Notes under the pieces: generated by a model
Seen by the model: the letters and a program-made list of their open reading frames with translations, nothing else
The model's database searches: none
Told to the model about the DNA's origin: nothing
Position numbers and translations under genes: made by a program
Virus record (IMG/VR): IMGVR_UViG_3300030521_000002
Location: 1-64,000 of that record
Reading direction: 5' to 3' (one strand)
Origin: a virus
DNA length: 64,000 bases
In this document: in pieces, positions 1 through 64,000 of the stretch
Position numbering within the stretch: the first letter of the stretch is position 1
Layout: the number at the start of each line of letters is the position of its first letter

Positions 1-52
1 GATGTCACGGGTCGCTAACGGTATAGCTAGCTAATAAGTGTTACCTTATGGT

Positions 53-292
53 TTACTCATCAGCTGAGAGCATACGAACGTGCTTGTAGTAGGCTTTTCT
101 GCTACGCATTACCCCTAAAATCTCTTGCTTTAGTGGTCGCAGCACCTTATTCAAATTGAGGATGTGGAGCTTTACAACACTGACTGAACTAGGCCCACAA
201 CAGACGTGCAGTTCCTCTTTTGCATGTAACTTACCGTCGGCCAATATCTCCAGCATCTTCGCTTGAGTTGGGGTTACGTCCATTGTTATCAC
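53..292 (-). CDS. Small winged-helix-like DNA-binding protein
   Basis: A 79-residue protein without signal peptide or membrane segment. The body (about residues 6-75) reads like the C-terminal winged helix of OmpR-type regulators: a TPTQAKMLEILADG start, a central recognition-helix-like part and a basic wing (RSRKAYYKHVR). I chose the GTG start at 292 because AGGAG lies 6 nt upstream; an ATG at 283 has no well-spaced Shine-Dalgarno. It is the last gene before the left edge, in the same direction as the head genes. Inferred role: a small transcriptional regulator; the family call is by eye only. Confidence 0.6.
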   Translation of the reverse strand: MITMDVTPTQAKMLEILADGKLHAKEELHVCCGPSSVSVVKLHILNLNKVLRPLKQEILGVMRSRKAYYKHVRMLSADE

Positions 293-301
293 ACTAAGCT
301 C

Positions 302-484
302 CTAGTTCACAATGCAACTAATCTTGCCTGTTATTAAAGCTACCATCATAAAAACTACTATTGCTGTAATCAAGCATCCTGGGAGCATAGGAGAATCGCC
401 TATAGGACCGCCCCAAGCCTCTAAGATTCCAACTAAAAGTAAGCATCCAGCTAAGATAGAGCCAACAATAATTAGGGGTGTCAT
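302..484 (-). CDS. Small membrane protein, two hydrophobic segments
   Basis: A 60-residue protein with two hydrophobic stretches (about residues 4-22 and 36-54) separated by a short Gly/Pro-rich turn, so probably a helical hairpin in the inner membrane. Its ATG overlaps the stop of the minor head gene as ATGA, indicating translational coupling. Function unknown. A two-segment membrane protein in a late operon could be a holin, but no endolysin is seen next to it. Confidence 0.6.
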   Translation of the reverse strand: MTPLIIVGSILAGCLLLVGILEAWGGPIGDSPMLPGCLITAIVVFMMVALITGKISCIVN

Positions 485-1986
485 ACCAAACTCCTAGGAC
501 GGACTTTACTGATCTTCACACCACTGCCCCAAGCTTCCTTACTCTTACCAATCGACTGCTTAATTGCTTGTTGGATTCTAGCTCGGGTCTTCTTTTGTTG
601 GGGGTTAGATTCACCCACACCACTTGGCGTCCACGTGCATTTGCAGTGGACATGGCGTGGCAGTAATCCCCTAGCTTCGTCAATTGATAGGACAACTCCC
701 GAAAGGGAAATACACTTAGGACAGACCCTAGCTCGTTTCATTTCCGCTTCTGTGGCATTAGGCCCGGCGGCAGTCATCCACTCGACTGACACACCTACTG
801 CTTCAATTCCAAGCTGCTCAAAGGAGTCTAATTGTCCTTCACTATGCGCAGCAACAATTTCTGTTTGAGCGATGGCCAAGGCTCTGGTAATCCCAATCTT
901 ATCCACCCGGTCTACCATGTTCTTAGCCACAACCCGAGGTGAATCACCTTGGATCATCCCATCTACCAAAGTCCTGGTAATCTGCTGGTTCATCGCATCC
1001 GTCACACCCTTGAGGTCAGTGTAAGACCTGCCTATAATTGCCTTGACTCGTTGGGTCTGAACGGGCCTGCCAAAGGCGCTTCGCAAGAATTCATACCTTG
1101 ACCCTTCATAGAAACCCATCTTCTGTTTCTGGAGCTTTTCCTTGTAGCGAGTATCATCGAAAGCCCGGCTCTTCCCCTTGGCATAAGCTTCATTGATGTA
1201 CTGTCCTAGCCAAGTATCCTCGGGATTCTCTTCGCTGGTAGTTAGTACTAAAGCACTGATTCTACCTCCTAGCCATCTCCTAAACTCGCTGATCTTCTGA
1301 GGTAAAGACAGGAATCTCCAACGATCGTTGACAACTAGACCCCCACCCAACTTACTAGTCCTAAGTTTGTCCGTGGAAGAGAAGATAACTCGGTCAAATT
1401 CTAGTTCTGTTCCCTCTAGGTCATTTAGATGGAGGTACTTATCCCCACAACCAGGCTTTACATAGGCAATCGTGATATGGGGAGAGTATCCTGGTTGAGT
1501 TTGCACATGTGGTAATTCAGCAAGGCTGGCATTTAACAAACCTAGTCCTGTGCTTTCTACCTCGATCTTAACCACATCATATTCAGGATTCTTGAACAGC
1601 GAGATTTTACCTAAGCTGGCCTTGACTTTGGGATGCATGGAGATAAGGGCCTCTGCTCGCTCTCGGTCTGCATCAAAAAGCCCATAGCGGACGGTGATGT
1701 GAGGTTCATGCTCGCGGCCACGATCTGCCAAGTCCTTAGCCTTAATTTGGCTGGCCATTCGTAACACCGCTTCGCGGGCCCAGCCTCTAAGGTTGACTTG
1801 CGTGGAAGCATACTTGTACTCCTCATTGAAGATAAACCTAGGCTTCTCATTCATGCCAAACGCATCTTGGGTGACTACCAGATGGAATATCTCTTTGCGT
1901 AATTGCAAGAACCTTCTGCGCAGATCAGCACTGAACTTGCGACGGAGAAAGGTAGTTCTGGTGGGGTCCAAACGGATGGGGTTCAT
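481..1986 (-). CDS. Minor head protein (Mu gpF/SPP1 gp7-like) with internal 2H phosphoesterase domain
   Basis: A 501-residue protein. The C-terminal part (about 320-470) matches the phage head-morphogenesis family: an Ile/Leu-rich helical region, a conserved TEIVAAHSEGQLD segment, and the zinc-type cysteine pair CPKC plus HVHCKC near the end. Uniquely, residues about 90-205 carry two H-x-T-x motifs, PHITVRYG (H96, T98) and SPHITIAYVK (H170, T172), spaced as in 2H phosphoesterases (2',5' RNA ligase/CPDase superfamily). Seen: both motif pairs intact. Known: 2H enzymes cleave cyclic or 2',5' phosphodiesters, and T4 Acb1 is one. Inferred: a virion-borne enzyme that enters the cell or acts in the head. 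It lies downstream of portal and capsid genes, as expected for this family. Confidence 0.8.
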   Translation of the reverse strand: MNPIRLDPTRTTFLRRKFSADLRRRFLQLRKEIFHLVVTQDAFGMNEKPRFIFNEEYKYASTQVNLRGWAREAVLRMASQIKAKDLADRGREHEPHITVRYGLFDADRERAEALISMHPKVKASLGKISLFKNPEYDVVKIEVESTGLGLLNASLAELPHVQTQPGYSPHITIAYVKPGCGDKYLHLNDLEGTELEFDRVIFSSTDKLRTSKLGGGLVVNDRWRFLSLPQKISEFRRWLGGRISALVLTTSEENPEDTWLGQYINEAYAKGKSRAFDDTRYKEKLQKQKMGFYEGSRYEFLRSAFGRPVQTQRVKAIIGRSYTDLKGVTDAMNQQITRTLVDGMIQGDSPRVVAKNMVDRVDKIGITRALAIAQTEIVAAHSEGQLDSFEQLGIEAVGVSVEWMTAAGPNATEAEMKRARVCPKCISLSGVVLSIDEARGLLPRHVHCKCTWTPSGVGESNPQQKKTRARIQQAIKQSIGKSKEAWGSGVKISKVRPRSLV

Positions 1987-2189
1987 ACTGAGTTATCGTT
2001 GATGGTCGAGACAAGATCAAGTGGGACAGGAATTGGCACCAACCTAATCTTTTGGGGTAGTGCCCACTTAGCAGAGGTTATCCAACGATTAGGCTCCCAA
2101 CCTTGCCGGATTGTCGCTGTCAATTGGGCTATCTCTTCCTCCGTGGGAAGATAAGCACAACGATCCTCTTGGTTATATCCGGTTGGCAT
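1983..2189 (-). CDS. Small conserved-looking phage protein
   Basis: A 68-residue protein starting MPTGYNQ; an ATG at 2201 is possible but its Shine-Dalgarno is only 2 nt away, whereas AAGG sits 5 nt before 2189. It has an acidic helix with a LPTEEEIAQLTATIRQGW segment and no Cys cluster or membrane helix. The segment recalls short ORFs I associate with planctomycete genomes, from memory only. It sits between capsid and minor head genes and overlaps the latter by 4 nt. Function unknown. Confidence 0.55.
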   Translation of the reverse strand: MPTGYNQEDRCAYLPTEEEIAQLTATIRQGWEPNRWITSAKWALPQKIRLVPIPVPLDLVSTINDNSV

Positions 2190-2190
2190 C

Positions 2191-2979
2191 CTAGCCTTCA
2201 TTTCCTCGATAGTGGATTACCCCCAACTTACCTTCGTGGTTTGTTCTCAACTGGGGAACCATTACACAGACAACCTTAAACTCATCACCCCACTGAACGA
2301 CTGTTGGAGCTAAGCCAACCACAATTCTAATTACGTCAGGGGTGAGTTGGATGAGCAAGCCCTCGTTATTCTCAAGGTACTCAGTCGAAATGTCAGCATC
2401 GGTTCTTTTGTACTTAGCAACCCAAGGAACGATCCACAAATAAGGTCCGTAGTAATGAAGCTCTTCCAATTGCTTGGGGGCGAGTAAGTTCAACTGGTGG
2501 GTTGTGATTCTCCCCGGATGGTTACAAAGCCCAGGAATCTGCATTTCCTCATTACCATAGAACAGCATTGCCTCAACAGCAGCCGCTACGCTCGCCGCAT
2601 GTTCAGCACAATCTTCGAGGTTGGTAAAGCTGCTATGGGAGATTGGTAAAGGTAGGGATTGCATTTTAAATGTGGGTACATTTGCTGGAACTTCCCCTAC
2701 CTTATCTTCAATAACAATCTCTGGCTCTAACACGATATTTGGTAGGCTTGCTACTTCCAGCGAAGTCTTTTCCATGATAGCCAAGGTAATCATCGCATGT
2801 TCTTTAAATTGCGTCTCAACAATGGCATCCATCCTTGCCCATTGCTCTTTTGTCAGTCTAGCTTTCCCCTCATAGGGCTGAGCAAGCCCACCATCATTAC
2901 TTACCCAAGACGTTCCATCGGGCATTAGGTAAGGTCGCAACTTCCAAGGTTCTTGTAATTGTTCAAGTGTTGCTGTCAT
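2191..2979 (-). CDS. Major capsid protein, HK97/encapsulin-like fold
   Basis: A 262-residue protein. The stretch around residues 140-160 contains EAMLFYGNEEMQIPGLCNHP, very like the signature 'GIPGL..NHP' loop of encapsulin-type phage capsid proteins. The C-terminal third (LLIQLTPDVIRIVVG..., then VVCVMVPQLRT) looks like the beta-rich A-domain end of that fold. Length fits the compact encapsulin-like group without a delta domain. Position after portal and before the minor head gene supports the role. The scaffold or protease is not obvious; the acidic gene just upstream could assist assembly. Confidence 0.75.
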   Translation of the reverse strand: MTATLEQLQEPWKLRPYLMPDGTSWVSNDGGLAQPYEGKARLTKEQWARMDAIVETQFKEHAMITLAIMEKTSLEVASLPNIVLEPEIVIEDKVGEVPANVPTFKMQSLPLPISHSSFTNLEDCAEHAASVAAAVEAMLFYGNEEMQIPGLCNHPGRITTHQLNLLAPKQLEELHYYGPYLWIVPWVAKYKRTDADISTEYLENNEGLLIQLTPDVIRIVVGLAPTVVQWGDEFKVVCVMVPQLRTNHEGKLGVIHYRGNEG

Positions 2980-3176
2980 TCGCCTTCCTCCCCTTCATCA
3001 TCGCCTTCGTCATCATCCCAGTCATCGTTACTATCATCCTCGTCCTCATCGTCTTCTTCTATCTCAGACTCATCGTCGTCATCCCAATCGTCTTCATCTT
3101 CCATGTCCGAATCATCATCCTCAGATCGGATGGGGTTATACTGCTTCGGTGGTGCTGGACGTAATGACCTGCTCAT
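2976..3176 (-). CDS. Extremely acidic small protein (possible assembly factor or DNA mimic)
   Basis: A 66-residue protein: a short basic N-terminus (MSRSLRPAPPKQ) followed by about 48 residues that are almost only Asp, Glu and Ser, with two Asp-Trp pairs. It overlaps the capsid gene by 4 nt (ATGA). Such a tail can bind basic capsid surfaces or mimic DNA, but nothing here decides between them. The complementary strand contains a Ser-rich open frame that is only a composition artefact. Confidence 0.65.
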   Translation of the reverse strand: MSRSLRPAPPKQYNPIRSEDDDSDMEDEDDWDDDDESEIEEDDEDEDDSNDDWDDDEGDDEGEEGE

Positions 3177-3184
3177 AAAGGCTC

Positions 3185-6100
3185 CTAATGAGAATGATTC
3201 AAACCAAAACGATGATTAGCTAAACCTCCGATTGCGCCGTGCTTCCTAGCCAGTGTTGCAGTATAGATAGGTCTGGGAATTACTTGTCTGTCATTGTTAA
3301 TCATGGCTTGGATCAGAGGTTCAGCTAAGTCTTGCACCCTAGGGTCTATTGTAGCATGATTGGTAACGATCGAGTCGTTTCTCGTATAAGCAGAAACAAC
3401 AGAGTCGATTGCATGTTCAACTGCCTTTCTGCCAATATGCTTAGCGGTCGCCTTACCTACATCACCCACCACGCCTAGAGCTTGGCGAGCCACTTTCATA
3501 ATGCGACCCCCCTTCTTGCCTTCCACATGACTACCATCGCTCGTGCCGTGAATCTCGGCCTTGTTATTCTTGGCCCAACGATCCAAGGATTCCTTGTTCT
3601 TAAACTTGAGGCGGAAGGGTTTCTTAGCATCCCCTTGCGTACCATGTGCTTCGATATGTTGGGGAGTAGAACCTTTGCCACCGGACCTAGAGCGAATGCT
3701 ACGAGCGGCGGAACCTAAAATCGTATGGGCTAATTTCTTATGTTGTGACTTTAGGTGTCTTTCTTCCTTACTTTGCCCCTTACCCGTATCGAGCGGCTCG
3801 GTGAGGATCGCTTTGGCATGGCCTTTGAGCTTTTGGGCAAACTCCCCGAGCTTTTGCCTACGGAGGTCTTTGTGGGCTTGCTTTTCGCTGGCCTTAGCTT
3901 TGGCAGCGTGTTCAGGGTAGCGTTGATAAAATCGAGAACCACCGTCAGACGATCCTGAACTGCCGCCACCCTTATTAGCAAACTTACCATGATCTCTTGG
4001 ATGCTTCGATTCTTCAAAGGCATTTCTACTAATAGGGAATCCGTTTTGGGGCGGGAGTTCTTCTTCATCTTGTTCGTCGCCATAAACTCCTTGGCCCTCT
4101 TCAGGATTACCTTGTCCAAAACCTCCCAATCCTCCAGCATCTTCTTCTTCACCTGGTTGTCCACTGCCATCGCCCGTTCCATCGTCATAGATTGGTTGGC
4201 CATTTTCATCGAATCCTTGCAGTTGAGGGTCTTCCGGCCCATGTCCAGGCACTAGCTCATCCATGCCCACATCCGGGTTTACTTCCATCATATGCGATTG
4301 GGCACCTTCGAGAATCGCGGTGGCCTCGTCTTCCGTGAAGTCTAGTTCCCTAGTGAGTAAGTCAGTGGGGCTCATCAACACATCAATGCCACCACTGACA
4401 TATTGAGCCATGACTCCCATTCTCGCCGTAGCCACTTGTGCCTTCTGGAGTGAGCCTAATGCTTCGATATCTTCCCATTGTACCTTGTAGCTCACAGGTT
4501 GGGGCAACACACCCATTGCAATCAAGCGGTCCACAAAGGGGACGATGATCCTAGGAGTCAGGTACATCTTCTGTCGTTCTCTAACCCGCTTCTTCCAGGT
4601 CTCACTATCTTGAGAAGAGGCTAGTTCAGCTTGCTCACTCCCCATGAAGATACGCTTGGGGACATTGATCGTAATACAGATAGCAGTAATCTGTACATCA
4701 ATCTGCAAAGAGGGGTCACTCACCTGCGGAGCTAGTTGATTAGCCGATAGCCCCTCCGTAGCAATATGCCGTTGCAAGCTATTACGATACCTCTCCATCG
4801 CCTTCTCAAGTGCATCATAGTCAATCGTGATATCACTACCCAATTCAGGGTGAGTTTCCCACGAGATACCCATGAAAGCAGCCATCCAGAACATCTCAGC
4901 ACTACCGCCATACAGCTTCTTGAGGTCGAGTAGGCGATTGAAGACCGGACGTTGAGCAGGCACCCCGATAATCTCACTGCTATTGACGTTATCACTGCTA
5001 TTGGTAAGGTGGATTACTCTGGACCAATGCACTTGCTCGGTCGTGTTCCTAACCCCAATCCCAGGATGACTGTCTTGAGGGTCTACAAATGTGACCTGGT
5101 ACATCAACGGTTGCCCATACCGTGGATTGTTGGGGTCACGTTCGTATTGCAGGATGTTGACTAAGGACTCGTCGAAGGCCCTGAGGTAGAGCAGCTTATA
5201 CTTAGTCTCGACATGCGTTGGTTGTCCAAATTCATCCAAGTTTTTATTTCCAGATTCTTCTGCTGATCTTTCCGGGTCAAGATAGTCGGACCCACCCTGA
5301 ATCTCTTCTCCGTCTGCGCCCTCAACCTCTGGGCCGACTGGTTCTTCTGTTTCGAGGTTGACATCTTCCAATGATCCTCCATAGTTAGGCTCGATTGGTA
5401 AATCTTGTTGATCCTGCTCATCCCCTACGTTTGGGTCATTTTGCCCTAGTCTTTCCCACTCTTCATCATCCATTCCAGGCGGCTTACCGTTAACAGGAAC
5501 ATCATCCTCCTCATTGTTAGCGTCGAAGTTATACGCCATCTGCTCTTTGCGGTCCTGGCGTTGCTTATCCAACATCTCAGGAGTAAGTTCCTTGTCTGGC
5601 GGAGAATTGAGCTTATCCAGCTTCTCAGCACCACCAGGAGTTAGTAAGGGATCATCACTTTGCGAAAGACTCGTCTCTGCCGGATAATCACCTTCACCAG
5701 AACCATACTCTGGCTTAAGCTTGGGGAAACCTTTCTCAAAGCCCTCCACAGCCTCTCGGAGGGGCTTACCATCGTCGATACCCATCAGTAAAATACCAAA
5801 GCTCCCAATCCTGGTAAGAATATCCGCTCGTCTGAGATACTCCCAAATCGGGTTGCCTTCCTCATCCTCATGCCAACTCTCACCCTTAAGGGACATTCCT
5901 ACTTGATCGAAGGCCAGCTCAAAGGGAGTCTCTACCTCTGCATCATCATCTTCCGTAATGCTGACATTAGATTGCCAACACTCCTTGGGCCAGATTTCCA
6001 CAACCCGCGTAGCAATCCCCTCGCGGTCATACATCTGCCGATAGTCTTGGGAAGAGATTTCAGTAGTTTCTGGATAACCACACTCTTGGTCAATATCTCG

Positions 6101-6232
6101 ACGGTTATCAGTACCAGCAGAGACTTGCCGTCTAGTGAGTGTGGCATTATTCACTAGATCAACCATCTTGCGCATTTGATTCAACACAATAGGATCACGA
6201 CCATCCGGGTAACTAACCATTCCTGTTGCCAT
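3185..6232 (-). CDS. Portal protein with acidic insertion and long C-terminal extension
   Basis: A 1015-residue protein, about twice the size of usual portals. Residues 1-175 and 345-650 form the portal core: YDREGIATRVVEIWPKECWQ near 70-90, IGSFGILLMGIDDG, VHWSRVIHLT, and a LYGGSAEMFWMAAFMGISW segment. Between about 176 and 345 lies an acidic, Pro/Gly-rich insertion. From about 650 an acidic linker leads to KHPRDHGKFANKGGG (about 745), then a basic Lys/Arg/Ser/His-rich region to the end. The portal forms the dodecameric head vertex through which DNA passes. AAGGAG precedes the ATG. The extension could bind DNA or be an internal head domain; this is inference. Confidence 0.85.
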   Translation of the reverse strand: MATGMVSYPDGRDPIVLNQMRKMVDLVNNATLTRRQVSAGTDNRRDIDQECGYPETTEISSQDYRQMYDREGIATRVVEIWPKECWQSNVSITEDDDAEVETPFELAFDQVGMSLKGESWHEDEEGNPIWEYLRRADILTRIGSFGILLMGIDDGKPLREAVEGFEKGFPKLKPEYGSGEGDYPAETSLSQSDDPLLTPGGAEKLDKLNSPPDKELTPEMLDKQRQDRKEQMAYNFDANNEEDDVPVNGKPPGMDDEEWERLGQNDPNVGDEQDQQDLPIEPNYGGSLEDVNLETEEPVGPEVEGADGEEIQGGSDYLDPERSAEESGNKNLDEFGQPTHVETKYKLLYLRAFDESLVNILQYERDPNNPRYGQPLMYQVTFVDPQDSHPGIGVRNTTEQVHWSRVIHLTNSSDNVNSSEIIGVPAQRPVFNRLLDLKKLYGGSAEMFWMAAFMGISWETHPELGSDITIDYDALEKAMERYRNSLQRHIATEGLSANQLAPQVSDPSLQIDVQITAICITINVPKRIFMGSEQAELASSQDSETWKKRVRERQKMYLTPRIIVPFVDRLIAMGVLPQPVSYKVQWEDIEALGSLQKAQVATARMGVMAQYVSGGIDVLMSPTDLLTRELDFTEDEATAILEGAQSHMMEVNPDVGMDELVPGHGPEDPQLQGFDENGQPIYDDGTGDGSGQPGEEEDAGGLGGFGQGNPEEGQGVYGDEQDEEELPPQNGFPISRNAFEESKHPRDHGKFANKGGGSSGSSDGGSRFYQRYPEHAAKAKASEKQAHKDLRRQKLGEFAQKLKGHAKAILTEPLDTGKGQSKEERHLKSQHKKLAHTILGSAARSIRSRSGGKGSTPQHIEAHGTQGDAKKPFRLKFKNKESLDRWAKNNKAEIHGTSDGSHVEGKKGGRIMKVARQALGVVGDVGKATAKHIGRKAVEHAIDSVVSAYTRNDSIVTNHATIDPRVQDLAEPLIQAMINNDRQVIPRPIYTATLARKHGAIGGLANHRFGLNHSH

Positions 6233-6242
6233 AATTCACTCC

Positions 6243-6419
6243 TTAGAGCGATGAGTAGTTCCACCAGAGTATTGGAAATAAGATCATTTCGAGGATTATC
6301 AAGCTGAGCAATACGGATATAACCAGTCCATAGATAAACCCGCAACAGCATGAAGCTTCACCACACGCTTCACAGGCATCTACAACGCTCGGTGGAGTTG
6401 GTTTAGGTGGTTGGTTCAT
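6243..6419 (-). CDS. Small Cys-rich membrane protein
   Basis: A 58-residue protein: a Pro-rich start (MNQPPKPTPP), a cysteine cluster (CEACGEASCCCG, residues 16-27), then one long hydrophobic segment to the C-terminus. Its ATG overlaps the previous stop as TAATG. Probably a single-span membrane protein with a metal- or disulfide-forming knuckle. Function unknown. Confidence 0.6.
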   Translation of the reverse strand: MNQPPKPTPPSVVDACEACGEASCCCGFIYGLVISVLLSLIILEMILFPILWWNYSSL

Positions 6420-6778
6420 TATATCAGCGATTCGGCAAGGCTGTTCTTGCTCTTGCGAACCGTACAGAGAACGCATGGTAAATTGACAAGGCCCCCACAA
6501 CCTTTACAACGCACTAACTTCAGGGGGTCGATATAAGCGGGACGTGTACTAACTATTGGCTCTTGTTGTGCTTGCCGCTTTTGCAGTGATTGGTGCGGGA
6601 GGATTTTGCGGTAGCTCTTGCGATCCTCGACAACTTTCGCATGGTAGGCAACGTATGTTCCATTTCTGACTTGAGCAACAACACCCGTCGCTAATCCCAT
6701 CAAATCAGCAACCAACCTATCGCTGTATCCCCTTATGATGTAGCTGTGGATGGCTTCGATCTGAGTTTCTCTAAGCAT
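6419..6778 (-). CDS. Helix-turn-helix protein with C-terminal zinc ribbon
   Basis: A 119-residue protein. Residues about 1-40 look like a helix-turn-helix (an IHSYIIRGYSDRLVADLMGL helix pair followed by a VAQVRNGTY recognition element). Residues about 88-106 hold a zinc ribbon, RCKGCGGLVNLPCVLC. The start overlaps the previous gene by 46 nt, with AGGAT about 9 nt upstream of the ATG. Inferred role: a small DNA-binding regulator or packaging accessory in the terminase operon. Confidence 0.65.
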   Translation of the reverse strand: MLRETQIEAIHSYIIRGYSDRLVADLMGLATGVVAQVRNGTYVAYHAKVVEDRKSYRKILPHQSLQKRQAQQEPIVSTRPAYIDPLKLVRCKGCGGLVNLPCVLCTVRKSKNSLAESLI

Positions 6779-7182
6779 TGCATAATATCCTGTTGCATGA
6801 GTTTTACTTCAGACCGCATGGGGACCAAATCCAGTGGCCCCGTTTCCTTGATCTGCTTACCACCCTCACCACGATAACTGATGGTTTGTTGCATCGGGGC
6901 GCTACGGTTAATCTGCTCTTGCTCCAACATGGCAATCCTTCTTTTGAGGATTGTATGCTCTTGCCGTAGTATCCGCAACCTTTTCAAATAGTAGCGGTAG
7001 ATAAGCCGCTCTTTAGCTAGCTCGTTCTCTGGTGGTGGGAATTCAGGACCGGCATAGCTATCCTTGGCGTAGGTCCAACCATCAGGGAACAATAGCTTCC
7101 CCTGGTGTTCTAAGGGAGTACCGCCATGCTCAGCACAGAACTGCTTGAAATAGGCTCGCCAGTCGAGTTGCAGGAGTTTCAA
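6733..7182 (-). CDS. Hypothetical protein with central coiled coil
   Basis: A 149-residue protein. The N-terminal third (an EHGG, LLFPDGW, YAGPEFPPP pattern) is followed by a basic helical stretch with Leu/Ile heptads (about residues 60-95). The start is TTG at 7182, overlapping the previous stop as TTGA, with GGGGA 7 nt upstream. I do not recognise a function. Position between portal and large terminase genes suggests a packaging or head accessory role. Confidence 0.6.
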   Translation of the reverse strand: MKLLQLDWRAYFKQFCAEHGGTPLEHQGKLLFPDGWTYAKDSYAGPEFPPPENELAKERLIYRYYLKRLRILRQEHTILKRRIAMLEQEQINRSAPMQQTISYRGEGGKQIKETGPLDLVPMRSEVKLMQQDIMQCLEKLRSKPSTATS

Positions 7183-7529
7183 TGTTCAATCCCCGGAAGA
7201 ATGCTAAGAATTTCATCTTCTGTAAGACCTAGTGAACGCAAATGATCCCTGTCACAAACCAACATACCTTGCTGATTAAGAACAGACCTAGACCAAACTT
7301 GCCTTTGACTTAGCAAAACGTCGTTGTGATCGAACTTCTGCATAGTCACCATCACATAATGGTAGTCGGGCTTTGATTGATACCGAAACTGGGGTTTCAT
7401 CTCACAAACTACCTTATGCCCAAACCACTCAGACCCAGTTACCTCTCGCTTGGGCAACAACCCTGCCAACATCCCAGCGAATGGTAATCCCAATAATGAA
7501 CGGCGGTTAATCTTCGTTATCCCAGCCAT
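7179..7529 (-). CDS. Hypothetical exported protein with twin-arginine-like signal
   Basis: A 116-residue protein whose first 25 residues resemble a Tat signal: a polar start, NRRSLLGLPFAGM, then a short hydrophobic stretch ending AGLLP. The rest is soluble and alpha/beta-like. It overlaps the upstream small membrane protein gene by 23 nt. If the signal is real the protein would be exported folded by the host Tat system, unusual for a phage product; the hydrophobic core is short and the call is tentative. Confidence 0.5.
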   Translation of the reverse strand: MAGITKINRRSLLGLPFAGMLAGLLPKREVTGSEWFGHKVVCEMKPQFRYQSKPDYHYVMVTMQKFDHNDVLLSQRQVWSRSVLNQQGMLVCDRDHLRSLGLTEDEILSILPGIEH

Positions 7530-7734
7530 GTAATATCTTCCTAGCTATAGGTTTGTCAAAGAGCTTGCAGATTATGAACAGGGCCATGAGGACTGGCCAA
7601 AATACTGACACTACAAGACAGATTACCATTTCTTCTACTCGGTCCCAAAAGGACCACTTACCCCAGATATCACAGGAATCACCCACTTGTAATCCCCAGA
7701 AGAAGCATAAGCCGCAAAGGTAGATTATGTACAT
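7507..7734 (-). CDS. Small membrane protein
   Basis: A 75-residue protein with two hydrophobic segments (about residues 2-17 and 37-58) and a charged C-terminus (KPIARKILHGWDNED). Overlaps a zinc-ribbon microprotein gene upstream by 10 nt and the Tat-like gene downstream by 23 nt. Function unknown. Confidence 0.55.
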   Translation of the reverse strand: MYIIYLCGLCFFWGLQVGDSCDIWGKWSFWDRVEEMVICLVVSVFWPVLMALFIICKLFDKPIARKILHGWDNED

Positions 7735-7868
7735 TCCATTTCCTCCCGAGCATCACTAGCCACAAACATAATATCCCCACACTTAGGACAAGTAGGATGT
7801 TCCAATCGAGGGTTGGTAATCCTCACGTAGGCGAAGCACTCAGAGCACCAGAAGGTTATGATTGTCAT
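7725..7868 (-). CDS. 47-residue zinc-ribbon microprotein
   Basis: A short gene filling the gap after the large terminase. It starts ATG at 7868, overlapping the terminase stop as ATGA, and ends at a TAA that overlaps the next gene by 10 nt. The product has two metal-binding knuckles, WCSECF (residues 7-12) and TCPKCG (about 26-31), followed by an acidic tail. Overlaps on both sides support its reality. Function unknown. Confidence 0.6.
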   Translation of the reverse strand: MTIITFWCSECFAYVRITNPRLEHPTCPKCGDIMFVASDAREEMECT

Positions 7869-9454
7869 GCTGCGCCTAACACTTTCTTAATAGGCTTGTT
7901 GAAGAAACCATAGACTGCCAATACCAGACTATCCGCCTCATCCGGGGAACAGCCTAGTATTTCTTGGAGGGTAATCTCCTCACTGTCCTTATTCTTCTTG
8001 GTCTTAGGGGGCAAGTATAACCTACCCTCCGCATCATACAATAAAGGCATTAGAGAGAGTTGCCTTCTGAGTTCACTATACTCTGCTGGAATACCGAAAC
8101 CCCCTCGCTTCCATTGAGATTGCTCATCTAGCTCTTGCAAGGTTGGGTCAAGCAGGTTGAACCTCAATAGCCCATACATCTCTGCCCTACGATTCTTGTA
8201 GGTATACTTCTCCTCTCGTTCCTCCCTGCGCTCATTCCTAGTCGCCTTACGATTGGCTTGTTCAGGAATGTGGTTCGTAGCCGGTTCTCCAAAGCCCACC
8301 GTCCTTACATTATAGCCTCGCTTACGCAGTGCATCGGCGTGTTGCTTACCACCTCCCCCACGGTCAAAGATCACATTCTCTGGTAAGAGGTTAAACTCTC
8401 TAATCAGCCCGATGGTAATGTTAGGAATCACGGAAGTATCAGGGGTGCTCATTACCACCATCTTCATAATCCCTTTCTCATCCATGATGCACCAGGCTGT
8501 ATCGTCTCCACCCTCTCCCGTATCAATGCCCATCGTCTTAGCAATACGCTTGCGAGAGATACTCATGTACTCCCGTTCTACCTTGTCAGCAATCTCTTCG
8601 GCCCTATTCAACCATTCTGGAGGATACAAGAAGAATTCAGCACTTTCACAAAACTCAGCGTCAAGCCCTACCATCTGCTGGGGTTTGGTCCAGAGCTTTC
8701 TACGCTTGAGATACGTGGGCCAATCCACCACACCGGGTACGAGCGTTGCGCCAGTCGGCTTGATCCCCTTGTGTTGTTGAGTCAGGGCCAGCCTCACATT
8801 AGGGCTATCCTCGGCCTTAATTTTGATGATCTTACGATGGAAGCCTGGTCCATCATCCCGCTTAATATCCCCACCCTTCACGCCACGATAAAAGAAGTTC
8901 GTACAAGGCAGACAATTACCGATCACCAAAGTACGATGTGCCCATGTTTCACTAGCAGTCTTGTATTGATCCTTAATCGAACTGGCCTCATCGAAAACGG
9001 CCAGTGTTCTAGGCAGGAAGTCCCTACCGCGTTCCAAGTGATGGCCCTGCATCGTCTCGACCACATTCGTCACAATCCCATGAATGTAGCTCCTCGCCTC
9101 AAACCCACTATTCGTGAGTTGCTTACCCATCATGTCAGAGGGTGTGACATAGATCGGGAGATTATACCTGCTAGTCTGTAATAACCTCCGCATCTCACCC
9201 CACAGCACATCCTTGAGTTGAGTTTCACTAGAACTACTCGGCACAATTCGGCAGGGGCTACGTGATGAGAAGAACCACAGGCAACCTACTGCTGTGATAT
9301 AGTCCTTACCGAGTTGATTCCCAGCAGGTACGATCGTCTCGTCATTGTCCCTGAGTGAGAGTAGAATCTCAGCTTGCTTATCGTAGATCACACTATCAGG
9401 CCAGCAGAGCTTGATAAATCGCAGGGGGTCTAGCAATAGCTCGTGGAGGTTCAT
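7865..9454 (-). CDS. terL: Terminase large subunit
   Basis: A 529-residue packaging motor. The ATPase half has a Walker A variant GNQLGKD (residues 45-51) and a Walker B with catalytic Glu, LAVFDEAS (about 150). The nuclease half has an RNase H-like MGIDTGEGGDDT (about 305) and VIFDRGGGGKQHADALRKRG (about 360), typical of the third acidic site region. It cuts concatemers and pumps DNA into the prohead through the portal. Asp in place of the usual Thr/Ser after the P-loop Lys is unusual. The small subunit gene lies about 1.4 kb upstream, separated by six small genes. Confidence 0.93.
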   Translation of the reverse strand: MNLHELLLDPLRFIKLCWPDSVIYDKQAEILLSLRDNDETIVPAGNQLGKDYITAVGCLWFFSSRSPCRIVPSSSSETQLKDVLWGEMRRLLQTSRYNLPIYVTPSDMMGKQLTNSGFEARSYIHGIVTNVVETMQGHHLERGRDFLPRTLAVFDEASSIKDQYKTASETWAHRTLVIGNCLPCTNFFYRGVKGGDIKRDDGPGFHRKIIKIKAEDSPNVRLALTQQHKGIKPTGATLVPGVVDWPTYLKRRKLWTKPQQMVGLDAEFCESAEFFLYPPEWLNRAEEIADKVEREYMSISRKRIAKTMGIDTGEGGDDTAWCIMDEKGIMKMVVMSTPDTSVIPNITIGLIREFNLLPENVIFDRGGGGKQHADALRKRGYNVRTVGFGEPATNHIPEQANRKATRNERREEREEKYTYKNRRAEMYGLLRFNLLDPTLQELDEQSQWKRGGFGIPAEYSELRRQLSLMPLLYDAEGRLYLPPKTKKNKDSEEITLQEILGCSPDEADSLVLAVYGFFNKPIKKVLGAA

Positions 9455-9681
9455 TAGCAGTAGACTTGGATACGACCATTCTGAACGGGATGATGAGCAA
9501 CCCTAAAGCTAAGAATCTTGCCTTCCTTGTCCAGCTTGATTTCTTCAACTACAGCAAGAGTACCAGTGTAGGGATGCAACCCCGGCCTATGCTCAAACCA
9601 CCTCCATTTGATATACAAACCAAGGGTTACAATCCCCACGGCCAGAGCACCGCTAATGATTGAGATGAGTATCTCTCGCAT
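9454..9681 (-). CDS. Membrane-anchored small protein
   Basis: A 75-residue protein with one N-terminal hydrophobic segment (about residues 4-26), then a small soluble beta-rich domain (TGTLAVVEEIKLDKEGKI). AAGGAG precedes the ATG; the stop overlaps the terminase start as TAATG. Function unknown. Confidence 0.55.
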   Translation of the reverse strand: MREILISIISGALAVGIVTLGLYIKWRWFEHRPGLHPYTGTLAVVEEIKLDKEGKILSFRVAHHPVQNGRIQVYC

Positions 9682-9689
9682 ATTACTCC

Positions 9690-9962
9690 TTATTGGAACA
9701 CAACCTTAAGTGGAGCAGGCAACGTCTTCTCGTAGCGGAGAACTTCACCTGTTTCGCTATGTGTCACAAATCCACCACACTCAGTCCACTGTAACCCACG
9801 TATCCAGCCAGTCTCAGTATTTACCGCCACGATCTTCCACTCTGGGCCATATTCCACTTCATCGGAATCCCACATTCGAGCTGGCTTGCAAGTGCAGTCC
9901 ACTGGCATCATACCTTGCTTGCGCAACTCCTTTATGTCATCCGGGTTCCAGCAGTAGATCAT
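9690..9962 (-). CDS. Hypothetical protein
   Basis: A 90-residue soluble protein with a CTC motif near residue 24 and a beta-rich C-terminal half (ETGWIRGLQW, ETGEVLRYEK). ATG overlaps the previous stop by 4 nt. No family recognised. Confidence 0.5.
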   Translation of the reverse strand: MIYCWNPDDIKELRKQGMMPVDCTCKPARMWDSDEVEYGPEWKIVAVNTETGWIRGLQWTECGGFVTHSETGEVLRYEKTLPAPLKVVFQ

Positions 9963-10198
9963 ACTGCCAACTCCTTGAGATTGGCTAAGGTTTCTTTGAT
10001 CCCCCTAATCTCACCAGCATCGTAGAACAACCTACAAGCCTGCTTCATACGTTCTAAGAACATTACAGACATATTCACACCGATGTTAGGGGATATCTGC
10101 TCCCAGGTTTCCTCAAAGGACATAGGCATGGGTTTCTTAGTTGGCAATCCTTCAGGATGTTCTCCAGGCATTGTCATTGGTTCATCTTCTAGCATCAA
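9959..10198 (-). CDS. Hypothetical helical protein
   Basis: A 79-residue protein with a Pro/Met-rich acidic start and a helical C-terminal half (FLERMKQACRLFYDAGEIRG). It overlaps both neighbours by 4 nt, so it is part of the coupled terminase operon. Function unknown. Confidence 0.5.
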   Translation of the reverse strand: MMLEDEPMTMPGEHPEGLPTKKPMPMSFEETWEQISPNIGVNMSVMFLERMKQACRLFYDAGEIRGIKETLANLKELAV

Positions 10199-10374
10199 TC
10201 ACCCCACATAGTTCGACCAGGCTTGCTACCACTGATGGGAGGTGGAGCTTCGCTGCCCTTGCCAATTTGCACCCGATACTCCACATAGATTGCATTCAGG
10301 GTCTTGTTGATTTGACCCAGCCTAATCCAACACACCACTGATAACACCAGTACCAACACCATTTCGACGATCAT
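10195..10374 (-). CDS. Small single-span membrane protein
   Basis: A 59-residue protein: hydrophobic segment at residues 3-18, then a short helix and a Pro/Gly-rich tail. I chose the ATG at 10374 because GAGG lies 5 nt upstream; a start at 10407 has no comparable site. Function unknown. Confidence 0.5.
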   Translation of the reverse strand: MIVEMVLVLVLSVVCWIRLGQINKTLNAIYVEYRVQIGKGSEAPPPISGSKPGRTMWGD

Positions 10375-10394
10375 ACCTTCCTCGCTTGTTAGGG

Positions 10395-10580
10395 TTACTT
10401 GCAACAATTATAACACAACTTACCTGCTTGCTTACACTTAATCCTGTCTGCAATGGGCATTCGTACCCGGCTAGCGGGCTTACCGAGGCTCCTACCGCAT
10501 ACAGTCCTAATATAATTTACGTCCTCGTCTTTGATGAGATGGTAGACAGTACCTCCCAACGCCATAAATTCACTAGCCAT
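10395..10580 (-). CDS. Hypothetical small protein
   Basis: A 61-residue protein with a basic C-terminal half and a final Cys pair (CYNCC), plus Cys near residues 28 and 49, perhaps a small metal-binding fold. Sits in the leftward terminase operon. Function unknown. Confidence 0.45.
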   Translation of the reverse strand: MASEFMALGGTVYHLIKDEDVNYIRTVCGRSLGKPASRVRMPIADRIKCKQAGKLCYNCCK

Positions 10581-10590
10581 AGTTCACCTG

Positions 10591-10884
10591 TTAGGGAAAT
10601 GATAGACCATACTTCACGAATACATGCTTGAGACGGTAATTGATGCGGGCTTCATACCAACCAATCCACCAATCGCATCGGAGCTTATGCCCAATGGGAT
10701 AAGGACAATACTCATCGGGGCGCTGATGCCCTTCCCGAGTCTCTTCATTAGATTCTATCATGTAGAGATACCAACTATCCCGACCCTCTTGCTTGACTTC
10801 TTCCGAGGTTTTGAGTTTAGGGAATTTAGTCATGTTAGATATACCTGGATTATAAGTAGCGTTTGGTTTCCGTTTAGCCCACAT
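10591..10884 (-). CDS. Rmf/CrpP-like small protein (tentative)
   Basis: A 97-residue protein from the ATG at 10884 (GAGG 9 nt upstream; 11-nt overlap with the small terminase gene). The C-terminal part has the order EGRDSW...CPYP...RCDWWIGWYEAR, resembling ribosome modulation factor/CrpP-type proteins (Gly-rich start, Cys-Pro-Tyr, Arg, Trp-x-x-Gly-Trp). Known: Rmf dimerises ribosomes; CrpP-like proteins are widespread small relatives. The match is by motif only. Confidence 0.5.
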   Translation of the reverse strand: MWAKRKPNATYNPGISNMTKFPKLKTSEEVKQEGRDSWYLYMIESNEETREGHQRPDEYCPYPIGHKLRCDWWIGWYEARINYRLKHVFVKYGLSFP

Positions 10885-11506
10885 TGCTCTTATCCTCAAT
10901 GAACTTGGCGTCAATCACATTACTCGGTTGTTGTTCCACCTTCTCTAGCAGATGAGTCAGGAGATTCAACATCTCTGGTGTAGCTCCAATATCATTTTGA
11001 CTCTTGGATAGCTCCACCAGCATCCCCAAGTGCTTGGCAATAAGGTGCAATGCCTCTAGTTTACTCCAAAATCTAGGCTTTACGGCGGTCACCGTCTCGG
11101 TAGTCTCGCCTTGCCCTCTTGTCGTGATTTGTACATCAAACCCGCTCAAGCACCTAGCTATCGAATCTGGCATCTGGTGAATTGAGAGCAGATTACCATG
11201 CTCATCGTACATCTCTTTGGGATTAGCTAGAGCGATCAGTTGCAGCTCTTGGAGAATCCTGACTTGATCTAATTTGAACTCGTTGCGCCTCTGATGAAAT
11301 GCCTTACCAAGCATGGCCTGAATCACAGGCTTCTTCATTAAGCTATTAGCAGCCTGTGGAGCATTCTTATAACCAGCAGCACGAGCAGCATTCGTTGCAT
11401 TAAACGATTTATCAGCCAAAATAGCATCAATAAACAACTGTTGTTGAGCTGTTAATCTGTTCTTATCAGCACCTCTTTTTCGTTCTGTTATCAGTTGTGT
11501 TGACAT
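10874..11506 (-). CDS. terS: Terminase small subunit (Terminase_2 family)
   Basis: A 210-residue protein. Residues about 18-75 form the family N-terminal helix-turn-helix: LTAQQQLFIDAILADKSFNA, ARAAGYKNA, then a SLMKKPVIQAML helix, the classical pattern of the Terminase_2 group. The middle has a RILQELQLIALANPKEMYD segment, and the C-terminus is a likely oligomerisation helix (LLTHLLEKVEQQP). It recognises the pac/cos site and hands DNA to the large subunit. It heads the head-module gene order downstream of several small genes. Confidence 0.88.
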   Translation of the reverse strand: MSTQLITERKRGADKNRLTAQQQLFIDAILADKSFNATNAARAAGYKNAPQAANSLMKKPVIQAMLGKAFHQRRNEFKLDQVRILQELQLIALANPKEMYDEHGNLLSIHQMPDSIARCLSGFDVQITTRGQGETTETVTAVKPRFWSKLEALHLIAKHLGMLVELSKSQNDIGATPEMLNLLTHLLEKVEQQPSNVIDAKFIEDKSNVG

Positions 11507-11543
11507 AACCAGGCTAACTCATCACAGACTATATACCACAAAA

Positions 11544-11684
11544 TCAGATAAACCACGCTGCCAACCAATAGAACACCACCGTCGAAACACAAGCTACACA
11601 GAACACTACAAAACAGTTAAAGCAGAACCCCAATATCTCTGCCAACCTTTCCAACCCAGCCGATTCTTCGTCGTAGTAACTCAT
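11544..11684 (-). CDS. 46-residue membrane microprotein
   Basis: Starts at an ATG that overlaps the previous stop by 4 nt. It has a short acidic N-terminus (MSYYDEESAGLERLAE) followed by one long hydrophobic segment rich in Phe, Val and Cys to the C-terminus. Probable single-span membrane protein; function unknown. Confidence 0.5.
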   Translation of the reverse strand: MSYYDEESAGLERLAEILGFCFNCFVVFCVACVSTVVFYWLAAWFI

Positions 11685-12145
11685 GTTTGTGCTTGTCCCT
11701 GAAACACGACTCTCAACCTTGTCCACTCATTCAGCATCCACTGACAACTATTGTGGGGTCTAATTATAGTTCCCTTACCAGAGACATAATAATGCTCAAA
11801 TGGCAGAGTTGACTCTATCAGCAACTGCTTAACCTCTGTATTCTGTTCTACTTTGGCTCGCATAGCCACTTTGAACTTATACTCAAACTCCAACTTACTA
11901 TCATCAGGCCAATCATTGATACAAAGGATTCTACCCACCATCTTGGCCTTGTACCCATACATCTTTCTCAGTGCTTCCCGAGAGCCATCATTAGGAGCTA
12001 ACATCCAATACCAATATCCCTCCAGGGAAGCAAACTCACCAGCAGGAATATGGATCGGCGTATGAGCAAAGTTAGACAGGATACGTCCAACCTCTGTCTC
12101 CCCCTTGGAGTAAATGTTGATATGGCCCACGCCATCCTTACCCAT
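11681..12145 (-). CDS. NADAR/YbiA-like protein (tentative)
   Basis: A 154-residue protein. The start INIYSKGETEVGRILSNF followed by a Pro-rich turn and LEGYWYWML recalls the NADAR fold (FYS...LSNF...S.EHYYQ pattern), and a later RKMYGYKAKMVGR resembles its basic helix. Known: NADAR proteins act on ADP-ribose-related compounds, and some reverse DNA ADP-ribosylation. The usual catalytic EHYYQ-like element is altered here, so activity is uncertain. Located upstream of the small terminase; a counter-defence role would be inference. Confidence 0.5.
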   Translation of the reverse strand: MGKDGVGHINIYSKGETEVGRILSNFAHTPIHIPAGEFASLEGYWYWMLAPNDGSREALRKMYGYKAKMVGRILCINDWPDDSKLEFEYKFKVAMRAKVEQNTEVKQLLIESTLPFEHYYVSGKGTIIRPHNSCQWMLNEWTRLRVVFQGQAQT

Positions 12146-12148
12146 AGA

Positions 12149-12883
12149 TCACCCACCTCCTACACGGCTCTCTCGCAGCGGGAAATCCTGGGCTAATTGT
12201 TCGCGCTTGGCCTTGATCTGCGCTTGCCAATGCTCAGGAAAGTCATTCTCATGCTTAACCACAGCTTTGACCAATCCGGTGTGGTTCATATGAGCCACCG
12301 ACCATAATCCAACAGCTAGTTTCTCACGTGTGGTATCACTGAACCTAGAAGCCACAGCCTCCAGCGTATCCCCTGCTACGTTCCTCAATTCCACCACAGT
12401 CAATTCAGCTGGCATGTTACTCTCCTGCTCAAGTGTGTGTAGCTCTTTGTGAAGCCGATTGTTTGTTTCACATATATCCAAGTAAATCTTCCTAAACCTC
12501 TGTAAATCAAATAGGAGTCGGTTTAACCCACCATGAGCGAAGTATTCAGGACCTGTTCGGTTAGTAATAACCTCATCCAACACGGTTGCTTTACAGTCCA
12601 CCATGAACTTTTCAATAATCCGAGATAGTAAAGAACCCGGCTTATTTGGCAAGTTGGCTACAAGCTCCTTTCCAGCAATATCCCCAACCTCCGTCCAATC
12701 CTGGCTTTCCACTTCCTTGGTAGGTAGACAGCTAGGACTCTCAGCCATTAGCTCTTGGAGAACAACCAGGATATCATATAGGATTCGATCTCTGGTAGCA
12801 CCATCCCCTCGACGAGGTTCTCCAAACAAACTGCGTTGCATTTGTTCCGTATGCAAGGGAATGTGATCTTTACTAGCACTCAT
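12149..12883 (-). CDS. Hypothetical helical protein
   Basis: A 244-residue, mostly helical protein. A central region (about 120-150) has heptad-like Leu/Ile spacing and could form a coiled coil. No Cys cluster, signal or membrane segment. GAGAC/GAGG-type sequence precedes the ATG. I do not recognise a family; position in the early part of the leftward late operon is the only context. Confidence 0.55.
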   Translation of the reverse strand: MSASKDHIPLHTEQMQRSLFGEPRRGDGATRDRILYDILVVLQELMAESPSCLPTKEVESQDWTEVGDIAGKELVANLPNKPGSLLSRIIEKFMVDCKATVLDEVITNRTGPEYFAHGGLNRLLFDLQRFRKIYLDICETNNRLHKELHTLEQESNMPAELTVVELRNVAGDTLEAVASRFSDTTREKLAVGLWSVAHMNHTGLVKAVVKHENDFPEHWQAQIKAKREQLAQDFPLRESRVGGG

Positions 12884-12892
12884 CGTCGTCTC

Positions 12893-13231
12893 CTAGCGTT
12901 GGGGTTTGTCGATTGCATTGAGCAGCTTAGCTACCTCGATTGTATCATTCCTCAGAGCCTCTAGGTCACTAGGGAGATTAGGAACATCCCTGAGACTCCC
13001 GAGCACATGGTTGATATAAGCCCTGAGAGCCACCCGGCTAGCCTCATTGTGCAAACCGTCGTTAGGGGCTTGATCGAAGCGCAGGACGAAGTATTTAGCT
13101 GATAGGTCGGCTTCGCCGAAAACGTAGCTGGTTAGATACTTACCATCAACGCTGCTTACCAAGGCAACGGTACGAGGTTCTAACAGTGCTTGAACAGCCG
13201 GGTCTAGCGGTGTTCCAAGTTCAACGAACAT
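12893..13231 (-). CDS. Hypothetical protein
   Basis: A 112-residue soluble protein with a beta-rich N-terminal half (TVALVSSVDGKYLTSYVFGE) and a helical C-terminus. Next gene follows after 9 nt. No family recognised. Confidence 0.5.
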   Translation of the reverse strand: MFVELGTPLDPAVQALLEPRTVALVSSVDGKYLTSYVFGEADLSAKYFVLRFDQAPNDGLHNEASRVALRAYINHVLGSLRDVPNLPSDLEALRNDTIEVAKLLNAIDKPQR

Positions 13232-13258
13232 CAGAGATATCCTTTGTATTACCTTAAT

Positions 13259-13516
13259 TCAAAGCCCTTTTTCAAAGCCCTTTGTAGCGAACCCTATTTG
13301 CAGGTAACTCCACGATTCTTGTATTTCAGCGATCGTTCCGTCCTTAATCCACTTATAAGCCAGAGCTTTGGTTTTGAAGAGGATGGGAAAGTAAAGCACG
13401 CAATCATAGTGGATTTCCCAAGAGCATAGTTGGCCATGTTCGGGATGGTAGACAGAGCAATTATCACTGACATGTAACTCATCTCGATGGTCATGGCAGT
13501 TCCATCTCTCAGACAT
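13259..13516 (-). CDS. Hypothetical protein, first gene of the leftward late operon
   Basis: An 85-residue protein rich in His, Cys and aromatic residues in its first half (CHDHRDELHVSDNCSVYHPE), perhaps metal-binding. It is the first gene after the 13.5 kb switch region; the terminator-like hairpin ends only about 15 nt before its ATG. Confidence 0.5.
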   Translation of the reverse strand: MSERWNCHDHRDELHVSDNCSVYHPEHGQLCSWEIHYDCVLYFPILFKTKALAYKWIKDGTIAEIQESWSYLQIGFATKGFEKGL

Positions 13517-13532
13517 ACTTCACCTTTGTATT

Positions 13533-13581
13533 AAAAGGGTGGAGCCACCGCAGTAGGCGCAATACACACGGTGCTCCACCC
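13533..13581 (-). terminator. Terminator-like hairpin just upstream of the late operon
   Basis: Inverted repeat GGGTGGAGC (13537-13545) / GCTCCACCC (13573-13581), extended inward by ACCG/CGGT with one bulge. Read leftward the hairpin is followed by TTTT. It would end transcripts coming from the 14-19 kb leftward genes, or act as an attenuator or antitermination target for the late genes, since no room for a promoter remains before the gene at 13516. Confidence 0.6.
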
Positions 13582-13675
13582 CAACCCTAACGCTTGTATC
13601 CTAGCCGATTTCCCCGGTCGGTAAACGATGCACCGTAAGGACTTATAAAAACCCCCAAAAAATATGGTACATGGG

Positions 13676-13730
13676 GTAGTAATACTAAATGATTATATCT
13701 ACAATGACACCGGGATAGTATTATTACTAC
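13676..13730. promoter_or_regulatory. AT-rich inverted repeat in switch region
   Basis: GTAGTAATACTA (13676-13687) and TAGTATTATTACTAC (13716-13730) are inverted repeats differing by a 3-nt insertion. They lie in the 253-nt gap between the leftward gene at 13516 and the rightward reading frame at 13770. Likely operator or promoter region; no clear -35/-10 pair was found. Confidence 0.4.
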
Positions 13731-13769
13731 TCATTACTCTGTAATGATTGTATTAGGGAGTTAGCAGTA

Positions 13770-13985
13770 ATGTCTAACAGTAGTAACAACAAATCTAAGA
13801 AGGGCCTTTGGGGACGTTCCCTCAATTTCACTAGCCCTAAGACACAAGCCGAGAAGGAACTCTACCTCGCTTACGACAAGGCTAAAAAGCCAAACGGTCT
13901 AAGTAGTCTCACACACGGTAAGGCATCTCCTCTCGCTCCAGAGGAATCCCCAATGCCTTGCCCAAAGCTTCCGCCGTGGAGCTAA
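13770..13985 (+). CDS. Possible small rightward gene
   Basis: A 71-residue polar, basic protein (MSNSSNNKSKKGLWGRSLNF start, then KTQAEKELYLAYDKAKK). GGGAG lies about 10 nt before the ATG. Its last 77 nt overlap, head-on, the 3' end of the leftward gene ending at 13909, so either the two are convergent genes or this one is spurious. Function unknown. Confidence 0.4.
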   Translation: MSNSSNNKSKKGLWGRSLNFTSPKTQAEKELYLAYDKAKKPNGLSSLTHGKASPLAPEESPMPCPKLPPWS

Positions 13986-14130
13986 GCATTTGGCCGTGCA
14001 TGAGACTACCAGTACAAGGACCATTACGCTCGATGATCCATACGTCGCACATAGCCGTCTCAGGATAGCTCCTAATCCTTAGCAAGACGTTGGCAGGCTT
14101 AGGTTGCCTCTTGAGGATCGGCTTAGGCAT
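13909..14130 (-). CDS. Small protein with MPKPI leader
   Basis: A 73-residue protein from an ATG at 14130 that overlaps the previous stop (TGATG). It begins MPKPILKRQPKP, the leader shared by many genes of this phage, then a small domain (VLLRIRSYPETAMCDVWIIE). Function unknown. A GTG one codon upstream is possible. Confidence 0.55.
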   Translation of the reverse strand: MPKPILKRQPKPANVLLRIRSYPETAMCDVWIIERNGPCTGSLMHGQMLSSTAEALGKALGIPLEREEMPYRV

Positions 14131-14393
14131 CACTTAGCCTCAGTAGGAACGGTGGGGAGAAATACAATAGGGAGTTGTTCGGCAACTGCCCTACCGACAG
14201 CTTCAATCAATAGGGTAACACTCTTCTTACACTTCCTCTGTTCCTTAAACCCCTCCCCCGAGCAAGCCAGGATTCTGCCATTGACCGCCCTTAGATGCCA
14301 TCTCCACTCTCCCTTAGCGTCTTGGAAGACTTCAAAGCGAGGTGTCTTGGGCTTGTTCGCCTTAGCCTTGATTACGGGTTTCTTCTTTGCCAT
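14130..14393 (-). CDS. DUF1508/YegP-like protein
   Basis: An 87-residue protein: Lys-rich start (MAKKKPVIKAKANKPK), then a single DUF1508-like unit, RFEVFQDAKGEWRWHLRA, NGRILACSGEGFKEQRKC, followed by a helix. Known YegP-type proteins have two tandem repeats of this beta-beta-beta-alpha unit; here there is one. Its biochemical role is not known. Confidence 0.7.
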   Translation of the reverse strand: MAKKKPVIKAKANKPKTPRFEVFQDAKGEWRWHLRAVNGRILACSGEGFKEQRKCKKSVTLLIEAVGRAVAEQLPIVFLPTVPTEAK

Positions 14394-14413
14394 TGTCTAG
14401 CTCCTTGTAAAAG

Positions 14414-14977
14414 TTACTCGATTACATCGAACTCATTCCCACAACCACATGTAGGAACTCCCGACTCTTCCAACCACTTACGAGAGATTCGTAAATTACA
14501 TCCACACTCACAAACTAGTTTAATTGAACTACTGACCAACTTGGTTCTAGCAGTTGGTAATAGCGCTTGGTGCGGATAAGGCCCAAGCTTTCCTAAGAAC
14601 TTATCTAAAAGTTCCTTGAGTTTATCGCCAGGGCCAGCATTAGTGGGCTTTCCAACGAGCCCTAATGACCTGCAAGCGCGAATGAACATTCCCTTATGGC
14701 CACATTGCGTACCAACCGCTACGTGGACTAGCTCATGGGCTACCGTTCCAGCAACTTCGATAGGGTTCTCCAATGTAGGGCTAATAAACAATTCGTAGAT
14801 ACCCGCCTTGCTAGACACATTGGAATGGCACTGTCCGATAACCCTAGCTTTGCGACTCAATGCCCGAATACATGGCCAACCGCAAGTAATCCTCCAAGGG
14901 TCGAGCTTAAACCCCTTGCGAGAATACATGCCTGTTAGTTCTTCGGCTACCTTAGTTAGCCAATCCTCGCGGTTCAT
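14414..14977 (-). CDS. SprT-like zinc metalloprotease
   Basis: A 187-residue protein. The catalytic motif AHELVHVAVG (HExxH, about residues 79-88) and a third ligand region (CGHKGMFIRAC) match the SprT/Spartan family. The C-terminus carries a four-Cys zinc ribbon (VCECGC ... TCGCG). Known: Spartan-like proteases degrade DNA-protein crosslinks; bacterial and phage SprT roles are unclear. It sits among replication genes, overlapping the ATPase gene by 4 nt. Confidence 0.8.
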   Translation of the reverse strand: MNREDWLTKVAEELTGMYSRKGFKLDPWRITCGWPCIRALSRKARVIGQCHSNVSSKAGIYELFISPTLENPIEVAGTVAHELVHVAVGTQCGHKGMFIRACRSLGLVGKPTNAGPGDKLKELLDKFLGKLGPYPHQALLPTARTKLVSSSIKLVCECGCNLRISRKWLEESGVPTCGCGNEFDVIE

Positions 14978-16335
14978 TCCTCAATCTCCGCATAGAGCTT
15001 GCGTAACCGATTCGTGAGCTTCCAGCGTTGTTGCTTGTTCTTAGCACCATTGGGCAAGGGCAAGTCCTCACGTTCAATCACATGAATCTTACGCAAGAAC
15101 CTGACCAGCACTTGGGTACGTTCCATCGGGTAGTGGGTATAGGCTGCTAAAGTCCCGGTATCCAAGCCTAACGTCGAACGGTAGAGGCAACGGACCATCT
15201 CCATAGTTTGGCCACTCGCTGTATTGATAGCCACCTTCTTCACCCTCCGCATGACTTCCTCATCAATCGTCTTGCGGTTTAATACCACTGCTAAGCAACA
15301 TGCCAACCTTACGAATTGGTGGGTAAGTCTCGTGGGCATTTCTTTAGAGCTACGTTCCTCAAACTTCTGGCCGGGCCTAGCTCGTAAGAAAGCCGTGAAC
15401 TCGGCTAACGAAGCGCACGTACCCACAATGGCATCCTCATCAATGGTCAGCATTGAAAGTAAGTCCTCGATGTTGCTCTTGAGCCAATCCACGTAGCCAC
15501 CCGTGAGTTGGTAAGCCTCTGCTTTCTCAGGAGTCATTTGACTTTCGGGGTGAGCACTCGATTTCTTCATTACCGAGCGTATAGCCGTGTAGCCCACCCT
15601 TCGCAGAATCTCTGCTTGTTCATCGTGACTTGGGGGATCGAAGAAGACTTTTAGGAACCGATCACCCAATTGGCTTTGGTCCGAGGCTAGCAGAGCGAAC
15701 GTGCCCGCCATGATCCAAGGGGTGCGCAATCCCATATAGCGGGTATCTTCATCCTTATTTTTGTAGGTAGAACCTGAAACACCATCGAAGATACGCCGTT
15801 GCTGGCCCATGATCTCGGCGAAGTTAGCTCCCGAAATGAGCGTATCACCTTCCGGGGTAATTAGCGTCTTACGGTTAATCCTTGAGATGAGCGAGAAATC
15901 CTTACCTTCGCCCCCGCCTTTCCATCCACTATGAAATCCGGTGATGTGCTCCAGGGCATGGCAAGACTTGCTAATTAGCATTCCGTCACAGAACTGCGTT
16001 TTGCCACTTCCGGCATCAGCAATCACCATGAGAAAGAGCTGGTCCCCAACTTGCTCGGTCGAAGCAGCTACCGCTAGCATGATGCTCAACACGTCGTCCA
16101 TCTCGCTTCGCCACTTCATCGCCTTACGCCAAGCATTGATTAAATCCCGGTAACTATTGCAAGGAATGGGTTGAAGCCCGGCGGAACCGTTTTTAAGGGC
16201 CTCATCTTCGTCGCTAGTGAGTGCTAGCTCTAGGGGACGTAATTTCCCTAGTATGGACTCCAAGGCCCGCAATCGGCCTCCTAGGCCCCTAGGATTAGAC
16301 GTTGGTAAACTACCTATCTTAACGGGGGTCGGCAA
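14974..16335 (-). CDS. P-loop ATPase, probable replicative helicase/primase-associated ATPase
   Basis: A 453-residue protein starting MPTPVK. Walker A ADAGSGKTQ lies near residue 107-115; a downstream GANFAEIMGQQRR and a LGDRFLKVFFDPPS segment resemble the DUF3987/D5-type helicase fold. The C-terminal 100 residues look like a winged helix (YTHYPMERTQVLVRFLRKI). Same operon as the zinc-finger/TOPRIM primase at 17575-18504, so primase and helicase activities are probably on separate chains. Substrate and direction are not evident. Confidence 0.65.
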   Translation of the reverse strand: MPTPVKIGSLPTSNPRGLGGRLRALESILGKLRPLELALTSDEDEALKNGSAGLQPIPCNSYRDLINAWRKAMKWRSEMDDVLSIMLAVAASTEQVGDQLFLMVIADAGSGKTQFCDGMLISKSCHALEHITGFHSGWKGGGEGKDFSLISRINRKTLITPEGDTLISGANFAEIMGQQRRIFDGVSGSTYKNKDEDTRYMGLRTPWIMAGTFALLASDQSQLGDRFLKVFFDPPSHDEQAEILRRVGYTAIRSVMKKSSAHPESQMTPEKAEAYQLTGGYVDWLKSNIEDLLSMLTIDEDAIVGTCASLAEFTAFLRARPGQKFEERSSKEMPTRLTHQFVRLACCLAVVLNRKTIDEEVMRRVKKVAINTASGQTMEMVRCLYRSTLGLDTGTLAAYTHYPMERTQVLVRFLRKIHVIEREDLPLPNGAKNKQQRWKLTNRLRKLYAEIEE

Positions 16336-16344
16336 TTTAGCCTC

Positions 16345-16545
16345 CTATCGAGAACAGCGAAGGACCACAATCGCTAGTACTGTGTATCCGGTGGATTTGA
16401 CTAATTGACAGAGGATTTCTCTCGGAACTTGCTTGTGCTTTAAGAGGTGCTGACCAGCAATAATCGTATGGCAAATAGCACTGACTCCATGATAGCCCAA
16501 GCTAACTAAGCACGAAGTATGGTTGAGTTTAGAGAGTTTCGTCAT
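16345..16545 (-). CDS. Hypothetical small protein
   Basis: A 66-residue protein; ATG at 16545 overlaps the DnaJ-like stop by 4 nt. It has a weakly hydrophobic C-terminal segment (STGYTVLAIVVL). Function unknown. Confidence 0.4.
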   Translation of the reverse strand: MTKLSKLNHTSCLVSLGYHGVSAICHTIIAGQHLLKHKQVPREILCQLVKSTGYTVLAIVVLRCSR

Positions 16546-17204
16546 TTGCATCCCCAATCATGGCCCCAGGCCGATTCAAACTTAATCTCGATGCCTTGCA
16601 AGTTTATCTTTCCATAAGTTTTTACCGCCTTCTCGAAATCGAACTCCGAATCGTTCAGTAACACGAGAATCTCTTTGGTGGTATCAAGTAAACCCTGAAA
16701 TCTAGCTAAGGTTTGCTCAATCTCTTGCAGCGGTTGCTCAACCACCTGCTTGAGGATGTTGGGGGCGTTCTTATTCTTCCGCTTGAATCGCTTAGCTACC
16801 CCGAGCAGAATCTTCTTTTTCTTTTCCGTAGCCTTGATCTTCTCTTTCAATCCCCGTTCTTGGCCTTTGGCTTGATCCACCATCATCGCAATCATGTTCT
16901 CTTGCTCGGGATTCATATTCTTTTCGAGCATGAAGGCGATTGCGCCGTGAACTAATTGGTGGAGCATCTCCCTAAATTGGGATTCCGAGTTATCCGGTCG
17001 AGCATCCGTGCTACCAGTCTCATCGTATCGCTTCCGCTTAATCGGATCGGCTAGAATTTCAAATGCCAAAAGAATCTCCTTGTATAGCTGCTCATCCCCA
17101 CCCTTATCAGGATGATGTTCCTTGGATTGCTTACGGAGAGCAGCCTTGAGTTGCTCTAGCGTAGCCTCCCGATCGACTTCGAGGATTGTGTAAAGGTCCA
17201 TCAT
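16542..17204 (-). CDS. DnaJ-like J-domain protein
   Basis: A 220-residue protein. Residues 1-70 are a J domain: YTILEVDREATLEQLKAALR, the HPD motif in KEHHPDKGGDE, and a LLAFEILADPIKRKRYD helix. The remainder lacks the Gly/Phe and zinc-finger regions and looks helical and basic. J domains stimulate host DnaK ATPase. In a replication operon it may recruit DnaK to remodel initiation or packaging complexes, as lambda P uses host DnaJ/DnaK; that part is inference. Confidence 0.85.
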   Translation of the reverse strand: MMDLYTILEVDREATLEQLKAALRKQSKEHHPDKGGDEQLYKEILLAFEILADPIKRKRYDETGSTDARPDNSESQFREMLHQLVHGAIAFMLEKNMNPEQENMIAMMVDQAKGQERGLKEKIKATEKKKKILLGVAKRFKRKNKNAPNILKQVVEQPLQEIEQTLARFQGLLDTTKEILVLLNDSEFDFEKAVKTYGKINLQGIEIKFESAWGHDWGCK

Positions 17205-17575
17205 TAGAATGGGATTAGATGGTTAACTACCAATCGCTTGCCTCTGAATGACAAGTCCAAATCTCGCTTACTATTCTGGATAAAGTCCCTGGCAATCGCC
17301 AAGCTCTTAGTATCCCACTTGGGATCAAGGGGAGCAGGCAACTCTACGATTCTAGCACCCTTGCCCCAACCAACGGCGTAGCTCATGTGAACATCCTTAC
17401 CAAGAGCAAGCAGTAGCTTGAAAGGCTTAAGAGCTTCGATAGTCTTTTGGGTATGTTCTTCATTCCTCAAAGCTACAGCTCTTAGCCCAGAATGCCCCAC
17501 GAGCCAATACAGACGGCGTAGGACAATGGGATCGTTTTGTTTAGTATCGGTATAGAGAGCGATAACGTCAGGCAT
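17204..17575 (-). CDS. Hypothetical protein in primase operon
   Basis: A 123-residue alpha/beta protein (MPDVIALYTDT, then LLLALGKDVHMSYAVGWGKG and RIVELPAPLDPKW). ATG at 17575 overlaps the primase stop (TGATG). I do not recognise a family; the GxDVH and LPAP pieces look like a Rossmann-type or glycosylase-like fold but no catalytic motif can be named. Confidence 0.5.
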   Translation of the reverse strand: MPDVIALYTDTKQNDPIVLRRLYWLVGHSGLRAVALRNEEHTQKTIEALKPFKLLLALGKDVHMSYAVGWGKGARIVELPAPLDPKWDTKSLAIARDFIQNSKRDLDLSFRGKRLVVNHLIPF

Positions 17576-18504
17576 CACACAACACCACTTAAACAGTCAC
17601 GTAGGTCAAATCCCGACGGTAATTCCAGATTGTACGTTTCATCGCCCCAACAGAGTAAGTTAATCTCGCTCGGTGGGGACTCTGACTCTTGCAATAGCTT
17701 AGCAATCCGCTCCATGCCACTATAACTAGCCGATGGAATAACAGCACCCGTCTTGGGGTGTTTACGGGGATGGTCATTATGGGCCATGAGGTTGACGATC
17801 TTGCCTGAAAATAAGGAACACCAACTAGGGAAGAAGGTGTTGTTGGAGGGTACAGCAATTATATTCCCCTGACTCAATAGGCTAGCTTCGGGGTTAGCCG
17901 TGGAAACCAAGCCCGCATCCCCTTGTTTAGCGGCTCTCAACACTTCCCAATAGGCTATGGCGTCCCAGACCCCCTCTACTAAGTCAACGATAGGTTTCTT
18001 GTTATCCATCAATTGGGGGCCGAGTAACTTATGGCCTAGTGTTGGTGTGGGATGTAGCAGGAACCTATTTTTCTCTTCCACGAAATGGTAGCGGTACAAC
18101 TGCTGCAATTTGCCTTCCTCATTGTAGCCCGGCACTAACCAATCATCGGTGGAAATAGACTTAGCTAAACCCCACATCATTAGCCCATCGCCATTTAGTA
18201 ACCGTCGATCGAGGGCTAGCTCATCGTAGCAGTCCCCGGTTGTGGCATCGAAGCTCATCTCCCAGAGCTTACGGATAAAGACATAAATGTTACCACCTTG
18301 GATTACTTCCCCTGTTTCTTTACCCTCATTGCAAGAGAAGCACCTCCACTGCCCCGTTTCAATGTTGACAGAGAACTTACCATCCTTGCCGCAAAAAAGG
18401 CAGTCAGACACAGCCTCTTTATCGTTGCCTCTCCAATGTAAATCTAACCCATGAAAGCGATATGGCTTCAAATTATCTGGGGTGGCATTGGGTAACTTCG
18501 GCAT
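17575..18504 (-). CDS. DNA primase (CHC2-like zinc finger plus TOPRIM)
   Basis: A 309-residue protein starting MPKLPN. The N-terminal zinc finger is CLFCG ... WRCFSCNEG (about residues 36-61), then a linker with RYHFVEEKNRFLL, then the TOPRIM catalytic Glu in VDLVEGVWDAIAYWE (about 170) and a distal acidic region LCWGDETYN (about 285). It synthesises RNA primers for phage replication. No helicase domain is fused, so the nearby P-loop ATPase may supply it. Confidence 0.82.
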   Translation of the reverse strand: MPKLPNATPDNLKPYRFHGLDLHWRGNDKEAVSDCLFCGKDGKFSVNIETGQWRCFSCNEGKETGEVIQGGNIYVFIRKLWEMSFDATTGDCYDELALDRRLLNGDGLMMWGLAKSISTDDWLVPGYNEEGKLQQLYRYHFVEEKNRFLLHPTPTLGHKLLGPQLMDNKKPIVDLVEGVWDAIAYWEVLRAAKQGDAGLVSTANPEASLLSQGNIIAVPSNNTFFPSWCSLFSGKIVNLMAHNDHPRKHPKTGAVIPSASYSGMERIAKLLQESESPPSEINLLCWGDETYNLELPSGFDLRDCLSGVV

Positions 18505-18719
18505 TAGTTAAGACCTTCCTCATAGAATTCTGTTCCTGCAACAATTGGAACACCTTGAACAACTTTTTCCAAAGTGTCTCCACCATCTTCTAGTGACCAA
18601 CACAAAGCAACTAACATAGACCTTAAGCATAGCCGCTGATCTTTAGATAACCCTTTTGTTGTTGCGTAAGCTAAAGCAACTTTATCCAGAGCTTCCCTAA
18701 TTTGTTGCTCACTCTTCAT
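18504..18719 (-). CDS. Hypothetical helical protein
   Basis: A 71-residue protein from the ATG at 18719 (11-nt overlap with the lipoprotein gene). Helical, acidic, no known motif. Its stop overlaps the primase start as TAATG. Confidence 0.5.
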   Translation of the reverse strand: MKSEQQIREALDKVALAYATTKGLSKDQRLCLRSMLVALCWSLEDGGDTLEKVVQGVPIVAGTEFYEEGLN

Positions 18720-19035
18720 TGGTTCCCCCTTGTACTGCACCAATCCGCTTAGTCCGGGGCCAGTTGTCTTCCTGGTTAGCCGAAATACGAGCTTCAGGGG
18801 TATACCAGCGTTGTTCACTACGAGTATAAGTATTCCTTGAGTGCTCATAAGGCACTTCTACTTCAAATGATTGCCAATTGGCTTTGACGCAAAATCCACG
18901 TTCTGCCGAGACTCGGTTGTCCAACCACTGCCCCTCATGTAGCAGTTGATATTGCTCTAGCTCAACATCCTTAGTTGGTGGTTTTAGATAAGTACAACCC
19001 TGGACTAAGAACACTGCTAACAACAAGCATCTCAT
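18709..19035 (-). CDS. Small lipoprotein
   Basis: A 108-residue protein with a clear lipoprotein signal: MRCLLLAVFLVQGC, with a lipobox-like LVQGC at residues 10-14. The mature part is charged with several Trp. Overlaps the preceding gene as TGA/ATG (4 nt). Lipoproteins in phages can be outer spanins or superinfection-exclusion proteins; nothing here selects one, and no inner spanin is seen nearby. Confidence 0.6.
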   Translation of the reverse strand: MRCLLLAVFLVQGCTYLKPPTKDVELEQYQLLHEGQWLDNRVSAERGFCVKANWQSFEVEVPYEHSRNTYTRSEQRWYTPEARISANQEDNWPRTKRIGAVQGGTNEE

Positions 19036-19196
19036 CGTTTCTCCTTCACAATTTCGAGGATAGGAACTACAGAGTAAGTACCATCACTATTGGCACTGGT
19101 TTGTACATCAACGATCTTCACGAGCGAGCCCACTTTGTACTTGGTTTTCTTGCGGGCTTCCTCGTGAGATTTGGCTCTAACACAGTCGTATTCCAT
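19032..19196 (-). CDS. 54-residue basic protein
   Basis: A short gene between the RHH-like gene and the lipoprotein gene. It starts ATG at 19196 (overlap TAATG) and ends TGA overlapping the next ATG by 4 nt. The product has a helical start (MEYDCVRAKSHEEARKKTKY), then a small beta domain (VGSLVKIVDVQTS). Function unknown; coupling on both sides supports it. Confidence 0.55.
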   Translation of the reverse strand: MEYDCVRAKSHEEARKKTKYKVGSLVKIVDVQTSANSDGTYSVVPILEIVKEKR

Positions 19197-19393
19197 TATA
19201 CCCCCTCCTTTTCTACGGGTTTTCCATCGGAACCAAACTCGGTGCCTTCTTCGTCTTTATAGTTCAATTCAAGCCGCTTTTTACAATATTGGTTGAGTGT
19301 CAGTTTCTCTTTCGTAGCCTTTAGTCTGACAGTCTCCCGCTCCTCCAATGTCATTCTAACGACGATTGCACCCTTATTCGTAACGGTTGCCAT
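19196..19393 (-). CDS. Ribbon-helix-helix-like regulator
   Basis: A 65-residue protein. A beta strand (GAIVVRMTLEERE) is followed by two helices (VRLKATKEKLTLNQYCKKRL), the order of CopG/Arc-type ribbon-helix-helix DNA-binding proteins, then an acidic tail. It is the first leftward gene at the 19.4 kb divergent region and is therefore a candidate repressor of that region. Confidence 0.65.
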   Translation of the reverse strand: MATVTNKGAIVVRMTLEERETVRLKATKEKLTLNQYCKKRLELNYKDEEGTEFGSDGKPVEKEGV

Positions 19394-19583
19394 TGCTGCT
19401 CCTTGGGTTAATTAACGGTGTTTAAGGGGTCTACCCCTCCCCCCTTGGCAGTGATGGTTCCAGGGTACGGTTATGGAGGTGTAGTCTGGTGGCATAGGGA
19501 CTAGGGACGGTGGGCTAGAGTTGTAAAGCCCAGATGAATTACGTTACTGTTAGGGAAGATTATTTTGAACTATTTTGACGGAT

Positions 19584-19606
19584 TGCTGATAATTGTCTTG
19601 TCAGCA
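19584..19606. promoter_or_regulatory. Operator-like inverted repeat over the -35
   Basis: TGCTGA (19584-19589) and TCAGCA (19601-19606), a perfect 6-bp inverted repeat with 11-nt spacing, overlap the -35 box of the rightward promoter. The position suits a repressor site, possibly for the RHH-like protein at 19196-19393. Confidence 0.45.
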
Positions 19607-19626
19607 CGCCGATACCTTATTATACT
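19598..19626 (+). promoter_or_regulatory. Sigma70-type promoter
   Basis: TTGTCA (19598-19603), a 17-nt spacer and TATACT (19621-19626). It should start transcription near 19633, reading the rightward gene block 19.7-21.9 kb. Confidence 0.65.
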
Positions 19627-19676
19627 TGTTATTAACCGCGAAGGGCGGTTAAACCCCTAACTACGGAGCCCCTAAA

Positions 19677-19886
19677 ATGACCGAACAAGAGCTTATGGCG
19701 GAAATTGAAATTGCAATCGACCGTGTTGGACTATCCGTTGTCTTGCAATCAATTGCCGAAATATGCAGCGAAAAGGCTGACCATGTGATGGAAACGTATG
19801 CCGATAAAGGTATAGCGAGCAATTGGCGGAACGTGGCAACGATAATTAGCAAAGCATCGGAGACGGTCAAGCGATACGTAAGCTAG
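19677..19886 (+). CDS. Small early protein
   Basis: A 69-residue helical protein (MTEQELMAEIEIAIDRVGLS). First gene after the 19.6 kb promoter, with CTACGGAG upstream of the ATG. Function unknown; it resembles short helical hypothetical proteins common in phage early regions. Confidence 0.55.
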   Translation: MTEQELMAEIEIAIDRVGLSVVLQSIAEICSEKADHVMETYADKGIASNWRNVATIISKASETVKRYVS

Positions 19887-19930
19887 TTTTCAGCAGTATA
19901 CAAACAAACCCTAACTACGGAGAATCGACC

Positions 19931-20389
19931 ATGACAACGACAAGCGTATTAATCCGGAAGCAAGAAAAGAAGTTTACCGCTGAGTATGTGAATGAGCGTA
20001 AGGAGAATTCCCGTTTAGTTGCAACCGTGCGCTACGACGATAGTTGTGGGAATGGCCACAACTCGTTTGCGATAACTGGTGAATTGCGGAAAGGATCGCA
20101 CGTTTCCGGTGGGTGTATCCATGACGAAATCGCCGAACGCCTACCAGAGCTTGCGCCCTTCATCAAATGGCATCTTTGCTCATCGGATGGCCCAATGCAC
20201 TATGTTGCGAACACGGCCTATCATGTTGAGCAAGGCAAGCTTGATTACGCTCGTTCATCCGCAATTTGGCCGGAAGCTACCGACGAAGAATTGACTGCCC
20301 CCGGCTTGGAAGATCGGCTATTAGCTCGCTTGCCTAAGCTCATGGAAGATTTCCGCCAAGCAGTCGAATCTTTCGGATTTACTTATTAA
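19931..20389 (+). CDS. Conserved hypothetical protein
   Basis: A 152-residue protein with a recognisable signature, HLCSSDGPMHYVANTAYH (about residues 81-98), then KLDYARSSAIWPEATDEELT. I have seen this signature in hypothetical proteins of phages and bacteria, without known function. Preceded by the same CCCTAACTACGGAG leader as the upstream gene, suggesting a shared translation-initiation element. Confidence 0.65.
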   Translation: MTTTSVLIRKQEKKFTAEYVNERKENSRLVATVRYDDSCGNGHNSFAITGELRKGSHVSGGCIHDEIAERLPELAPFIKWHLCSSDGPMHYVANTAYHVEQGKLDYARSSAIWPEATDEELTAPGLEDRLLARLPKLMEDFRQAVESFGFTY

Positions 20390-20438
20390 CCCCCTTGCAC
20401 CGAGACAATTACAAACCTTAATTTGAAGGAAATCTACC

Positions 20439-20834
20439 ATGATCTTAAATTCCCCAATTGAAATCTCCCCGCGTTTGCTCCCATGCGTGAGGATCGGCAA
20501 TGCCATAATCTCGATTACCTATTCCGACAAGTCTGACAGGGAGGGGCGGACGGTCTACGAGTATTTCATCGATACCCCCGAATGGGAACACACCAACGAC
20601 AATGATCTAAAATCCGGTTGTCAAGGTGGTTCGTTGCAATCCGGCTTGGAAAGCTTGCTAAGCTTCCTTGCCGCTTGTGGTGAATCTTACGGTTATCGGC
20701 AACGAACAGGACATGAGGGGGAGAATGAGTCTCTGTTCCCGCCAAATGTTGCCGAATGGGCTTACCAGAATTCCGACGAATTAGGTATGTTGTCGATCCA
20801 ACTAGAGGAGGAGTCTGACTTAATCCAAGAGTAG
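20439..20834 (+). CDS. Hypothetical protein
   Basis: A 131-residue acidic soluble protein with a beta-rich N-terminal part (ISITYSDKSD, TVYEYFIDTPEW). GAAGG precedes the ATG. Function unknown; codirectional with the early block. Confidence 0.5.
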   Translation: MILNSPIEISPRLLPCVRIGNAIISITYSDKSDREGRTVYEYFIDTPEWEHTNDNDLKSGCQGGSLQSGLESLLSFLAACGESYGYRQRTGHEGENESLFPPNVAEWAYQNSDELGMLSIQLEEESDLIQE

Positions 20835-20865
20835 ATCACACAACACACGTTAAGAGGGTATTAAC

Positions 20866-21114
20866 ATGCGATACGTAATTATTGCAAAGAGACGGTCGGG
20901 AGACGCAATTCGGCCATGTGAGTATGTAAGTAAATCTGGCTTAATCTCCTACAATGCGAACAATGCCTATCCGTTTAAGACGCTGAAACATGCGCAAACA
21001 GATATGGAATACTTCGCCGATCTCTATCGGGAGTATTCGTTTCATCTCGAACAGATAATGGCTGGCAAGCTTGCGAATGCTATCCTCCGTGGAAAGCTGG
21101 TTGAAAGGGAATGA
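20866..21114 (+). CDS. Hypothetical protein
   Basis: An 82-residue protein: short beta start (MRYVIIAKRR), a KTLKHAQTDMEYFADLY helix and a basic C-terminus. No family recognised. RBS GAGG lies upstream. Confidence 0.5.
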   Translation: MRYVIIAKRRSGDAIRPCEYVSKSGLISYNANNAYPFKTLKHAQTDMEYFADLYREYSFHLEQIMAGKLANAILRGKLVERE

Positions 21115-21171
21115 TCCATACGTTTACCGTTCAATAGCCCAAACCTACCCTAACCTCTAGCGAGCTAAATC

Positions 21172-21345
21172 ATGTTAATTAACCTTTCATTCCCGATTCG
21201 TAGCGAACGTGTGAGACAATTTCAACCGCCCTGGAGGACCGTCTTTATCTACCGTTGCGAGAATGGGCATGAGGTACGTGTTGGCGCAAATTCATATCGC
21301 GGCAAAACGGCAGTACTGGGGGTGGGTGCAATTGTTTGCCCATAA
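21172..21345 (+). CDS. 57-residue protein
   Basis: A short gene in the gap between 21114 and the 21375 promoter. The product has one Cys pair separated by about 28 residues (IYRCENGHEVRVG ... AIVCP), a half zinc-ribbon look. Upstream CCCTAACCTCTAGCGAG resembles the leaders of the neighbouring genes. Function unknown. Confidence 0.45.
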   Translation: MLINLSFPIRSERVRQFQPPWRTVFIYRCENGHEVRVGANSYRGKTAVLGVGAIVCP

Positions 21346-21374
21346 TGCGAATTGAAAGATAAGCATAACTCTGC

Positions 21375-21402
21375 TTGACGTTTCCCTTTTCCCTGCTACA
21401 AT
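21375..21402 (+). promoter_or_regulatory. Sigma70-type promoter
   Basis: TTGACG (21375-21380), 16-nt spacer, TACAAT (21397-21402), 55 nt before the winged-helix gene. The initiation region then contains a direct repeat CAGTGTTCAGTGT. Confidence 0.6.
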
Positions 21403-21456
21403 CCAATCAGTGTTCAGTGTTTTTTGTTTCTTTCCCTAACGTGAGGAGCTAGTATC

Positions 21457-21894
21457 ATGGTCAAAGCAATCGTTTCCAAGAAGTCTGCCAAGAAGCCTAA
21501 GGGGGGTGCGACTATCAAAACCGTTTCCGATGAAAAGCCTGTTGCCAAGGAAACCGCCCCTAAGAGGGCATCAGGGAGCTTGTCAGAAGGATCGACACGT
21601 TCCCGGTTGTTCCGTTGCTTGCATAAATTCCCTGGACTGAGCGCGAAGGAAATCAAGGAGCGTACCGGGATGTTGCCCAATAGCGGCCACTTGGCAGTAT
21701 TGCTCGGTGAGGAATGCGAAAACGGTCGGTTGCGATATGAAGAGCATCCAGAAACCGGCAGCAACCGTAGCGTGTTCCTCTACTTTCTGACGGCCAAGGG
21801 GAATTCCGATCTTGGCAAGGATCAGCTCGAATCCCGTAAAGCGGGGGGGCGGATCGGTAAGAAATGGTCGAAGGCTCGCCGAGAAGCTACCTAA
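21457..21894 (+). CDS. Winged-helix-like regulator with basic N-terminus
   Basis: A 145-residue protein. Residues 1-45 are Lys/Ala/Pro-rich and probably disordered. Residues about 48-110 read as a winged helix: a TRSRLFRCLHKFPGLSAKEI helix pair, a GMLPNSGHLAVLL recognition region and an ENGRLRYEEHPETG wing. It has its own promoter (21375-21402) and GAGGAGCTAG ribosome-binding region, and is followed by a strong terminator, so it is probably a separately expressed regulator. Confidence 0.65.
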   Translation: MVKAIVSKKSAKKPKGGATIKTVSDEKPVAKETAPKRASGSLSEGSTRSRLFRCLHKFPGLSAKEIKERTGMLPNSGHLAVLLGEECENGRLRYEEHPETGSNRSVFLYFLTAKGNSDLGKDQLESRKAGGRIGKKWSKARREAT

Positions 21895-21919
21895 GCTTTC
21901 ACGATAAGCAGCAACTATC

Positions 21920-22666
21920 CTACAAAGCCTTCCCTAGACTAATTAGGGAAGGCTTTTTTATTTGTCCGTTCCGTTTGGAGTAAGCCCATTCGACTGAAGC
22001 TACCGCCGATCGATAACAGGCTTTGTCAATTTCGCACCCGATAAACTTTCGTCCGGTTTCAACACAAGCTACCCCAGTTGAGCAACCGCCCATGCACGGG
22101 TCGAAAATTAAAGCATCCGGGGGGGTGGTGTTCTCGATGAGATACCTTAGCAGGGCGGTAGGCTTGTGGTTCGGATGAACCTGACTAGGTTGGTACACCC
22201 TTGCATAACTTAGGATATCTCCCTTTCGCTTAGCTAATGGCCTTCCGCTCGCTTTTGCTAAGTACACAATAAATTCGTATTGCGAACCGTAGGAATTGTA
22301 GAGATCTCCACACCCCCAATTTTGCTTATCCCACACCAGAAGATTCTTCACACTGCCATAGACTTTTTTAGCGAGGGGGAGGACTTCTTCGATATTCGTA
22401 GGGGAACAAAAACAGTAGATTGAACCTAGCCCTGACAACTTGGATCGAATCGACGTAAGTATGTCCCCCATAAGCACTAAGCTTTCGTCATTGGCTATTA
22501 CTTCCGGGGTTTCAGAGGCAACTCGATGGTTCGTTTGGTAACTGATACCGTAGGGAGGGTCGGTAATGACTAGATCGACCGAGTGCCGTTCCAATTGGGG
22601 AATGTACTTTCGGCAATCCCCAAAAACGAGGGTACAATCCCCAATTTTCTTAATAATAGGGGGCAT
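21920..22666 (-). CDS. DNA N6-adenine/N4-cytosine methyltransferase
   Basis: A 248-residue protein starting MPPIIKK. Motif IV DPPYG (about residues 38-42) lies N-terminal and the SAM-binding motif I FDPCMGGCSTG (about 195) C-terminal, the beta-type order of N4/N6 methyltransferases. HPNHKP (about 165) precedes motif I as usual. It probably protects phage DNA from restriction or marks it. No restriction endonuclease is adjacent. It is coupled to the upstream ParB-like gene (shared A at 22666). Confidence 0.88.
   Translation of the reverse strand: MPPIIKKIGDCTLVFGDCRKYIPQLERHSVDLVITDPPYGISYQTNHRVASETPEVIANDESLVLMGDILTSIRSKLSGLGSIYCFCSPTNIEEVLPLAKKVYGSVKNLLVWDKQNWGCGDLYNSYGSQYEFIVYLAKASGRPLAKRKGDILSYARVYQPSQVHPNHKPTALLRYLIENTTPPDALIFDPCMGGCSTGVACVETGRKFIGCEIDKACYRSAVASVEWAYSKRNGQIKKPSLISLGKAL
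21924..21959. terminator. Bidirectional rho-independent terminator
   Basis: A 13-bp perfect stem (21924-21936 / 21944-21956) with a 7-nt loop, then a T run on the plus strand. It separates the rightward early block from the convergent methyltransferase gene, whose stop lies inside the stem. Confidence 0.9.
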
Positions 22667-23862
22667 TAGCTTTCCTCTTCTTGGGAACTCTTGTGTCTAC
22701 GGTCCCCTCGGTCGATTCCGCCTAATACCGGGAATTCTTCAAGATGCTTAAACTCCCCGTCGAACCGATACCGCAGGGAGACTCCCTTTTCGGTCAGTTC
22801 CTTCTTTGCAACGAATTGCGCCCAAGCCTTGATAATCAGGGCCACCTTCTCGGGGTTGCTACTCGCCTCATTCCGCATCTCCACGAGCTTGGTATGGAGC
22901 AAAAGCAAGTCTTTATGGTTACTAGCTAGCTTCTCCCAAAAGTCACAAGCTTGGTCCCATTGTTCCCAATCAATTACCGATTCGTTGGGGGGTGTCAGTT
23001 CCTTATATTCGTCCTGATTGGAGGTAGCGGCCCCCATGAGGTAAAGCAACCCACAAGCGATACCGGAAGGCATGAGCGTGGTTATCTTCCGGTGCTTACC
23101 CCCATCTTCCTCATAAACGAACTTAGCGGCCTCTAAGATGCGTTCGTGACGCTCGATGAAGTCCAAAGACTCACTATGGGTCCGAAGCCCGCTATAGGGA
23201 TTTAGGAACGCTCCCGTGCGTTGCCAAAGGAACTTCACGGCATACTCAAGAATCTTGCTTACCCGTTCCCGTTGGGCATTATTAAGCCCACCCTCGCGGA
23301 AGTACCCACCACGGTAAATCACATCCGCTAACGATCGAGGTTCCCCGGTGTCGATCGTATTGACTACCTCATCTTGCTCATCGCACCCGAAAGCGATCAA
23401 ACAGGCTAAAGTTGGCTCTGTCTTCCAAAATTTCTTCCACTTCGCTTGGTGTTGTTCCCATTCTTGGACGGCCAAGATCAGGCCGATTAAACGGTGCTGA
23501 CAACTAATGAGCAACCCGGTCTTGCCTACGATCATGGATTCGAGGTTCAACCGCCACTTACCACATAAGACTTCCTGGCGAATAAGGGAAGCGTTCGTGG
23601 GCTTGTAGGGACGGTTCCCCATATTATTTAGGCAACGAACCTTGGTTCCGTAACCGTCTAACAGGGTGAATTCTGCGCCAAACTTACAATCATCGGTTTC
23701 GGGTTCCCATCCTAGCAGTAGCTTAGCTTCATCTGCCGTTAGAAAGGGATCACGTTCACCGTTACAAAGCTTGATCGAAACTTCCGGGTAGATAATCTCC
23801 CTACCATTATTAGCTTTTGGTTTTCTTGTCTGAATAGGTTTCTTTTTTAGTAGTGGGGGCAT
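22666..23862 (-). CDS. ParB/Srx- or DGQHR-like protein, paralogue of 36675-37970
   Basis: A 398-residue protein starting MPPLLKKK. The core (about residues 85-170) has CGKWRLNLESMIVGKTGLLI, SCQHRLIGLILAVQEW and VVNTIDTGEPRSLADVIYR. The QHR-L pattern and following TIDTG element resemble ParB/sulfiredoxin-fold and DGQHR-type proteins. Across this core it is clearly alignable with the gene at 36675, so the two are paralogues on opposite strands. GGAGCTAG precedes the ATG. Function unknown; its coupling to the methyltransferase suggests work on DNA. Confidence 0.6.
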   Translation of the reverse strand: MPPLLKKKPIQTRKPKANNGREIIYPEVSIKLCNGERDPFLTADEAKLLLGWEPETDDCKFGAEFTLLDGYGTKVRCLNNMGNRPYKPTNASLIRQEVLCGKWRLNLESMIVGKTGLLISCQHRLIGLILAVQEWEQHQAKWKKFWKTEPTLACLIAFGCDEQDEVVNTIDTGEPRSLADVIYRGGYFREGGLNNAQRERVSKILEYAVKFLWQRTGAFLNPYSGLRTHSESLDFIERHERILEAAKFVYEEDGGKHRKITTLMPSGIACGLLYLMGAATSNQDEYKELTPPNESVIDWEQWDQACDFWEKLASNHKDLLLLHTKLVEMRNEASSNPEKVALIIKAWAQFVAKKELTEKGVSLRYRFDGEFKHLEEFPVLGGIDRGDRRHKSSQEEES

Positions 23863-23883
23863 GTACTGACTAGCTCCTTTGAG

Positions 23884-26550
23884 TTAAAGAACTTCTCCTT
23901 CTGACCAATTCTTGGGGTGCCATGTCGCACCGCACGTCAACGGAATTCCAATGCAACCACCAACCGATTCCATGATCTCACGAATCTTCTGGATGATAGG
24001 GAAATTACCTTTGTTGGACTTGGCTGGCATCTCGATTACCAGCTCATCATGTATCTGAGCAATTATATGATATCCATCCAATGTCTGCAAGTAACGATGC
24101 ACCTTATCCATCGCTCGCATGATTACCCAGCACGCTGAAGATTGGATATGGTAGTTCAAAGCCTGTGTAGGAGAAACTCGCCCCCAAGCACCTCGATTAA
24201 GTTGGATAGGATAGCCGCGATCAGGGTCTACTTCCTTATCTGGCATTGTTTCAACATGGCCATTCTTATTCGCTAGGTTAATGTACTTTTGATTAAGTTT
24301 GGTGTGCTCCTTCAAACGGTCTTTAACTAATCTCCATGCGCCTTTTTTATGGGCTGCTCGATCGCAAGTTTCTTCCCCACCTGAATAAGAATAGGCGAAG
24401 CCAAAATTCTTGACATGCCCATAGGTGCTTTTATAGGTTTCTCTGAAAGCACCTTTTTGTTCTGCTAGTGGAAAGAATAACTCTGGGTAAATAATACTCG
24501 CGTTCATCAAGTGGTAACTACCAAAAAATGGTGGCTCATCTGGCTTCTCAAAAATTTCAATCATTACCTGCTCACCACTTTCATAGGCCGGCAGGCGAAG
24601 CTCTAAATTATCGTAATCAATGGATACCCACTCTTTATCTGGCGTGGGTCCAAAACAATAACGAAGATTGAAGTTTTCTTTCTTGCTAATGTTCTGCTCG
24701 TTCGGATTCGAGGAAGACCAGCGAAGGGTTGCCGTGCCAACGCAATTCAAGTTAGGATGAAGCTTATACCAACCTACACTACGTGTTTCCAAGTCTTCCT
24801 GTGTATAATTTGACCGATCGTTGACTGACTGGCCAATCCAAATTTTAGAGCCAGTTTCTCTTGGCTTAGTAACCCCGCTGCATAAATTTGACGAATCTCC
24901 CGAACCTGATCTTCTGTTAGTTTCGCCTTGGCTACTGCTTCTCCCCTGGCTGCCAACATTGGGTTGATTACCAGCGGGTGCTCTGCTCCCCGTCTTATTT
25001 TCTCCGGGTGTGTTCTCGATCCGCTCCGATCCCCTCTGGCCAATCTTTCGGGTTTGAATCGGCTCCAGTGCATCTCCCCTCTCGGCAACCTTTCCGGGTA
25101 AAGTCTCGATCCGTTTCTGTCCCCCGTCGCTTGTCTGTTCTTGGCTACCATATCTGCCGAGTTGTCTTTGTTTGTTCCCAATACTAAGTGATCCGGGTTT
25201 ACACAACTTGGGTTGTCGCAGGTGTGCATTACTATTAGGCCCTCGGGAATGGTCCCCTTGAATAGCAGGTAACTCACACGATGGGCCTTGTTTTGACCCA
25301 CCACGTGAAATTGTCCGTACCCGTTCTTGAATTTCCCCGCTATCCAAATCCAGCATGTTTCCGTCTTCTGAACCTTGGCCAGAAACTTGACTAAAACTTT
25401 CTTCATTGTCTGTGGGGTCATTGGCATGACGAACCTCGATATATTTCCAAAACCGTTTGTAACCATCCATATAAGCGCAGGCTGTATCCATCTGCCTTTT
25501 GCTTCTAAGCGAGTTTATGAAAGCAAGCGGCTTACTTCTTGGCTTGAGGGATGTTTGATAATGTTCAATCGTATCTTTATTGAGAGATGGGGCACCATTC
25601 TCAGTCCTGTTGACCACTTCCAATTTTAATACGTCGAATATGAAGGTTGTCAGGGATTTGTTATTTCCAGATTTAGGCAGCTTAAGATCATAATTATAGC
25701 CCTTGGCTAAGTTTATACAAACTCTTTCAGCTATCCCGCTTCTTTCACGGTAATCCTCGAACAACTCATCTACCCTAGACCCACTGACAGTAATTCCACG
25801 TTCTTCCATCGCATAGGCTACCGGTAATACTTTCAACCGCTCTTGGTAAATCTTCCACAATCCACGCCGTTCTAGTTCTTCTTTTTGCACCTTGAACAAA
25901 GCCAATGTCACAGCACTGTCGGCATTGGCATAGATATTACACACGTCATGCCAAGGATGGTCAGCCTCATACCCATCCTCGATTGCGATGCACCGGGCTA
26001 AATAGGAATCGAATTTCCAAACCTTCTCCTTAGCGCTCGGCATCTCGGGCAAACCCTTCTTAGCGATTCGCCAGCCCTTCTTCTCGGCAATCGCCCTAGC
26101 GGCCTTGGTAGCCTTTTCTAAGGCATCCTCATACGGTTGGATATTGATCCCCAGCCATTCCAAGGCTAGGTCAGTTAAGTTATGGGGAGCATTGGAAGCT
26201 AAAAGATGGGCAGCTAAGAGTGTGTCGAGTACCTTCTCCCAAGGCCAAGCAAAATCCAGCTCATTATCAGCATACAAATGGATGAGCATCCCAGCGTCAA
26301 ATTTCGCGTTGTGCAAAATCAGATGATCCGCCCCGTAGATCAAGTCCCTGATTTCCAATAGCTCTGACTTGGGGGCGATAACTGAGCGATCGTGAGGATT
26401 GAGTTGCCATTCCCAAAAGGTATTTAACCCTGCTTCATTGCAAGTCGTTACCAGAAATGGCCGAGCACCGAAGTAAAGATCAAGGCCGCTCGATTCAGTG
26501 TCTACTGACAGAAGTTTTGGGGTAAGCTTCTTGCTTATTGGTTTCGGCAT
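23884..26550 (-). CDS. polA: Family A DNA polymerase with out-of-frame HNH gene nested inside
   Basis: An 888-codon frame starting MPKPISKK. The 3'-5' exonuclease has DTESSG (D17, E19), LHNAKFDAG (about 80) and a NADSAV third site (about 208). The polymerase has HPNLNCVGTATLRWSSSNPN, motif A SIDYDNLELR (about 643), motif B KSTYGHVKNFGFAYSYSG (about 715) and motif C QIHDELV (about 836). Residues about 371-592 are not polymerase-like: a polar Gln/Gly/Ser/Arg/Glu-rich stretch that is the +1-frame shadow of an HNH endonuclease gene (24774-25427), inserted between KRFWKY and WYKLHPNL. The frame has no stop through the insertion, so translation could yield a polymerase with a roughly 220-residue disordered loop near thumb/palm. 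Confidence 0.88.
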   Translation of the reverse strand: MPKPISKKLTPKLLSVDTESSGLDLYFGARPFLVTTCNEAGLNTFWEWQLNPHDRSVIAPKSELLEIRDLIYGADHLILHNAKFDAGMLIHLYADNELDFAWPWEKVLDTLLAAHLLASNAPHNLTDLALEWLGINIQPYEDALEKATKAARAIAEKKGWRIAKKGLPEMPSAKEKVWKFDSYLARCIAIEDGYEADHPWHDVCNIYANADSAVTLALFKVQKEELERRGLWKIYQERLKVLPVAYAMEERGITVSGSRVDELFEDYRERSGIAERVCINLAKGYNYDLKLPKSGNNKSLTTFIFDVLKLEVVNRTENGAPSLNKDTIEHYQTSLKPRSKPLAFINSLRSKRQMDTACAYMDGYKRFWKYIEVRHANDPTDNEESFSQVSGQGSEDGNMLDLDSGEIQERVRTISRGGSKQGPSCELPAIQGDHSRGPNSNAHLRQPKLCKPGSLSIGNKQRQLGRYGSQEQTSDGGQKRIETLPGKVAERGDALEPIQTRKIGQRGSERIENTPGENKTGSRAPAGNQPNVGSQGRSSSQGETNRRSGSGDSSNLCSGVTKPRETGSKIWIGQSVNDRSNYTQEDLETRSVGWYKLHPNLNCVGTATLRWSSSNPNEQNISKKENFNLRYCFGPTPDKEWVSIDYDNLELRLPAYESGEQVMIEIFEKPDEPPFFGSYHLMNASIIYPELFFPLAEQKGAFRETYKSTYGHVKNFGFAYSYSGGEETCDRAAHKKGAWRLVKDRLKEHTKLNQKYINLANKNGHVETMPDKEVDPDRGYPIQLNRGAWGRVSPTQALNYHIQSSACWVIMRAMDKVHRYLQTLDGYHIIAQIHDELVIEMPAKSNKGNFPIIQKIREIMESVGGCIGIPLTCGATWHPKNWSEGEVL
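24774..25427 (-). CDS. HNH homing endonuclease nested in the polymerase gene
   Basis: A 217-residue protein in the +1 frame relative to the polymerase. Start ATG at 25427 has GAGG 6 nt upstream; it reads MPMTPQTMKK. The HNH core is HTCDNPSCVNPDHLVLGT (about residues 66-83), preceded by WIAGKFKNGYGQF and HRVSYLLFKG, the intron-endonuclease HNH group. Three to four repeats (PERLPRGE, PERLARGD, PEKIRRGA, PMLAARGE) follow, then a helix-turn-helix-like end (LTEDQVREIRQIYAAGL ... GQIIHRKTWKHV). Known relatives sit in group I introns or stand alone; here the gene fills the insertion almost exactly, with no space for an intron core. Confidence 0.88.
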   Translation of the reverse strand: MPMTPQTMKKVLVKFLAKVQKTETCWIWIAGKFKNGYGQFHVVGQNKAHRVSYLLFKGTIPEGLIVMHTCDNPSCVNPDHLVLGTNKDNSADMVAKNRQATGDRNGSRLYPERLPRGEMHWSRFKPERLARGDRSGSRTHPEKIRRGAEHPLVINPMLAARGEAVAKAKLTEDQVREIRQIYAAGLLSQEKLALKFGLASQSTIGQIIHRKTWKHVV

Positions 26551-26669
26551 TTACCACTTCCACGACAGGGAATACACGTTCTACCACGACTCGATTTGCC
26601 AGTTCCCGAACATGCCACGCAGTCTCCCGAGCGGCGCAATGGCTTGAGCTTCTTGATAGGCTTAGGCAT
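26535..26669 (-). CDS. 44-residue DnaJ-type zinc-finger microprotein
   Basis: A very short gene upstream of the polymerase. It starts MPKPIKKLKPLRR, then has two CxxCxGxG units, CVACSGTGKS and CIPCRGSGKC, as in DnaJ central zinc fingers. The ATG at 26669 overlaps the previous stop by 8 nt and its own TAA lies 16 nt inside the polymerase gene, so all three are coupled. Intact zinc knuckles and leader argue for a real protein. Possible polymerase accessory; inference. Confidence 0.65.
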   Translation of the reverse strand: MPKPIKKLKPLRRSGDCVACSGTGKSSRGRTCIPCRGSGKCRNQ

Positions 26670-26910
26670 GTCTATTGACGTGGGTAAACCTAACTTGATT
26701 GCCACAGCGACAACAGCTTGGTTGTGATAGCAAGCCCTTAATAACGCCTGTCACTGACGTTGGATCAAAGTTTTTAAGTCTAAGGTCCATAGAAAAGTGG
26801 ATTATTCTCCATCCTCTCCAACCACAACCAACACAGACGCAACCGCACTTGCGAATTAGGTTCGCAAAGATTTTAGCTTCCTTGTCCTTGCGAAGATCAA
26901 CTCTGACCAT
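26662..26910 (-). CDS. Small double zinc-ribbon protein
   Basis: An 82-residue protein with two Cys clusters: CGCVCVGCGWRG (about residues 23-34) and SCCRCGNQVRF (about 64-75), plus a basic N-terminus. Likely metal-binding and perhaps nucleic-acid-binding. It is the first gene of the polymerase transcription unit after the structured gap at 26911-27279. Confidence 0.6.
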   Translation of the reverse strand: MVRVDLRKDKEAKIFANLIRKCGCVCVGCGWRGWRIIHFSMDLRLKNFDPTSVTGVIKGLLSQPSCCRCGNQVRFTHVNRHA

Positions 26911-27279
26911 AAATACACCTTAAATAAAAGACCAGGGTTGACCTATACACCCTGGAAGGTTACGGGGTCTGTTTGCTAACACCGTGTTAATGTTTGGACT
27001 TAGTTAGCTTCCCCAGCACGACTGGTAAGCCGTGTTCTTGTGCGTAAAGGACGAGGCTTGACGGACAGTCTTCCGCGTAGGATCGGGTAGACTGCCCTTG
27101 GCCTAAGCATAACCCGCCACGTACCTAGCTAATCGCGTGATTAGGGGTTGCCTGCCAATCGTCCTACCGAGAGTAGGCAACCAGAGGACACTGACTCGAT
27201 ACCAAATTACCTCCAAGCAATTACACTTGAAAAGGTAATCCCAATGCAACGAAATTAAGTAAACGATTGGAAACATAAA
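26911..27279. other. Gene-free structured region
   Basis: About 370 nt without a supportable gene. It contains inverted repeats: GGTTGCCT/AGGCAACC (27146-27153 / 27175-27182), CAGTCT/AGACTG (27066-27071 / 27089-27094) and AATC/GATT (27131-27142). It lies between the tRNA-like region and the polymerase operon and may be a leader, a noncoding RNA or promoter DNA. No sigma70 pair recognised on the minus strand. Confidence 0.4.
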
Positions 27280-27507
27280 AGTTGTGGTGGGACTCGAACC
27301 CACATCTCCATAACTTTCACCCACGATAAGTCTCGCCAACTTCAAGCTTTCGCCCCTGAAAAGACCGTAGGGATGTAATCGCCTTCCATTTAATGGCTCC
27401 AGGTATTACCCAACCGAGTTTGTCTTCTTCGGGAATTTGCCATTAAAGTAGCACCACGAAACTTATCGTGTTTGCAGTCGGGTGTTTTACCATTGAACTA
27501 CACAACT
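27280..27507 (-). tRNA. Split tRNA-like element (possibly Cys, GCA)
   Basis: The minus strand has a perfect 7-bp acceptor pair AGTTGTG (27507-27501) / CACAACT (27286-27280), next to it a T arm GTGGG-TTCGAGT-CCCAC (27303-27287), and after the 5' acceptor strand a D arm GTTCAATGGTAAAAC and a CTGCAAA loop that would give anticodon GCA. However, about 150 nt separate the two halves and I cannot find the 3' anticodon stem. That insert contains further D-arm-like hairpins. It may be an interrupted tRNA or a decayed tRNA array. Confidence 0.4.
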
Positions 27508-27678
27508 TCCAATTCAAAAATGTTGGCTCTTACCCGACCAACTTAGGGGCTTTTGTCTTTCCAAAGTTAGTCCCTCTGTTACCAGTGAGACACAATCACT
27601 AGGAATCGAACCCAGTTCCCGTCTTACCGAAACTCAGCCACCGAGCTGGAGTCGAACCAGCTTTTGCGCCTCAATGCC
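27508..27678 (-). other. tRNA-arm-like array remnants
   Basis: Minus-strand T-arm-like hairpins AGCTGG-TTCGACT-CCAGCT (27662-27644) and CTGGG-TTCGATT-CCTAG (27615-27599), with D-arm-like pieces GGCTGAGTTTCGGTAAGAC between them and CTCACTGGTAACAGAG and GTTGGTCGGGTAAGAGCCAAC further on. Spacing is about 40-50 nt per unit, too short for normal cloverleaves, and anticodon stems do not pair. Either decayed tRNA genes or shortened tRNA-like RNAs. Confidence 0.4.
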
Positions 27679-28815
27679 TTATTTCTCATCGCCTTCCAAT
27701 AATCCGAATTTAACTCCCTTATAGATCGTCTTACCATCCTCCAAATTCTTGAGGACGACAGTCTCATTCCCCTCATCGACAGCAGTCACTTCACACTCGA
27801 CTGCCTTCTTAACCCGTTTCTTGTCCTTGCCAAGCGGCTTGAAACGGAAGATATCTTTGACCTTGGGAGTTTCATCTTCCACGGATTCTTCTTCACTGGT
27901 TTCTTCCGTGGACTCCTCCGAGGAAGATTCTTCACTCGATTCTTCTTCCCCGGCTGACTCAGCGCTTGTCACACCATCGAGCAAGGCATTGGCCACGTCT
28001 ATCCACTTATCATAGGACTCAGCATCGAGCCCAGCGGTTTCACACTTCTCGGATAAGTCAGCAATCGCCTTCTTGTCGCCCTTATCCGCTTTGGTCGCCA
28101 AGCCCTTGAGTTCGTCCTCATCCCAAGCTGGTGCTGCTGATTCCGCCGGTTCTTCCGCCGCTTGGGAATTGTCTTGAACACCATCGTCGCTATCGTCGGT
28201 TTCGATCTCGCAACGACCCCGCCAATCATGGTTAACACGGGATTCCTTACCGAGATACGGGTGCTTTTTATTGGCTTCTCCTTCGGTCTTATAGCTCCCC
28301 AACGTGCGGCTACCTTGCTTGACCACGAACTTGCCATTGCTCTTGTCCATGACTTGGCTATCAAACGCCCAAGTACGGAAGCGAATGCCCGGTTGTTCTT
28401 CTTGTAGTTCGGCAGCAATCCCCTCCAACTCATCAAACTCAATGGCATCTTCACTGCCACGGAGTTTCTTAAGCTCATTGAGCATGGTTGCATAGTGATC
28501 GGCAAACGGAGTCGTTTTACCACCAGCCGTCGTTGTATCACAAAGCGGAATCGGCCCAATGCTGGTACGCAACCCGGCGTATTCCTTGGGGGTAATCACG
28601 ATGGCAGACGCCATGAAATACTGTTCACCTTGATTGGGGCCGCTTTTGTATTCGTCGAACTTGCATAATGCTACGCGAGCTTCACCACCCTCGATACCGG
28701 CTGGCAAATCCCCACCAGCACTCAGCTTGATTGGGTCGTCTTTATGCTCTTCATGCGCTTTGCGCCCTTTCTCTCCCAACTTGGCAGCTAGGCTGCTTTT
28801 CTGCGTCTTGGCCAT
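27679..28815 (-). CDS. Probable single-stranded DNA-binding protein (tentative)
   Basis: A 378-residue protein. The N-terminal 200 residues form a compact domain (GGDLPAGIEGGEARVALCKF, QYFMASAIVITPKEYAGLRT, LGSYKTEGEANKKHPYLG) that resembles phage OB-fold SSB-like proteins. The rest is acidic, with a Glu/Ser-rich low-complexity linker (about 280-320), then a small basic-start beta domain at the C-terminus. Acidic tails are typical of SSBs, but here a folded domain follows. It lies between CsrA and the tRNA-like region among recombination genes. Not a firm family assignment. Confidence 0.5.
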   Translation of the reverse strand: MAKTQKSSLAAKLGEKGRKAHEEHKDDPIKLSAGGDLPAGIEGGEARVALCKFDEYKSGPNQGEQYFMASAIVITPKEYAGLRTSIGPIPLCDTTTAGGKTTPFADHYATMLNELKKLRGSEDAIEFDELEGIAAELQEEQPGIRFRTWAFDSQVMDKSNGKFVVKQGSRTLGSYKTEGEANKKHPYLGKESRVNHDWRGRCEIETDDSDDGVQDNSQAAEEPAESAAPAWDEDELKGLATKADKGDKKAIADLSEKCETAGLDAESYDKWIDVANALLDGVTSAESAGEEESSEESSSEESTEETSEEESVEDETPKVKDIFRFKPLGKDKKRVKKAVECEVTAVDEGNETVVLKNLEDGKTIYKGVKFGLLEGDEK

Positions 28816-28846
28816 AACTAAATTCTCCTAAGTGATAAATACAGAA

Positions 28847-29212
28847 CTACGACTCTTGTTGTGTCAGTTGCCCAATCCCTGCTCGAAAGGCAGCAAACAT
28901 CTCGTGGCGAATATACCCCTCTGGATCATTCTTGATAATGGAGGTATGGTTTGAATTGACCAACCATTTATCAAATAAAGCCCGCATTTGCTTCGCTTGC
29001 TCCCCCTCTTCTGTTCGCTTGGTTGTTCTCGGATTAGTCGATTTGCTGCCACGGCGGATAATCGCTTTGTACACTTCCTCACGATGAATGGGGACATCAG
29101 TAGGAGCTATGCAGCCCAATCTGACCTTATCTCCTCTGATATCCACAACCATGACGATAATATCCTCACCAATCATAATCGACTCATCACGTTGTCTTGA
29201 AAGCACCAGCAT
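28847..29212 (-). CDS. csrA: CsrA-like translational regulator with C-terminal extension
   Basis: A 121-residue protein. Residues 1-50 are a near-canonical CsrA: MLVLSRQRDESIMIGEDI, VDIRGDKVRLGCIAPTDVP and HREEVYKAI, including the RNA-contacting LSR start and the HREEVY C-terminal strand. Normal CsrA is about 60-70 residues; here about 60 extra residues follow, helical and uncharacterised. CsrA dimers bind GGA in mRNA leaders and repress or stabilise mRNAs. It could reprogramme host or phage translation; many phage leaders here contain GGAG. Confidence 0.88.
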   Translation of the reverse strand: MLVLSRQRDESIMIGEDIIVMVVDIRGDKVRLGCIAPTDVPIHREEVYKAIIRRGSKSTNPRTTKRTEEGEQAKQMRALFDKWLVNSNHTSIIKNDPEGYIRHEMFAAFRAGIGQLTQQES

Positions 29213-29221
29213 CTTGTCCTC

Positions 29222-30142
29222 CTAGCCTTTGGGTTTTCCATTTGGAATTGGTTTTCCGTCGATCAGCATTTTGATTAGCTCGAATGTTGGTGATTCAATG
29301 TATTCCGGTATTACTGATGGTGTACTCGTACGGAATCCGGCAGCATAGTTGGGCGAATATAATGTTCTGAGCCTTCTTACTATTTTACCCGTTTCTCGGC
29401 TCGTCGTGAGAGTCCTCGTCTTACCGGCCTTACCGGGAATTGGCACTTCCTTGGTTTCCGTAAGCACTTCCTTTGCCAAGTATAACCGACAGATGTAATC
29501 ACAAGCGTCATGCAACCAACCTACCGTTTGGCCCCCTAAGTCCGAAGCGATGTAGGACTCCAATTGAAACCCCCGCAACATCTCGGGCTTTTCCTTATCC
29601 GGTGGGTTATGATCCCGTTCCTTAGCCGTAATGACTGTATGGCAATCCATATTGAGGAACGGGCGCAAAGCTTCTTTGGTTTGTTCCGAGCGTTGGCGGT
29701 ATTGATCGCGGCTGACCATCCCCCAATTCAATTGCTCAGGTACTTCCGGTAAGTCAAGAATGTCTTGGAGGATAATGTCCTGGTAGCTCGTAGCAGAATC
29801 GAGTACTACAGTTTTGAAAGTAATCCCATTCCATTCCATTTCCCCGTCTTTAAGCTCCTGGGCTAGTCGAAGGGCTTTTTCCATCGTCTTAATGCGCATT
29901 AAGGTAATGCCAGGAACTTTGGCAACAGTCTTAGCTCCCCCGGTCTTGTTGGGCTCAAAAGATACCAACAACAAAGGCTTCGGGAACTGACATGCTAGCC
30001 AAGTTTTACCCGTCCTGTTCTGCCCATAAATAACCAGCTTGATAAACTCATCTTCCAGTTCCTCAATCGGAATGGCTTCATCGAGAACGCTGCCAGTGTT
30101 GGGTTTCTTGGCATGGGCAGTCTGCTTGATAACTTTAGGCAT
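29222..30142 (-). CDS. Sak4-like RecA-fold ATPase
   Basis: A 306-residue protein from ATG at 30142 (MPKVIKQ), overlapping the upstream nuclease stop by 8 nt. Walker A GQNRTGKTW (residues 40-48) and Walker B VVLDSATS (about 113) sit in a RecA-like core; LRGFQLESYIASDLGG and a C-terminal GFRTSTPSVIPEY region follow. Phage Sak4/AAA_24 proteins act with SSBs in single-strand annealing or recombination. Neighbours (PD-(D/E)XK nuclease, RuvC-like, SSB candidate) fit a recombination module. Confidence 0.75.
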   Translation of the reverse strand: MPKVIKQTAHAKKPNTGSVLDEAIPIEELEDEFIKLVIYGQNRTGKTWLACQFPKPLLLVSFEPNKTGGAKTVAKVPGITLMRIKTMEKALRLAQELKDGEMEWNGITFKTVVLDSATSYQDIILQDILDLPEVPEQLNWGMVSRDQYRQRSEQTKEALRPFLNMDCHTVITAKERDHNPPDKEKPEMLRGFQLESYIASDLGGQTVGWLHDACDYICRLYLAKEVLTETKEVPIPGKAGKTRTLTTSRETGKIVRRLRTLYSPNYAAGFRTSTPSVIPEYIESPTFELIKMLIDGKPIPNGKPKG

Positions 30143-31277
30143 CTTGTAGCTCTGGGAAAAGATTGGTGACTCGTTGAAGGCCAAGTGTACTACCGGTTTC
30201 TAAATGCTCGTCTAATTCTGTTGCACCGCCATCTAGTAAGGCAGAATAGCAACCAAAGGGCATGATGAAATGTTGGTGATTGTTTTCCATCCAAGGGTCT
30301 TGGAAGTTCTGTGAGGCTAGGTACTCATACCAATCACAGAGTTGTTCCAAGATCGGATTTAAGCACCTCTGCTTGAATTTAGCAACATCCCCAGCCGTGA
30401 GGTTTATTTTCCACCTCATAAAAAACCAGTTATCTCGCTTCTCTTTGATGGAGGCTTTGCATTCTTCTCTGATAATCCCATCCAAGCGACCATAGAATTC
30501 TTCGTCTGTCTCCTCTGGCTTCTTAGCAGTGGCTTGGTGCTTACGGATAGTAAACTTACCACCGCTCAAGGGGCGACGAACAGCATTGAATCTAACCCCA
30601 CAAATCGGAACACCATCGCTCTCCTTACTCAATGGCCCGTTCTCTCTAGTATACTCTTCCAACGCCACGGTATAGATGAGCGTTTGCAATTCAAAGTGTA
30701 GCTGACGTTGTATCTGCTGCTTATCAATATCGCCTTTTGACTTATTTTCCTGTAAAAATATCCCAACATTCTTACCCTTGCCAATCAGGTCTACGCTGTC
30801 CCACTTACCTCTCAAATAGACAGTCCGCCCCGACGGTAATTTATAAGGAACTTTGAAGACCTTCTCTTGGAAGATTGGTGTTCGATCCTTAACATCCGGG
30901 TGCTTAGACCAAAAGTCCATGTAATGTGGGAACTGGGTACGACAGATGTTGTACCAATGGTTAATTTGATCTGCTGCTAATTTGTACTGATCGAACAACC
31001 CTTGGCAGTAAATCTTTAATCTACCTTGCCACTTGTTACTTGCCCTAGCCCCAACGGCAACTTCCTCAGCATGGCTCTCTTCACAAATATGCCACATTTG
31101 CCCGTAAAAAATTCTGTGGTTCCAGCCATCGGCTTGCTTAAGGCCCTCAATAGTCTGTATTCTGAATCTTTCCCTGCAAACTAAAAATTTTGAGAGCAAG
31201 CTGAACGTAATGCCATCAACTTCTGGGCCTTGCCACACTGGTCTTTTAGCCGCATTTCTTATGACTGGTTTCGGCAT
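30135..31277 (-). CDS. PD-(D/E)XK (RecB/Cas4-like) nuclease
   Basis: A 380-residue protein starting MPKPVIRN. The catalytic core is RGKWDSVDLIG (Asp about 165) followed by FLQENKSKGD (E-x-K about 178-180) and QQIQRQLHFELQTLIYTVAL, the QxxxY-like helix of RecB-type nucleases. Probably processes DNA ends with the Sak4-like ATPase next in the operon. Its first 32 nt overlap the upstream GIY-YIG endonuclease gene. Confidence 0.8.
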   Translation of the reverse strand: MPKPVIRNAAKRPVWQGPEVDGITFSLLSKFLVCRERFRIQTIEGLKQADGWNHRIFYGQMWHICEESHAEEVAVGARASNKWQGRLKIYCQGLFDQYKLAADQINHWYNICRTQFPHYMDFWSKHPDVKDRTPIFQEKVFKVPYKLPSGRTVYLRGKWDSVDLIGKGKNVGIFLQENKSKGDIDKQQIQRQLHFELQTLIYTVALEEYTRENGPLSKESDGVPICGVRFNAVRRPLSGGKFTIRKHQATAKKPEETDEEFYGRLDGIIREECKASIKEKRDNWFFMRWKINLTAGDVAKFKQRCLNPILEQLCDWYEYLASQNFQDPWMENNHQHFIMPFGCYSALLDGGATELDEHLETGSTLGLQRVTNLFPELQDA

Positions 31278-31992
31278 TTTGTCTCCTCCTTTTCCATGAT
31301 TCTTTCCTTGCTTCCGCTATCTTCGCTTTACATCCAGGTGTATTTAGTGCCTTTTTGATGGCTGCCTTATGGGAGTCAGACAATCTTTTGTCTTCTCTTG
31401 CATCCCATTGCGCCTTGACTATCAGGGATATTTTCTTTTTAGTTTCTTCGCTACGCTTTCTGCCCTTATTTTTCATCGAGATACTTTTACACACAGCCAA
31501 AGACCGTTTCTTACCGACGGAAGCTTTTGGACCCATCCTCAACGCTTCTAATTGCTTTTCGGTTAGATTGCCTTTTCTCTGTTTAGACCAAAGCAATTTG
31601 GTTTCTTCTGTGGGCCTATACCAAGCTCTCCCTTTCTTCGATTTAGCAATATGTTCCTCAGATAGTTTTACTCCTAAACAACTACCAGCGGTTGGGCATT
31701 TATTATAGCCAGTATCTTGTTCAGCGGCTCTTAGTTTATCCATCCAAACCTGTTCTCTTGGAACACACATTTTCTTTTGGCAAGTTTCCAAAACAATAAA
31801 TTCAAAGGCTTCTTCACCATACTTTAACCAAGCCCTCTGCAAGTGTTTATTGTGATGTAAATCCCTCCTTAACAGACATTTGTGTATGTACCACCTCTTT
31901 TTGATAGAAACAGCAGCACTTCCTACATAGACTTTGAGCGAGATTTTATGCCGTATTGCATACACTCCTGTCTTGTAAATAGGTTTGGGCAT
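31246..31992 (-). CDS. Free-standing GIY-YIG homing endonuclease
   Basis: A 248-residue protein starting MPKPIYKTGVYAI. The GIY-like strand (TGVYAIRHK) and YVG strand (KVYVGSAAVSIKKRW) are followed by RDLHHNKHLQRAWLKYGEEA, the catalytic helix region, then NUMOD3-like repeats (KLSEEHIAKSKKG, RKRSEETKKKIS, RLSDSHKAAIKKA) that bind DNA. It is inserted between a small gene and the nuclease gene, whose start codon it overlaps. Known members promote their own spread by cutting allelic sites. Confidence 0.88.
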   Translation of the reverse strand: MPKPIYKTGVYAIRHKISLKVYVGSAAVSIKKRWYIHKCLLRRDLHHNKHLQRAWLKYGEEAFEFIVLETCQKKMCVPREQVWMDKLRAAEQDTGYNKCPTAGSCLGVKLSEEHIAKSKKGRAWYRPTEETKLLWSKQRKGNLTEKQLEALRMGPKASVGKKRSLAVCKSISMKNKGRKRSEETKKKISLIVKAQWDAREDKRLSDSHKAAIKKALNTPGCKAKIAEARKESWKRRRQNAETSHKKCG

Positions 31993-32003
31993 GTGCTTGT
32001 TCT

Positions 32004-32198
32004 TTATGCTTGGAGGGATTTCAGTAACATCGGTAGATTCTCAGCGTCTTCTAATACTTTCTGATCCATAATATCTGTTACAAGCCACAACCAACGATCC
32101 CTATTAAAAGTTACCCTAACCTTGCGCTTGTACTTCGCTTCGGCTGTGGTTTGTGCTTCTTCCACCAGCTTTTCATATTGCCAACGTCTGCTAGCCAT
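32004..32198 (-). CDS. Hypothetical small protein
   Basis: A 64-residue basic protein with two helices (WQYEKLVEEAQTTAEAKYKR, LEDAENLPMLLKSLQ). GAGGTTTAGGA upstream of the ATG. The GIY-YIG gene follows 12 nt downstream. Function unknown. Confidence 0.5.
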   Translation of the reverse strand: MASRRWQYEKLVEEAQTTAEAKYKRKVRVTFNRDRWLWLVTDIMDQKVLEDAENLPMLLKSLQA

Positions 32199-32207
32199 TC
32201 CTAAACC

Positions 32208-32297
32208 TCACTTATTGAGTTTGTGGCTGATAACAAACAATAGCCCAATAACCATTCCCAGTGCTAAGATCACTATACTTCCCTGTTCATACGTCAT
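32208..32297 (-). CDS. 29-residue single-span membrane microprotein
   Basis: A tiny gene whose ATG overlaps the UDG stop by 4 nt. Product MTYEQGSIVILALGMVIGLL..., one hydrophobic segment (residues 7-22) and a basic end (SHKLNK). Its position and coupling support translation; function unknown. Confidence 0.45.
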   Translation of the reverse strand: MTYEQGSIVILALGMVIGLLFVISHKLNK

Positions 32298-32998
32298 AGT
32301 TCACCAAAGGCTTCGGCTAGGGTTATGATACAACGCTTTATGGCGAGAGATTGCTGGATTTGTTCGCTGCGAAGTATGGCTGCCGGGTGCAGAATTGTGA
32401 TGATCTTAGGATAGAGCTGCGAAACTTTAGCAACAGGATTGCCGCGTTGTACAGCTTTAGATTTAGGGCTTGCTTCCTTGCTAAGTCCAGTTCTTGCAGT
32501 TTGAGATTCTGGGCTTGGGTGATGAGACGCATATTTGGGTTCCTGAAGAATCTTGGGGAGCCATTTGTAGGCTAGCTCTCCGACACACACAATCAACTTA
32601 GGTTTCGTCAAAGCTACCAATTCTACCACACGAGGAGCGCAAGCTTCTATCGAGGCTTTGGGAGGTTGTGCAGCCTTTTCTCCTTGCTGCATTGGCAGAC
32701 ATGCAATCAAATTGCTATATGCAAAGGTTGGTTCCCCCTCATTAGCAGCAACTGCTCGTTCGATAATCTTGTGCAGCAAGCGTCCGGCAGGCCCCACAAA
32801 AGGCTGTCCAATAACATCCTCACTTTGTCCAGGTGCTTCGCCCAACATAAGTACAGAAGCCGGGATAACACCCTTGAGCAGCACCACGTGATTACGCCCC
32901 TTACACAAATCACACCGCTGACAATCTCGCCATTTTATTTTGTGCATGTCCCAAGGTGAGAACAATTTAGCAAGCTTATTGGAAATTGGTTTAGGCAT
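32294..32998 (-). CDS. Family 4 (Fe-S type) uracil-DNA glycosylase
   Basis: A 234-residue protein from ATG at 32998 (MPKPISNK; TAATG overlap). The hallmark GEAPGQSEDVIGQPFVGPAG lies near residues 53-72, a CQRCDLC cluster near 26-32 and the HPAAILR motif near the C-terminus. Removes uracil from DNA. An insertion rich in Ser/Pro/Lys (about 160-190) precedes the last motif. Four Fe-S cysteines are typical; the downstream pair is not arranged as usual, so cluster binding should be checked. Confidence 0.82.
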   Translation of the reverse strand: MPKPISNKLAKLFSPWDMHKIKWRDCQRCDLCKGRNHVVLLKGVIPASVLMLGEAPGQSEDVIGQPFVGPAGRLLHKIIERAVAANEGEPTFAYSNLIACLPMQQGEKAAQPPKASIEACAPRVVELVALTKPKLIVCVGELAYKWLPKILQEPKYASHHPSPESQTARTGLSKEASPKSKAVQRGNPVAKVSQLYPKIITILHPAAILRSEQIQQSLAIKRCIITLAEAFGEL

Positions 32999-33198
32999 TA
33001 CGACTCCTGACAAGTTGCTACAAGTTCCGAGACCACTCGATGCGCATGGGACAAGATGATTATCTCATCAGCAAAGGCCCCCAAATCGTGCTTCATCATG
33101 CCGCCTCGGATTGTTCTTAGAACTTTCAAACACGTTTCCACTGCTTCATCCGGGGTATCTTCAAAGGCAAATTCATCAGTCTTTTCTAGGTCAATCAT
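32998..33198 (-). CDS. Hypothetical small acidic protein
   Basis: A 66-residue helical protein with an acidic start (MIDLEKTDEFAFEDTPDEAV). Its stop overlaps the UDG start. Acidic proteins beside a UDG recall Ugi-type inhibitors, but nothing specific supports that. Function unknown. Confidence 0.5.
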   Translation of the reverse strand: MIDLEKTDEFAFEDTPDEAVETCLKVLRTIRGGMMKHDLGAFADEIIILSHAHRVVSELVATCQES

Positions 33199-33209
33199 CT
33201 TGGGTTCCC

Positions 33210-33437
33210 TTATTGCTTAGTTGTTCGCCACAGGATTAAAGCACATCGCTTGAACATCCCATCGGCTAGAGAGTCGATTAACATTTCCGCCTGCTTATCC
33301 TCTAGCAAAGCTCGCATCAACGTACGATGTTTTTCAGTGGTAGATTCCAACCAATCTGTAGCAAGTTTAACCAGAGCATAAACTCGGTCAAATGCTGCTA
33401 AATCTTGGTCAAACTTCGATAGGTCAGGTAAGTCCAT
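33210..33437 (-). CDS. Hypothetical helical protein
   Basis: A 75-residue all-helical protein (FDRVYALVKLATDWLE, HRTLMRALLEDKQAEML). ATG overlaps the RuvC-like stop by 1 nt. Function unknown. Confidence 0.5.
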   Translation of the reverse strand: MDLPDLSKFDQDLAAFDRVYALVKLATDWLESTTEKHRTLMRALLEDKQAEMLIDSLADGMFKRCALILWRTTKQ

Positions 33438-33958
33438 TATCCTAATTTCCCTTCATGTAAACGCTGGCAATAAAGGGCAATCAACATTGCATCACAGACC
33501 GCTCGTTGTTTACCGAGAGTCTCTTTCCAGATTTCCTCTCGGGGGAATAACTGTTGGGCTTTTGCTCGCAGTCGGTCCTTCCACTTGTTAGTAGCCTCAC
33601 CTGCCTTGCGATTACTGATCCCCATTGCTTGTTGCCATTTGTAGGCTTGAACTGTCTCGAAGGGGATTTGAGCGGCAGTTAAAGCTGTTCTTAGGGCCAT
33701 ATAACTACCGTAGAGTTTAGACATAGGAGATTTTCCAATTCCTTTAATAGCTGGATGAATCCACTCAATAACTGCTGTAACATTAGAGTCTTTCAATCCA
33801 CTTATAAGAAACCAAATCCCAAGCTCTGTCTCAGGCATTGAGGCCCGTAAATCAAACATTCCACTGGGATAAATTGCTGCAATACCCCCATTGGCGCCTG
33901 GATCAATGCCTAGATACAAGCGGTCTTTAGTGATTGGTTTTGGCAAAACGGTATCCAT
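33437..33958 (-). CDS. RuvC-like Holliday junction resolvase
   Basis: A 173-residue RNase H-fold protein. Catalytic pattern: LGIDPGANGG (Asp about 19), VIEWIHP (Glu about 65) and AVCDAMLIALY (Asp about 156), as in phage RuvC-like resolvases. A TTG at 33946 would give the MPKPITK leader shared by its neighbours and has better spacing to the upstream AAGGG than the ATG at 33958, so the true start may be 33946. Resolves recombination or replication junctions before packaging. Confidence 0.8.
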   Translation of the reverse strand: MDTVLPKPITKDRLYLGIDPGANGGIAAIYPSGMFDLRASMPETELGIWFLISGLKDSNVTAVIEWIHPAIKGIGKSPMSKLYGSYMALRTALTAAQIPFETVQAYKWQQAMGISNRKAGEATNKWKDRLRAKAQQLFPREEIWKETLGKQRAVCDAMLIALYCQRLHEGKLG

Positions 33959-33972
33959 CCCTTTCTAGCAGG

Positions 33973-34140
33973 TTAATTCCTACCCATTCTTCCCCCATTA
34001 GGAACCACAATTCTCTTTCTGTCATCTAGCAGTAGAACCCTAGCCGCTGCTTTACAACCTACTTCACCCATTGAGGACTCGTTGATTTGCCGGCGGATAG
34101 GTCTGCCACAACATGAACAGGCTTGTATGTTGGAATTCAT
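33973..34140 (-). CDS. Small zinc-finger-like protein
   Basis: A 55-residue protein from ATG at 34140. Residues 6-12 hold CSCCGRPI, with one more Cys at about 27 (VGCKAAARVLLL). It resembles short phage zinc-binding proteins that start with CxxCGRxI and end GxxCxxK. A TTG at 34164 is possible. Function unknown. Confidence 0.5.
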   Translation of the reverse strand: MNSNIQACSCCGRPIRRQINESSMGEVGCKAAARVLLLDDRKRIVVPNGGRMGRN

Positions 34141-34141
34141 G

Positions 34142-34384
34142 TCAATTATTGTTTGGTTGTTCAAACTTTAATCTTCGCCAATCGTCGGCTATTTCTTCCA
34201 AAAGTTTTATCGTGTTTTCTCCATTAGCTTGATTTTTGGACAATCCTATAGCCATAACTTCGTGATGAAAAGCATCAAGAGCATCGTTAAAGGTTGCTGC
34301 AAAGTAAATCATAAGCGTAAAATCAAGCAGTTGCTCATGGGAAAGTTCTGCTATCTTACTCCGAAAATGCTCGCTACATGTCAT
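34142..34384 (-). CDS. Hypothetical helical protein
   Basis: An 80-residue helical protein (SEHFRSKIAELSHEQLLDF, TIKLLEEIADDWRRLKFE). No motif recognised. Coupled to neighbours by 2-nt spacing. Confidence 0.5.
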   Translation of the reverse strand: MTCSEHFRSKIAELSHEQLLDFTLMIYFAATFNDALDAFHHEVMAIGLSKNQANGENTIKLLEEIADDWRRLKFEQPNNN

Positions 34385-34386
34385 TG

Positions 34387-34605
34387 TCAGTTCCTTTTCC
34401 CCAAATTAGTAATTCCTACATGATCCCCAACAATACCTACTGAGACTCTAACACTAGCCCGCTTGGCAGCTTGTCTGACCTGTATGGCAAAGGAATGGGG
34501 CTCACAAAAGAAGTGTATATCCCTGCGAAATTCTTGGGTGTCTCCCTTCTTCCCTAACCAAGATTCCCAGGGATACTTGGCCCGTCTCCCGCGCTTAACC
34601 GGCAT
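34387..34605 (-). CDS. Basic small protein, perhaps DNA-binding
   Basis: A 72-residue basic protein starting MPVKRGRRAKYPWESWLG, then DIHFFCEPHSFAIQVRQAAK and a RVSVGIVGDHVGI beta part. Such 'YPWESW' proteins look like small phage DNA-binding or regulator proteins, but I cannot name a family. Ends in KRN before a TAG. Confidence 0.5.
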   Translation of the reverse strand: MPVKRGRRAKYPWESWLGKKGDTQEFRRDIHFFCEPHSFAIQVRQAAKRASVRVSVGIVGDHVGITNLGKRN

Positions 34606-34877
34606 TAGGGATACTCCTCAGTAAAAACAATGCCTAATGCTATCAGTAACATTCTTACGTCTTTTCTGGTTGCTGGATTTGGGGCGACATAGTCGAGTAG
34701 TCCTTCAATTCCATTTGTTGGAGGTCTTGGTGCCATTAAGTGCGGCTTATCATCGACTAACCGAATACAGAGCATATGCAATGACCCACCATCCGCACGA
34801 CGGAGTCCAGCCAACCATTTAACAGTAACGATCTTCATTTCTTCCGGAATTTCCACATCTTGCTTTTTCTTAGGCAT
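34605..34877 (-). CDS. Hypothetical protein
   Basis: A 90-residue protein from the ATG at 34877 (MPKKKQDVEIPEE), overlapping the previous stop by 8 nt in the ATGCCTAA arrangement seen elsewhere here. A small alpha/beta domain follows (VTVKWLAGLRRADGG). Function unknown. Confidence 0.5.
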   Translation of the reverse strand: MPKKKQDVEIPEEMKIVTVKWLAGLRRADGGSLHMLCIRLVDDKPHLMAPRPPTNGIEGLLDYVAPNPATRKDVRMLLIALGIVFTEEYP

Positions 34878-35061
34878 TAGGAACCTCAACTTGGGTAATC
34901 GGACCCTCAACATCCTCAGCATAGTATTCTGACAACCCGAGACACATTGTTCCGAGTAGGTTCTGATACCAAATGTACTTGCCTTCGATCGCTTGAGGCC
35001 AAGTTGGGCCAATGATAGTGTGCTTGTAACATTTGCCGATTTCAATCTCTGTGGGTTTCAT
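34870..35061 (-). CDS. Hypothetical protein
   Basis: A 63-residue beta-rich protein (EIGKCYKHTIIGPTWPQ, GKYIWYQNLLG). Starts directly after the stop of the gene at 35062. Function unknown. Confidence 0.5.
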   Translation of the reverse strand: MKPTEIEIGKCYKHTIIGPTWPQAIEGKYIWYQNLLGTMCLGLSEYYAEDVEGPITQVEVPNA

Positions 35062-35259
35062 TTAATCCACCTTAATTGGAATTACACATTCAACCAGTAT
35101 CCACTCATAACTGGGAACTGAGTTACCAAGCCAGTTAGTTGGAGCAAACCAGTGGTTGCCTTTGTAGTTATACCCCACGGCTGCTAGGCTACTACCACCA
35201 TCTTTCCAGTGGATTCGGTACAACCCTAAAGGTAGTTCATTTGCTTGCGCTTGTGTCAT
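35062..35259 (-). CDS. Hypothetical protein
   Basis: A 65-residue beta-rich protein with a compact fold signature (LGLYRIHWKDGGSSLAAVG, FAPTNW). The gene at 35259 overlaps its start by 1 nt. It looks like a duplicated small-domain type common in phage early operons; function unknown. Confidence 0.5.
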   Translation of the reverse strand: MTQAQANELPLGLYRIHWKDGGSSLAAVGYNYKGNHWFAPTNWLGNSVPSYEWILVECVIPIKVD

Positions 35260-35603
35260 TATTCAAATCCTGCTTTGGTTAAAGCTGCTCTGGATTTGGT
35301 AATCCAATCAAGATACAGATCGTCTAAGTCATCTGCTTGAGCAATCCCCATACCTTCTGCTATGGTGACTTCACCTCTAGCAGCCTTGCCATAAATACTT
35401 GCATCATATTTAACCGCCGCTTGGCAAGCAGCAATAAGTTCTGGGATAGCGAGGCATATTTTGAGAATTGCGCGGAGATTTGGCAGTAAGAAATGAAACG
35501 GTGGAATGATTGCCAATCCAGTTGCATCTCTGATACATGTCGTACTTCCATCACTCAAAACATCCTCCCGCCAAGGGAAGTGTAAATCGACTTTCGGTTG
35601 CAT
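35259..35603 (-). CDS. Hypothetical protein, first gene of the leftward early/middle operon
   Basis: A 114-residue protein with a beta start (DLHFPWREDVLSDGST) and helical remainder (LAIPELIAACQAAVKY, LDDLYLDWITKSRAALTKA). The LIAACQAAV helix recalls short phage hypothetical proteins. GGAGG precedes the ATG; it is the first gene left of the 35.6-36.0 kb control region. Confidence 0.5.
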   Translation of the reverse strand: MQPKVDLHFPWREDVLSDGSTTCIRDATGLAIIPPFHFLLPNLRAILKICLAIPELIAACQAAVKYDASIYGKAARGEVTIAEGMGIAQADDLDDLYLDWITKSRAALTKAGFE

Positions 35604-36015
35604 AGAATTTCCTCCATTTCCTTATAGCGTCAATATACCCGGTAAACGGCGGGAGCGGTTCACTTCCTGCGGAATAAGGCTAAACCGGACGATCCCGAAA
35701 ACATAGGGTCATCAGTAGTAACCTCTGGTGCGTTGACCCTGCCGGCGCAAGGGGGTCTCGAAAAACCCCGAGGAAAATAGGCTCGATACCGCCCTCAAAT
35801 AATTATTCCCTTAGCCACTAGCTATTCCACTAGACTTATATTATATTAGACTACGGGAGAGTGTTGTTATAGTAGTAGTTATCTACTACTTTACAGAGGG
35901 AAGTGTCAGACATACCCTTTCTAAATCTTCTTAAACCGGGCTTTACTCTTTCCGGTATTTCCTTATAGTGGTAATTCAATTAGGAATTAACCCTATCCTT
36001 AAGGAGAACCCTGCC
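35604..36015. promoter_or_regulatory. Divergent control region
   Basis: About 410 nt without a supportable gene between leftward (35603) and rightward (36016) operons. It includes a GC-rich part, a C/G-rich stretch near 35755-35780, an AT-rich part near 35800-35860, and a perfect hairpin at 35872-35891. Presumably the promoters for both sides, though no textbook -35/-10 pair stood out. Confidence 0.55.
35872..35891. repeat. Perfect short hairpin AGTAGTAG/CTACTACT
   Basis: An 8-bp stem with TTAT loop. The GTAGTA/TACTAC core also occurs in the inverted repeat at 13676-13730 of the other switch region, suggesting a common binding protein. Confidence 0.5.
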
Positions 36016-36291
36016 ATGCGAACCCGCGATGAGATTGACTCAGATGTAGAAGATACGGAGGGACAAATTGAAGAACTACGGGAACAGATAGGAGAGAAGG
36101 ATTCGGAGCTTCAATCACTAGGCCGGGAAATCTCCATTAAGGAGGATGAGCTTGACGAAGATAAAGATGAGCTATCAGACATGGAAGAAGAGTTGAGCGA
36201 ACTAAACAAAGAATTGCAAGATTTGGAAAACGCCTTATCGGAACTTAACACTGAACAATCAATGGAGGAAGATGAAGACGCGGAAGTTTGA
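36016..36291 (+). CDS. Acidic coiled-coil protein
   Basis: A 91-residue protein from ATG at 36016 with AAGGAG about 9 nt upstream. From residue 8 on it is a continuous heptad-like coiled coil rich in Glu, Asp, Leu and Lys (EIDSDVEDTEGQIEELREQI), probably a dimer or trimer. First rightward gene of this block. Function unknown. Confidence 0.6.
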   Translation: MRTRDEIDSDVEDTEGQIEELREQIGEKDSELQSLGREISIKEDELDEDKDELSDMEEELSELNKELQDLENALSELNTEQSMEEDEDAEV

Positions 36292-36313
36292 AACCCCTAA
36301 CTAGGAGCTAGTC

Positions 36314-36373
36314 ATGTTCAACAGCCCTTTAACTCGCACGGAGGCGCAAGATGGTAAGAATTATTTCTGCTAG
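36314..36373 (+). CDS. Possible 19-residue leader peptide
   Basis: ATG 4 nt after AGGAGCTAG, reading MFNSPLTRTEAQDGKNYFC then TAG. It overlaps the start of the next gene (36351), whose own GGAGG lies inside it. It may only serve translational coupling. Confidence 0.3.
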   Translation: MFNSPLTRTEAQDGKNYFC

Positions 36374-36566
36374 GGACTTGGGAGCAAGTCACTTCGATCT
36401 AGGGTGCGATTGCACCGCCGATGGGGTCGTTTATGAAAGCGACCTATCTATTTCGGCTAAGCCCCCCAAGCGTAGACTCTTGGAGGCTGAATTTGACATT
36501 CCGGTAACTACTGCCCAGCCGTTCTTGGGTGGTCAACCTTTAGTGACAAAGGAGAATTTGTGGTAA
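36351..36566 (+). CDS. Hypothetical protein
   Basis: A 71-residue protein with ACGGAGG upstream of the ATG. N-terminal beta region (MVRIISARDLGASHFDLGCD), then a basic segment. Function unknown. Confidence 0.5.
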   Translation: MVRIISARDLGASHFDLGCDCTADGVVYESDLSISAKPPKRRLLEAEFDIPVTTAQPFLGGQPLVTKENLW

Positions 36567-36859
36567 GGACTGCTTGGAAGCGAAACCTCAAGGAGTTCCA
36601 ACTCTTAACCAAGTTGGATCGACCGGAATACTTTGGATACCGTCAACTTCAATTGCATAAGGAGCTAACCCAGAATGCCGAAACTATTAACGAAACCGAC
36701 AACACCCAAGAAGGACAAGCAGCAGAAACCGTTGACCCCTACGTCCAAGAGTACGTCGCCCGAGAAGAGCGAAGAAAGAAACGGTTCAGCGGAGGCAAAG
36801 CCGGTCAAGAAATTAGCGAGTTCCAAGGAACCGAGAAAGATTCTGTACCCCGCAATTGA
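36560..36859 (+). CDS. Doubtful overlapping reading frame
   Basis: A 99-codon frame with a GTG start. Its first 38 residues lie in otherwise free sequence (VRTAWKRNLKEFQLLTKLD, a helical basic segment), but the remaining 62 codons overlap the ParB-like gene at 36675 out of frame and are polar, shadow-like sequence. It could be a short real gene that lost its stop, or spurious. Confidence 0.3.
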   Translation: MVRTAWKRNLKEFQLLTKLDRPEYFGYRQLQLHKELTQNAETINETDNTQEGQAAETVDPYVQEYVAREERRKKRFSGGKAGQEISEFQGTEKDSVPRN

Positions 36860-37970
36860 ACTTAAGATTTGTACCCCGAGTAGTCCACTCACGGTAGCCG
36901 ATGCTAAAAAACTACTCGAATGGCGGGAAGAGACGGAGCATGTCAAATTCGACGGAAAGGAATATGGCAGTGCTTTCCATACGAGGGGCAACGAAGAGAC
37001 ACGTAGGCGGGTTTGGTGTGCCAACAACCAGACGAATCGACCGATCGTGTGGCCAATGGTGGAAATGCTTTGGCAAGAGATTCTCCGGGGGAATTACCAA
37101 CTCAACGGAGAAACCATCATCATTGGCAAGACAGGGTTTGTCCTTAGCGGGCAGAACCGTTTGATTGCCTTAGTTCTAGCTGCCGAGATGTGGGCGGCTA
37201 AACCGGGACAATACAAAGAGGTTTGGAAGACCGAACCCACGATTACCGGGCTCGTGGTTGTGGGTATCGACGAAACCGATAAGGTGGTTAACACCATTGA
37301 TACGGGCAAACCTCGCGATATGGCAGACGTTTTCTACCGTAGCGAGTTCTTCGCCAAGTTCCACCCCAAGCAGCGCAAACCCCTGGCTAAGTTGGCCAAG
37401 TTTGCCCTGAAGATGCTTTGGCATCGTACGGGGGCCGATAAAGCGAATGCTTTTGCACCCCGGCAAACCCATGCTGAGAGCATCGACTTCGTGAAACGTC
37501 ACCCCAAGCTCTTGGAAGCGGTTAAGCACATCTATGAAGAAAATGGGACCGATGGCAAGATCAATCAGTTTCTTTCTCCGGGGTATGCCGCCGCTCTGAT
37601 GTACCTCCAAGCCGCTTGCCTTACCGAACGGGAGCGAGAAACCAAGGATGGCTATGGTGAGGTCGATACCCCTTCCGAGAAACTCCTCGATATGACCATG
37701 TGGGATAAATCCAGTGAATTCTGGGTAATGCTCGCCGGTCGTTCCAAGGAATTCGAGGCTGTGACCCAAGCCGTCGCCCAAGTTCGGGACTATGACCACG
37801 GCCTAGGTGGCTCGATCGACGAACGTACCACGATCCTCATCAATACGTGGAACGTCTGGACAAGCAACAAGAAGGTGACGTTGGCAGGGATTATGCCCAA
37901 GTACCATGACGGTGACGATGGCAAAACCCTGGTAGAAGTTCCTCACCTCGGTGGAATCGACGTGCGTTAG
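36675..37970 (+). CDS. ParB/Srx- or DGQHR-like protein, paralogue of 22666-23862
   Basis: A 431-residue protein starting MPKLLTKPTTPKKDKQQK. A Lys/Ser/Pro-rich N-terminal tail (1-60) precedes the same core as the gene at 22666-23862: RGNYQLNGETIIIGKTGFVL, SGQNRLIALVLAAEMW and VVNTIDTGKPRDMADVFYR. The S-G-Q-N-R element resembles the DGQHR/ParB signature. AAGGAGCTAACC precedes the ATG. The immediate neighbour at 38006 also has a ParB-type motif, so this is a cluster of related proteins. Function unknown. Confidence 0.6.
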   Translation: MPKLLTKPTTPKKDKQQKPLTPTSKSTSPEKSEERNGSAEAKPVKKLASSKEPRKILYPAIELKICTPSSPLTVADAKKLLEWREETEHVKFDGKEYGSAFHTRGNEETRRRVWCANNQTNRPIVWPMVEMLWQEILRGNYQLNGETIIIGKTGFVLSGQNRLIALVLAAEMWAAKPGQYKEVWKTEPTITGLVVVGIDETDKVVNTIDTGKPRDMADVFYRSEFFAKFHPKQRKPLAKLAKFALKMLWHRTGADKANAFAPRQTHAESIDFVKRHPKLLEAVKHIYEENGTDGKINQFLSPGYAAALMYLQAACLTERERETKDGYGEVDTPSEKLLDMTMWDKSSEFWVMLAGRSKEFEAVTQAVAQVRDYDHGLGGSIDERTTILINTWNVWTSNKKVTLAGIMPKYHDGDDGKTLVEVPHLGGIDVR

Positions 37971-38005
37971 GTGTTGTTTCAGTTCTTTCTTTTAAGGAGT
38001 TTGTG

Positions 38006-38635
38006 ATGCAAGTGAAAAATACCCCAATTAAGTCGCTTGTTAAGGCTGGTTACAACCCGCCAAAGCGGAGTAAAGCTGGTGGGAGCCTTACGCAGTTGGA
38101 GAAATCCATTGAAAAGATCGGCTTGGTTTATCCAATAGCCGTTACCAAAGAAATGGAAGTTATTGATGGGCATCGAAGAATAGCTGCCTGTCAAAAGCTA
38201 GGTTGGGATACTATCCCCGTGATCGTCGTAAGCGTTGAATCCCGCGAACTGGCTTATGCCGAAGTAAACGCCAATAATCTCAAGTTGTCTGGTAACGATA
38301 ACCTAACCGTGTATCTACAAAACCCCGACGCGGTTACTAAGAAAGCAGATCGGCGGTTTGAATCCGTCGAAGAGATAATTGGCAAAGTCTTACTCAAGCA
38401 GATTTGCAGTCGTGGGTTTTCTTTATCCACCGTGGGTATCGCAAGGCGAGCTTGCATCTACGTTGGTAAAGGAACGGACGATAAGTCGTTCCTAAAGCGA
38501 ACTATCGCTTGGCTGATTCGCTACCGCAACCAACACTTGATTCGTGGATACATGGTTTTTCAATCACCGCCGCAAGTTCTTTATCGGGCGATTATGAAGA
38601 ACAAGGACATTCGGGTTAAGTACACAACCCAGTGA
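38006..38635 (+). CDS. ParB N-terminal-domain protein
   Basis: A 210-residue protein. The core is a ParB-type domain: LTQLEKSIEKIGLVYPIAV, EVIDGHRRIAACQKLGWDTI (about residues 49-68) and an AYAEVNANN element. Standard ParB would continue with a helix-turn-helix; here the C-terminal 100 residues are basic and helical. AAGGAG lies 7 nt before the ATG at 38006. ParB-type phage proteins can be partition proteins or nucleases/regulators; no ParA is seen here. Confidence 0.75.
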   Translation: MQVKNTPIKSLVKAGYNPPKRSKAGGSLTQLEKSIEKIGLVYPIAVTKEMEVIDGHRRIAACQKLGWDTIPVIVVSVESRELAYAEVNANNLKLSGNDNLTVYLQNPDAVTKKADRRFESVEEIIGKVLLKQICSRGFSLSTVGIARRACIYVGKGTDDKSFLKRTIAWLIRYRNQHLIRGYMVFQSPPQVLYRAIMKNKDIRVKYTTQ

Positions 38636-38646
38636 TCGAAGTAACT

Positions 38647-38687
38647 AATACCCCGCAGGTTCTTTCGAGAGCTTGCGGGGTATTTTT
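38647..38687 (+). terminator. Rho-independent terminator
   Basis: Stem ATACCCCGCA (38648-38657) / TGCGGGGTAT (38674-38683) followed by TTTT. Located 12 nt after the ParB-like stop, it ends the 36.0-38.6 kb transcript. Confidence 0.88.
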
Positions 38688-38722
38688 ATGTACCCACCCG
38701 AACGTAGGGTAGCTTATAAGGG

Positions 38723-38738
38723 CCGGATTGGGTATAAT
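38723..38738 (+). promoter_or_regulatory. Promoter-like element, GGATTGGGTATAATTG
   Basis: Contains a perfect TATAAT (38733-38738 inside the element). No good -35 at 17 nt, so an extended -10 or phage-modified promoter is possible. A near-identical element lies at 43185. It precedes the gene at 38796. Confidence 0.5.
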
Positions 38739-38795
38739 TGTTTACTGTGAGGCGCAAGCCGGAAGATCAATTACCCTAATGAGCAGGAAGTCAGT

Positions 38796-38990
38796 ATGGC
38801 AAATAAAGCACTTCTACTTGAACAACAATTCCAAAGAGCGATGGAGGGTCAACGAGTACGTTACCCACGAGACGGCGCTATTGGTACACTCAGAAGAAAC
38901 TCTGAGGGCCATTTTGTCGTGATTTGGGATGACGGTGTCGAAGAAACCCCATGGACCAGACGATGGGCTAAGCATTTGGTGCTCGAATGA
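38796..38990 (+). CDS. Hypothetical small protein
   Basis: A 64-residue protein (MANKALLLEQQFQRAMEGQR, then a compact beta domain HFVVIWDDGVEETPW). CAGGAAGTC lies before the ATG. The stop overlaps the next start by 4 nt. Function unknown. Confidence 0.5.
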   Translation: MANKALLLEQQFQRAMEGQRVRYPRDGAIGTLRRNSEGHFVVIWDDGVEETPWTRRWAKHLVLE

Positions 38991-39178
38991 AACCCACCGA
39001 GCTAGCCACCTACCTTGCCCTCAGTCACCAACAAGTCAGAGCCTTGTTGCGCAAGGGCAAGATCAAGTCTACCAAGAAGCAGACATTCACCCGCGAAGGA
39101 CGGGAGTTTGGATTTGAGTACGAGATTACCCCCGACGAAGCCCAACGTATCCAACAGGAGAGAACCAATGCCAAGTAA
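38987..39178 (+). CDS. Helix-turn-helix protein (excisionase/MerR-like)
   Basis: A 63-residue protein. KPTELATYLALSHQQVRALL followed by KGKIKSTKKQTF resembles the winged helix-turn-helix of MerR/excisionase proteins. It overlaps both neighbours. Likely a small DNA-binding regulator of this rightward block. Confidence 0.6.
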   Translation: MKPTELATYLALSHQQVRALLRKGKIKSTKKQTFTREGREFGFEYEITPDEAQRIQQERTNAK

Positions 39179-40310
39179 GAAGACCAAAGCGATTCCCCCG
39201 TCCAAGTTGGCCGACAAACTAGCCAAGCACAAGTCAGAGTTGGATGATGCCCCCCACCTGATCGTCCAAGCGCTCGCAGGAACCGGAAAAAGTACCACAA
39301 TTATCGAGGGCATCAAACTACTGTTTGATATGCCCCCCTCGATCATACCGAGCCCACAACAGCAAGAAATTTGGGATTCGATCCTCTTGAGCAAGGGGAA
39401 AGCTAAGTCTGTGTGCTTTTGCGCCTTCAACAAGAGCATTGCAACAGAACTTCAGCAACGTGTTCCTCCCGGTTGTATCGCCCAGACCATGCACTCGATG
39501 GGATTCAAGGCGGTTCAAGCGGCCTTTGGTAAGGTCCAAGTCAATCAGTACCGAGTACAAGACATTATCAGCGAACTACTCGGCAAGGATATTCGGGATT
39601 TGCGCAAAGACAAGTTCACGATGATTAAAGCTGTGGAAGAATTGGTAGGGTTGTGCAAGCAGACTTTGACAGGCTTTGAGCGACCTAAAACCGGAATCGA
39701 GCGATTGGATTATGCCAATTACAACTGTCAAATCGTATGGCCGGAAACTCTTGCTAACTTGGCAGATTACTACGACGTGGATTGCAACGGTTCTAGTGCT
39801 GAAATCTTCGACCTAGTTCCCCAGGTCTTGGAACGCTGCAAGGACGTTGCCAAGGATCGTTGTATCGACTTTGCTGATATGGTGTGGCTCCCGGTTGTTC
39901 TTAATCTTTCGGTGCAACAATACGACTTACTACTGGTGGATGAGGTTCAGGATTTAGCTAAAGTACAACAACAACTCGCTCTCAAGGCCGGTAAACGCTT
40001 GATACTTGTAGGCGACAGTCGGCAAGCTATTTATGGTTGGGTTGGCGCTGACTCTGGCAGTATGGAGCGAATGTACGATATTTTGTTAGACTACTGTCGT
40101 GCTTGTGATGGGGCTGGAACTATTCTTGGGGCAGTTTGTGAGCAATGTGCCGGTAAAGGAAGTGAAGGGAGGGGTTGTCGAGTTCTACCCTTGACTGTCA
40201 CTCGCCGTTGTGGGAGAGCCATTGTTGAGGAAGCTAAGAAGATTGTTCCGAATTTTGAATGGCATCCGAATAACGGGGAAGGAAAAGTCAGCTATGCACG
40301 GATGAACTAA
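39168..40310 (+). CDS. UvrD/Rep-like helicase, first exon
   Basis: The first 380 codons of a superfamily 1 helicase, starting MPSKKTKAIPPSK (ATG at 39168 after CAGGAG). Walker A ALAGTGKST lies about residues 37-45, DEVQDL about 258 and VGDSRQAIYGW about 282. A DnaJ-type zinc insert (CRACDGAG, CEQCAGKG) lies about 313-330, unusual for UvrD. The frame stops at TAA 40308-40310 after SYARMN, inside an intervening sequence. The C-terminal helicase motifs continue at 41374-41929, so a complete protein requires splicing. Confidence 0.85.
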   Translation: MPSKKTKAIPPSKLADKLAKHKSELDDAPHLIVQALAGTGKSTTIIEGIKLLFDMPPSIIPSPQQQEIWDSILLSKGKAKSVCFCAFNKSIATELQQRVPPGCIAQTMHSMGFKAVQAAFGKVQVNQYRVQDIISELLGKDIRDLRKDKFTMIKAVEELVGLCKQTLTGFERPKTGIERLDYANYNCQIVWPETLANLADYYDVDCNGSSAEIFDLVPQVLERCKDVAKDRCIDFADMVWLPVVLNLSVQQYDLLLVDEVQDLAKVQQQLALKAGKRLILVGDSRQAIYGWVGADSGSMERMYDILLDYCRACDGAGTILGAVCEQCAGKGSEGRGCRVLPLTVTRRCGRAIVEEAKKIVPNFEWHPNNGEGKVSYARMN

Positions 40311-40414
40311 CAAGATACAATTAGATGTAAGGCTAGACCGGCCAGTCGAAGAGTCAGCACCACACTGACCTGCCTTATATCTAATTTTGTGGGGTTACTG
40401 GTGGAGTAACTTCT

Positions 40415-40864
40415 ATGCCTTCTCCCAAGGGTTGGAAATCTGGCGTTTATTGTATTCTTAATACGATTAACGGAAAAAGATACATTGGCAGTGCTGCTAG
40501 GTGTTTCAAAGGGCGATTAGCGGATCATAAGCTTAGGCTTAAAAGTAAAACACATGCTAATCGGTACCTACAAAACGCTTGGAATAAGTACGGCGAGAAG
40601 GCATTTCAATTTATGGTTATTACCGGATGTTGTCCCAGCCTTTGCATAGAGATTGAGCAGCAATACATAGACTTGTACAACTCATCCAACTCTAAGTTTG
40701 GCTACAACATCTGCCCAAGAGCCGGCAGTAGATTGGGCACCAAATTATCACCAGAGGTTTGTGCCAAATTTTCCATAATCTCCAAGGAGAAAATGAACCG
40801 CCCAGAAGTCAGAGCTAAATTATCCGCTGGGACAATAAGGGGCGATGAAGAACCCAGAACTTAG
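40415..40864 (+). CDS. GIY-YIG homing endonuclease, N-terminal part (frameshifted)
   Basis: 149 codons: SGVYCILNTINGKRYIGSA (GIY-like and YIG strands), RLADHKLRLKSKTHANRY, LQNAWNKYGEKAFQF, then the start of NUMOD3-type repeats (KLSPEVCAKFS, RPEVRAKLSAG). The frame then runs off at GDEEPRT; the continuation is in the next frame at 40845-41372. The break coincides with a GGGG run (40839-40842). Broken gene, programmed frameshift or sequencing error are all possible. Confidence 0.75.
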   Translation: MPSPKGWKSGVYCILNTINGKRYIGSAARCFKGRLADHKLRLKSKTHANRYLQNAWNKYGEKAFQFMVITGCCPSLCIEIEQQYIDLYNSSNSKFGYNICPRAGSRLGTKLSPEVCAKFSIISKEKMNRPEVRAKLSAGTIRGDEEPRT

Positions 40865-41372
40865 AGCTATTCTCTCAACAAAGGCCAAGAAAAGATTCCA
40901 AGACCCGGAAGCTAGAAGGAAGGCATCTAGAAAAGCAAAAGAAGTTCAGAACAAACCCGAAGTAAGGGCTAAACGGCTAGCAACTTTGAGTTTACCTGAA
41001 TACCAAGAAAAAGTTTCTAGGCTCCAAAAAGATTCTTGGAAAAACAAGTCAACGAGAGATAAAAGAATAGCGGGAATGAAGAAAGCTGTTTTAGCACCAG
41101 GATTCAAAACGAAACTTTCTATTGCATTGAAACAAGGCTGGAGAAAATGTCTTATTAGACAAGGGATTATTTTGAAGAGCCGAATCGGAGAAAGGGAGTT
41201 TACTGTTAGTGAGGTGGTAGAAGTCATGCAATACCAAAGTAGGTTTGGAGCCAGAACTCTTATTTGGAAGTTGGTCAGTTTGGGATTAGCAACATGCTTA
41301 GTGCAGCCCGTAACCAAGCATGTTGTTGGAATTTTCGGGTGGAATGAGGAAAACGAACTATGGAAAATTTAG
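40845..41372 (+). CDS. GIY-YIG homing endonuclease, C-terminal part
   Basis: 175 codons in the frame one base off the N-terminal part. It continues the repeats (NPELRAILSTKAKKRF, NKPEVRAKRLATLS, KKSTRDKR-like) and ends with a helix-turn-helix-like region (FTVSEVVEVMQYQSRFGART). An ATG at 40845 could restart translation. It ends just at the second helicase exon. Confidence 0.65.
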   Translation: MKNPELRAILSTKAKKRFQDPEARRKASRKAKEVQNKPEVRAKRLATLSLPEYQEKVSRLQKDSWKNKSTRDKRIAGMKKAVLAPGFKTKLSIALKQGWRKCLIRQGIILKSRIGEREFTVSEVVEVMQYQSRFGARTLIWKLVSLGLATCLVQPVTKHVVGIFGWNEENELWKI

Positions 41373-41929
41373 GCTGCTACAGAGAGTTAGTTAAGGATGG
41401 GGATTTAGTGCTGTGCAGAATTAACGCACCGCTAGTTTCCGAGTGTTTCAAACTATTGAAATCTGGTAGGAAAGCTTCGATCCAGGGTCGTGACATTGGC
41501 CAGGGGCTTATCAAGACCATCGAGAAGATGAAAGCTAGTTCCATCGTTGACATGGTTGCCAAGCTCGATGATTGGCTACGTGCTGAGACGCTCAAGGAAC
41601 AGGCCAAGCGTAACCCCCGAGAACAGAAGACCATCAACCTAGGTGACAGGCATGATTGTCTTTGTACGTTTTGTGAGGATGCTCAGAGCGTACAAGATGT
41701 GGTTGACAAGATTACCCGGATATTCTCTGACACCACGAGCGGCGGGATTCTCCTAAGTTCCATACATCGCGCAAAAGGGAAAGAGGCATCTCGTGTTTTC
41801 CTCTTGCAACCCAAGGGGGCAGAAGTAAATCACCCCATGACAAAGACTGCTCAAGGCAAGGCCGAGAACCAAAATCTAATGTATGTGGCAATTACCAGAA
41901 GTATCCAAGAACTTATTTTTGTGAGCTAA
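41360..41929 (+). CDS. UvrD/Rep-like helicase, second exon
   Basis: The C-terminal half of the helicase, about 185 codons from about 41374: KDGDLVLCRINAPLVSECF, GRDIGQGL, a Cys pair CLCTFC, and the motif V/VI region ILLSSIHRAKGKEA ... NLMYVAITRSIQELIFV. Without splicing it would lack the Walker motifs. The coding frame differs from exon 1, as expected if an intervening sequence must be removed. Confidence 0.82.
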   Translation: MENLGCYRELVKDGDLVLCRINAPLVSECFKLLKSGRKASIQGRDIGQGLIKTIEKMKASSIVDMVAKLDDWLRAETLKEQAKRNPREQKTINLGDRHDCLCTFCEDAQSVQDVVDKITRIFSDTTSGGILLSSIHRAKGKEASRVFLLQPKGAEVNHPMTKTAQGKAENQNLMYVAITRSIQELIFVS

Positions 41930-41932
41930 ACA

Positions 41933-42241
41933 ATGCCCAAGCCAATCTCCAAGAAGAAACCAACTCCACCCCCGATCAGCAAGCCCCAGGAACCTAGCCC
42001 TTACTCCAACTTGCTCCTAGCCTATGGTGATAAACCACCATTTACTCCACGCAAGGGCAAGGGCGATGTGGTTGTGGACATTAAACGTAAGTTGCAGGAG
42101 TATGTCTTCATCCTCGATAACGGAGATACCTTCACTGCTCCTACGTTGGTCAAGATTCCGGGGGATCGGATCGAAGCCAATGGGCGAGCTTATGCTGATG
42201 GCCGTGGTCAGAAGTTACGTGACAAACTTAACATGGAGTAA
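41933..42241 (+). CDS. Hypothetical protein with MPKPI leader
   Basis: A 102-residue protein: MPKPISKKKPTPPPISKP, a Pro-rich start, then a small beta domain (KGDVVVDIKRKLQEYVFIL, TLVKIPGDRIEANGRAYAD). Starts 3 nt after the helicase stop. Function unknown. Confidence 0.55.
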   Translation: MPKPISKKKPTPPPISKPQEPSPYSNLLLAYGDKPPFTPRKGKGDVVVDIKRKLQEYVFILDNGDTFTAPTLVKIPGDRIEANGRAYADGRGQKLRDKLNME

Positions 42242-42244
42242 ACG

Positions 42245-42430
42245 ATGATGATGCAAACGATCGCTAATTGGGATACGGAGTTTTCCAAACGTATCGTTGC
42301 CAGATGCCGTTCGGGAGATGCCGAAGCAGACCATTCACGTGCCGATGGGATTTTGGTTGATTTTCTCAATCTGATTGGGATGGAGAAAACAGCCAAGGCA
42401 TTTGAAGAAACCGAGAGGCAATACGATTAG
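42245..42430 (+). CDS. Hypothetical helical protein
   Basis: A 61-residue protein (MMMQTIANWDTEFSKRIVA, ILVDFLNLIGMEKTAKAFEE). GGAG lies 6 nt before the first ATG. Function unknown. It is followed by 143 nt without a gene that contain weak hairpins (for example GCACCC/GGGTGC). Confidence 0.5.
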   Translation: MMMQTIANWDTEFSKRIVARCRSGDAEADHSRADGILVDFLNLIGMEKTAKAFEETERQYD

Positions 42431-42573
42431 CGTTAATCTAGGTAGTTTGGGAAGCACCCCATACAACCGCCTAGGATCGCCGTGGCCGCGTTGTAAGCCC
42501 TAACGTCTAGAATCACGTACCGATAATCCAAACGCATTACCGTGCAAGTGGGTGCCCTTAAATCGAGGATTCT

Positions 42574-42789
42574 ATGCCCAAGCCCATCCTATTCCGTCAC
42601 GAAGGCCCGCTAATCGTCTTTAGGGATATTTGGGCAGGGCGAATTGCCTACCGAGACCCTCCCGTGCATGGGGAGCAACTTGTAGAGATAGAGAGCTACG
42701 CCGAAGCCAGAACCCACGCTGCTCAGCTAGGCTACAAAGGAATCAGTGTTGTGTTTGAAACCCTAACCCAAGGAGTGAGCGATGTATAA
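42574..42789 (+). CDS. Hypothetical protein with MPKPI leader
   Basis: A 71-residue protein: MPKPILFRHEGPLIVF, then a small alpha/beta domain. Overlaps the next gene by 8 nt. Function unknown. Confidence 0.55.
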   Translation: MPKPILFRHEGPLIVFRDIWAGRIAYRDPPVHGEQLVEIESYAEARTHAAQLGYKGISVVFETLTQGVSDV

Positions 42790-43144
42790 GAGCTTTTTAG
42801 TAACCCTGCAGATGCCAGACGGAGTTGATGTTGAGCAAATGTCGGAGTATATCCAAGAGGCGGTTGGGATTTATGCCAATGTCTATTGCCCGGAATTTAA
42901 GCTCAAGCTTGACGCTAGGAGTATCGCTTGCCGAGAGTACATTGACAGTGATTACATCAACTTCAATGCGATTGCTCGGGAAGCAATGAATGGTCTCTTA
43001 GCTGCTTGGACTTACCAAATATCTGATGTTGAACCTAAATGGGTAGCAGCGAGAGCCTACGAATGTGCCGTTGCTATGGAAAAAGAACGTAAGCGACTAT
43101 TAGAAGCCACCACCCCGGCAGACGCTACCGGAGCTAGCGAATAG
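42782..43144 (+). CDS. Hypothetical protein
   Basis: A 120-residue protein with an N-terminal ferredoxin-like beta-alpha pattern (FLVTLQMPDGVDVEQMSEYI) and a helical C-terminal half (FNAIAREAMNGLLAAW, ARAYECAVAMEKERKRL). CAAGGAG lies before the ATG. Last rightward gene of the block. Function unknown. Confidence 0.5.
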   Translation: MYKSFLVTLQMPDGVDVEQMSEYIQEAVGIYANVYCPEFKLKLDARSIACREYIDSDYINFNAIAREAMNGLLAAWTYQISDVEPKWVAARAYECAVAMEKERKRLLEATTPADATGASE

Positions 43145-43184
43145 CGTTGAATGGCTCGGGGTGGTGGCTATTTCAAAGGCTTGA

Positions 43185-43370
43185 GGATCGGTTATAATTG
43201 CGGGAGTCTAAGGCCACGTGCCCGATAAGGGCAGTCACCTAAATTTGGTGTTCCATTAACCCCAGGAGTTTTTATGAGAGTCAGTTTGGTTAGTGTGTAA
43301 ATAAGACGGATAGGGTGAAAGCCATTAGAAGAATAAGCCCAGCTAGTTGTAATGATTAGCTGGGCTTTGT
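43185..43370 (+). ncRNA. Possible small RNA or leader with tiny ORF
   Basis: A TATAAT at 43193 within GGATCGGTTATAATTG is followed by hairpins TGCCC/GGGCA and CACC/GGTG, a tiny ORF MRVSLVSV (ATG 43274 after AGGAG) and then the terminator at 43335-43370. The resulting transcript would be about 165 nt. No long coding frame exists here. Confidence 0.4.
43335..43370. terminator. Bidirectional rho-independent terminator
   Basis: An 11-bp stem (43335-43345 / 43357-43367), 11-nt loop, then a T-rich tail on the plus strand. Located between the rightward block and the convergent glycosyltransferase gene, whose stop codon lies at the stem base. Confidence 0.88.
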
Positions 43371-44108
43371 TGTTTCTATATGCTCTTGATAGGCATTCTT
43401 AATCTTCCTCCGCTCTTTGTTCCAACCCTTGTAATCGTGAAAGGCTTGCATCTGTACTTGCCTTTCCTCTGCCCCCTCGATTAGTTCTCCATCGAGTCTA
43501 GGACTTATGCGCCCGTGCCAATCGCGGTCGCGTGGACCTAGGTGCAGCACATCGAACAAGGGCCTAATCTTGTCTTGCTCTTTCCACTTCGATTGGAATA
43601 GCCCATCAGCCCCACCCGCATGATTGAACATCGGGCTATACCAAAGCTTGTTGGTTAGTACGGGATCATCGGCATGGAACAGTTGGAAGTAACCTTGGAA
43701 AGCTTTATCGTGACTGGGAACGGCTAACTCCCAATCGAAACCATGATGCCAGCGAGTAGGGTCACTGAGGATTCTACGCCGTGGGGAGTATAGTTTGCCA
43801 ATCTCCAACTTGGGTAAGTTCATTGGGTTAGGGAAGAGGATATCGGCATCCCAGATCAGTATCCAACCTGATTGACCTAGCTCAGTCAGACCTTCTTGCA
43901 AGGCACACCCCTTATTAAACGCCGCTCCGCTGCGATAAAAAGCATCAGTTACATAACAACGAGCATGGGGGATAGTCTTGACCAACTCTTGCGTTCTCAA
44001 ATCTTGGGGGCTAGTAACGACAAGGCATTCCTCCAAGTGACAGATGTTTCTATGGAGGGTTACAGCAAGAAGATCATCAAATTGAACGCTGACTACAATG
44101 CCTCGCAC
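43356..44108 (-). CDS. Glycosyltransferase (GT-A-like)
   Basis: A 250-residue protein from GTG at 44108 (GGGAG 5 nt upstream); codons further upstream are shadow sequence of the neighbour. A GT-A type core: VVSVQFDDLLAVTLHRNICHL, LVVTSPQDLRTQEL, then WILIWDADILFPNP with a DAD metal/nucleotide-sugar motif (about residue 95). It overlaps the upstream glycosyltransferase by 16 nt. Possibly glycosylates virion proteins, a capsular surface or DNA; substrate unknown. Confidence 0.75.
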   Translation of the reverse strand: MRGIVVSVQFDDLLAVTLHRNICHLEECLVVTSPQDLRTQELVKTIPHARCYVTDAFYRSGAAFNKGCALQEGLTELGQSGWILIWDADILFPNPMNLPKLEIGKLYSPRRRILSDPTRWHHGFDWELAVPSHDKAFQGYFQLFHADDPVLTNKLWYSPMFNHAGGADGLFQSKWKEQDKIRPLFDVLHLGPRDRDWHGRISPRLDGELIEGAEERQVQMQAFHDYKGWNKERRKIKNAYQEHIETTKPS

Positions 44109-45136
44109 AAATACTCCCGTTTGAGGTTGGGCAATAACACTTGCCAAGGGTAGAGAGCAAGGCCCCTGATAGATCGGCCATACATCTGCGTGTGGGGGAG
44201 TTCTACGTCTTCCCAGCGTTCCTCGAAGATGGCATTCAAGGATTCCCAACGCTTGATTGCGCCTTGGTTCTTCGTTACCTGATCGTCCCATTTATTTCTC
44301 TGGGTAGAACACAGGGCTTCTAAACGACGCTGAGCCGCTTCCCTGGATCGTATCGGGGCGTGGAACAAGGTAATATCGAAGTGAGGCTCGAAGATGGAAT
44401 GTTTAGTCAGTCTCTCCTGGAGAATAGGGGAGCCGGTTTGTTTGAGCGGGGAATCATTAGGAACAGTTACTGTATGATTACCGCGATTGTGGGCAATATC
44501 CCTTTGTCCATTCAAGAGCCTAATCAATGGATGCTTCCAGTGGCCGCAATTAGTTCCCTCAATCATGCCCCCACGTCGCCATACCCCATGCGTCATACAT
44601 AAAGCAGGATGACCGGCAGTGTAGTGTTGATCCTTGGTAGGGTATAAATCCACCGAGTCACAACCCACCATCCTAATCTCGGGTGGTAATCCCCTGATGG
44701 TTTCGATGATCGTTCTTCCATCCTTACCAGTAGGGAATTCATCACTATCCAATACCATCCACCAAAGATCAGATTCTTGCCTCAGTGTAGTTTCAGATAA
44801 GATCAGCTCGTTCTGGAGGTGGATACGCAAATCCTCATCGTACACCTCTGTCTTATATTCCTTGGCTAAGATCGCCCCCGCCTTTTGGGCAAGTTCAATC
44901 GTGTTATCAGGACTGGTATTATCCAAGAGGAAGACTCTGGAAGCACCTTGGGCAAAACAGTTCTTGATATTAGCTTCGATAATGTCAGCGTCGTACCAAG
45001 ACGAGACAATCGCGTAGAGCTTAGGGGGGCTGGCTTCCTGATCTTGCTCTACCTGTTTGGGATTGGGGAGGATGCTGCGCCAATTGGGAGGAGCCCCACC
45101 ATTGAGTTCTTTATGCCTGGTAAGTCCCTCACTCAT
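44093..45136 (-). CDS. Glycosyltransferase (GT2/GT92-like)
   Basis: A 347-residue protein from ATG at 45136 (ATGA overlap with the methyltransferase stop). Features: YAIVSSWYDADIIEANIKNC, RVFLLDNTSPDNTIELAQKA, WWMVLDSDEFPTGKDGR (DxD-like about 125-135), HPLIRLLNG and EPHFDITLFHAP. This order resembles GT-A proteins with a DSDEF site. Partner of the downstream glycosyltransferase. Confidence 0.75.
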   Translation of the reverse strand: MSEGLTRHKELNGGAPPNWRSILPNPKQVEQDQEASPPKLYAIVSSWYDADIIEANIKNCFAQGASRVFLLDNTSPDNTIELAQKAGAILAKEYKTEVYDEDLRIHLQNELILSETTLRQESDLWWMVLDSDEFPTGKDGRTIIETIRGLPPEIRMVGCDSVDLYPTKDQHYTAGHPALCMTHGVWRRGGMIEGTNCGHWKHPLIRLLNGQRDIAHNRGNHTVTVPNDSPLKQTGSPILQERLTKHSIFEPHFDITLFHAPIRSREAAQRRLEALCSTQRNKWDDQVTKNQGAIKRWESLNAIFEERWEDVELPHTQMYGRSIRGLALYPWQVLLPNLKREYLCEAL

Positions 45137-45624
45137 TGCTTGACTCCCTTGACAACCGTCTCTCGGTAAGCATTCCGCAAGAAAGGTGCCCACAACTCAA
45201 AGTCCACTGAGTTACGGCAGAATTCCAGACAAGCAGGGTTGGGAACTTCCTCAATTCTTTCAATCACAAGACCATCTTTGGCAGTCCAACCCTGATCACG
45301 AACAGACCGCCAAAAGTGTGGGGTCATCACGTGGATATGGCCGTGGATCATCGAGTCATCATGGGAAGGGTGTGGCATCCGTAACTCAAACTTCCCAGTG
45401 GGCATTAATAGCCTACCAATCTCTTGCAAGACCTGTCGCCACTCTTCCACGCCAAGATGCTCTAAGACGTGGCTGCATAGCACATAATCAGCACAACCTG
45501 ATTCTAGTTCCACAATTCTGGTACGGATATCTGAGAGGATATCTGGCTCATTAGCTGGCCACATATCCACACCGAGGAAACCCTCGCGCTTATTGGTTCC
45601 ACAACCTAAATCAATTTGTAGCAT
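45133..45624 (-). CDS. Class I SAM-dependent methyltransferase
   Basis: A 163-residue protein: QIDLGCGTNKREGFLGVDM (SAM-binding GxGxxKREG loop, residues 3-21), a DYVLCSHVLEHL motif and GRLLMPTGKFELRMPHPSHD. A methyltransferase-11-like fold that commonly methylates sugars or small molecules. Its place between radical SAM and glycosyltransferase genes suggests sugar or glycan modification. Confidence 0.8.
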   Translation of the reverse strand: MLQIDLGCGTNKREGFLGVDMWPANEPDILSDIRTRIVELESGCADYVLCSHVLEHLGVEEWRQVLQEIGRLLMPTGKFELRMPHPSHDDSMIHGHIHVMTPHFWRSVRDQGWTAKDGLVIERIEEVPNPACLEFCRNSVDFELWAPFLRNAYRETVVKGVKQ

Positions 45625-46605
45625 TCAACCCCCCGGAGTGTGACAGCGAAGGCAGATAAAACCATCTTCACATTTCTTTCTGCCAGATACTTTTTCTACG
45701 AGATCGCGATAAACGGGGCCATGAAAATACTCCAGCAGTGATGTGTCTTTAATGTTTGGAAGAATCACCTCTTTATGATAATCCATGCAACACAGCCTAA
45801 TTGCTCCATCCCAACCAAAGTGTAACCACTCGTCAATTCTAGGGCAGTGGAAAGGGTGTTCTGGGTCGATCTTTCTAACCACACCCATGTTGAGCTGATT
45901 AGCGCCCCGCTCGCTTCTGTGTAGAGTCCCCGCCCTATCGTGAAAGTGGAAGGCATCAATACTGACGTTATCCATATTAAGCTGGTGGTCTACGGTTAGC
46001 TTCTTCCAGTATTCCAGGTATTGCTCTCGACTGAAATACACGTGTTTCTTGTCAAAACTAGTTCCAGCACCCCTAATTTTGATGATGAACTTACTATTAG
46101 AAGCCTTTATCAGATAAATCAGGTTCTCCAAAGACTTTTCGTAGTCCAACTCCATAATGTGCTCAAACGTCTGTTTATCAATGCCATGATGACTTACCCA
46201 TAGGTCATGTCTTTTACCCGAGAAGCACTCGAATAGCTTAGTAACAACCGATTCGGTTAAAGCCGTACCATTGGTACTAACCTCGACGCACGTCTTTGGA
46301 AAGTACCTGTAAATATCATTGATCTTCTGAAAGATGGTTTTATCGATGAGAGGCTCTTGCATTAAATATGGAATCATTTTCCCATTGTTAATGGTGCCGC
46401 TAAATGGGACTAAATTCCTGAGTATCAATTGCCAAGTTTCATCGGTCATCTTACCGGGATTGGCATGGTGGTCAGACTCAATCCAGGGGCAAAATAGACA
46501 CGAGGCATTACAGCGACTATGCGTCTGTATCTGCACATACTTAATCTCTGGCAACCAACCATAACGAGGTAGTACCAGAAGTTTCTTATTCGCTTGCTTT
46601 AGCAC
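45625..46605 (-). CDS. Radical SAM protein with SPASM-like domain
   Basis: A 326-residue protein from a GTG at 46605. The radical SAM cluster CNASCLFC (about residues 32-39) follows a IKYVQIQTHSRCNASCLFCP segment; the C-terminal region has CPRIDEWLHFGWDG, LCCMDYHKEVILPN and CEDGFICLRC, consistent with a SPASM/twitch domain binding extra clusters. Such enzymes modify peptides or sugars by radical chemistry. Rare in phages. Neighbouring glycosyltransferases and methyltransferase suggest a shared biosynthetic role. Confidence 0.82.
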   Translation of the reverse strand: MLKQANKKLLVLPRYGWLPEIKYVQIQTHSRCNASCLFCPWIESDHHANPGKMTDETWQLILRNLVPFSGTINNGKMIPYLMQEPLIDKTIFQKINDIYRYFPKTCVEVSTNGTALTESVVTKLFECFSGKRHDLWVSHHGIDKQTFEHIMELDYEKSLENLIYLIKASNSKFIIKIRGAGTSFDKKHVYFSREQYLEYWKKLTVDHQLNMDNVSIDAFHFHDRAGTLHRSERGANQLNMGVVRKIDPEHPFHCPRIDEWLHFGWDGAIRLCCMDYHKEVILPNIKDTSLLEYFHGPVYRDLVEKVSGRKKCEDGFICLRCHTPGG

Positions 46606-48275
46606 GCTACACCATTCCTTACGAGTTCAGTAAATTGTTCAGCATGTTTATTCCAGCTTCTCGACTCGGCCCATTCCCTAGCTGCTTGACTCTCTTGGAG
46701 GATTGGTTTGCCTAACAGTCCCTTGCAAATATCCACCAAAGCTTGAGGATCAGGTAAGTACCAATCCACTGGCCGCTTTACCTTGCGTTGTTCAATCTTG
46801 GCGGGAAGCTTGGCTATCGAGGGGATTTCATTCCAAGGTTGCCCATCCGTGGTAATCACTGGCATCCCACAAGACATAGCTTCCATTGGTTCCAAGCCTA
46901 GGCCATCGACGGAGTGAGGACAGATAAGAACATCCCCCTCATTGTACAAATCGCTGTTCTCGGCAATCTTGTTTTCTGCTTGTTGCGTGTGTGAGACTAA
47001 GGGAAACTCTGGCCAAATCTTGAGGGCGTCTTGGATAACTTGCATTCCCTTGCGCCCATTGAAGCCACCATGCCCAGCTAAGAACAGAAACTTGTTGCAT
47101 GTAGCCCTAGGTTTGAATTGGAAGCGTTCTACATCGACGGGCCAAGGAAAGTACACGCACGGAACGACATGGGCAAATTGGTCGTAGCAGTGTTTGGTAG
47201 GGCAGATAAAAAGATCAACCTCTGTGGGCCATCCCTTGGCCCCAGCTGGCATCCATTCCATCATCGGCACACAAACGACCCGTTTGTTCTGCGACTTAGC
47301 CAAGGGGATTAGGTGGTTGTAGTAAGGGGTTTCACAAAATAATACTGTGTCCATCCCTTGGAGAAACTTCGTCAGCTTAGTCATTGCGCCTTCTGGGCAA
47401 ACCCAAGTATCCACCAAAGGCAGGGGATTCTTCATCGGTTCGTGATTGTGAGGCTTGACTAGCCACTTATCAATTTCGGCATAAGTCGCGATTTGGCGGT
47501 TGAGTTCCCCGAGCCCGGTGTTGCAATGATATCCTACAAGCCCTATACGCTTCGTAGGACGCGAGCTAGGAGATTTCGGGATATTAGCCGCCCTAGGTTC
47601 CAAGAGCGTTAGGGCGTCGAATTCGGCCCCTAAATAGGTGCTAGCAATTGGAAAGGGAGCGTGGCCCATCGAGCTATTCCCGTTCCCCGTATGTTGGATC
47701 AAGCTCGGATTATGCACGTACTCAAACCAACCCGCGTCTTTCATGGCTGTTACTATCCCGCCATCGATTGAACAATGCCCTCGTTTGGCATCCAAGGGGC
47801 GGTTGACCATGTGGGGCTGGGCTAACAAGGTTCTCAGGGCTTCATTGGAGAATACTAAACCTACTGCTCCCTTACCATCTTGGTTGGATAAGTACCAACC
47901 TTTTTTGGGCTTCTCATTCTCTGGAAAGCAAAGAAGATTTAAGTAGCCCTTGGCAGGATACTCACACTTCTCAAGATACTCTTTGAGGTTAGTACAAGCT
48001 TCAAGGTCATCTTGAAATATCACAAATCTGTCAGCCTTGGGATTCCTGAGGTAGAGTTCCCAAGCGGCCATAACCCAATTGCCAAAGGTTCTTAGCCGGG
48101 CAAACCTAAAAGTCTTGGTATATGGGTGGAGGTATTCTGGAACGACGTCTTTGATTTCTCCGTCTATAAACAAGTGAGGATTCTCAAACCCTGCCTTGGC
48201 CAAGGATTCCAGGGTCTTGGGGAGTAAATCCCCGAACCGAGAAGGAACAGTGGTCACAGCCGTTGCCCAGATCAT
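46599..48275 (-). CDS. Two-domain glycosyltransferase
   Basis: A 558-residue protein from ATG at 48275 (ATGA overlap). The N-terminal domain (MIWATAVTTVPSRFGDLLP, FVIFQDDLEACTN about 85-95) is GT-A-like; the C-terminal part (RIGLVGYHCNTGLGELNRQI, then FLFLAGHGGFNGRKGMQV, and GLGLEPMEAMSCGMPVI) is GT-B/GT4-like, with the E-x7-E nucleotide-sugar region. So two glycosyltransferase activities are fused. Probably adds at least two sugars to a common acceptor. Confidence 0.8.
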   Translation of the reverse strand: MIWATAVTTVPSRFGDLLPKTLESLAKAGFENPHLFIDGEIKDVVPEYLHPYTKTFRFARLRTFGNWVMAAWELYLRNPKADRFVIFQDDLEACTNLKEYLEKCEYPAKGYLNLLCFPENEKPKKGWYLSNQDGKGAVGLVFSNEALRTLLAQPHMVNRPLDAKRGHCSIDGGIVTAMKDAGWFEYVHNPSLIQHTGNGNSSMGHAPFPIASTYLGAEFDALTLLEPRAANIPKSPSSRPTKRIGLVGYHCNTGLGELNRQIATYAEIDKWLVKPHNHEPMKNPLPLVDTWVCPEGAMTKLTKFLQGMDTVLFCETPYYNHLIPLAKSQNKRVVCVPMMEWMPAGAKGWPTEVDLFICPTKHCYDQFAHVVPCVYFPWPVDVERFQFKPRATCNKFLFLAGHGGFNGRKGMQVIQDALKIWPEFPLVSHTQQAENKIAENSDLYNEGDVLICPHSVDGLGLEPMEAMSCGMPVITTDGQPWNEIPSIAKLPAKIEQRKVKRPVDWYLPDPQALVDICKGLLGKPILQESQAAREWAESRSWNKHAEQFTELVRNGVAC

Positions 48276-48670
48276 ACTTCTGCTTTCCACTTGCCAATAG
48301 GACATTCTTCTGTAGCCATTGCTATTTTTTCCCTTAGATGGCAGCCACAAATCCCACAAGTTGGAGTAACCGAGTCTCTAAAATGTTCACACCCTTTGCA
48401 TATTAAAAGTAGGATTTTCTCTACGAGTTCAGGACTGCGATTTGGCATTCCGGCTAACATCCACTTAGCATTTGCTTTTGAGTATCTAATTCCTTTAACT
48501 AGAATGTTTGGTTTGTCAGTCTCTTCAAAGTTTGGACTTGTAAAGCAAGTATGTGTGAGGCATGACTCGGATACTTTGAGGGAATAAGAAATCCTGCATA
48601 CAGGGCATTCAAAACGATAATTTCCAGTTGGAAGCAAAGTTCCGACTAACTTTTGCGTTGTCTTTATCAT
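48272..48670 (-). CDS. Zinc-ribbon protein linked to glycosyltransferases
   Basis: A 132-residue protein. Two Cys clusters: FECPVC near 21-25 and, C-terminal, ICKGCEHF, CGICGCHL and ATEECPIGKW. The CxxC...CGxCGCxL...CPxGKW end is a small zinc domain I know next to glycosyltransferase genes in phages. It overlaps both neighbours by 4 nt. Perhaps a scaffold or acceptor-recognition protein; inference. Confidence 0.65.
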   Translation of the reverse strand: MIKTTQKLVGTLLPTGNYRFECPVCRISYSLKVSESCLTHTCFTSPNFEETDKPNILVKGIRYSKANAKWMLAGMPNRSPELVEKILLLICKGCEHFRDSVTPTCGICGCHLREKIAMATEECPIGKWKAEV

Positions 48671-49347
48671 ATAAACCCAGCAAATCTAAAGGTTGCTGGC
48701 CCGGATACACCATTGCACTGTCTGTGAGGATCGCTTGATCCTTGTTCTTCTTTCCAAGGAATAAGAGTTCCTGGCAAGGTTGTACAATCTAGTGGAGTTG
48801 TAATATCCCCTTCCCAAACACCAACCCATTGAAATCCGGTATCTCTTTCGTCTACCTCAACAATCCCAGAGAATGTACTACCTCCCAAGCTAAATTGGAC
48901 AAATAGATCACAAGTTTTCCCGCAAATTTCGACTTCATCAATCAGCGACCAAGCACAAGCGGGAGTAAGGGGATCATAGTTGAAATCTGGTAGCTCGTAA
49001 GAACGGTTGAGGACGGAACACTCACAGAGTCGATCGGCAATTCCAGAAACTGTTACAATTGCTTTATTGGGGACTGACCCGGTGGAACAAATATCGCAAG
49101 TAGCTAACGTAAAACAATCACTACAGTCTTCTAGCACTTCCGAAATAGAAACTTCTTCAGCTACCTCACAATTCTCTGGGCTAAGTTCCCTAGCTCCAAC
49201 CCCGTAACAAATGCCGGCGATTCTCACAACTGCGCCAACATGAGCAGACATATCTGAAATTGTCCATAGAATACTTCCATCGCTACAACTAGTTAGTGGG
49301 TAGCAACAGCATTGATCGCATGGCGGACCTAGGTTAAAAGTTCCCAT
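48667..49347 (-). CDS. Cysteine-rich virion protein candidate
   Basis: A 226-residue protein from ATG at 49347. Eighteen cysteines, in clusters such as CDQCCCY and CSDCFTLATCDIC. A beta-rich repeat pattern (DMSAHVGAVVRIAGICYGV) resembles small tail-surface modules I associate with phage adhesins. It lies between the distal tail genes and the glycosyltransferase cluster, so it is a plausible acceptor for glycosylation or disulfide-rich tip protein; inference. Confidence 0.5.
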   Translation of the reverse strand: MGTFNLGPPCDQCCCYPLTSCSDGSILWTISDMSAHVGAVVRIAGICYGVGARELSPENCEVAEEVSISEVLEDCSDCFTLATCDICSTGSVPNKAIVTVSGIADRLCECSVLNRSYELPDFNYDPLTPACAWSLIDEVEICGKTCDLFVQFSLGGSTFSGIVEVDERDTGFQWVGVWEGDITTPLDCTTLPGTLIPWKEEQGSSDPHRQCNGVSGPATFRFAGFI

Positions 49348-49349
49348 GT

Positions 49350-50759
49350 CTAGCTCACACCTACAGTTAAGCCAGTCCAAGCTGTACCAGTTGTTCCACT
49401 AACCTCGTCACAACCACCGCCCGTAACAGTTTTAACAAAGGTATCTGTAGTTGGGCTCCAAGCGAAAGTTTTGGTAATGGTGCGACCGGCTTTGTAGCAG
49501 AGGATACGCCCCTTGTACACGTCGATCTTTTTAGTTTTAAGCGAGATGGTAAATCCGGCACTGCTACCTGTACCACTAATAGGGCCACTGGGGTCAAGAA
49601 TTTCTATTTCTTGAGTAGCTCCATGCTCTGCTACATTAAAAACAAGATATTGTCTGGTAGCACTATCGAAAAAGGCTACTGCCTTTAATCCGTCAGGGGC
49701 ATCACAAGTTGTGGAGTGATAAGCATCTTCCAAAAGCCCCAATGGGTCTTGAATATCAGGTTCTTCCGGTTCGGTAATATCTAGCTCGGAACCACCATAA
49801 TCAAGCACTTCATCTAGATAGCCCCCAGTTCCAGTAGCCCCATTCATCGTGGAAATCACAATCCATTGAGCAGGACCAGTGCCTTGTAATGCAATGTACA
49901 CATCAGATTTATTGTCATATAGGCAGTAGAGTTTATCGCCAGCTTTGGAGTTGATAAAGAAGTTGGATTGGTCAAACACCACTAGCACAACATGTGTACC
50001 TAATGGTTCTCCTGGGATTTGGGTATCTTGTTGGGAACCAACGGCATCGAGTAAATGGCCCTCTGCATAATGAGCAGTAAATCCCTCATCCAACTCAACT
50101 AAGATTAAGCCTGCTGAGGATTCGCACTCAATAACTCGATAAACATTCAAAGTGGTATCGAGGATTGCAATTCCGTAAGCGCCCATTAGTGCATGTCGGA
50201 AAAGCCCATCTTGGTCATAGACAATAACTTGGGTACCAGTTCCAGCATCAATATCCGTGGGTAGGGTACCCCAATAGTTATTAACTTGCGCTTCGGCAAA
50301 GTAACCACTCGCCCCGCCTGTGCCTACCGTTAGGTGCATGTTCTCCAATAAGCGAAATACGATCCCAGAACTTCCACCGCTACCTACCGTTGCATACCAA
50401 TCCCCAAACTTGTCTCGAATGATTGGTCGATAACCCTGACTAATTGCCGTCGTGGAGGTGTTGTACACTACAATCGAAAAGTCTGGAACTGGTAACTCAC
50501 CTGACCCAGCCATCCCTAAATCAGAGAGTTGGTAGACATTGCAGATCACCTTGCCTGGAATCAACGTGCCTGTGAAAACAGTAGCAGCAGGTAGACCAGC
50601 TTCTGGAATCGCTGCTACATAACAATCGCTGGATTCCCCATGTTGGAGAGGATCAATGTTAGGCAACGGCTGATTCTGGGGACGAGCACGATACTCCGCC
50701 AGAATCTTCTGGAGTAAGCGACCGTCTTCAGGGGTCAGGGCAACTACTGTCTTAGACAT
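49350..50759 (-). CDS. Tail-associated protein, possibly receptor-binding
   Basis: A 469-residue protein without signal peptide. Gly/Thr/Ser-rich beta-type sequence with repeated hydrophobic strands (FRLLENMHLTVGTGGASGYF, QVIVYDQDGLFRHALMGAYG). Position downstream of the tape measure and baseplate-like genes and composition suggest an adhesin or distal tail protein. No named family. Confidence 0.5.
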   Translation of the reverse strand: MSKTVVALTPEDGRLLQKILAEYRARPQNQPLPNIDPLQHGESSDCYVAAIPEAGLPAATVFTGTLIPGKVICNVYQLSDLGMAGSGELPVPDFSIVVYNTSTTAISQGYRPIIRDKFGDWYATVGSGGSSGIVFRLLENMHLTVGTGGASGYFAEAQVNNYWGTLPTDIDAGTGTQVIVYDQDGLFRHALMGAYGIAILDTTLNVYRVIECESSAGLILVELDEGFTAHYAEGHLLDAVGSQQDTQIPGEPLGTHVVLVVFDQSNFFINSKAGDKLYCLYDNKSDVYIALQGTGPAQWIVISTMNGATGTGGYLDEVLDYGGSELDITEPEEPDIQDPLGLLEDAYHSTTCDAPDGLKAVAFFDSATRQYLVFNVAEHGATQEIEILDPSGPISGTGSSAGFTISLKTKKIDVYKGRILCYKAGRTITKTFAWSPTTDTFVKTVTGGGCDEVSGTTGTAWTGLTVGVS

Positions 50760-50763
50760 GGAA

Positions 50764-51276
50764 CTACTTGGGGAAAACGTAGAGGTGGCACTTGGCCGAT
50801 TCGTGTTGGCAACGAATTTGGAGTTGGGCAGGGTTGCTCACTCGGATGAGCTGAGGCCAACCTGGAAACACTAGGATTTTGAGGGGGAAGCGACTGTTAT
50901 CTCCCGTCGGTACTTCGCAACTAATTTCCACTACCCGCTTCTCACAATCAGCTCTCTCCGTATCGGTCGGTTGAACTTGGCGACCCTTGCCCTCATTATT
51001 CGTAAGGATGAGATAGCCGATTTGGTCGGGAGCGAACCACCCAAAATCGAGGGGTTGCCATTCTTCTTTGGCCACCAACCTCCGCTCGTAGGGTTGTTCC
51101 AACGGTTGTGGATAAGCATGAGCAATAGCATGGATCGTAGTGGGTTGTTCCCCTAAATGCTCATAGTTGAAACTAAAGCTGCAAGTGATCCTGTCTTTGT
51201 TGGTAAGAGCAGGTTGTAGAGGAAAAAGTTTTTCTTCCGGTAGAGGGGGAGGCGGTCCCTGTAATTCCTCATTCAT
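50764..51276 (-). CDS. Tail-associated hypothetical protein
   Basis: A 170-residue protein: Pro-rich start, then a beta-sandwich-like domain (ITCSFSFNYEHLGEQPTTIH, EISCEVPTGDNSRFPLKILV). GGAGCTAGCT precedes the ATG. Probably structural by position; function unknown. Confidence 0.5.
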   Translation of the reverse strand: MNEELQGPPPPLPEEKLFPLQPALTNKDRITCSFSFNYEHLGEQPTTIHAIAHAYPQPLEQPYERRLVAKEEWQPLDFGWFAPDQIGYLILTNNEGKGRQVQPTDTERADCEKRVVEISCEVPTGDNSRFPLKILVFPGWPQLIRVSNPAQLQIRCQHESAKCHLYVFPK

Positions 51277-51298
51277 AGCTAGCTCCTATGAGTGAAAG

Positions 51299-51715
51299 TT
51301 AGGCTTCAAATGCTTCTACGACGACTTTGGCTGGAGCAGTATCAGCCTTAATGCGGACAGTGTTACCACCGCCAGTAGTTCCAGTACCTGTCATAAACTC
51401 TTGGGTGAGATACCGCGAGAACCTAATCGGAAAGAATTCTCCTGGTAGTAACTCCATAAGCGGAAAGAAATCCACTCCATCCCAAATCCCTACTGTGACA
51501 AAGTTAGTGGAGTCAATGTTCTTAATGATCCCCAACCCAGGTTGGGTAAGCTCACTGAAGTTGACATCGGTGCCTTCCAAGGTAGCTGCAAAAGCACCAG
51601 GGCAGGGACCATTGATACCAGTTACGGTAGCTTGGAAGTTGGATGGATTACTGACGTAGTTAATGTTTCCTATACGCACACGCAATTGGGTTTGGACAGT
51701 TGCTTCGCGGGCCAT
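51299..51715 (-). CDS. Tail-associated hypothetical protein
   Basis: A 138-residue beta-rich protein from ATG at 51715 (AGGTGG close upstream). SNFQATVTGINGPCPGAFAA and GNTVRIKADTAPAKVVVEAF suggest Ig-like strands. Possible small tail decoration or tip subunit. Confidence 0.5.
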   Translation of the reverse strand: MAREATVQTQLRVRIGNINYVSNPSNFQATVTGINGPCPGAFAATLEGTDVNFSELTQPGLGIIKNIDSTNFVTVGIWDGVDFFPLMELLPGEFFPIRFSRYLTQEFMTGTGTTGGGNTVRIKADTAPAKVVVEAFEA

Positions 51716-51722
51716 GATCCAC

Positions 51723-52673
51723 CTAAAGGGAACTGGGAATGTCAAGATCGTAGAGGTTAGCTTCGGGATATTTCTTAACCGTTGGCAGGAACGTAGGGGA
51801 CTCTGGCGTAAGGGAGGGATTGCCTAAACCATCCAAGGCAGTTTGTACGGGAAACCTTGCTCCCTTTTCGTCCTTGAACACCTCGAAATTGTTGGGGTTG
51901 GTGGCATCGGTAGCAATCGGATACCAGACATGTGGGTCTTGGCCCAGGAGTGCCTTGCCCCAATCTCCGCGTAAGACATTGAATCCACGGTCAGGAATAT
52001 CAGCATCATCGAACGTGTTGTAACGGATATCAAAGTCAAACCGGCGGGTGTAGTAGTACGTGCAAATGCCGTACAGTTTACGTTCATACACCACATTGCT
52101 GAGTTTTACACACCTTGCACCTAGTCCCCACAAGCCAGAGTCGTTCACATGGTCGATCATCCCGCTGAACACATCCAAGCCAAGGTTCAAGACATTCTGC
52201 CCGATGATGACTGTGGGGCGGTTAGCATCCTTCTCAACAAGAATAGTTTCATGGCTGCTACTCTTAATCCGCTTGTTGTTGTAATCTACTCCGACTAGGG
52301 CTGTGTACTTGACGAAGCTACCACTGATGCTTTGCGGTTCGGAGAGCGGGTCTTCAATTTGAGTGTCTTGGCAACGACGGAAGGGGAGTGTGGTGAATTC
52401 CTGATCCACCCACCATTTCTTGCAAGGATCACCATCGTTGATCTTAGATGAGACGTTCATCTTAGGCGAACAGAAGGCCCACAGGTCTACATCGTTGGCA
52501 ATCCCTGACCAAGCAGAGCCAACCAAGGGGAGCCCAGCTGCGTTAAATACGGCGAATGGTCCATCTAACTTATTGGTGGTTCCTACCTGCCAACGAACCT
52601 TGTAGGTGCGATGCCCGATACCATCCGTTGACATGCCCCAAGAAACAGGGCCACCCTCAACTGCTGCTGACAT
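51723..52673 (-). CDS. Tail/baseplate protein candidate
   Basis: A 316-residue protein directly downstream of the tape measure, the usual place of distal tail or baseplate genes. Sequence is beta-rich (YKVRWQVGTTNKLDGPFAVF, SGSFVKYTALVGVDYNNKRI, YGICTYYYTRRFDFDIRYN). No family named with confidence. Confidence 0.55.
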   Translation of the reverse strand: MSAAVEGGPVSWGMSTDGIGHRTYKVRWQVGTTNKLDGPFAVFNAAGLPLVGSAWSGIANDVDLWAFCSPKMNVSSKINDGDPCKKWWVDQEFTTLPFRRCQDTQIEDPLSEPQSISGSFVKYTALVGVDYNNKRIKSSSHETILVEKDANRPTVIIGQNVLNLGLDVFSGMIDHVNDSGLWGLGARCVKLSNVVYERKLYGICTYYYTRRFDFDIRYNTFDDADIPDRGFNVLRGDWGKALLGQDPHVWYPIATDATNPNNFEVFKDEKGARFPVQTALDGLGNPSLTPESPTFLPTVKKYPEANLYDLDIPSSL

Positions 52674-55294
52674 TAGTTAGTGCTCCCCAAGGTTTCGAGA
52701 ACAACGCCATCTTTGCTGGCTTGTTGCCGAGTAGATTCAGCAATTTGGGCTAAGAAGGCTTTCATCTCAGTTAGCAACTCTTTGTTGTTAGAAGCTTCTA
52801 TATTAGGGGGATTATTCGGGCTACGAGGCGGGCCTGGGGTCTTTGCTTCTACGTCTGTTTTTCTGTCAAAGTCAAAGATAGTTTTATCAAACCTTTTGTT
52901 GGCCTTATCCCGGGCTAACATTTCCTTAATCGAAGGAATTTGCCCCTTTCTTTGCATCGTATGGATAGCTACTTTAAGCTTGTCTTCATTTCTATTCTGT
53001 GCAAACCTAGCTCGCTTATCTTGGGTAGTGTTCTTGCGAGCCATTCCAGATAGCGAAGGCTTGATCGGATTTTTACCGACGATGTTTTGTTGTTGTTGAA
53101 CCACTTGCCCTAGCCAACGGTAATACGCTTCACTACCAGCGTGGAGTGCGATAGGGTCAAATTCAACTTGGATACTAACCTTTGTTTGACTGTCCTTAAG
53201 TTCCTTGTCGAGAACTTTCTTGGCTCGGTCATACGTTTGTTGAAACTCTGCTCCGTTCTCTTTTAGCAACTCATTAAGTTCCTTCAGCTTCTTGTTGTAC
53301 TTTTCTTGCGGAGTAGCCATCTCATCAGTCAGTTGTCTGCCTCTACGTAAAGCGTCTTCATGTTCCTTAAGAGCCCTGTTGCTGTCTTTTAACGCCTTGA
53401 CTGTAGCTTTGTCTACTGGACCAGCATCATCCATACCATGGGCATGGTCATCATTAGCCTCTCCTAGCCTATCGAGGGCTTTATCACGTTCTGGCCCGGC
53501 CGGTAATTTCATAGCAGCCGCCCTAGCTTCAGCAACCCTATTAAGAGCACCAGCCTCTTCTTGAAGTTGCTTGATATAAGCCCCAATGTTGGCTTCTTTT
53601 TGCTCCTCCTCTGCTTTATCTTCTTCGGCGGCTCTTCGATTCTCCTCTTGGTTGTTAATTAACTGCTGTTGAGCCATTCTTCTAGCTTGGAGATTCTTAA
53701 TCTGCTCAGCAGTTAATCCTTCCAAAGCCAGCTTCTCACGTTCGAGAATTATCGTCATGGCTTGCTCACTAGTCAAGCCTTGTTGAATCAGCTTCTCCCG
53801 CTCTTGGATTTGGTGAATCGAGCTTTGGATAGCAGTTGTTTCTTCTTCATACCTCTCAGCTGCTTCACGGAGTTGGGTAGCTCTAGCTACAGCATCGGCA
53901 CCAGCTTGCTTTTCAGCAGCAGAGTATTCTTGAAGGTTCTTGATCTGTTTCTCAATCGCCATCTCGGAATCAACTGTGCTTGGTCGATCACCACCTTGAA
54001 TACGCCTAGCTCGTTCTAGCTCGTCATTGGTTCTCCCTTGCATCGAGAGTTCCAATTGCAGCTGCTCCATCTTCTTGTTGTGGGCACGATCGTAGGAGCG
54101 TTGGGCAGCTTCAAAAACTTGAAGTTCCGATTTTTCAACATCCTCCAAATCCTGTCTAGCGGCTTTTTCGCGGAGAATTTTAGCCGCTTCATCAATACTA
54201 GTCTGCTTTTGGAGAGTTTGTTGAGCCTCTTCTTCCCTAATCTTTCGCTGTGTTCCTAACTCTTCATCGAGTAGTTGGATGTTCTTGCGGGCTTGTTCTG
54301 CTCGTTGCAACTCGGCTTGCATCCGTTCTCTTGCAATAGCCGCCTCATCTTTAGCTCCTGATGATCTAACATCACTCTTCCGATCAATAAGTGGATTGAA
54401 TGGCTGGCGTTGCTTGTCCAACTCTTGAAAAAAGGTTGGACCACCAAAGATGCTATTAAACGTCTCGCGGCTTAGTAAATCTTTTTCTGGGCGGGTAGCA
54501 ACACTAGAATTTTTAGGAGCAGTTCCAGGAATACGCCAAGCTCGCTTGTTCTCCCTGTCAGCTTGGTTCTTCCTGACCTGAAATTCGTCTTCAGTCTCAG
54601 TTGAATTTCGATGCTTATCACCCATGAAAGCATCCCACTCACCGCGAATCTCCCTGATGTTGCGCTTAACTTGTTCATAGCGAGCACTCCAACCACTCAT
54701 CTGTGACATTTCTTGGGAGTTGGCGTCTATCTTCCGCTTCTGGTTGTAAATCTCTTGTTCTTCTGCTACATCTCCCAGTACCTTGATTTGCTCCCGATAC
54801 TTTTGGGTGAGGGTTTCGGTGTCTTTAGCCAGGGCAATCGTTTTGGCAGAACTTCGATCAAACTCCGTGATGAGCTTCCCCATCATTGAGGTGGTAGTAT
54901 CTACGATCAGCCCTAACCCCTTGTAGGTCACATAGGCAGCCCCAATACCCAACCCAATTTGGCCAAGTGCTGACCCCATCTTGAGCAAGCCACCAGCAGC
55001 AGTAAATGCTCCTGCTCCAATACCGATCGTTCTAGCAGTTAAGTCAATTGCCTTGGGAATTACGCCACTGATAGCAATCCGATAAGCTCCGTAGCTTCCT
55101 ACGGCTACTCTCGTGGCTGTCTCGACGGCATCCCCGGTACTCTTCCATGAGTTACGCATCGACTCCGTGGATTTATCAACCTGCCGCTCAGCTTCCTCCG
55201 TCTGCCTACGAGAGTCTTGCAGCATCTGGCGATAATTGGAATTATCACCCTGCAAACGCACGATCAACTTCTGCAGTTCCAACTCATTTGACAT
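52673..55294 (-). CDS. Tail tape measure protein
   Basis: An 873-residue protein with long coiled-coil regions rich in Lys, Glu, Gln and Ala (about 150-620), an N-terminal hydrophobic region with Gly-rich segments (residues 60-140) and a basic C-terminal part with KARFAQNRNEDKLKVAIHTM. Tape measures set tail length; at about 1.5 angstrom per residue this would give roughly 130 nm. It follows a frameshifted tail chaperone, as in siphoviruses. The start overlaps the frameshift product by 11 nt. Confidence 0.85.
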   Translation of the reverse strand: MSNELELQKLIVRLQGDNSNYRQMLQDSRRQTEEAERQVDKSTESMRNSWKSTGDAVETATRVAVGSYGAYRIAISGVIPKAIDLTARTIGIGAGAFTAAGGLLKMGSALGQIGLGIGAAYVTYKGLGLIVDTTTSMMGKLITEFDRSSAKTIALAKDTETLTQKYREQIKVLGDVAEEQEIYNQKRKIDANSQEMSQMSGWSARYEQVKRNIREIRGEWDAFMGDKHRNSTETEDEFQVRKNQADRENKRAWRIPGTAPKNSSVATRPEKDLLSRETFNSIFGGPTFFQELDKQRQPFNPLIDRKSDVRSSGAKDEAAIARERMQAELQRAEQARKNIQLLDEELGTQRKIREEEAQQTLQKQTSIDEAAKILREKAARQDLEDVEKSELQVFEAAQRSYDRAHNKKMEQLQLELSMQGRTNDELERARRIQGGDRPSTVDSEMAIEKQIKNLQEYSAAEKQAGADAVARATQLREAAERYEEETTAIQSSIHQIQEREKLIQQGLTSEQAMTIILEREKLALEGLTAEQIKNLQARRMAQQQLINNQEENRRAAEEDKAEEEQKEANIGAYIKQLQEEAGALNRVAEARAAAMKLPAGPERDKALDRLGEANDDHAHGMDDAGPVDKATVKALKDSNRALKEHEDALRRGRQLTDEMATPQEKYNKKLKELNELLKENGAEFQQTYDRAKKVLDKELKDSQTKVSIQVEFDPIALHAGSEAYYRWLGQVVQQQQNIVGKNPIKPSLSGMARKNTTQDKRARFAQNRNEDKLKVAIHTMQRKGQIPSIKEMLARDKANKRFDKTIFDFDRKTDVEAKTPGPPRSPNNPPNIEASNNKELLTEMKAFLAQIAESTRQQASKDGVVLETLGSTN

Positions 55295-56008
55295 TTGGTT
55301 TACCTAAGCGTTGTTGCCAACTGGCCTTGGAGATTGCAGTCAGGTTCTTAATATGCTCTGCACTAGGAGGCTTGGGAGCAGTTTCTTTGGGATACCAGTG
55401 TTCTAACCAATGTTGCCAACCGACATACTGACGATGGGTTATTGGCCCCGGCCAGCCAAACACTTCATGTAAGTGCTTGTTCAGCTTGGTGGCAAGGTAG
55501 TAGTAGTCGTAGTATCCCCTGGCACGTTTTTTATTAAGTCCTCATCGCTCAACATGTCATTGAGTTCTTTGAACCGAGGATCAGTCAGAGTTCGCAGGTA
55601 AGTCCGGAATTCCACTAACCCAATCGGACACTCTTCTCGTAGCAGGGCTTCTTCTAACGCTGACTTACCATCCCTAAGTAGTGGTTCGTTTTTCTCGTTC
55701 ATGTCCGAGTTATCGAGAACCCACTGGTAGAGTTGATTGACTAACCGAGCTGGCCAATTACAAATTACCCCCAAAGGAACTGCAGCGTTGGTTTCCGTGA
55801 TTCGTAGGCAACGCGAGACTAGCTGAGGTTCCACCCCGGCTAAATTTCTCATCCCAGCATACTTACCATCCACATAAGTTGAAGCAGCCATGTTACCATT
55901 TCGCCACTCCACTGCTGCTGATTCCCCAGCCTCGTCCAAGGTGTATTGCACACTCTTGTACTTGACCGGCATGGACCTTGGTTGCAGGTCTTTATCGAAG
56001 TCGAACAT
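55284..56008 (-). CDS. Tail assembly chaperone, -1 frameshift fusion (G-T type)
   Basis: The shorter chaperone gene (55481-56008) has a slippery heptamer A AAA AAC at 55532-55526 (in-frame AAA AAC codons), followed in the -1 frame by an open stretch to TGA 55286-55284. The product would be 241 residues: 161 of the short form, then 80 more ending QQRLGKPNVK. The extension has a typical T-domain-like region, HEVFGWPGPITHRQYVGWQH. Known: siphoviruses make such G and G-T chaperones by -1 frameshifting upstream of the tape measure gene. Confidence 0.8.
55481..56008 (-). CDS. Tail assembly chaperone, short form
   Basis: A 175-residue protein translated without frameshift: a helical N-terminal part, VPLGVICNWPARLVNQLYQW, ECPIGLVEFRTYLRTLTDPR and an acidic, Thr-rich tail (VPGDTTTTTTLPPS). 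GGAGCTAGTTCT precedes the ATG. Works with the frameshifted form to wrap and guide the tape measure protein during tail assembly. Confidence 0.8.
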   Translation of the reverse strand: MFDFDKDLQPRSMPVKYKSVQYTLDEAGESAAVEWRNGNMAASTYVDGKYAGMRNLAGVEPQLVSRCLRITETNAAVPLGVICNWPARLVNQLYQWVLDNSDMNEKNEPLLRDGKSALEEALLREECPIGLVEFRTYLRTLTDPRFKELNDMLSDEDLIKNVPGDTTTTTTLPPS

Positions 56009-56105
56009 AGAACTAGCTCCTAAAGGAATAAATAGCCCCTAAGCCGCCCATGTAGGCAAGCGAACCTGCACGTAACGGCTATCGGGGGAAGAGAATAGAC
56101 GGAGA

Positions 56106-56579
56106 TTAAGTTCCAGGGGCGTAAGTTCCAGCTGGACCTGTTTCCACACCGGAAGTTGGGTCTTGGTTCGTCGGGGACATAGTAATCGTGGCTTCCGGTT
56201 GCGTACCTTCCACGAGCGGAGCCCGTTGGAATTGACGCAGAGCCAAGTACCAGTTCTCTGTCGAACCGTCCGGGTAATGGATCGTCCAAGAGTGTGGGAC
56301 GTTCAACAACGCCAAAATTTGCGTTAGTACCGCTGGATCATAGGCTACCACCACTTGCATATCCGTAGCAGTCACCAAAGCGCGAGGCTCAAAAGTTCTC
56401 CAGGTTGTATTGAACATGGTTGTCTGGGGAATCATTTCCCCGCCATCCAACCCTGGGGGCTGCACCGTCTTTTCCCAAAAGGACACATCCGGGTCCATGG
56501 CCGAAGCAATCTTGGTCGAGTAGCCATCCTTGAGTTTGATACCACCTGGGGTCGAACGAGCTGTCGTCGAAAGAGGCAT
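56106..56579 (-). CDS. Major tail (tube) protein
   Basis: A 157-residue protein. Pattern DVSFWEKTVQPPGLDGGEMI, MFNTTWRTFEPRALVTATDM, then a HYPDGSTENWYLALRQFQRA and TQPEATITMSPTNQDP series fits tail-tube proteins that polymerise around the tape measure. Position between tail terminator and chaperone genes fits exactly. Confidence 0.75.
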   Translation of the reverse strand: MPLSTTARSTPGGIKLKDGYSTKIASAMDPDVSFWEKTVQPPGLDGGEMIPQTTMFNTTWRTFEPRALVTATDMQVVVAYDPAVLTQILALLNVPHSWTIHYPDGSTENWYLALRQFQRAPLVEGTQPEATITMSPTNQDPTSGVETGPAGTYAPGT

Positions 56580-56597
56580 AAAAATCTCCTAAAAAGG

Positions 56598-57074
56598 TTA
56601 TGTGCCGGTTCCAGTTTCACCATCTACTAACAAAGTAATTGTCGCTACTGCATTTGCTGAGAACAGTCTTCTCCGACTCGTGGGAGCTTCTGCGCCCATC
56701 GAAATCACATCGCTGGTTCTCGTAATGGCTTGGACAAGATAAGAAGTCGTTCCAATTACTACTGTATCCCTGAGTACAAACTCGTCAAAGCAACGGAGGA
56801 CGTTCTTGGCTTTGAGATACCCATCCCCGTTATCATCCGAGCGAACTTTGACTTGTAATCCAAAAGGGCCTTGAACCTCCCCATCGGTGTGTGTTCTACC
56901 TTGAATCGGGCCTTGCGTATCGTAAATTGCCAAGGCACTATCAGGCTTGTCTGCTAAGAACCCCACATAACATGGCCACGGGCCTACGCCATCGTCCGGG
57001 TCAGTGCAAAGATCATAGTCCACCAACAATTGGCGAATGATCTTGGACGGGGGGTGGCGTAGGAAGTGGCTCAT
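56598..57074 (-). CDS. Tail terminator/minor capsid-like protein
   Basis: A 158-residue protein: PPSKIIRQLLVDYDLCTDPD, then WPCYVGFLADKPDSALAIYD, QGRTHTDGEVQGPFGLQVKV and a basic DNGDGYLKAKNVL. This follows the pattern of phage minor capsid/tail-terminator proteins (gpU-like) that cap the tail tube. It overlaps the gp10-like gene by 4 nt. Confidence 0.65.
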   Translation of the reverse strand: MSHFLRHPPSKIIRQLLVDYDLCTDPDDGVGPWPCYVGFLADKPDSALAIYDTQGPIQGRTHTDGEVQGPFGLQVKVRSDDNGDGYLKAKNVLRCFDEFVLRDTVVIGTTSYLVQAITRTSDVISMGAEAPTSRRRLFSANAVATITLLVDGETGTGT

Positions 57075-57499
57075 TTACGTTTCTTGTGCAAGGCTTTAAT
57101 TTGTTGGGAGATTCCGTAGGCTTTTTCGGCTGCCGCTGTAGCGTTCCCCTCCGTCGCTACGAAGCCGCTAGCACGGAGGGCGGAAGTATCTACCGGAACG
57201 ATCGATTGGGCTTCTCGGAGCAAGCGGAGGCCCGCTACGAGCAATCCTTGGAGGATGCTCCCCGTTTGCTTGGTAACGGAGCTAGCTATCTTCCCTAAAT
57301 CGGCTTGTAAGTACCTCGCGGGAGCTTCTAGGAACTTGGCTTGCTTACCGGGGGCGTGTTTAGCATCAAGGTTCTCATGGACGAAAATTCCATAATTTTG
57401 TGTAAATCCCACGACTACTGAGGCATTAGCTTCGATTAGGGCCTTTTGCTCTAGTGCCGAGAGTTGGGTAATCAGTCCTCTGCTGCCTTCTAGGTTCAT
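57071..57499 (-). CDS. HK97 gp10-like neck/tail completion protein
   Basis: A 142-residue protein with the family pattern VVVGFTQNYGIFVHENLDA, GKQAKFLEAPARYLQ, GSILQGLLVAGLRLLREAQS and VPVDTSALRASGFV, ending in a Lys/Arg tail. HK97 gp10-like proteins join head and tail. Coupled to both neighbours by 4-nt overlaps. Confidence 0.8.
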   Translation of the reverse strand: MNLEGSRGLITQLSALEQKALIEANASVVVGFTQNYGIFVHENLDAKHAPGKQAKFLEAPARYLQADLGKIASSVTKQTGSILQGLLVAGLRLLREAQSIVPVDTSALRASGFVATEGNATAAAEKAYGISQQIKALHKKRK

Positions 57500-57816
57500 G
57501 CTGCCCTCGCTTGTTCTACATTAAACTGATTTTCCACGGCAGCTTGGCCAGTCCCCGTGCTCCACCAGCGATAGTAATAGATACCCACTAAGCTCCCATC
57601 AATGTTAAAATGGTACTCCCCGGTAGCGTCCTTCACAACCTCTACATCATCCCCGTAAGTTTTCGTGGTTTCTGTACCTTCTGGGTCTTCGTAAGTGATA
57701 TGTACTATGTCTGGGTCTATTTTGGCGTCATTATTTTTAGGGTTGGTAAACACGCCAGTAACTGTGACAAGTGATCCCATCGGATAGGAATTAAATGAGC
57801 TAGCAGTACAACTCAT
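57496..57816 (-). CDS. Ig-like domain protein in neck region
   Basis: A 106-residue beta-sandwich-like protein from ATG at 57816: SLVTVTGVFTNPKNND, VHITYEDPEGTETTKTYGDD and EYHFNIDGSLVGIYYYRWW. The pattern resembles an immunoglobulin-like fold, common in phage decoration and connector proteins. Exact role unknown. Confidence 0.55.
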   Translation of the reverse strand: MSCTASSFNSYPMGSLVTVTGVFTNPKNNDAKIDPDIVHITYEDPEGTETTKTYGDDVEVVKDATGEYHFNIDGSLVGIYYYRWWSTGTGQAAVENQFNVEQARAA

Positions 57817-57818
57817 GG

Positions 57819-58019
57819 TCAACACGCTTCGTCGCTAGGGGTTAATTGGGTTACAACTCGATCTTCTGTAGAGCAGGCATAGGCTAGACGATTGGAGGTT
57901 GAAGCTATCGTTACTAAACTGTCACTAGCATTAAGACAAGATCTTGTTGGTAGCGTCGTAGTCGCACCCAACACGAATGGGTAGTTCAACCAATCAGTAA
58001 TCGAAACTAAGGAAATCAA
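57819..58019 (-). CDS. Hypothetical small protein in head-tail junction block
   Basis: A 66-residue protein (ISLVSITDWLNYPFVLGATT, TSNRLAYACSTEDRV) that overlaps the upstream gene by 4 nt. Possibly a head-tail connector by position; no motif recognised. Confidence 0.45.
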   Translation of the reverse strand: MISLVSITDWLNYPFVLGATTTLPTRSCLNASDSLVTIASTSNRLAYACSTEDRVVTQLTPSDEAC

Positions 58020-58561
58020 CTAGCGGCTCCTACATCATCCACGCCAGTCACCGAGGTATAAGTTTGTGTGGTATTAACCGTGGTTCCATCGGCTCGATAA
58101 GTTTTGATCGTCGTGGCATCTTTCTTATGCCGATAGAAGAAGGCTCCCCAAACTTGCATCAGCTTTCCGAGAACGGTAGTTGCTACTCCGTCAGGAACAT
58201 CTCCTGACAAGTTATCTAATCCATTGGAGCTTAGCACTCCATCACTAATCTCTGCTCCCGCTACGAGTCGCTTGGAACGTAGGGTCAACCGGACAATCCC
58301 ACTAGCTCCGTTGTCGTGGATATAACTCGTAACTCCATCAGCTACATCCCCATGATTGCCAGTATTAACGCCTAGATACTTTCCTGCATAGATTCCGGTT
58401 CCGGCAGTTAAGGTAATCTTAGTATCAGCTTCGTCTGGAGCAACCTGCCAACCAGGACCGCCCGTATTGGTAGTGTCGTTCCAAAGGTAGCCATCCGAAG
58501 GGCGTTCCCTGGTTTCGTACAAGTCCTTGCCAGAAGGGGCGGTAATAATCGTGGTCAACAT
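58016..58561 (-). CDS. Virion protein candidate
   Basis: A 181-residue beta-rich, Gly/Thr/Asp-rich protein (GKDLYETRERPSDGYLWNDT, AGKYLGVNTGNHGDVADGVT). It follows the fibre gene with a 1-nt gap and shares its composition. Likely a structural or tail-decoration protein. Function unknown. Confidence 0.5.
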   Translation of the reverse strand: MLTTIITAPSGKDLYETRERPSDGYLWNDTTNTGGPGWQVAPDEADTKITLTAGTGIYAGKYLGVNTGNHGDVADGVTSYIHDNGASGIVRLTLRSKRLVAGAEISDGVLSSNGLDNLSGDVPDGVATTVLGKLMQVWGAFFYRHKKDATTIKTYRADGTTVNTTQTYTSVTGVDDVGAAS

Positions 58562-58562
58562 A

Positions 58563-61500
58563 TTAGAGGCTCGTTACGCTTTCCCAAACAGTTCCAGTAA
58601 ATACGCAAAGCTTATGAAGAGTACTGTCGTAAACCACTAAACCTTCTGGTGGGGTACTGATAGCATTTTTTTGCGTGGTTGTTACTCGTGGTGGTAAAAA
58701 TCCCTTGGTAGTCGAATCTAATTGCAGAAGCGCGACGGCGTTTGGGCCAGTGGTTCCAATCCCAACATTCCCCGTAGACGCCTGCACAGTCATTCGGTCA
58801 GTTGAATTAGGCGCAAATGTTATGTTCTCTGTACTAGCGTTGGTAAGAAATGCCAAGCCGTTAGGAGACCCAATCGAGAAAAAGTAAGCTCTCCCATTCC
58901 ACTGAGTACCAATGCCACTATTGGAAGCACAGGCAAAGGTAACCCGGCGTGAGTCACTAAACCCAAAATCCATCCCAGCTTGCTCACCACTGCCAGTTGG
59001 ATTGTTGGCATTTCTAACATTGACCTGTAGACCGCCACCTGTACCGTCAACATGGAGGACATTGCTAGAGTAGTAAAAACTGGCTGACTCGCCCCAAGTG
59101 TTTGTTGAGGTAGCGTATGGGATGTAGGTAGCTGTCGCTGAATTCGGTAACTTGAGTGTGCTCCAGAGTGGGGCAGTCGTTACGCCACCGCTGCGAAGGT
59201 AAGAACCCACGGCAACATCAGCAAGCTTGGCAAGTGTATTAGCCGCACTGGCATAGATTAAATCACCAACGGCGTAGCTGGAAGGGGGTGTAGTAGCAGC
59301 CCATAAATCTAGATCAGCATCATATGCCTGAACATTCGTCCCAATAACTAGCCCCAAAGTAGTTCTTACCTGAGCAGGCGTGCGACTCGCCCAAGCGCTA
59401 GAAACGGAGACTATGAAGTTATCGGTAGTGGCTGTCAGGCCGGCAAGCGTTGTAAGATCACTGTCTAATGGCTGATAGGTAGAAGCAGCACTAGCTACTG
59501 AAAGGAAGTCAGCGTCCGTACAAGCAGTATTAAATTGAGCTAAGGTGCCTGTAATTCCTACAATGCCGGTTTGATCGCCGGTGTTGGTGCCGCTGATACT
59601 TGCCGTAGCTCCAACTGTCAGTGTAAATCCACCGGTGGCTAATGTTCCGTTACCGGTAATAACCCCAACAAGACTGAGAGCAGTTTTTTGCGCAGCTGCA
59701 TCGGAGTCAGCGAGGCGTGCTAAGCCAAAGGTGCTTGGAGTGGTGCCGAAGATTGGCGATTTAGTGATCGTGCCACTGGTTTTTGCGGGATCGTACTTTA
59801 CAACAGCACTGACATTCAACGAACCTCCACTCTGCACTAAGTCGTTTTTTCCGAGCGGTGTTGAAATCGCCCCAGACATGAGATTCAGTGTTCCGCCTGA
59901 TACCGAAACGGCATCGTTCGTTAGTGCGGACAAGCTGAGCGTCGTGAGAAAATGCGTTCCGCTAGAACAAGAAACAACTGGCATCGCTCCGCCCAAATCC
60001 TCGAAGTGATCAATGTCAAGATGCGTTGTTGGAGATCCGCCGCCAAGCAGCAAAAGGGGAGAGTCTTCAGTATTCCCTGTAATCTTCTGAATCGTCAGCC
60101 ATGCCTCCAGGTTGTTGCTCCCAAATTGGTTTCTGATCTGAACCACAGGGCCGCTTGACGCAATCGACTCGACCTTATCAGCCTTCAAATAGGCTTTAGT
60201 TGCGCCAGAAGTTCCGTAAATACTAATTCCCGTTCCCTCTGATCCGCCGACAATATATTTTGCTTCAATCCAAGCACGGCAGACACCGGTACCACCAACA
60301 CTAACCGCATCTCCATTTGCAGAGCTGACCTCGTCGGCGTTTACCCAGATAAAGCCACTTTCACTACTGGATGTTCCAACCGCATATAAACCAATTCCAC
60401 GGACGATAATCCGCTGGCATGAAATAAACATGGGGCCACGTTCCCAATAAACCCCCCAATCACCAGTTGATAAGTTCGTCAGTATCTCTTGACATTCGAA
60501 GATCGTATCACCTTCTTTTTGGAAGATGGCGCCTGAATTCGCGGAGTACATGCTGCGGCAATTGCACCTGATTACCGTGCTTGAATTCTCGATTCTGAAA
60601 ACTTGACCGCCGTGATTCAAAAGGCCAGATGCACTTCCCTCATTGCTTAGTTTTCCAAATCCGCCAATCTTGAACGAGATTGCGCTGCCGGCATCATCAA
60701 ATAATGCTGTGGTAAGGCTAGTGCCAGTTCGCTTAATCTCGGCATTTGATGACAGCCACCAGTCGATACCATTCTTCGCTAGGTTGGAGTCCACAACTTC
60801 AGCGATGGAATTCAGGTAAATTATGTCGCCGGATGCGGCAGCATTCTTAGCCGAAATTAACACTGTCCCCCTTGCTGTGTCTGTATCCGCAGCTGCGTCG
60901 TAGGCGGTAGAGGTGCCGTCTTTGTGAACGACCACACATGTAGCCGAGGGATAAGCGGCAAGGGTTGTGCGCGCTGCTGCTGCGTCGGCATCGTCAACTA
61001 GCGTGCGACCAAAAGCCGAAAAGTCCGCTAAAGCAGCAGTTCCACTTCCCGTGAAATAAGGGAGTTTATTTGCTGCTGAAGTTAGTCCGCCGAGTGCTGA
61101 GAGTTCAGCGTCTAACGGCTGGAATCCTGCCGCAACATAAGCACTGACCGCTTGGACGCTAGGGTAGAGCGTGTTGTTGAGCGTAACGAATGAGGTTGCC
61201 TTGTTGGCAACATTCTCTGGAACATAGCTGTAGGTAGCAGGAATAAGTGCCCAATTACCAGCCGTTTGTCCTGGTGTATCAGCGATAGCTCGAATTGAAC
61301 TGCCGATAGTAACGCCAACTCCTCCCAATGTTCCAGCAACGCTGATAAACCACAAATCACCTTTGAGGATTGCTCCACTTGTCCCGCTCCCACCGGATGC
61401 TGGAAATGTATTCACCGAAGCATCGTAGCTACCACGATCATCGAGCAATCCCACCACTAGACTATCGGCGTACGTATGAACAAAGGCAGTCGTGGCTAAC

Positions 61501-61886
61501 TTGGTGGAACTATCCGAGGATGTAAGAGTCGGGGCTGCTGGAGTTCCGGTAAACGTAGGAGAGGCTAGGTTGGCTTTGAGATCAAGGGCGGTTTGTTGGG
61601 CTGTACTGACAGGCTTTCCAACATCCGAAGTATTATCGGCGCTGCCTAATCCCACTTGTGTCTTAGTAACGCTGTGTGGATTCGAGGTGTTACCAGTATG
61701 GGTTGCAAGTGCCGTGGAAGCATTGGAGGCCACTAGGGCGTCAGCTGTAGCTTGGGCAGTACTGACGGGTTTGGAAGAATCCGCCACATTGTCTACATTT
61801 CCTAGACCTACGTCACCCTTGTTGAGAGTTACGTCATCGGTCTTGCCAGCAACACTTGTTACCGGAGGATAGTTACCAACACCCAT
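58563..61886 (-). CDS. Tail fibre protein
   Basis: An 1107-residue protein. The N-terminal third has tail-fibre repeats ([40 protein letters not shown]), the middle (about 320-720) looks like a right-handed beta-helix with many Ser/Gly/Asn turns, and later repeats ([36 protein letters not shown]) precede a C-terminal end reading [20 protein letters not shown], then [19 protein letters not shown]. These are typical of host-recognition fibres. The internal beta-helix may bind or cut polysaccharide. Confidence 0.85.
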
Positions 61887-61901
61887 TACTTATTCCTTAT
61901 T

Positions 61902-61933
61902 AAAACCACTGGCCCCTTGATAGAAGCCAGTGG
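61902..61933 (-). terminator. Rho-independent terminator (leftward)
   Basis: Minus strand: CCACTGGC (61933-61926) / GCCAGTGG (61913-61906) then TTTTAAT. A second hairpin AGGCGG/CCGCCT (61944-61969) lies just upstream. They end or attenuate transcripts of the 63-62 kb genes before the fibre gene. Confidence 0.75.
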
Positions 61934-61967
61934 CCCCCAACGAGGCGGAACCCACCGAAGCTCCCGC

Positions 61968-62444
61968 CTATTTCTTACCTTCAAACGCGGTTGTTTTATT
62001 AACCTCAGCAACAAGACTCTCCAAATCAACAGGTTCTTCTTTGGCTACTGCTACCGCAATCAGCAAACATACACCTTGAAACAACCCATTTGGGATACAA
62101 ACTTGCTTAAGGATTTGATCCCCATATCGCCTCTCGATTTCCAAAGCGAGTTCTCGATCTGATAGTTGCCTACCGATCCTTTGGTAAAACCTGCGTAACT
62201 CATTCGATAATTCCTTCATCCATAATTTGGCATCGTTTGAAATTTCTACGGGCGAGTTCAGGGTTGCAATTCCCTTTTGGATCGCTTCGGAAACTGCCCT
62301 CCGCATCAGGAAGTCCCACATCGTCTCTACCCGCACCTCCATCCGACTAAACTTGGCTATAACAAAGGTGAGCATCCCACCAACGGAGATAAATGTTCCC
62401 AAGATCGTACAAACAATTGCAATTTGTTCTCCAGTCAACGTCAA
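61968..62444 (-). CDS. Membrane protein with helical cytoplasmic domain
   Basis: A 158-residue protein: N-terminal hydrophobic segment (residues 6-28), then a helical domain with MWDFLMRRAVSEAIQKGIAT and RRFYQRIGRQLSDRELALEI. A second hydrophobic stretch lies near 123-134. Four-nt overlap with the PAS gene couples them. Could be a signalling partner or phage membrane protein; unknown. Confidence 0.5.
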   Translation of the reverse strand: MTLTGEQIAIVCTILGTFISVGGMLTFVIAKFSRMEVRVETMWDFLMRRAVSEAIQKGIATLNSPVEISNDAKLWMKELSNELRRFYQRIGRQLSDRELALEIERRYGDQILKQVCIPNGLFQGVCLLIAVAVAKEEPVDLESLVAEVNKTTAFEGKK

Positions 62445-62884
62445 TTCTTTACCCGCCTTACAACTGCTAACACATGCACCCCTGTTTTAGGAATAACCAT
62501 TGGTGCTAATTTGATTTGGATTTGAAAGTTGGTCCCATTCCGATGGAGCCCTTCTAGGACTTGCCCGGTTCCCATCTCCCGAGTTCCAGGGGCATTAAAG
62601 AACCCTGTTCGATGGTCAATATGTTTTTCTCGAAGCTGATTAGGAATCAACATCTCAATCTCTTGTCCCAACACTTCCTGTCGATCGTAACCAAACATTA
62701 GTTCAGCTTGTACATTAAAGACAATTACTCTGCCATCTTCATTGATGACAATCTTAGCATCCGGCGAAGCTTCCACGATCTTGAGATAGATCGCCTCTAC
62801 CTGCCCTAAATCACAAATAGGTTCCCTATGAGTAATCTCTGGCTCAAGGGTCGTTTCCCCTGATTGATTGTCAGTTTCTGTCAT
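62441..62884 (-). CDS. PAS-domain protein
   Basis: A 147-residue protein whose residues 28-147 form one PAS domain: IYLKIVEASPDAKIVINEDG, VIVFNVQAELMFGYDRQEVL, GQEIEMLIPNQLREKHIDHR and a VVRRV end. There is no kinase, cyclase or HTH domain. PAS domains bind ligands or partners. A stand-alone one next to a membrane protein gene and between phage tail genes is unusual; function unknown. Confidence 0.85.
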   Translation of the reverse strand: MTETDNQSGETTLEPEITHREPICDLGQVEAIYLKIVEASPDAKIVINEDGRVIVFNVQAELMFGYDRQEVLGQEIEMLIPNQLREKHIDHRTGFFNAPGTREMGTGQVLEGLHRNGTNFQIQIKLAPMVIPKTGVHVLAVVRRVKN

Positions 62885-62908
62885 GCTTTACTCGTCTCTA
62901 TCTGTTGT

Positions 62909-63058
62909 CTATTTTCCTAACAACAAAAACACCCCAGCAGCAATCGCCAAGCAACCGACGATTACCCCAGCAAAGGCTACGGTAATGTTGGTTACGGCAA
63001 GGATACCTACCAGGATCAAGTACAAGCAAAGCAGAATCATTCCAATTGACTTAGCCAT
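62909..63058 (-). CDS. 49-residue membrane microprotein
   Basis: A short gene in the gap before the PAS gene. Product MAKSIGMILLCLYLILVGIL... has two hydrophobic segments (residues 4-22, 28-47). I recognise this form (MGKSIGxxLL...LVGxL) as typical of small planctomycete membrane proteins, from memory. Function unknown. Confidence 0.55.
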   Translation of the reverse strand: MAKSIGMILLCLYLILVGILAVTNITVAFAGVIVGCLAIAAGVFLLLGK

Positions 63059-63073
63059 CTGACACCAGCTTTC

Positions 63074-64000
63074 TTAATCGTCGTTGGTGATAGTTCCATT
63101 ACCGATTGCATTCCCTAACTGCCCATTGACGGGGTTGGTGAGAACAAGGGTAAATGTTTCATTGGTTTCGTTCGTCGTGTCACCAATAGCCAAGACATTT
63201 ACCGTCTTGCTAGTTTGCCCAGCAGCAAAAGTTACGTCCCCACTGGTTGCTACATAATCTCCACCCGTAGCTGTTCCGTTAGCCGTGGCATAATGCACAA
63301 CCACTTGTTGTGTGGAAGGGGCCGAGAGGGTAATCGCAAAGGCTAGTTGACCGGCTGGGGTGGTTCCTGAGCTACCTCCACTTAGGGCAGGCAATGGAAC
63401 AGGACTTAGCAGATTCTTGGTTGAGCTGGAAATCTGCGTATTGTTATCAAGCGGCCACCAGGACCAATCGACGTCGTTGGTGTCCATGTAGCTCACGAGC
63501 GCGTTGAGCCATTGACCGGACTTGCCCGAGGTATTGAGCGTGCCGAATTCACCAACCCAAATCGGTGCGATGTTCTGCTTTTCCAAGTAGCCCCACATCT
63601 TGTCCCAATAGGCAGGCATGTTGTTGGGGAACGCCGACGAATTGAAGGGACCAATGGCAAACTCGTCCGGCCCGTAATCATGGGGACTATAAACAAGTCG
63701 ATTAGCGATGTTGAGCACAATTGGATTATTCCCAGCTTGGGTTAGGTCACCGCCCCACCAGCTATCTTGGACTGACCCTACCCCTTCTACAATGATCAGC
63801 CAATTTGGGGCTTGGGCTAGTACAGCATTACCGGCCTTTTGAGCAGCGGTCTTCCAACTCGACCAGGAGGCTTGGCCATGAGGTTCGTTATGCAAGTCAG
63901 CCCCGATTACGGCAGGTGAGTTTTTGTACCTTGCTGCTAACATTGACCAATCATTGACCCAACCCTGCTCGGTGTAAGAACCGTCGTACCACAACCCTGA
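63074..64000 (-). CDS. GH5 cellulase-like glycoside hydrolase with Calx-beta domain (partial)
   Basis: The frame runs off the right edge, so only the C-terminal part is present. Seen: SMLAARYKNSPAVIGADLHN with the DLHNEPHG acid/base motif, later PIWVGEFGTLN with the nucleophile Glu, DVDWSWWPLDNNT, all GH5 subfamily pattern. After a Ser/Gly/Pro linker, a Calx-beta domain follows: QVVVHYATANGTATGGDY, FAAGQTSKTVNVLAIGD and ETFTLVLTNPVN. It should cut beta-1,4-glucans or related extracellular polysaccharide. Start and any signal peptide lie outside the window. Confidence 0.88.
   Translation of the reverse strand, partial: SGLWYDGSYTEQGWVNDWSMLAARYKNSPAVIGADLHNEPHGQASWSSWKTAAQKAGNAVLAQAPNWLIIVEGVGSVQDSWWGGDLTQAGNNPIVLNIANRLVYSPHDYGPDEFAIGPFNSSAFPNNMPAYWDKMWGYLEKQNIAPIWVGEFGTLNTSGKSGQWLNALVSYMDTNDVDWSWWPLDNNTQISSSTKNLLSPVPLPALSGGSSGTTPAGQLAFAITLSAPSTQQVVVHYATANGTATGGDYVATSGDVTFAAGQTSKTVNVLAIGDTTNETNETFTLVLTNPVNGQLGNAIGNGTITNDD

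Follow-up and report, generated by a model that had tools for sequence, protein, structure and literature searches.

The received view is that a homing endonuclease depends on an intron, an intein or an intergenic site if the host gene is to be spared. I-HmuI from SPO1 is an HNH endonuclease borne by a group I intron in a phage DNA polymerase gene. I-PfoP3I is reportedly another (PMC3428280). Free-standing HNH and GIY-YIG endonuclease genes are also known to split the genes that they enter, as mobE does nrdA in Aeh1 and mobA gene 60 in T4, and in Aeromonas phage 25 seg43 is inserted in the polymerase gene (PMC2988022). A different arrangement has been described in mycobacteriophage methylases, where HNH insertions lie out of frame with their host, as the ShiLan domain and in Pacc40 gp60 (Arsenault, Gosselin and Gogarten 2025; PMC11855218). 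A further methylase case is reported for phage Applejack (PMC12613952).

The locus considered here is in a window of 64,000 nt, the whole stretch of DNA that was analysed, which is part of an IMG/VR virus record of 75,293 bases. Its host gene, of 888 codons, is apparently the phage's sole DNA polymerase gene; no further DNA polymerase (family A, family B or Pol III alpha) was found in the 75-kb record. The parts of the locus are:

23884–26550, minus strand: family A DNA polymerase gene (3′-5′ exonuclease and polymerase), 888 codons, frame open across the insert
25447–26550, minus strand: N-terminal part of the polymerase, exonuclease and thumb, aa 1–368, conserved and intact
25434–25437, minus strand: Shine-Dalgarno-like GAGG, 6 nt before the ATG of the HNH gene and located in polymerase sequence that flanks the insert, as read from the sequence
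24774–25427, minus strand: nested HNH_3 homing-type endonuclease gene, 217 aa plus TAG, +1 frame relative to the polymerase
24772–25446, minus strand: enlarged loop between thumb and palm as read in the polymerase frame, with 225 residues separating KRFW from WY, predicted disordered
23884–24771, minus strand: C-terminal part of the polymerase, palm and fingers, aa 594–888, conserved and retaining the family A active-site motifs

A sequence-only reading of this DNA had placed a complete HNH gene, with its own GAGG and ATG, in the +1 frame inside a family A polymerase, at a junction between KRFWKY and WYKLHPNL. Its coordinates are exact (on the minus strand the ATG is at 25427 and the TAG ends at 24774), and the junction matches KRFW (aa 365–368) on one side and WYKLHP (aa 594 onward) on the other. 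The polymerase frame is, as was also claimed, without a stop, running open from 26550 to 23884 for 888 aa. Its Pfam matches are DNA_pol_A (E = 6.7e-29) and DNA_pol_A_exo1 (E = 5.6e-6), and the 217-aa ORF matches HNH_3 (E = 6.6e-14). One stretch of DNA thus appears, from its open frames, to encode two proteins.

The alignment with uninterrupted polymerases that had been proposed as a check was made with 17, and then 42, homologues taken from viral contigs plus a single archaeal metagenome bin, 38–53% identical. The spacing from KRFW to WYxLHP is 3–40 residues (median 8) in the 42 homologues versus 225 here, and in place of the conserved domain that was looked for at this point they have just the short loop. 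Since homologues hold 3–40 residues there, the insertion site is, on this alignment, a loop between thumb and palm whose length is naturally variable. It is one which, from the alignment, we take to be equivalent to the INPKTG loop that precedes the palm strand in E. coli Pol I (residues about 648–653). Unlike typical homing sites it is without strong conservation. The insert is missing in every homologue whose junction was examined, and no HNH gene was found at the polymerase junction in relatives among viral and genome contigs. One carrier was found, and the best matching segments of its polymerase homologues are at most 59% identical.

Three related loci have features of their own. A related polymerase, L108 (207–446), carries 72 inserted aa in the corresponding loop and, in the same relative frame, a 79-aa nested ORF with a hydrophobic N-terminus, for which the open-frame P is 0.02 and no relatives were found; it is possibly a second overprinted gene. 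The homologous polymerase gene of one related phage shares its opening codons with an HNH endonuclease gene (L069:3397–4008). Another relative of the polymerase, at L070:3976–6224 (on one contig with L290), falls into two overlapping frames around model position 510–550, owing to a frameshift or an assembly error.

The openness of the polymerase frame was assessed with the HNH protein held fixed and its synonymous codons alone allowed to vary. With genome codon usage, taken from 14 other genes of this genome and assumed in the codon tests to be like that of the HNH gene, 16.1 polymerase-frame stops are expected and none is seen (exact P = 1.4e-9). The probability of finding no stop becomes 1.9e-7 if codons are uniform, and 3.6e-5 on the HNH gene's own, already depleted, codon usage. 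When the gene's own synonymous codons are permuted, 0 of 20,000 permutations are open and the mean number of stops is 8.1. The first estimate from uniform codons, about 4e-5, was right in holding the openness to be non-random; it understated the signal. Stop triplets are not scarce in the HNH gene at large, since its third sense frame has 18 of them and its antisense frames have 7–11. Other genes of the genome show no comparable stop avoidance in that frame. Among HNH relatives, all 26 of those first found carry one or more stops in the corresponding frame, and 4 of 127 distinct relatives of at least 100 codons, this one included, have an open second sense frame; in the other three, GC is 59–65% versus 49% for the insert here. 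Stop avoidance holds in every version of the test, and the open polymerase frame is not due to chance.

Candidates for a second nested case were rejected. L158 alone passed the scan of HNH relatives, and its 'host' frame resembles an ORF of the kind that arises by chance at high GC, with no recognised gene in it. In L143 and L189 a second frame is open, but both are about 60% GC and lack a flanking host frame.

Each polymerase-frame codon consists of the third base of one HNH codon and the first two bases of the next, and the use of T at HNH third positions can be sorted by what it yields in the polymerase frame. Where T would give a stop it ends 0 of 48 HNH codons, versus 649/1712 (38%) in the genome (P = 2e-10), which bears out the earlier proposal of selection to keep the host frame open. 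Where it would give Cys, Phe, Trp or Tyr the counts are 7/68 versus 1048/2795 (37%; P = 7.5e-7), and where Ser or Leu would result they are 21/50 versus 517/1493 (35%; P = 0.29). HNH third positions are T-poorer as a whole (28/218 versus 29% in the genome). Because T is at the genome rate where it gives Ser or Leu, it is not simply rare, but is shunned where it would harm the polymerase-frame protein. Within the HNH gene the contrast between the Cys/Phe/Trp/Tyr and Ser/Leu classes has P = 1.3e-4 (Fisher). The polymerase frame has 7 Cys, Phe, Trp and Tyr residues versus 22 expected by simulation with genome codon usage (z = −4.1); with the HNH gene's own codon usage the depletion is not significant (P = 0.17). 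This depletion is supportive, not conclusive, and its basis is the within-gene Fisher contrast. The GRAVY value of the polymerase-frame peptide is ordinary compared with stop-free synonymous shuffles: the peptide-level signal sits in aromatic and Cys residues, not in GRAVY.

Judged by conservation and modelling, both proteins look functional. Of polymerase residues conserved in at least 80% of homologues, 73/84 are kept before the insert and 99/119 after it, fractions within the range of uninterrupted polymerase homologues. In the AlphaFold2 model the polymerase is intact and the insert forms a disordered loop: both polymerase parts are mostly at pLDDT >90 and residues 380–582 are at about 30, in agreement with the polar disordered loop first envisaged, and the best PDB matches of the model are phage and bacterial Pol I structures. 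The HNH protein retains every residue that is invariant among its relatives. Its HNH part is predicted at pLDDT >90 with a beta-beta-alpha-metal core, and I-PpoI and I-HmuI are among the best, weak fold matches of the model (E 0.01–0.06). It has the features of an HNH homing endonuclease, an HNH/beta-beta-alpha-metal core and a DNA-binding tail.

The reading that we consider probable is of a read-through polymerase carrying a disordered loop of about 217 aa, with the nuclease started internally and no splicing vehicle. A homing-type HNH gene would have settled, without such a vehicle, in a polymerase loop tolerant of length variation. Translation straight through the polymerase frame would yield an 888-aa enzyme with a polar, predicted disordered loop of about 217 residues between thumb and palm, and ribosomes starting inside the polymerase mRNA at GAGG-N6-ATG, in the +1 frame, would make the nuclease, to judge from the bases there. 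Like other HNH homing endonucleases, it would presumably nick or cut insert-free polymerase alleles and then be copied into them by recombination. Since nothing would be spliced out, selection would act on the synonymous positions of the nuclease, and the need for a working polymerase would purge those codons that make polymerase-frame stops or sticky residues. Mobility and homing we infer from the HNH family and a patchy occurrence, for one metagenomic genome. A loop of 217 disordered residues might be costly, impairing the polymerase. Beyond the read-through itself, we lean towards splicing-independent homing by dual coding, in which a mobile nuclease persists long-term in an essential replicative polymerase because the pair use one stretch of DNA in different frames, and selection has reshaped the nuclease's synonymous sites into those of a soluble disordered linker of the host protein. 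If true, introns and inteins would be joined by a third means of rendering an insertion harmless.

Splicing, bypassing and re-initiation are disfavoured because none of them would require stop avoidance. An HNH gene within a phage DNA polymerase gene is classically part of an intron, as with I-PfoP3I in Pf-WMP3 (PMC3428280), and a degenerate or unfamiliar self-splicing intron might remove the insert, with the HNH protein as its endonuclease. We think this very unlikely: apart from a few codons the insert is all HNH ORF, leaving no room for a group I core, as had been pointed out, and the proposed covariance-model search (Rfam, run on the whole window and, with E ≤ 10 allowed, on the insert) gave no group I or II match. 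Splicing would, moreover, be no reason for the host frame to avoid stops and aromatic residues. The sequence-only reading had also seen no intein motifs in the insert, and Pfam agrees, with polymerase and exonuclease as the only matches of the 888-aa frame and no Hint splicing domain at E ≤ 1; the insert is disordered in the model. The polymerase might instead work in two pieces, either by protease cutting of the loop after read-through or by re-initiation of the C-terminal half after the HNH stop. Split T4-type enzymes that arose by homing-endonuclease insertion are functional, NrdA of phage Aeh1 and gp43A/B of Aeromonas phage 25 being the models (PMC2988022), and a long disordered loop would be prone to proteolysis. 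The re-initiation variant would leave the open frame unneeded, and no good start or Shine-Dalgarno is to be read at the C-terminal part, while post-translational nicking of the loop is compatible with read-through; a polymerase in two pieces is, taken overall, unlikely.

The view that a foreign gene's base composition left the frame open by accident gains something from the T-poor third positions of the HNH gene and from the chance open second frames of GC-rich HNH genes. It is nevertheless scarcely credible given the absence of any open frame among the own-codon permutations, the 18 stops in the other sense frame, an insert GC of only 49%, and T at the genome rate where Ser or Leu results. 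Nuclease activity is here predicted from sequence, so the HNH gene might alternatively be a dead relic in a domesticated loop, with the polymerase frame alone now selected. Constraint on that single frame would have eroded the HNH gene, whereas its frame is stop-free over 217 codons with all core residues intact, and we regard a relic as highly improbable. An assembly chimera we reject, for a random join would not yield a 217-codon stop-avoiding overlap.

Other parts of the window also have genes of homing type. A GIY-YIG homing endonuclease gene (31246–31992, minus strand) has MPKPI as its first residues, and at its 3′ end it shares bases with the beginning of an exonuclease-like gene, which reads MPKPV, at 31277. 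An N-terminal tag of this form, M-P-K-P-[IV], is shared by many genes, with differing codons. The peptide starts are:

26550, 26669, 31277, 31992, 32998, 33946 and 14130, minus strand: M-P-K-P-[IV] starts
41933 and 42574, plus strand: M-P-K-P-[IV] starts

A helicase gene (39015–41929, plus strand) is in two parts, 39015–40310 and 41360–41929, interrupted by seemingly frameshifted GIY-YIG ORFs (40415–41372). There is an int-alpA RNA match at 40326–40393 (39 bits, cut-off 35.8). Unlike the polymerase host frame, that of the interrupted helicase does stop.

The group I intron cases share with the present one a nuclease in a phage DNA polymerase gene; here there is no ribozyme core, and no room for one. 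The gene-splitting insertions likewise place an intron-less homing endonuclease inside an essential phage gene, DNA polymerase included, but there the host becomes separate polypeptides whereas here its frame runs through. The ShiLan case is closer. In both it and the polymerase case an out-of-frame HNH ORF fills the insert, the host frame is without stops, no intron or intein was found, and the host-frame product is predicted to be disordered or looped. The ShiLan host is a methylase, termed non-essential by its authors (PMC11855218), and here it is the replicative polymerase. The ShiLan HNH has the opposite phase (frame 3 rather than 2), zinc fingers, a GTG start and no detectable RBS, whereas the polymerase-nested HNH has a plausible Shine-Dalgarno and an ATG, and different accessory domains. 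The two HNH proteins have no end-to-end similarity, just short local matches outside the HNH core, and by this comparison the polymerase-nested HNH lies outside the ShiLan lineage, with the arrangement alone being of ShiLan type. Put through the identical openness test, the ShiLan and Pacc40 sequences have 2.5 (P = 0.044) and 0.5 (P = 0.57) expected host-frame stops, compared with P = 1.4e-9 here, and their open frames may come from chance in GC-rich genomes.

The arrangement is therefore already known in kind, and the earlier belief that no intron-less, intein-less dual-frame case had been described does not survive the precedent of ShiLan-domain HNH genes in phage DNA methylases (PMC11855218). 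What is new, relative to the open-licence PMC literature, is a replicative polymerase as host, the phase, the HNH lineage, a Shine-Dalgarno of its own and a measurable two-frame constraint. The locus provides quantitative evidence, at the levels of stops and of amino acids, for selection on a host frame across an out-of-frame nuclease. It turns the ShiLan proposal into a testable class of element, with a simple screen for more cases: nuclease ORFs whose second sense frame avoids stops.
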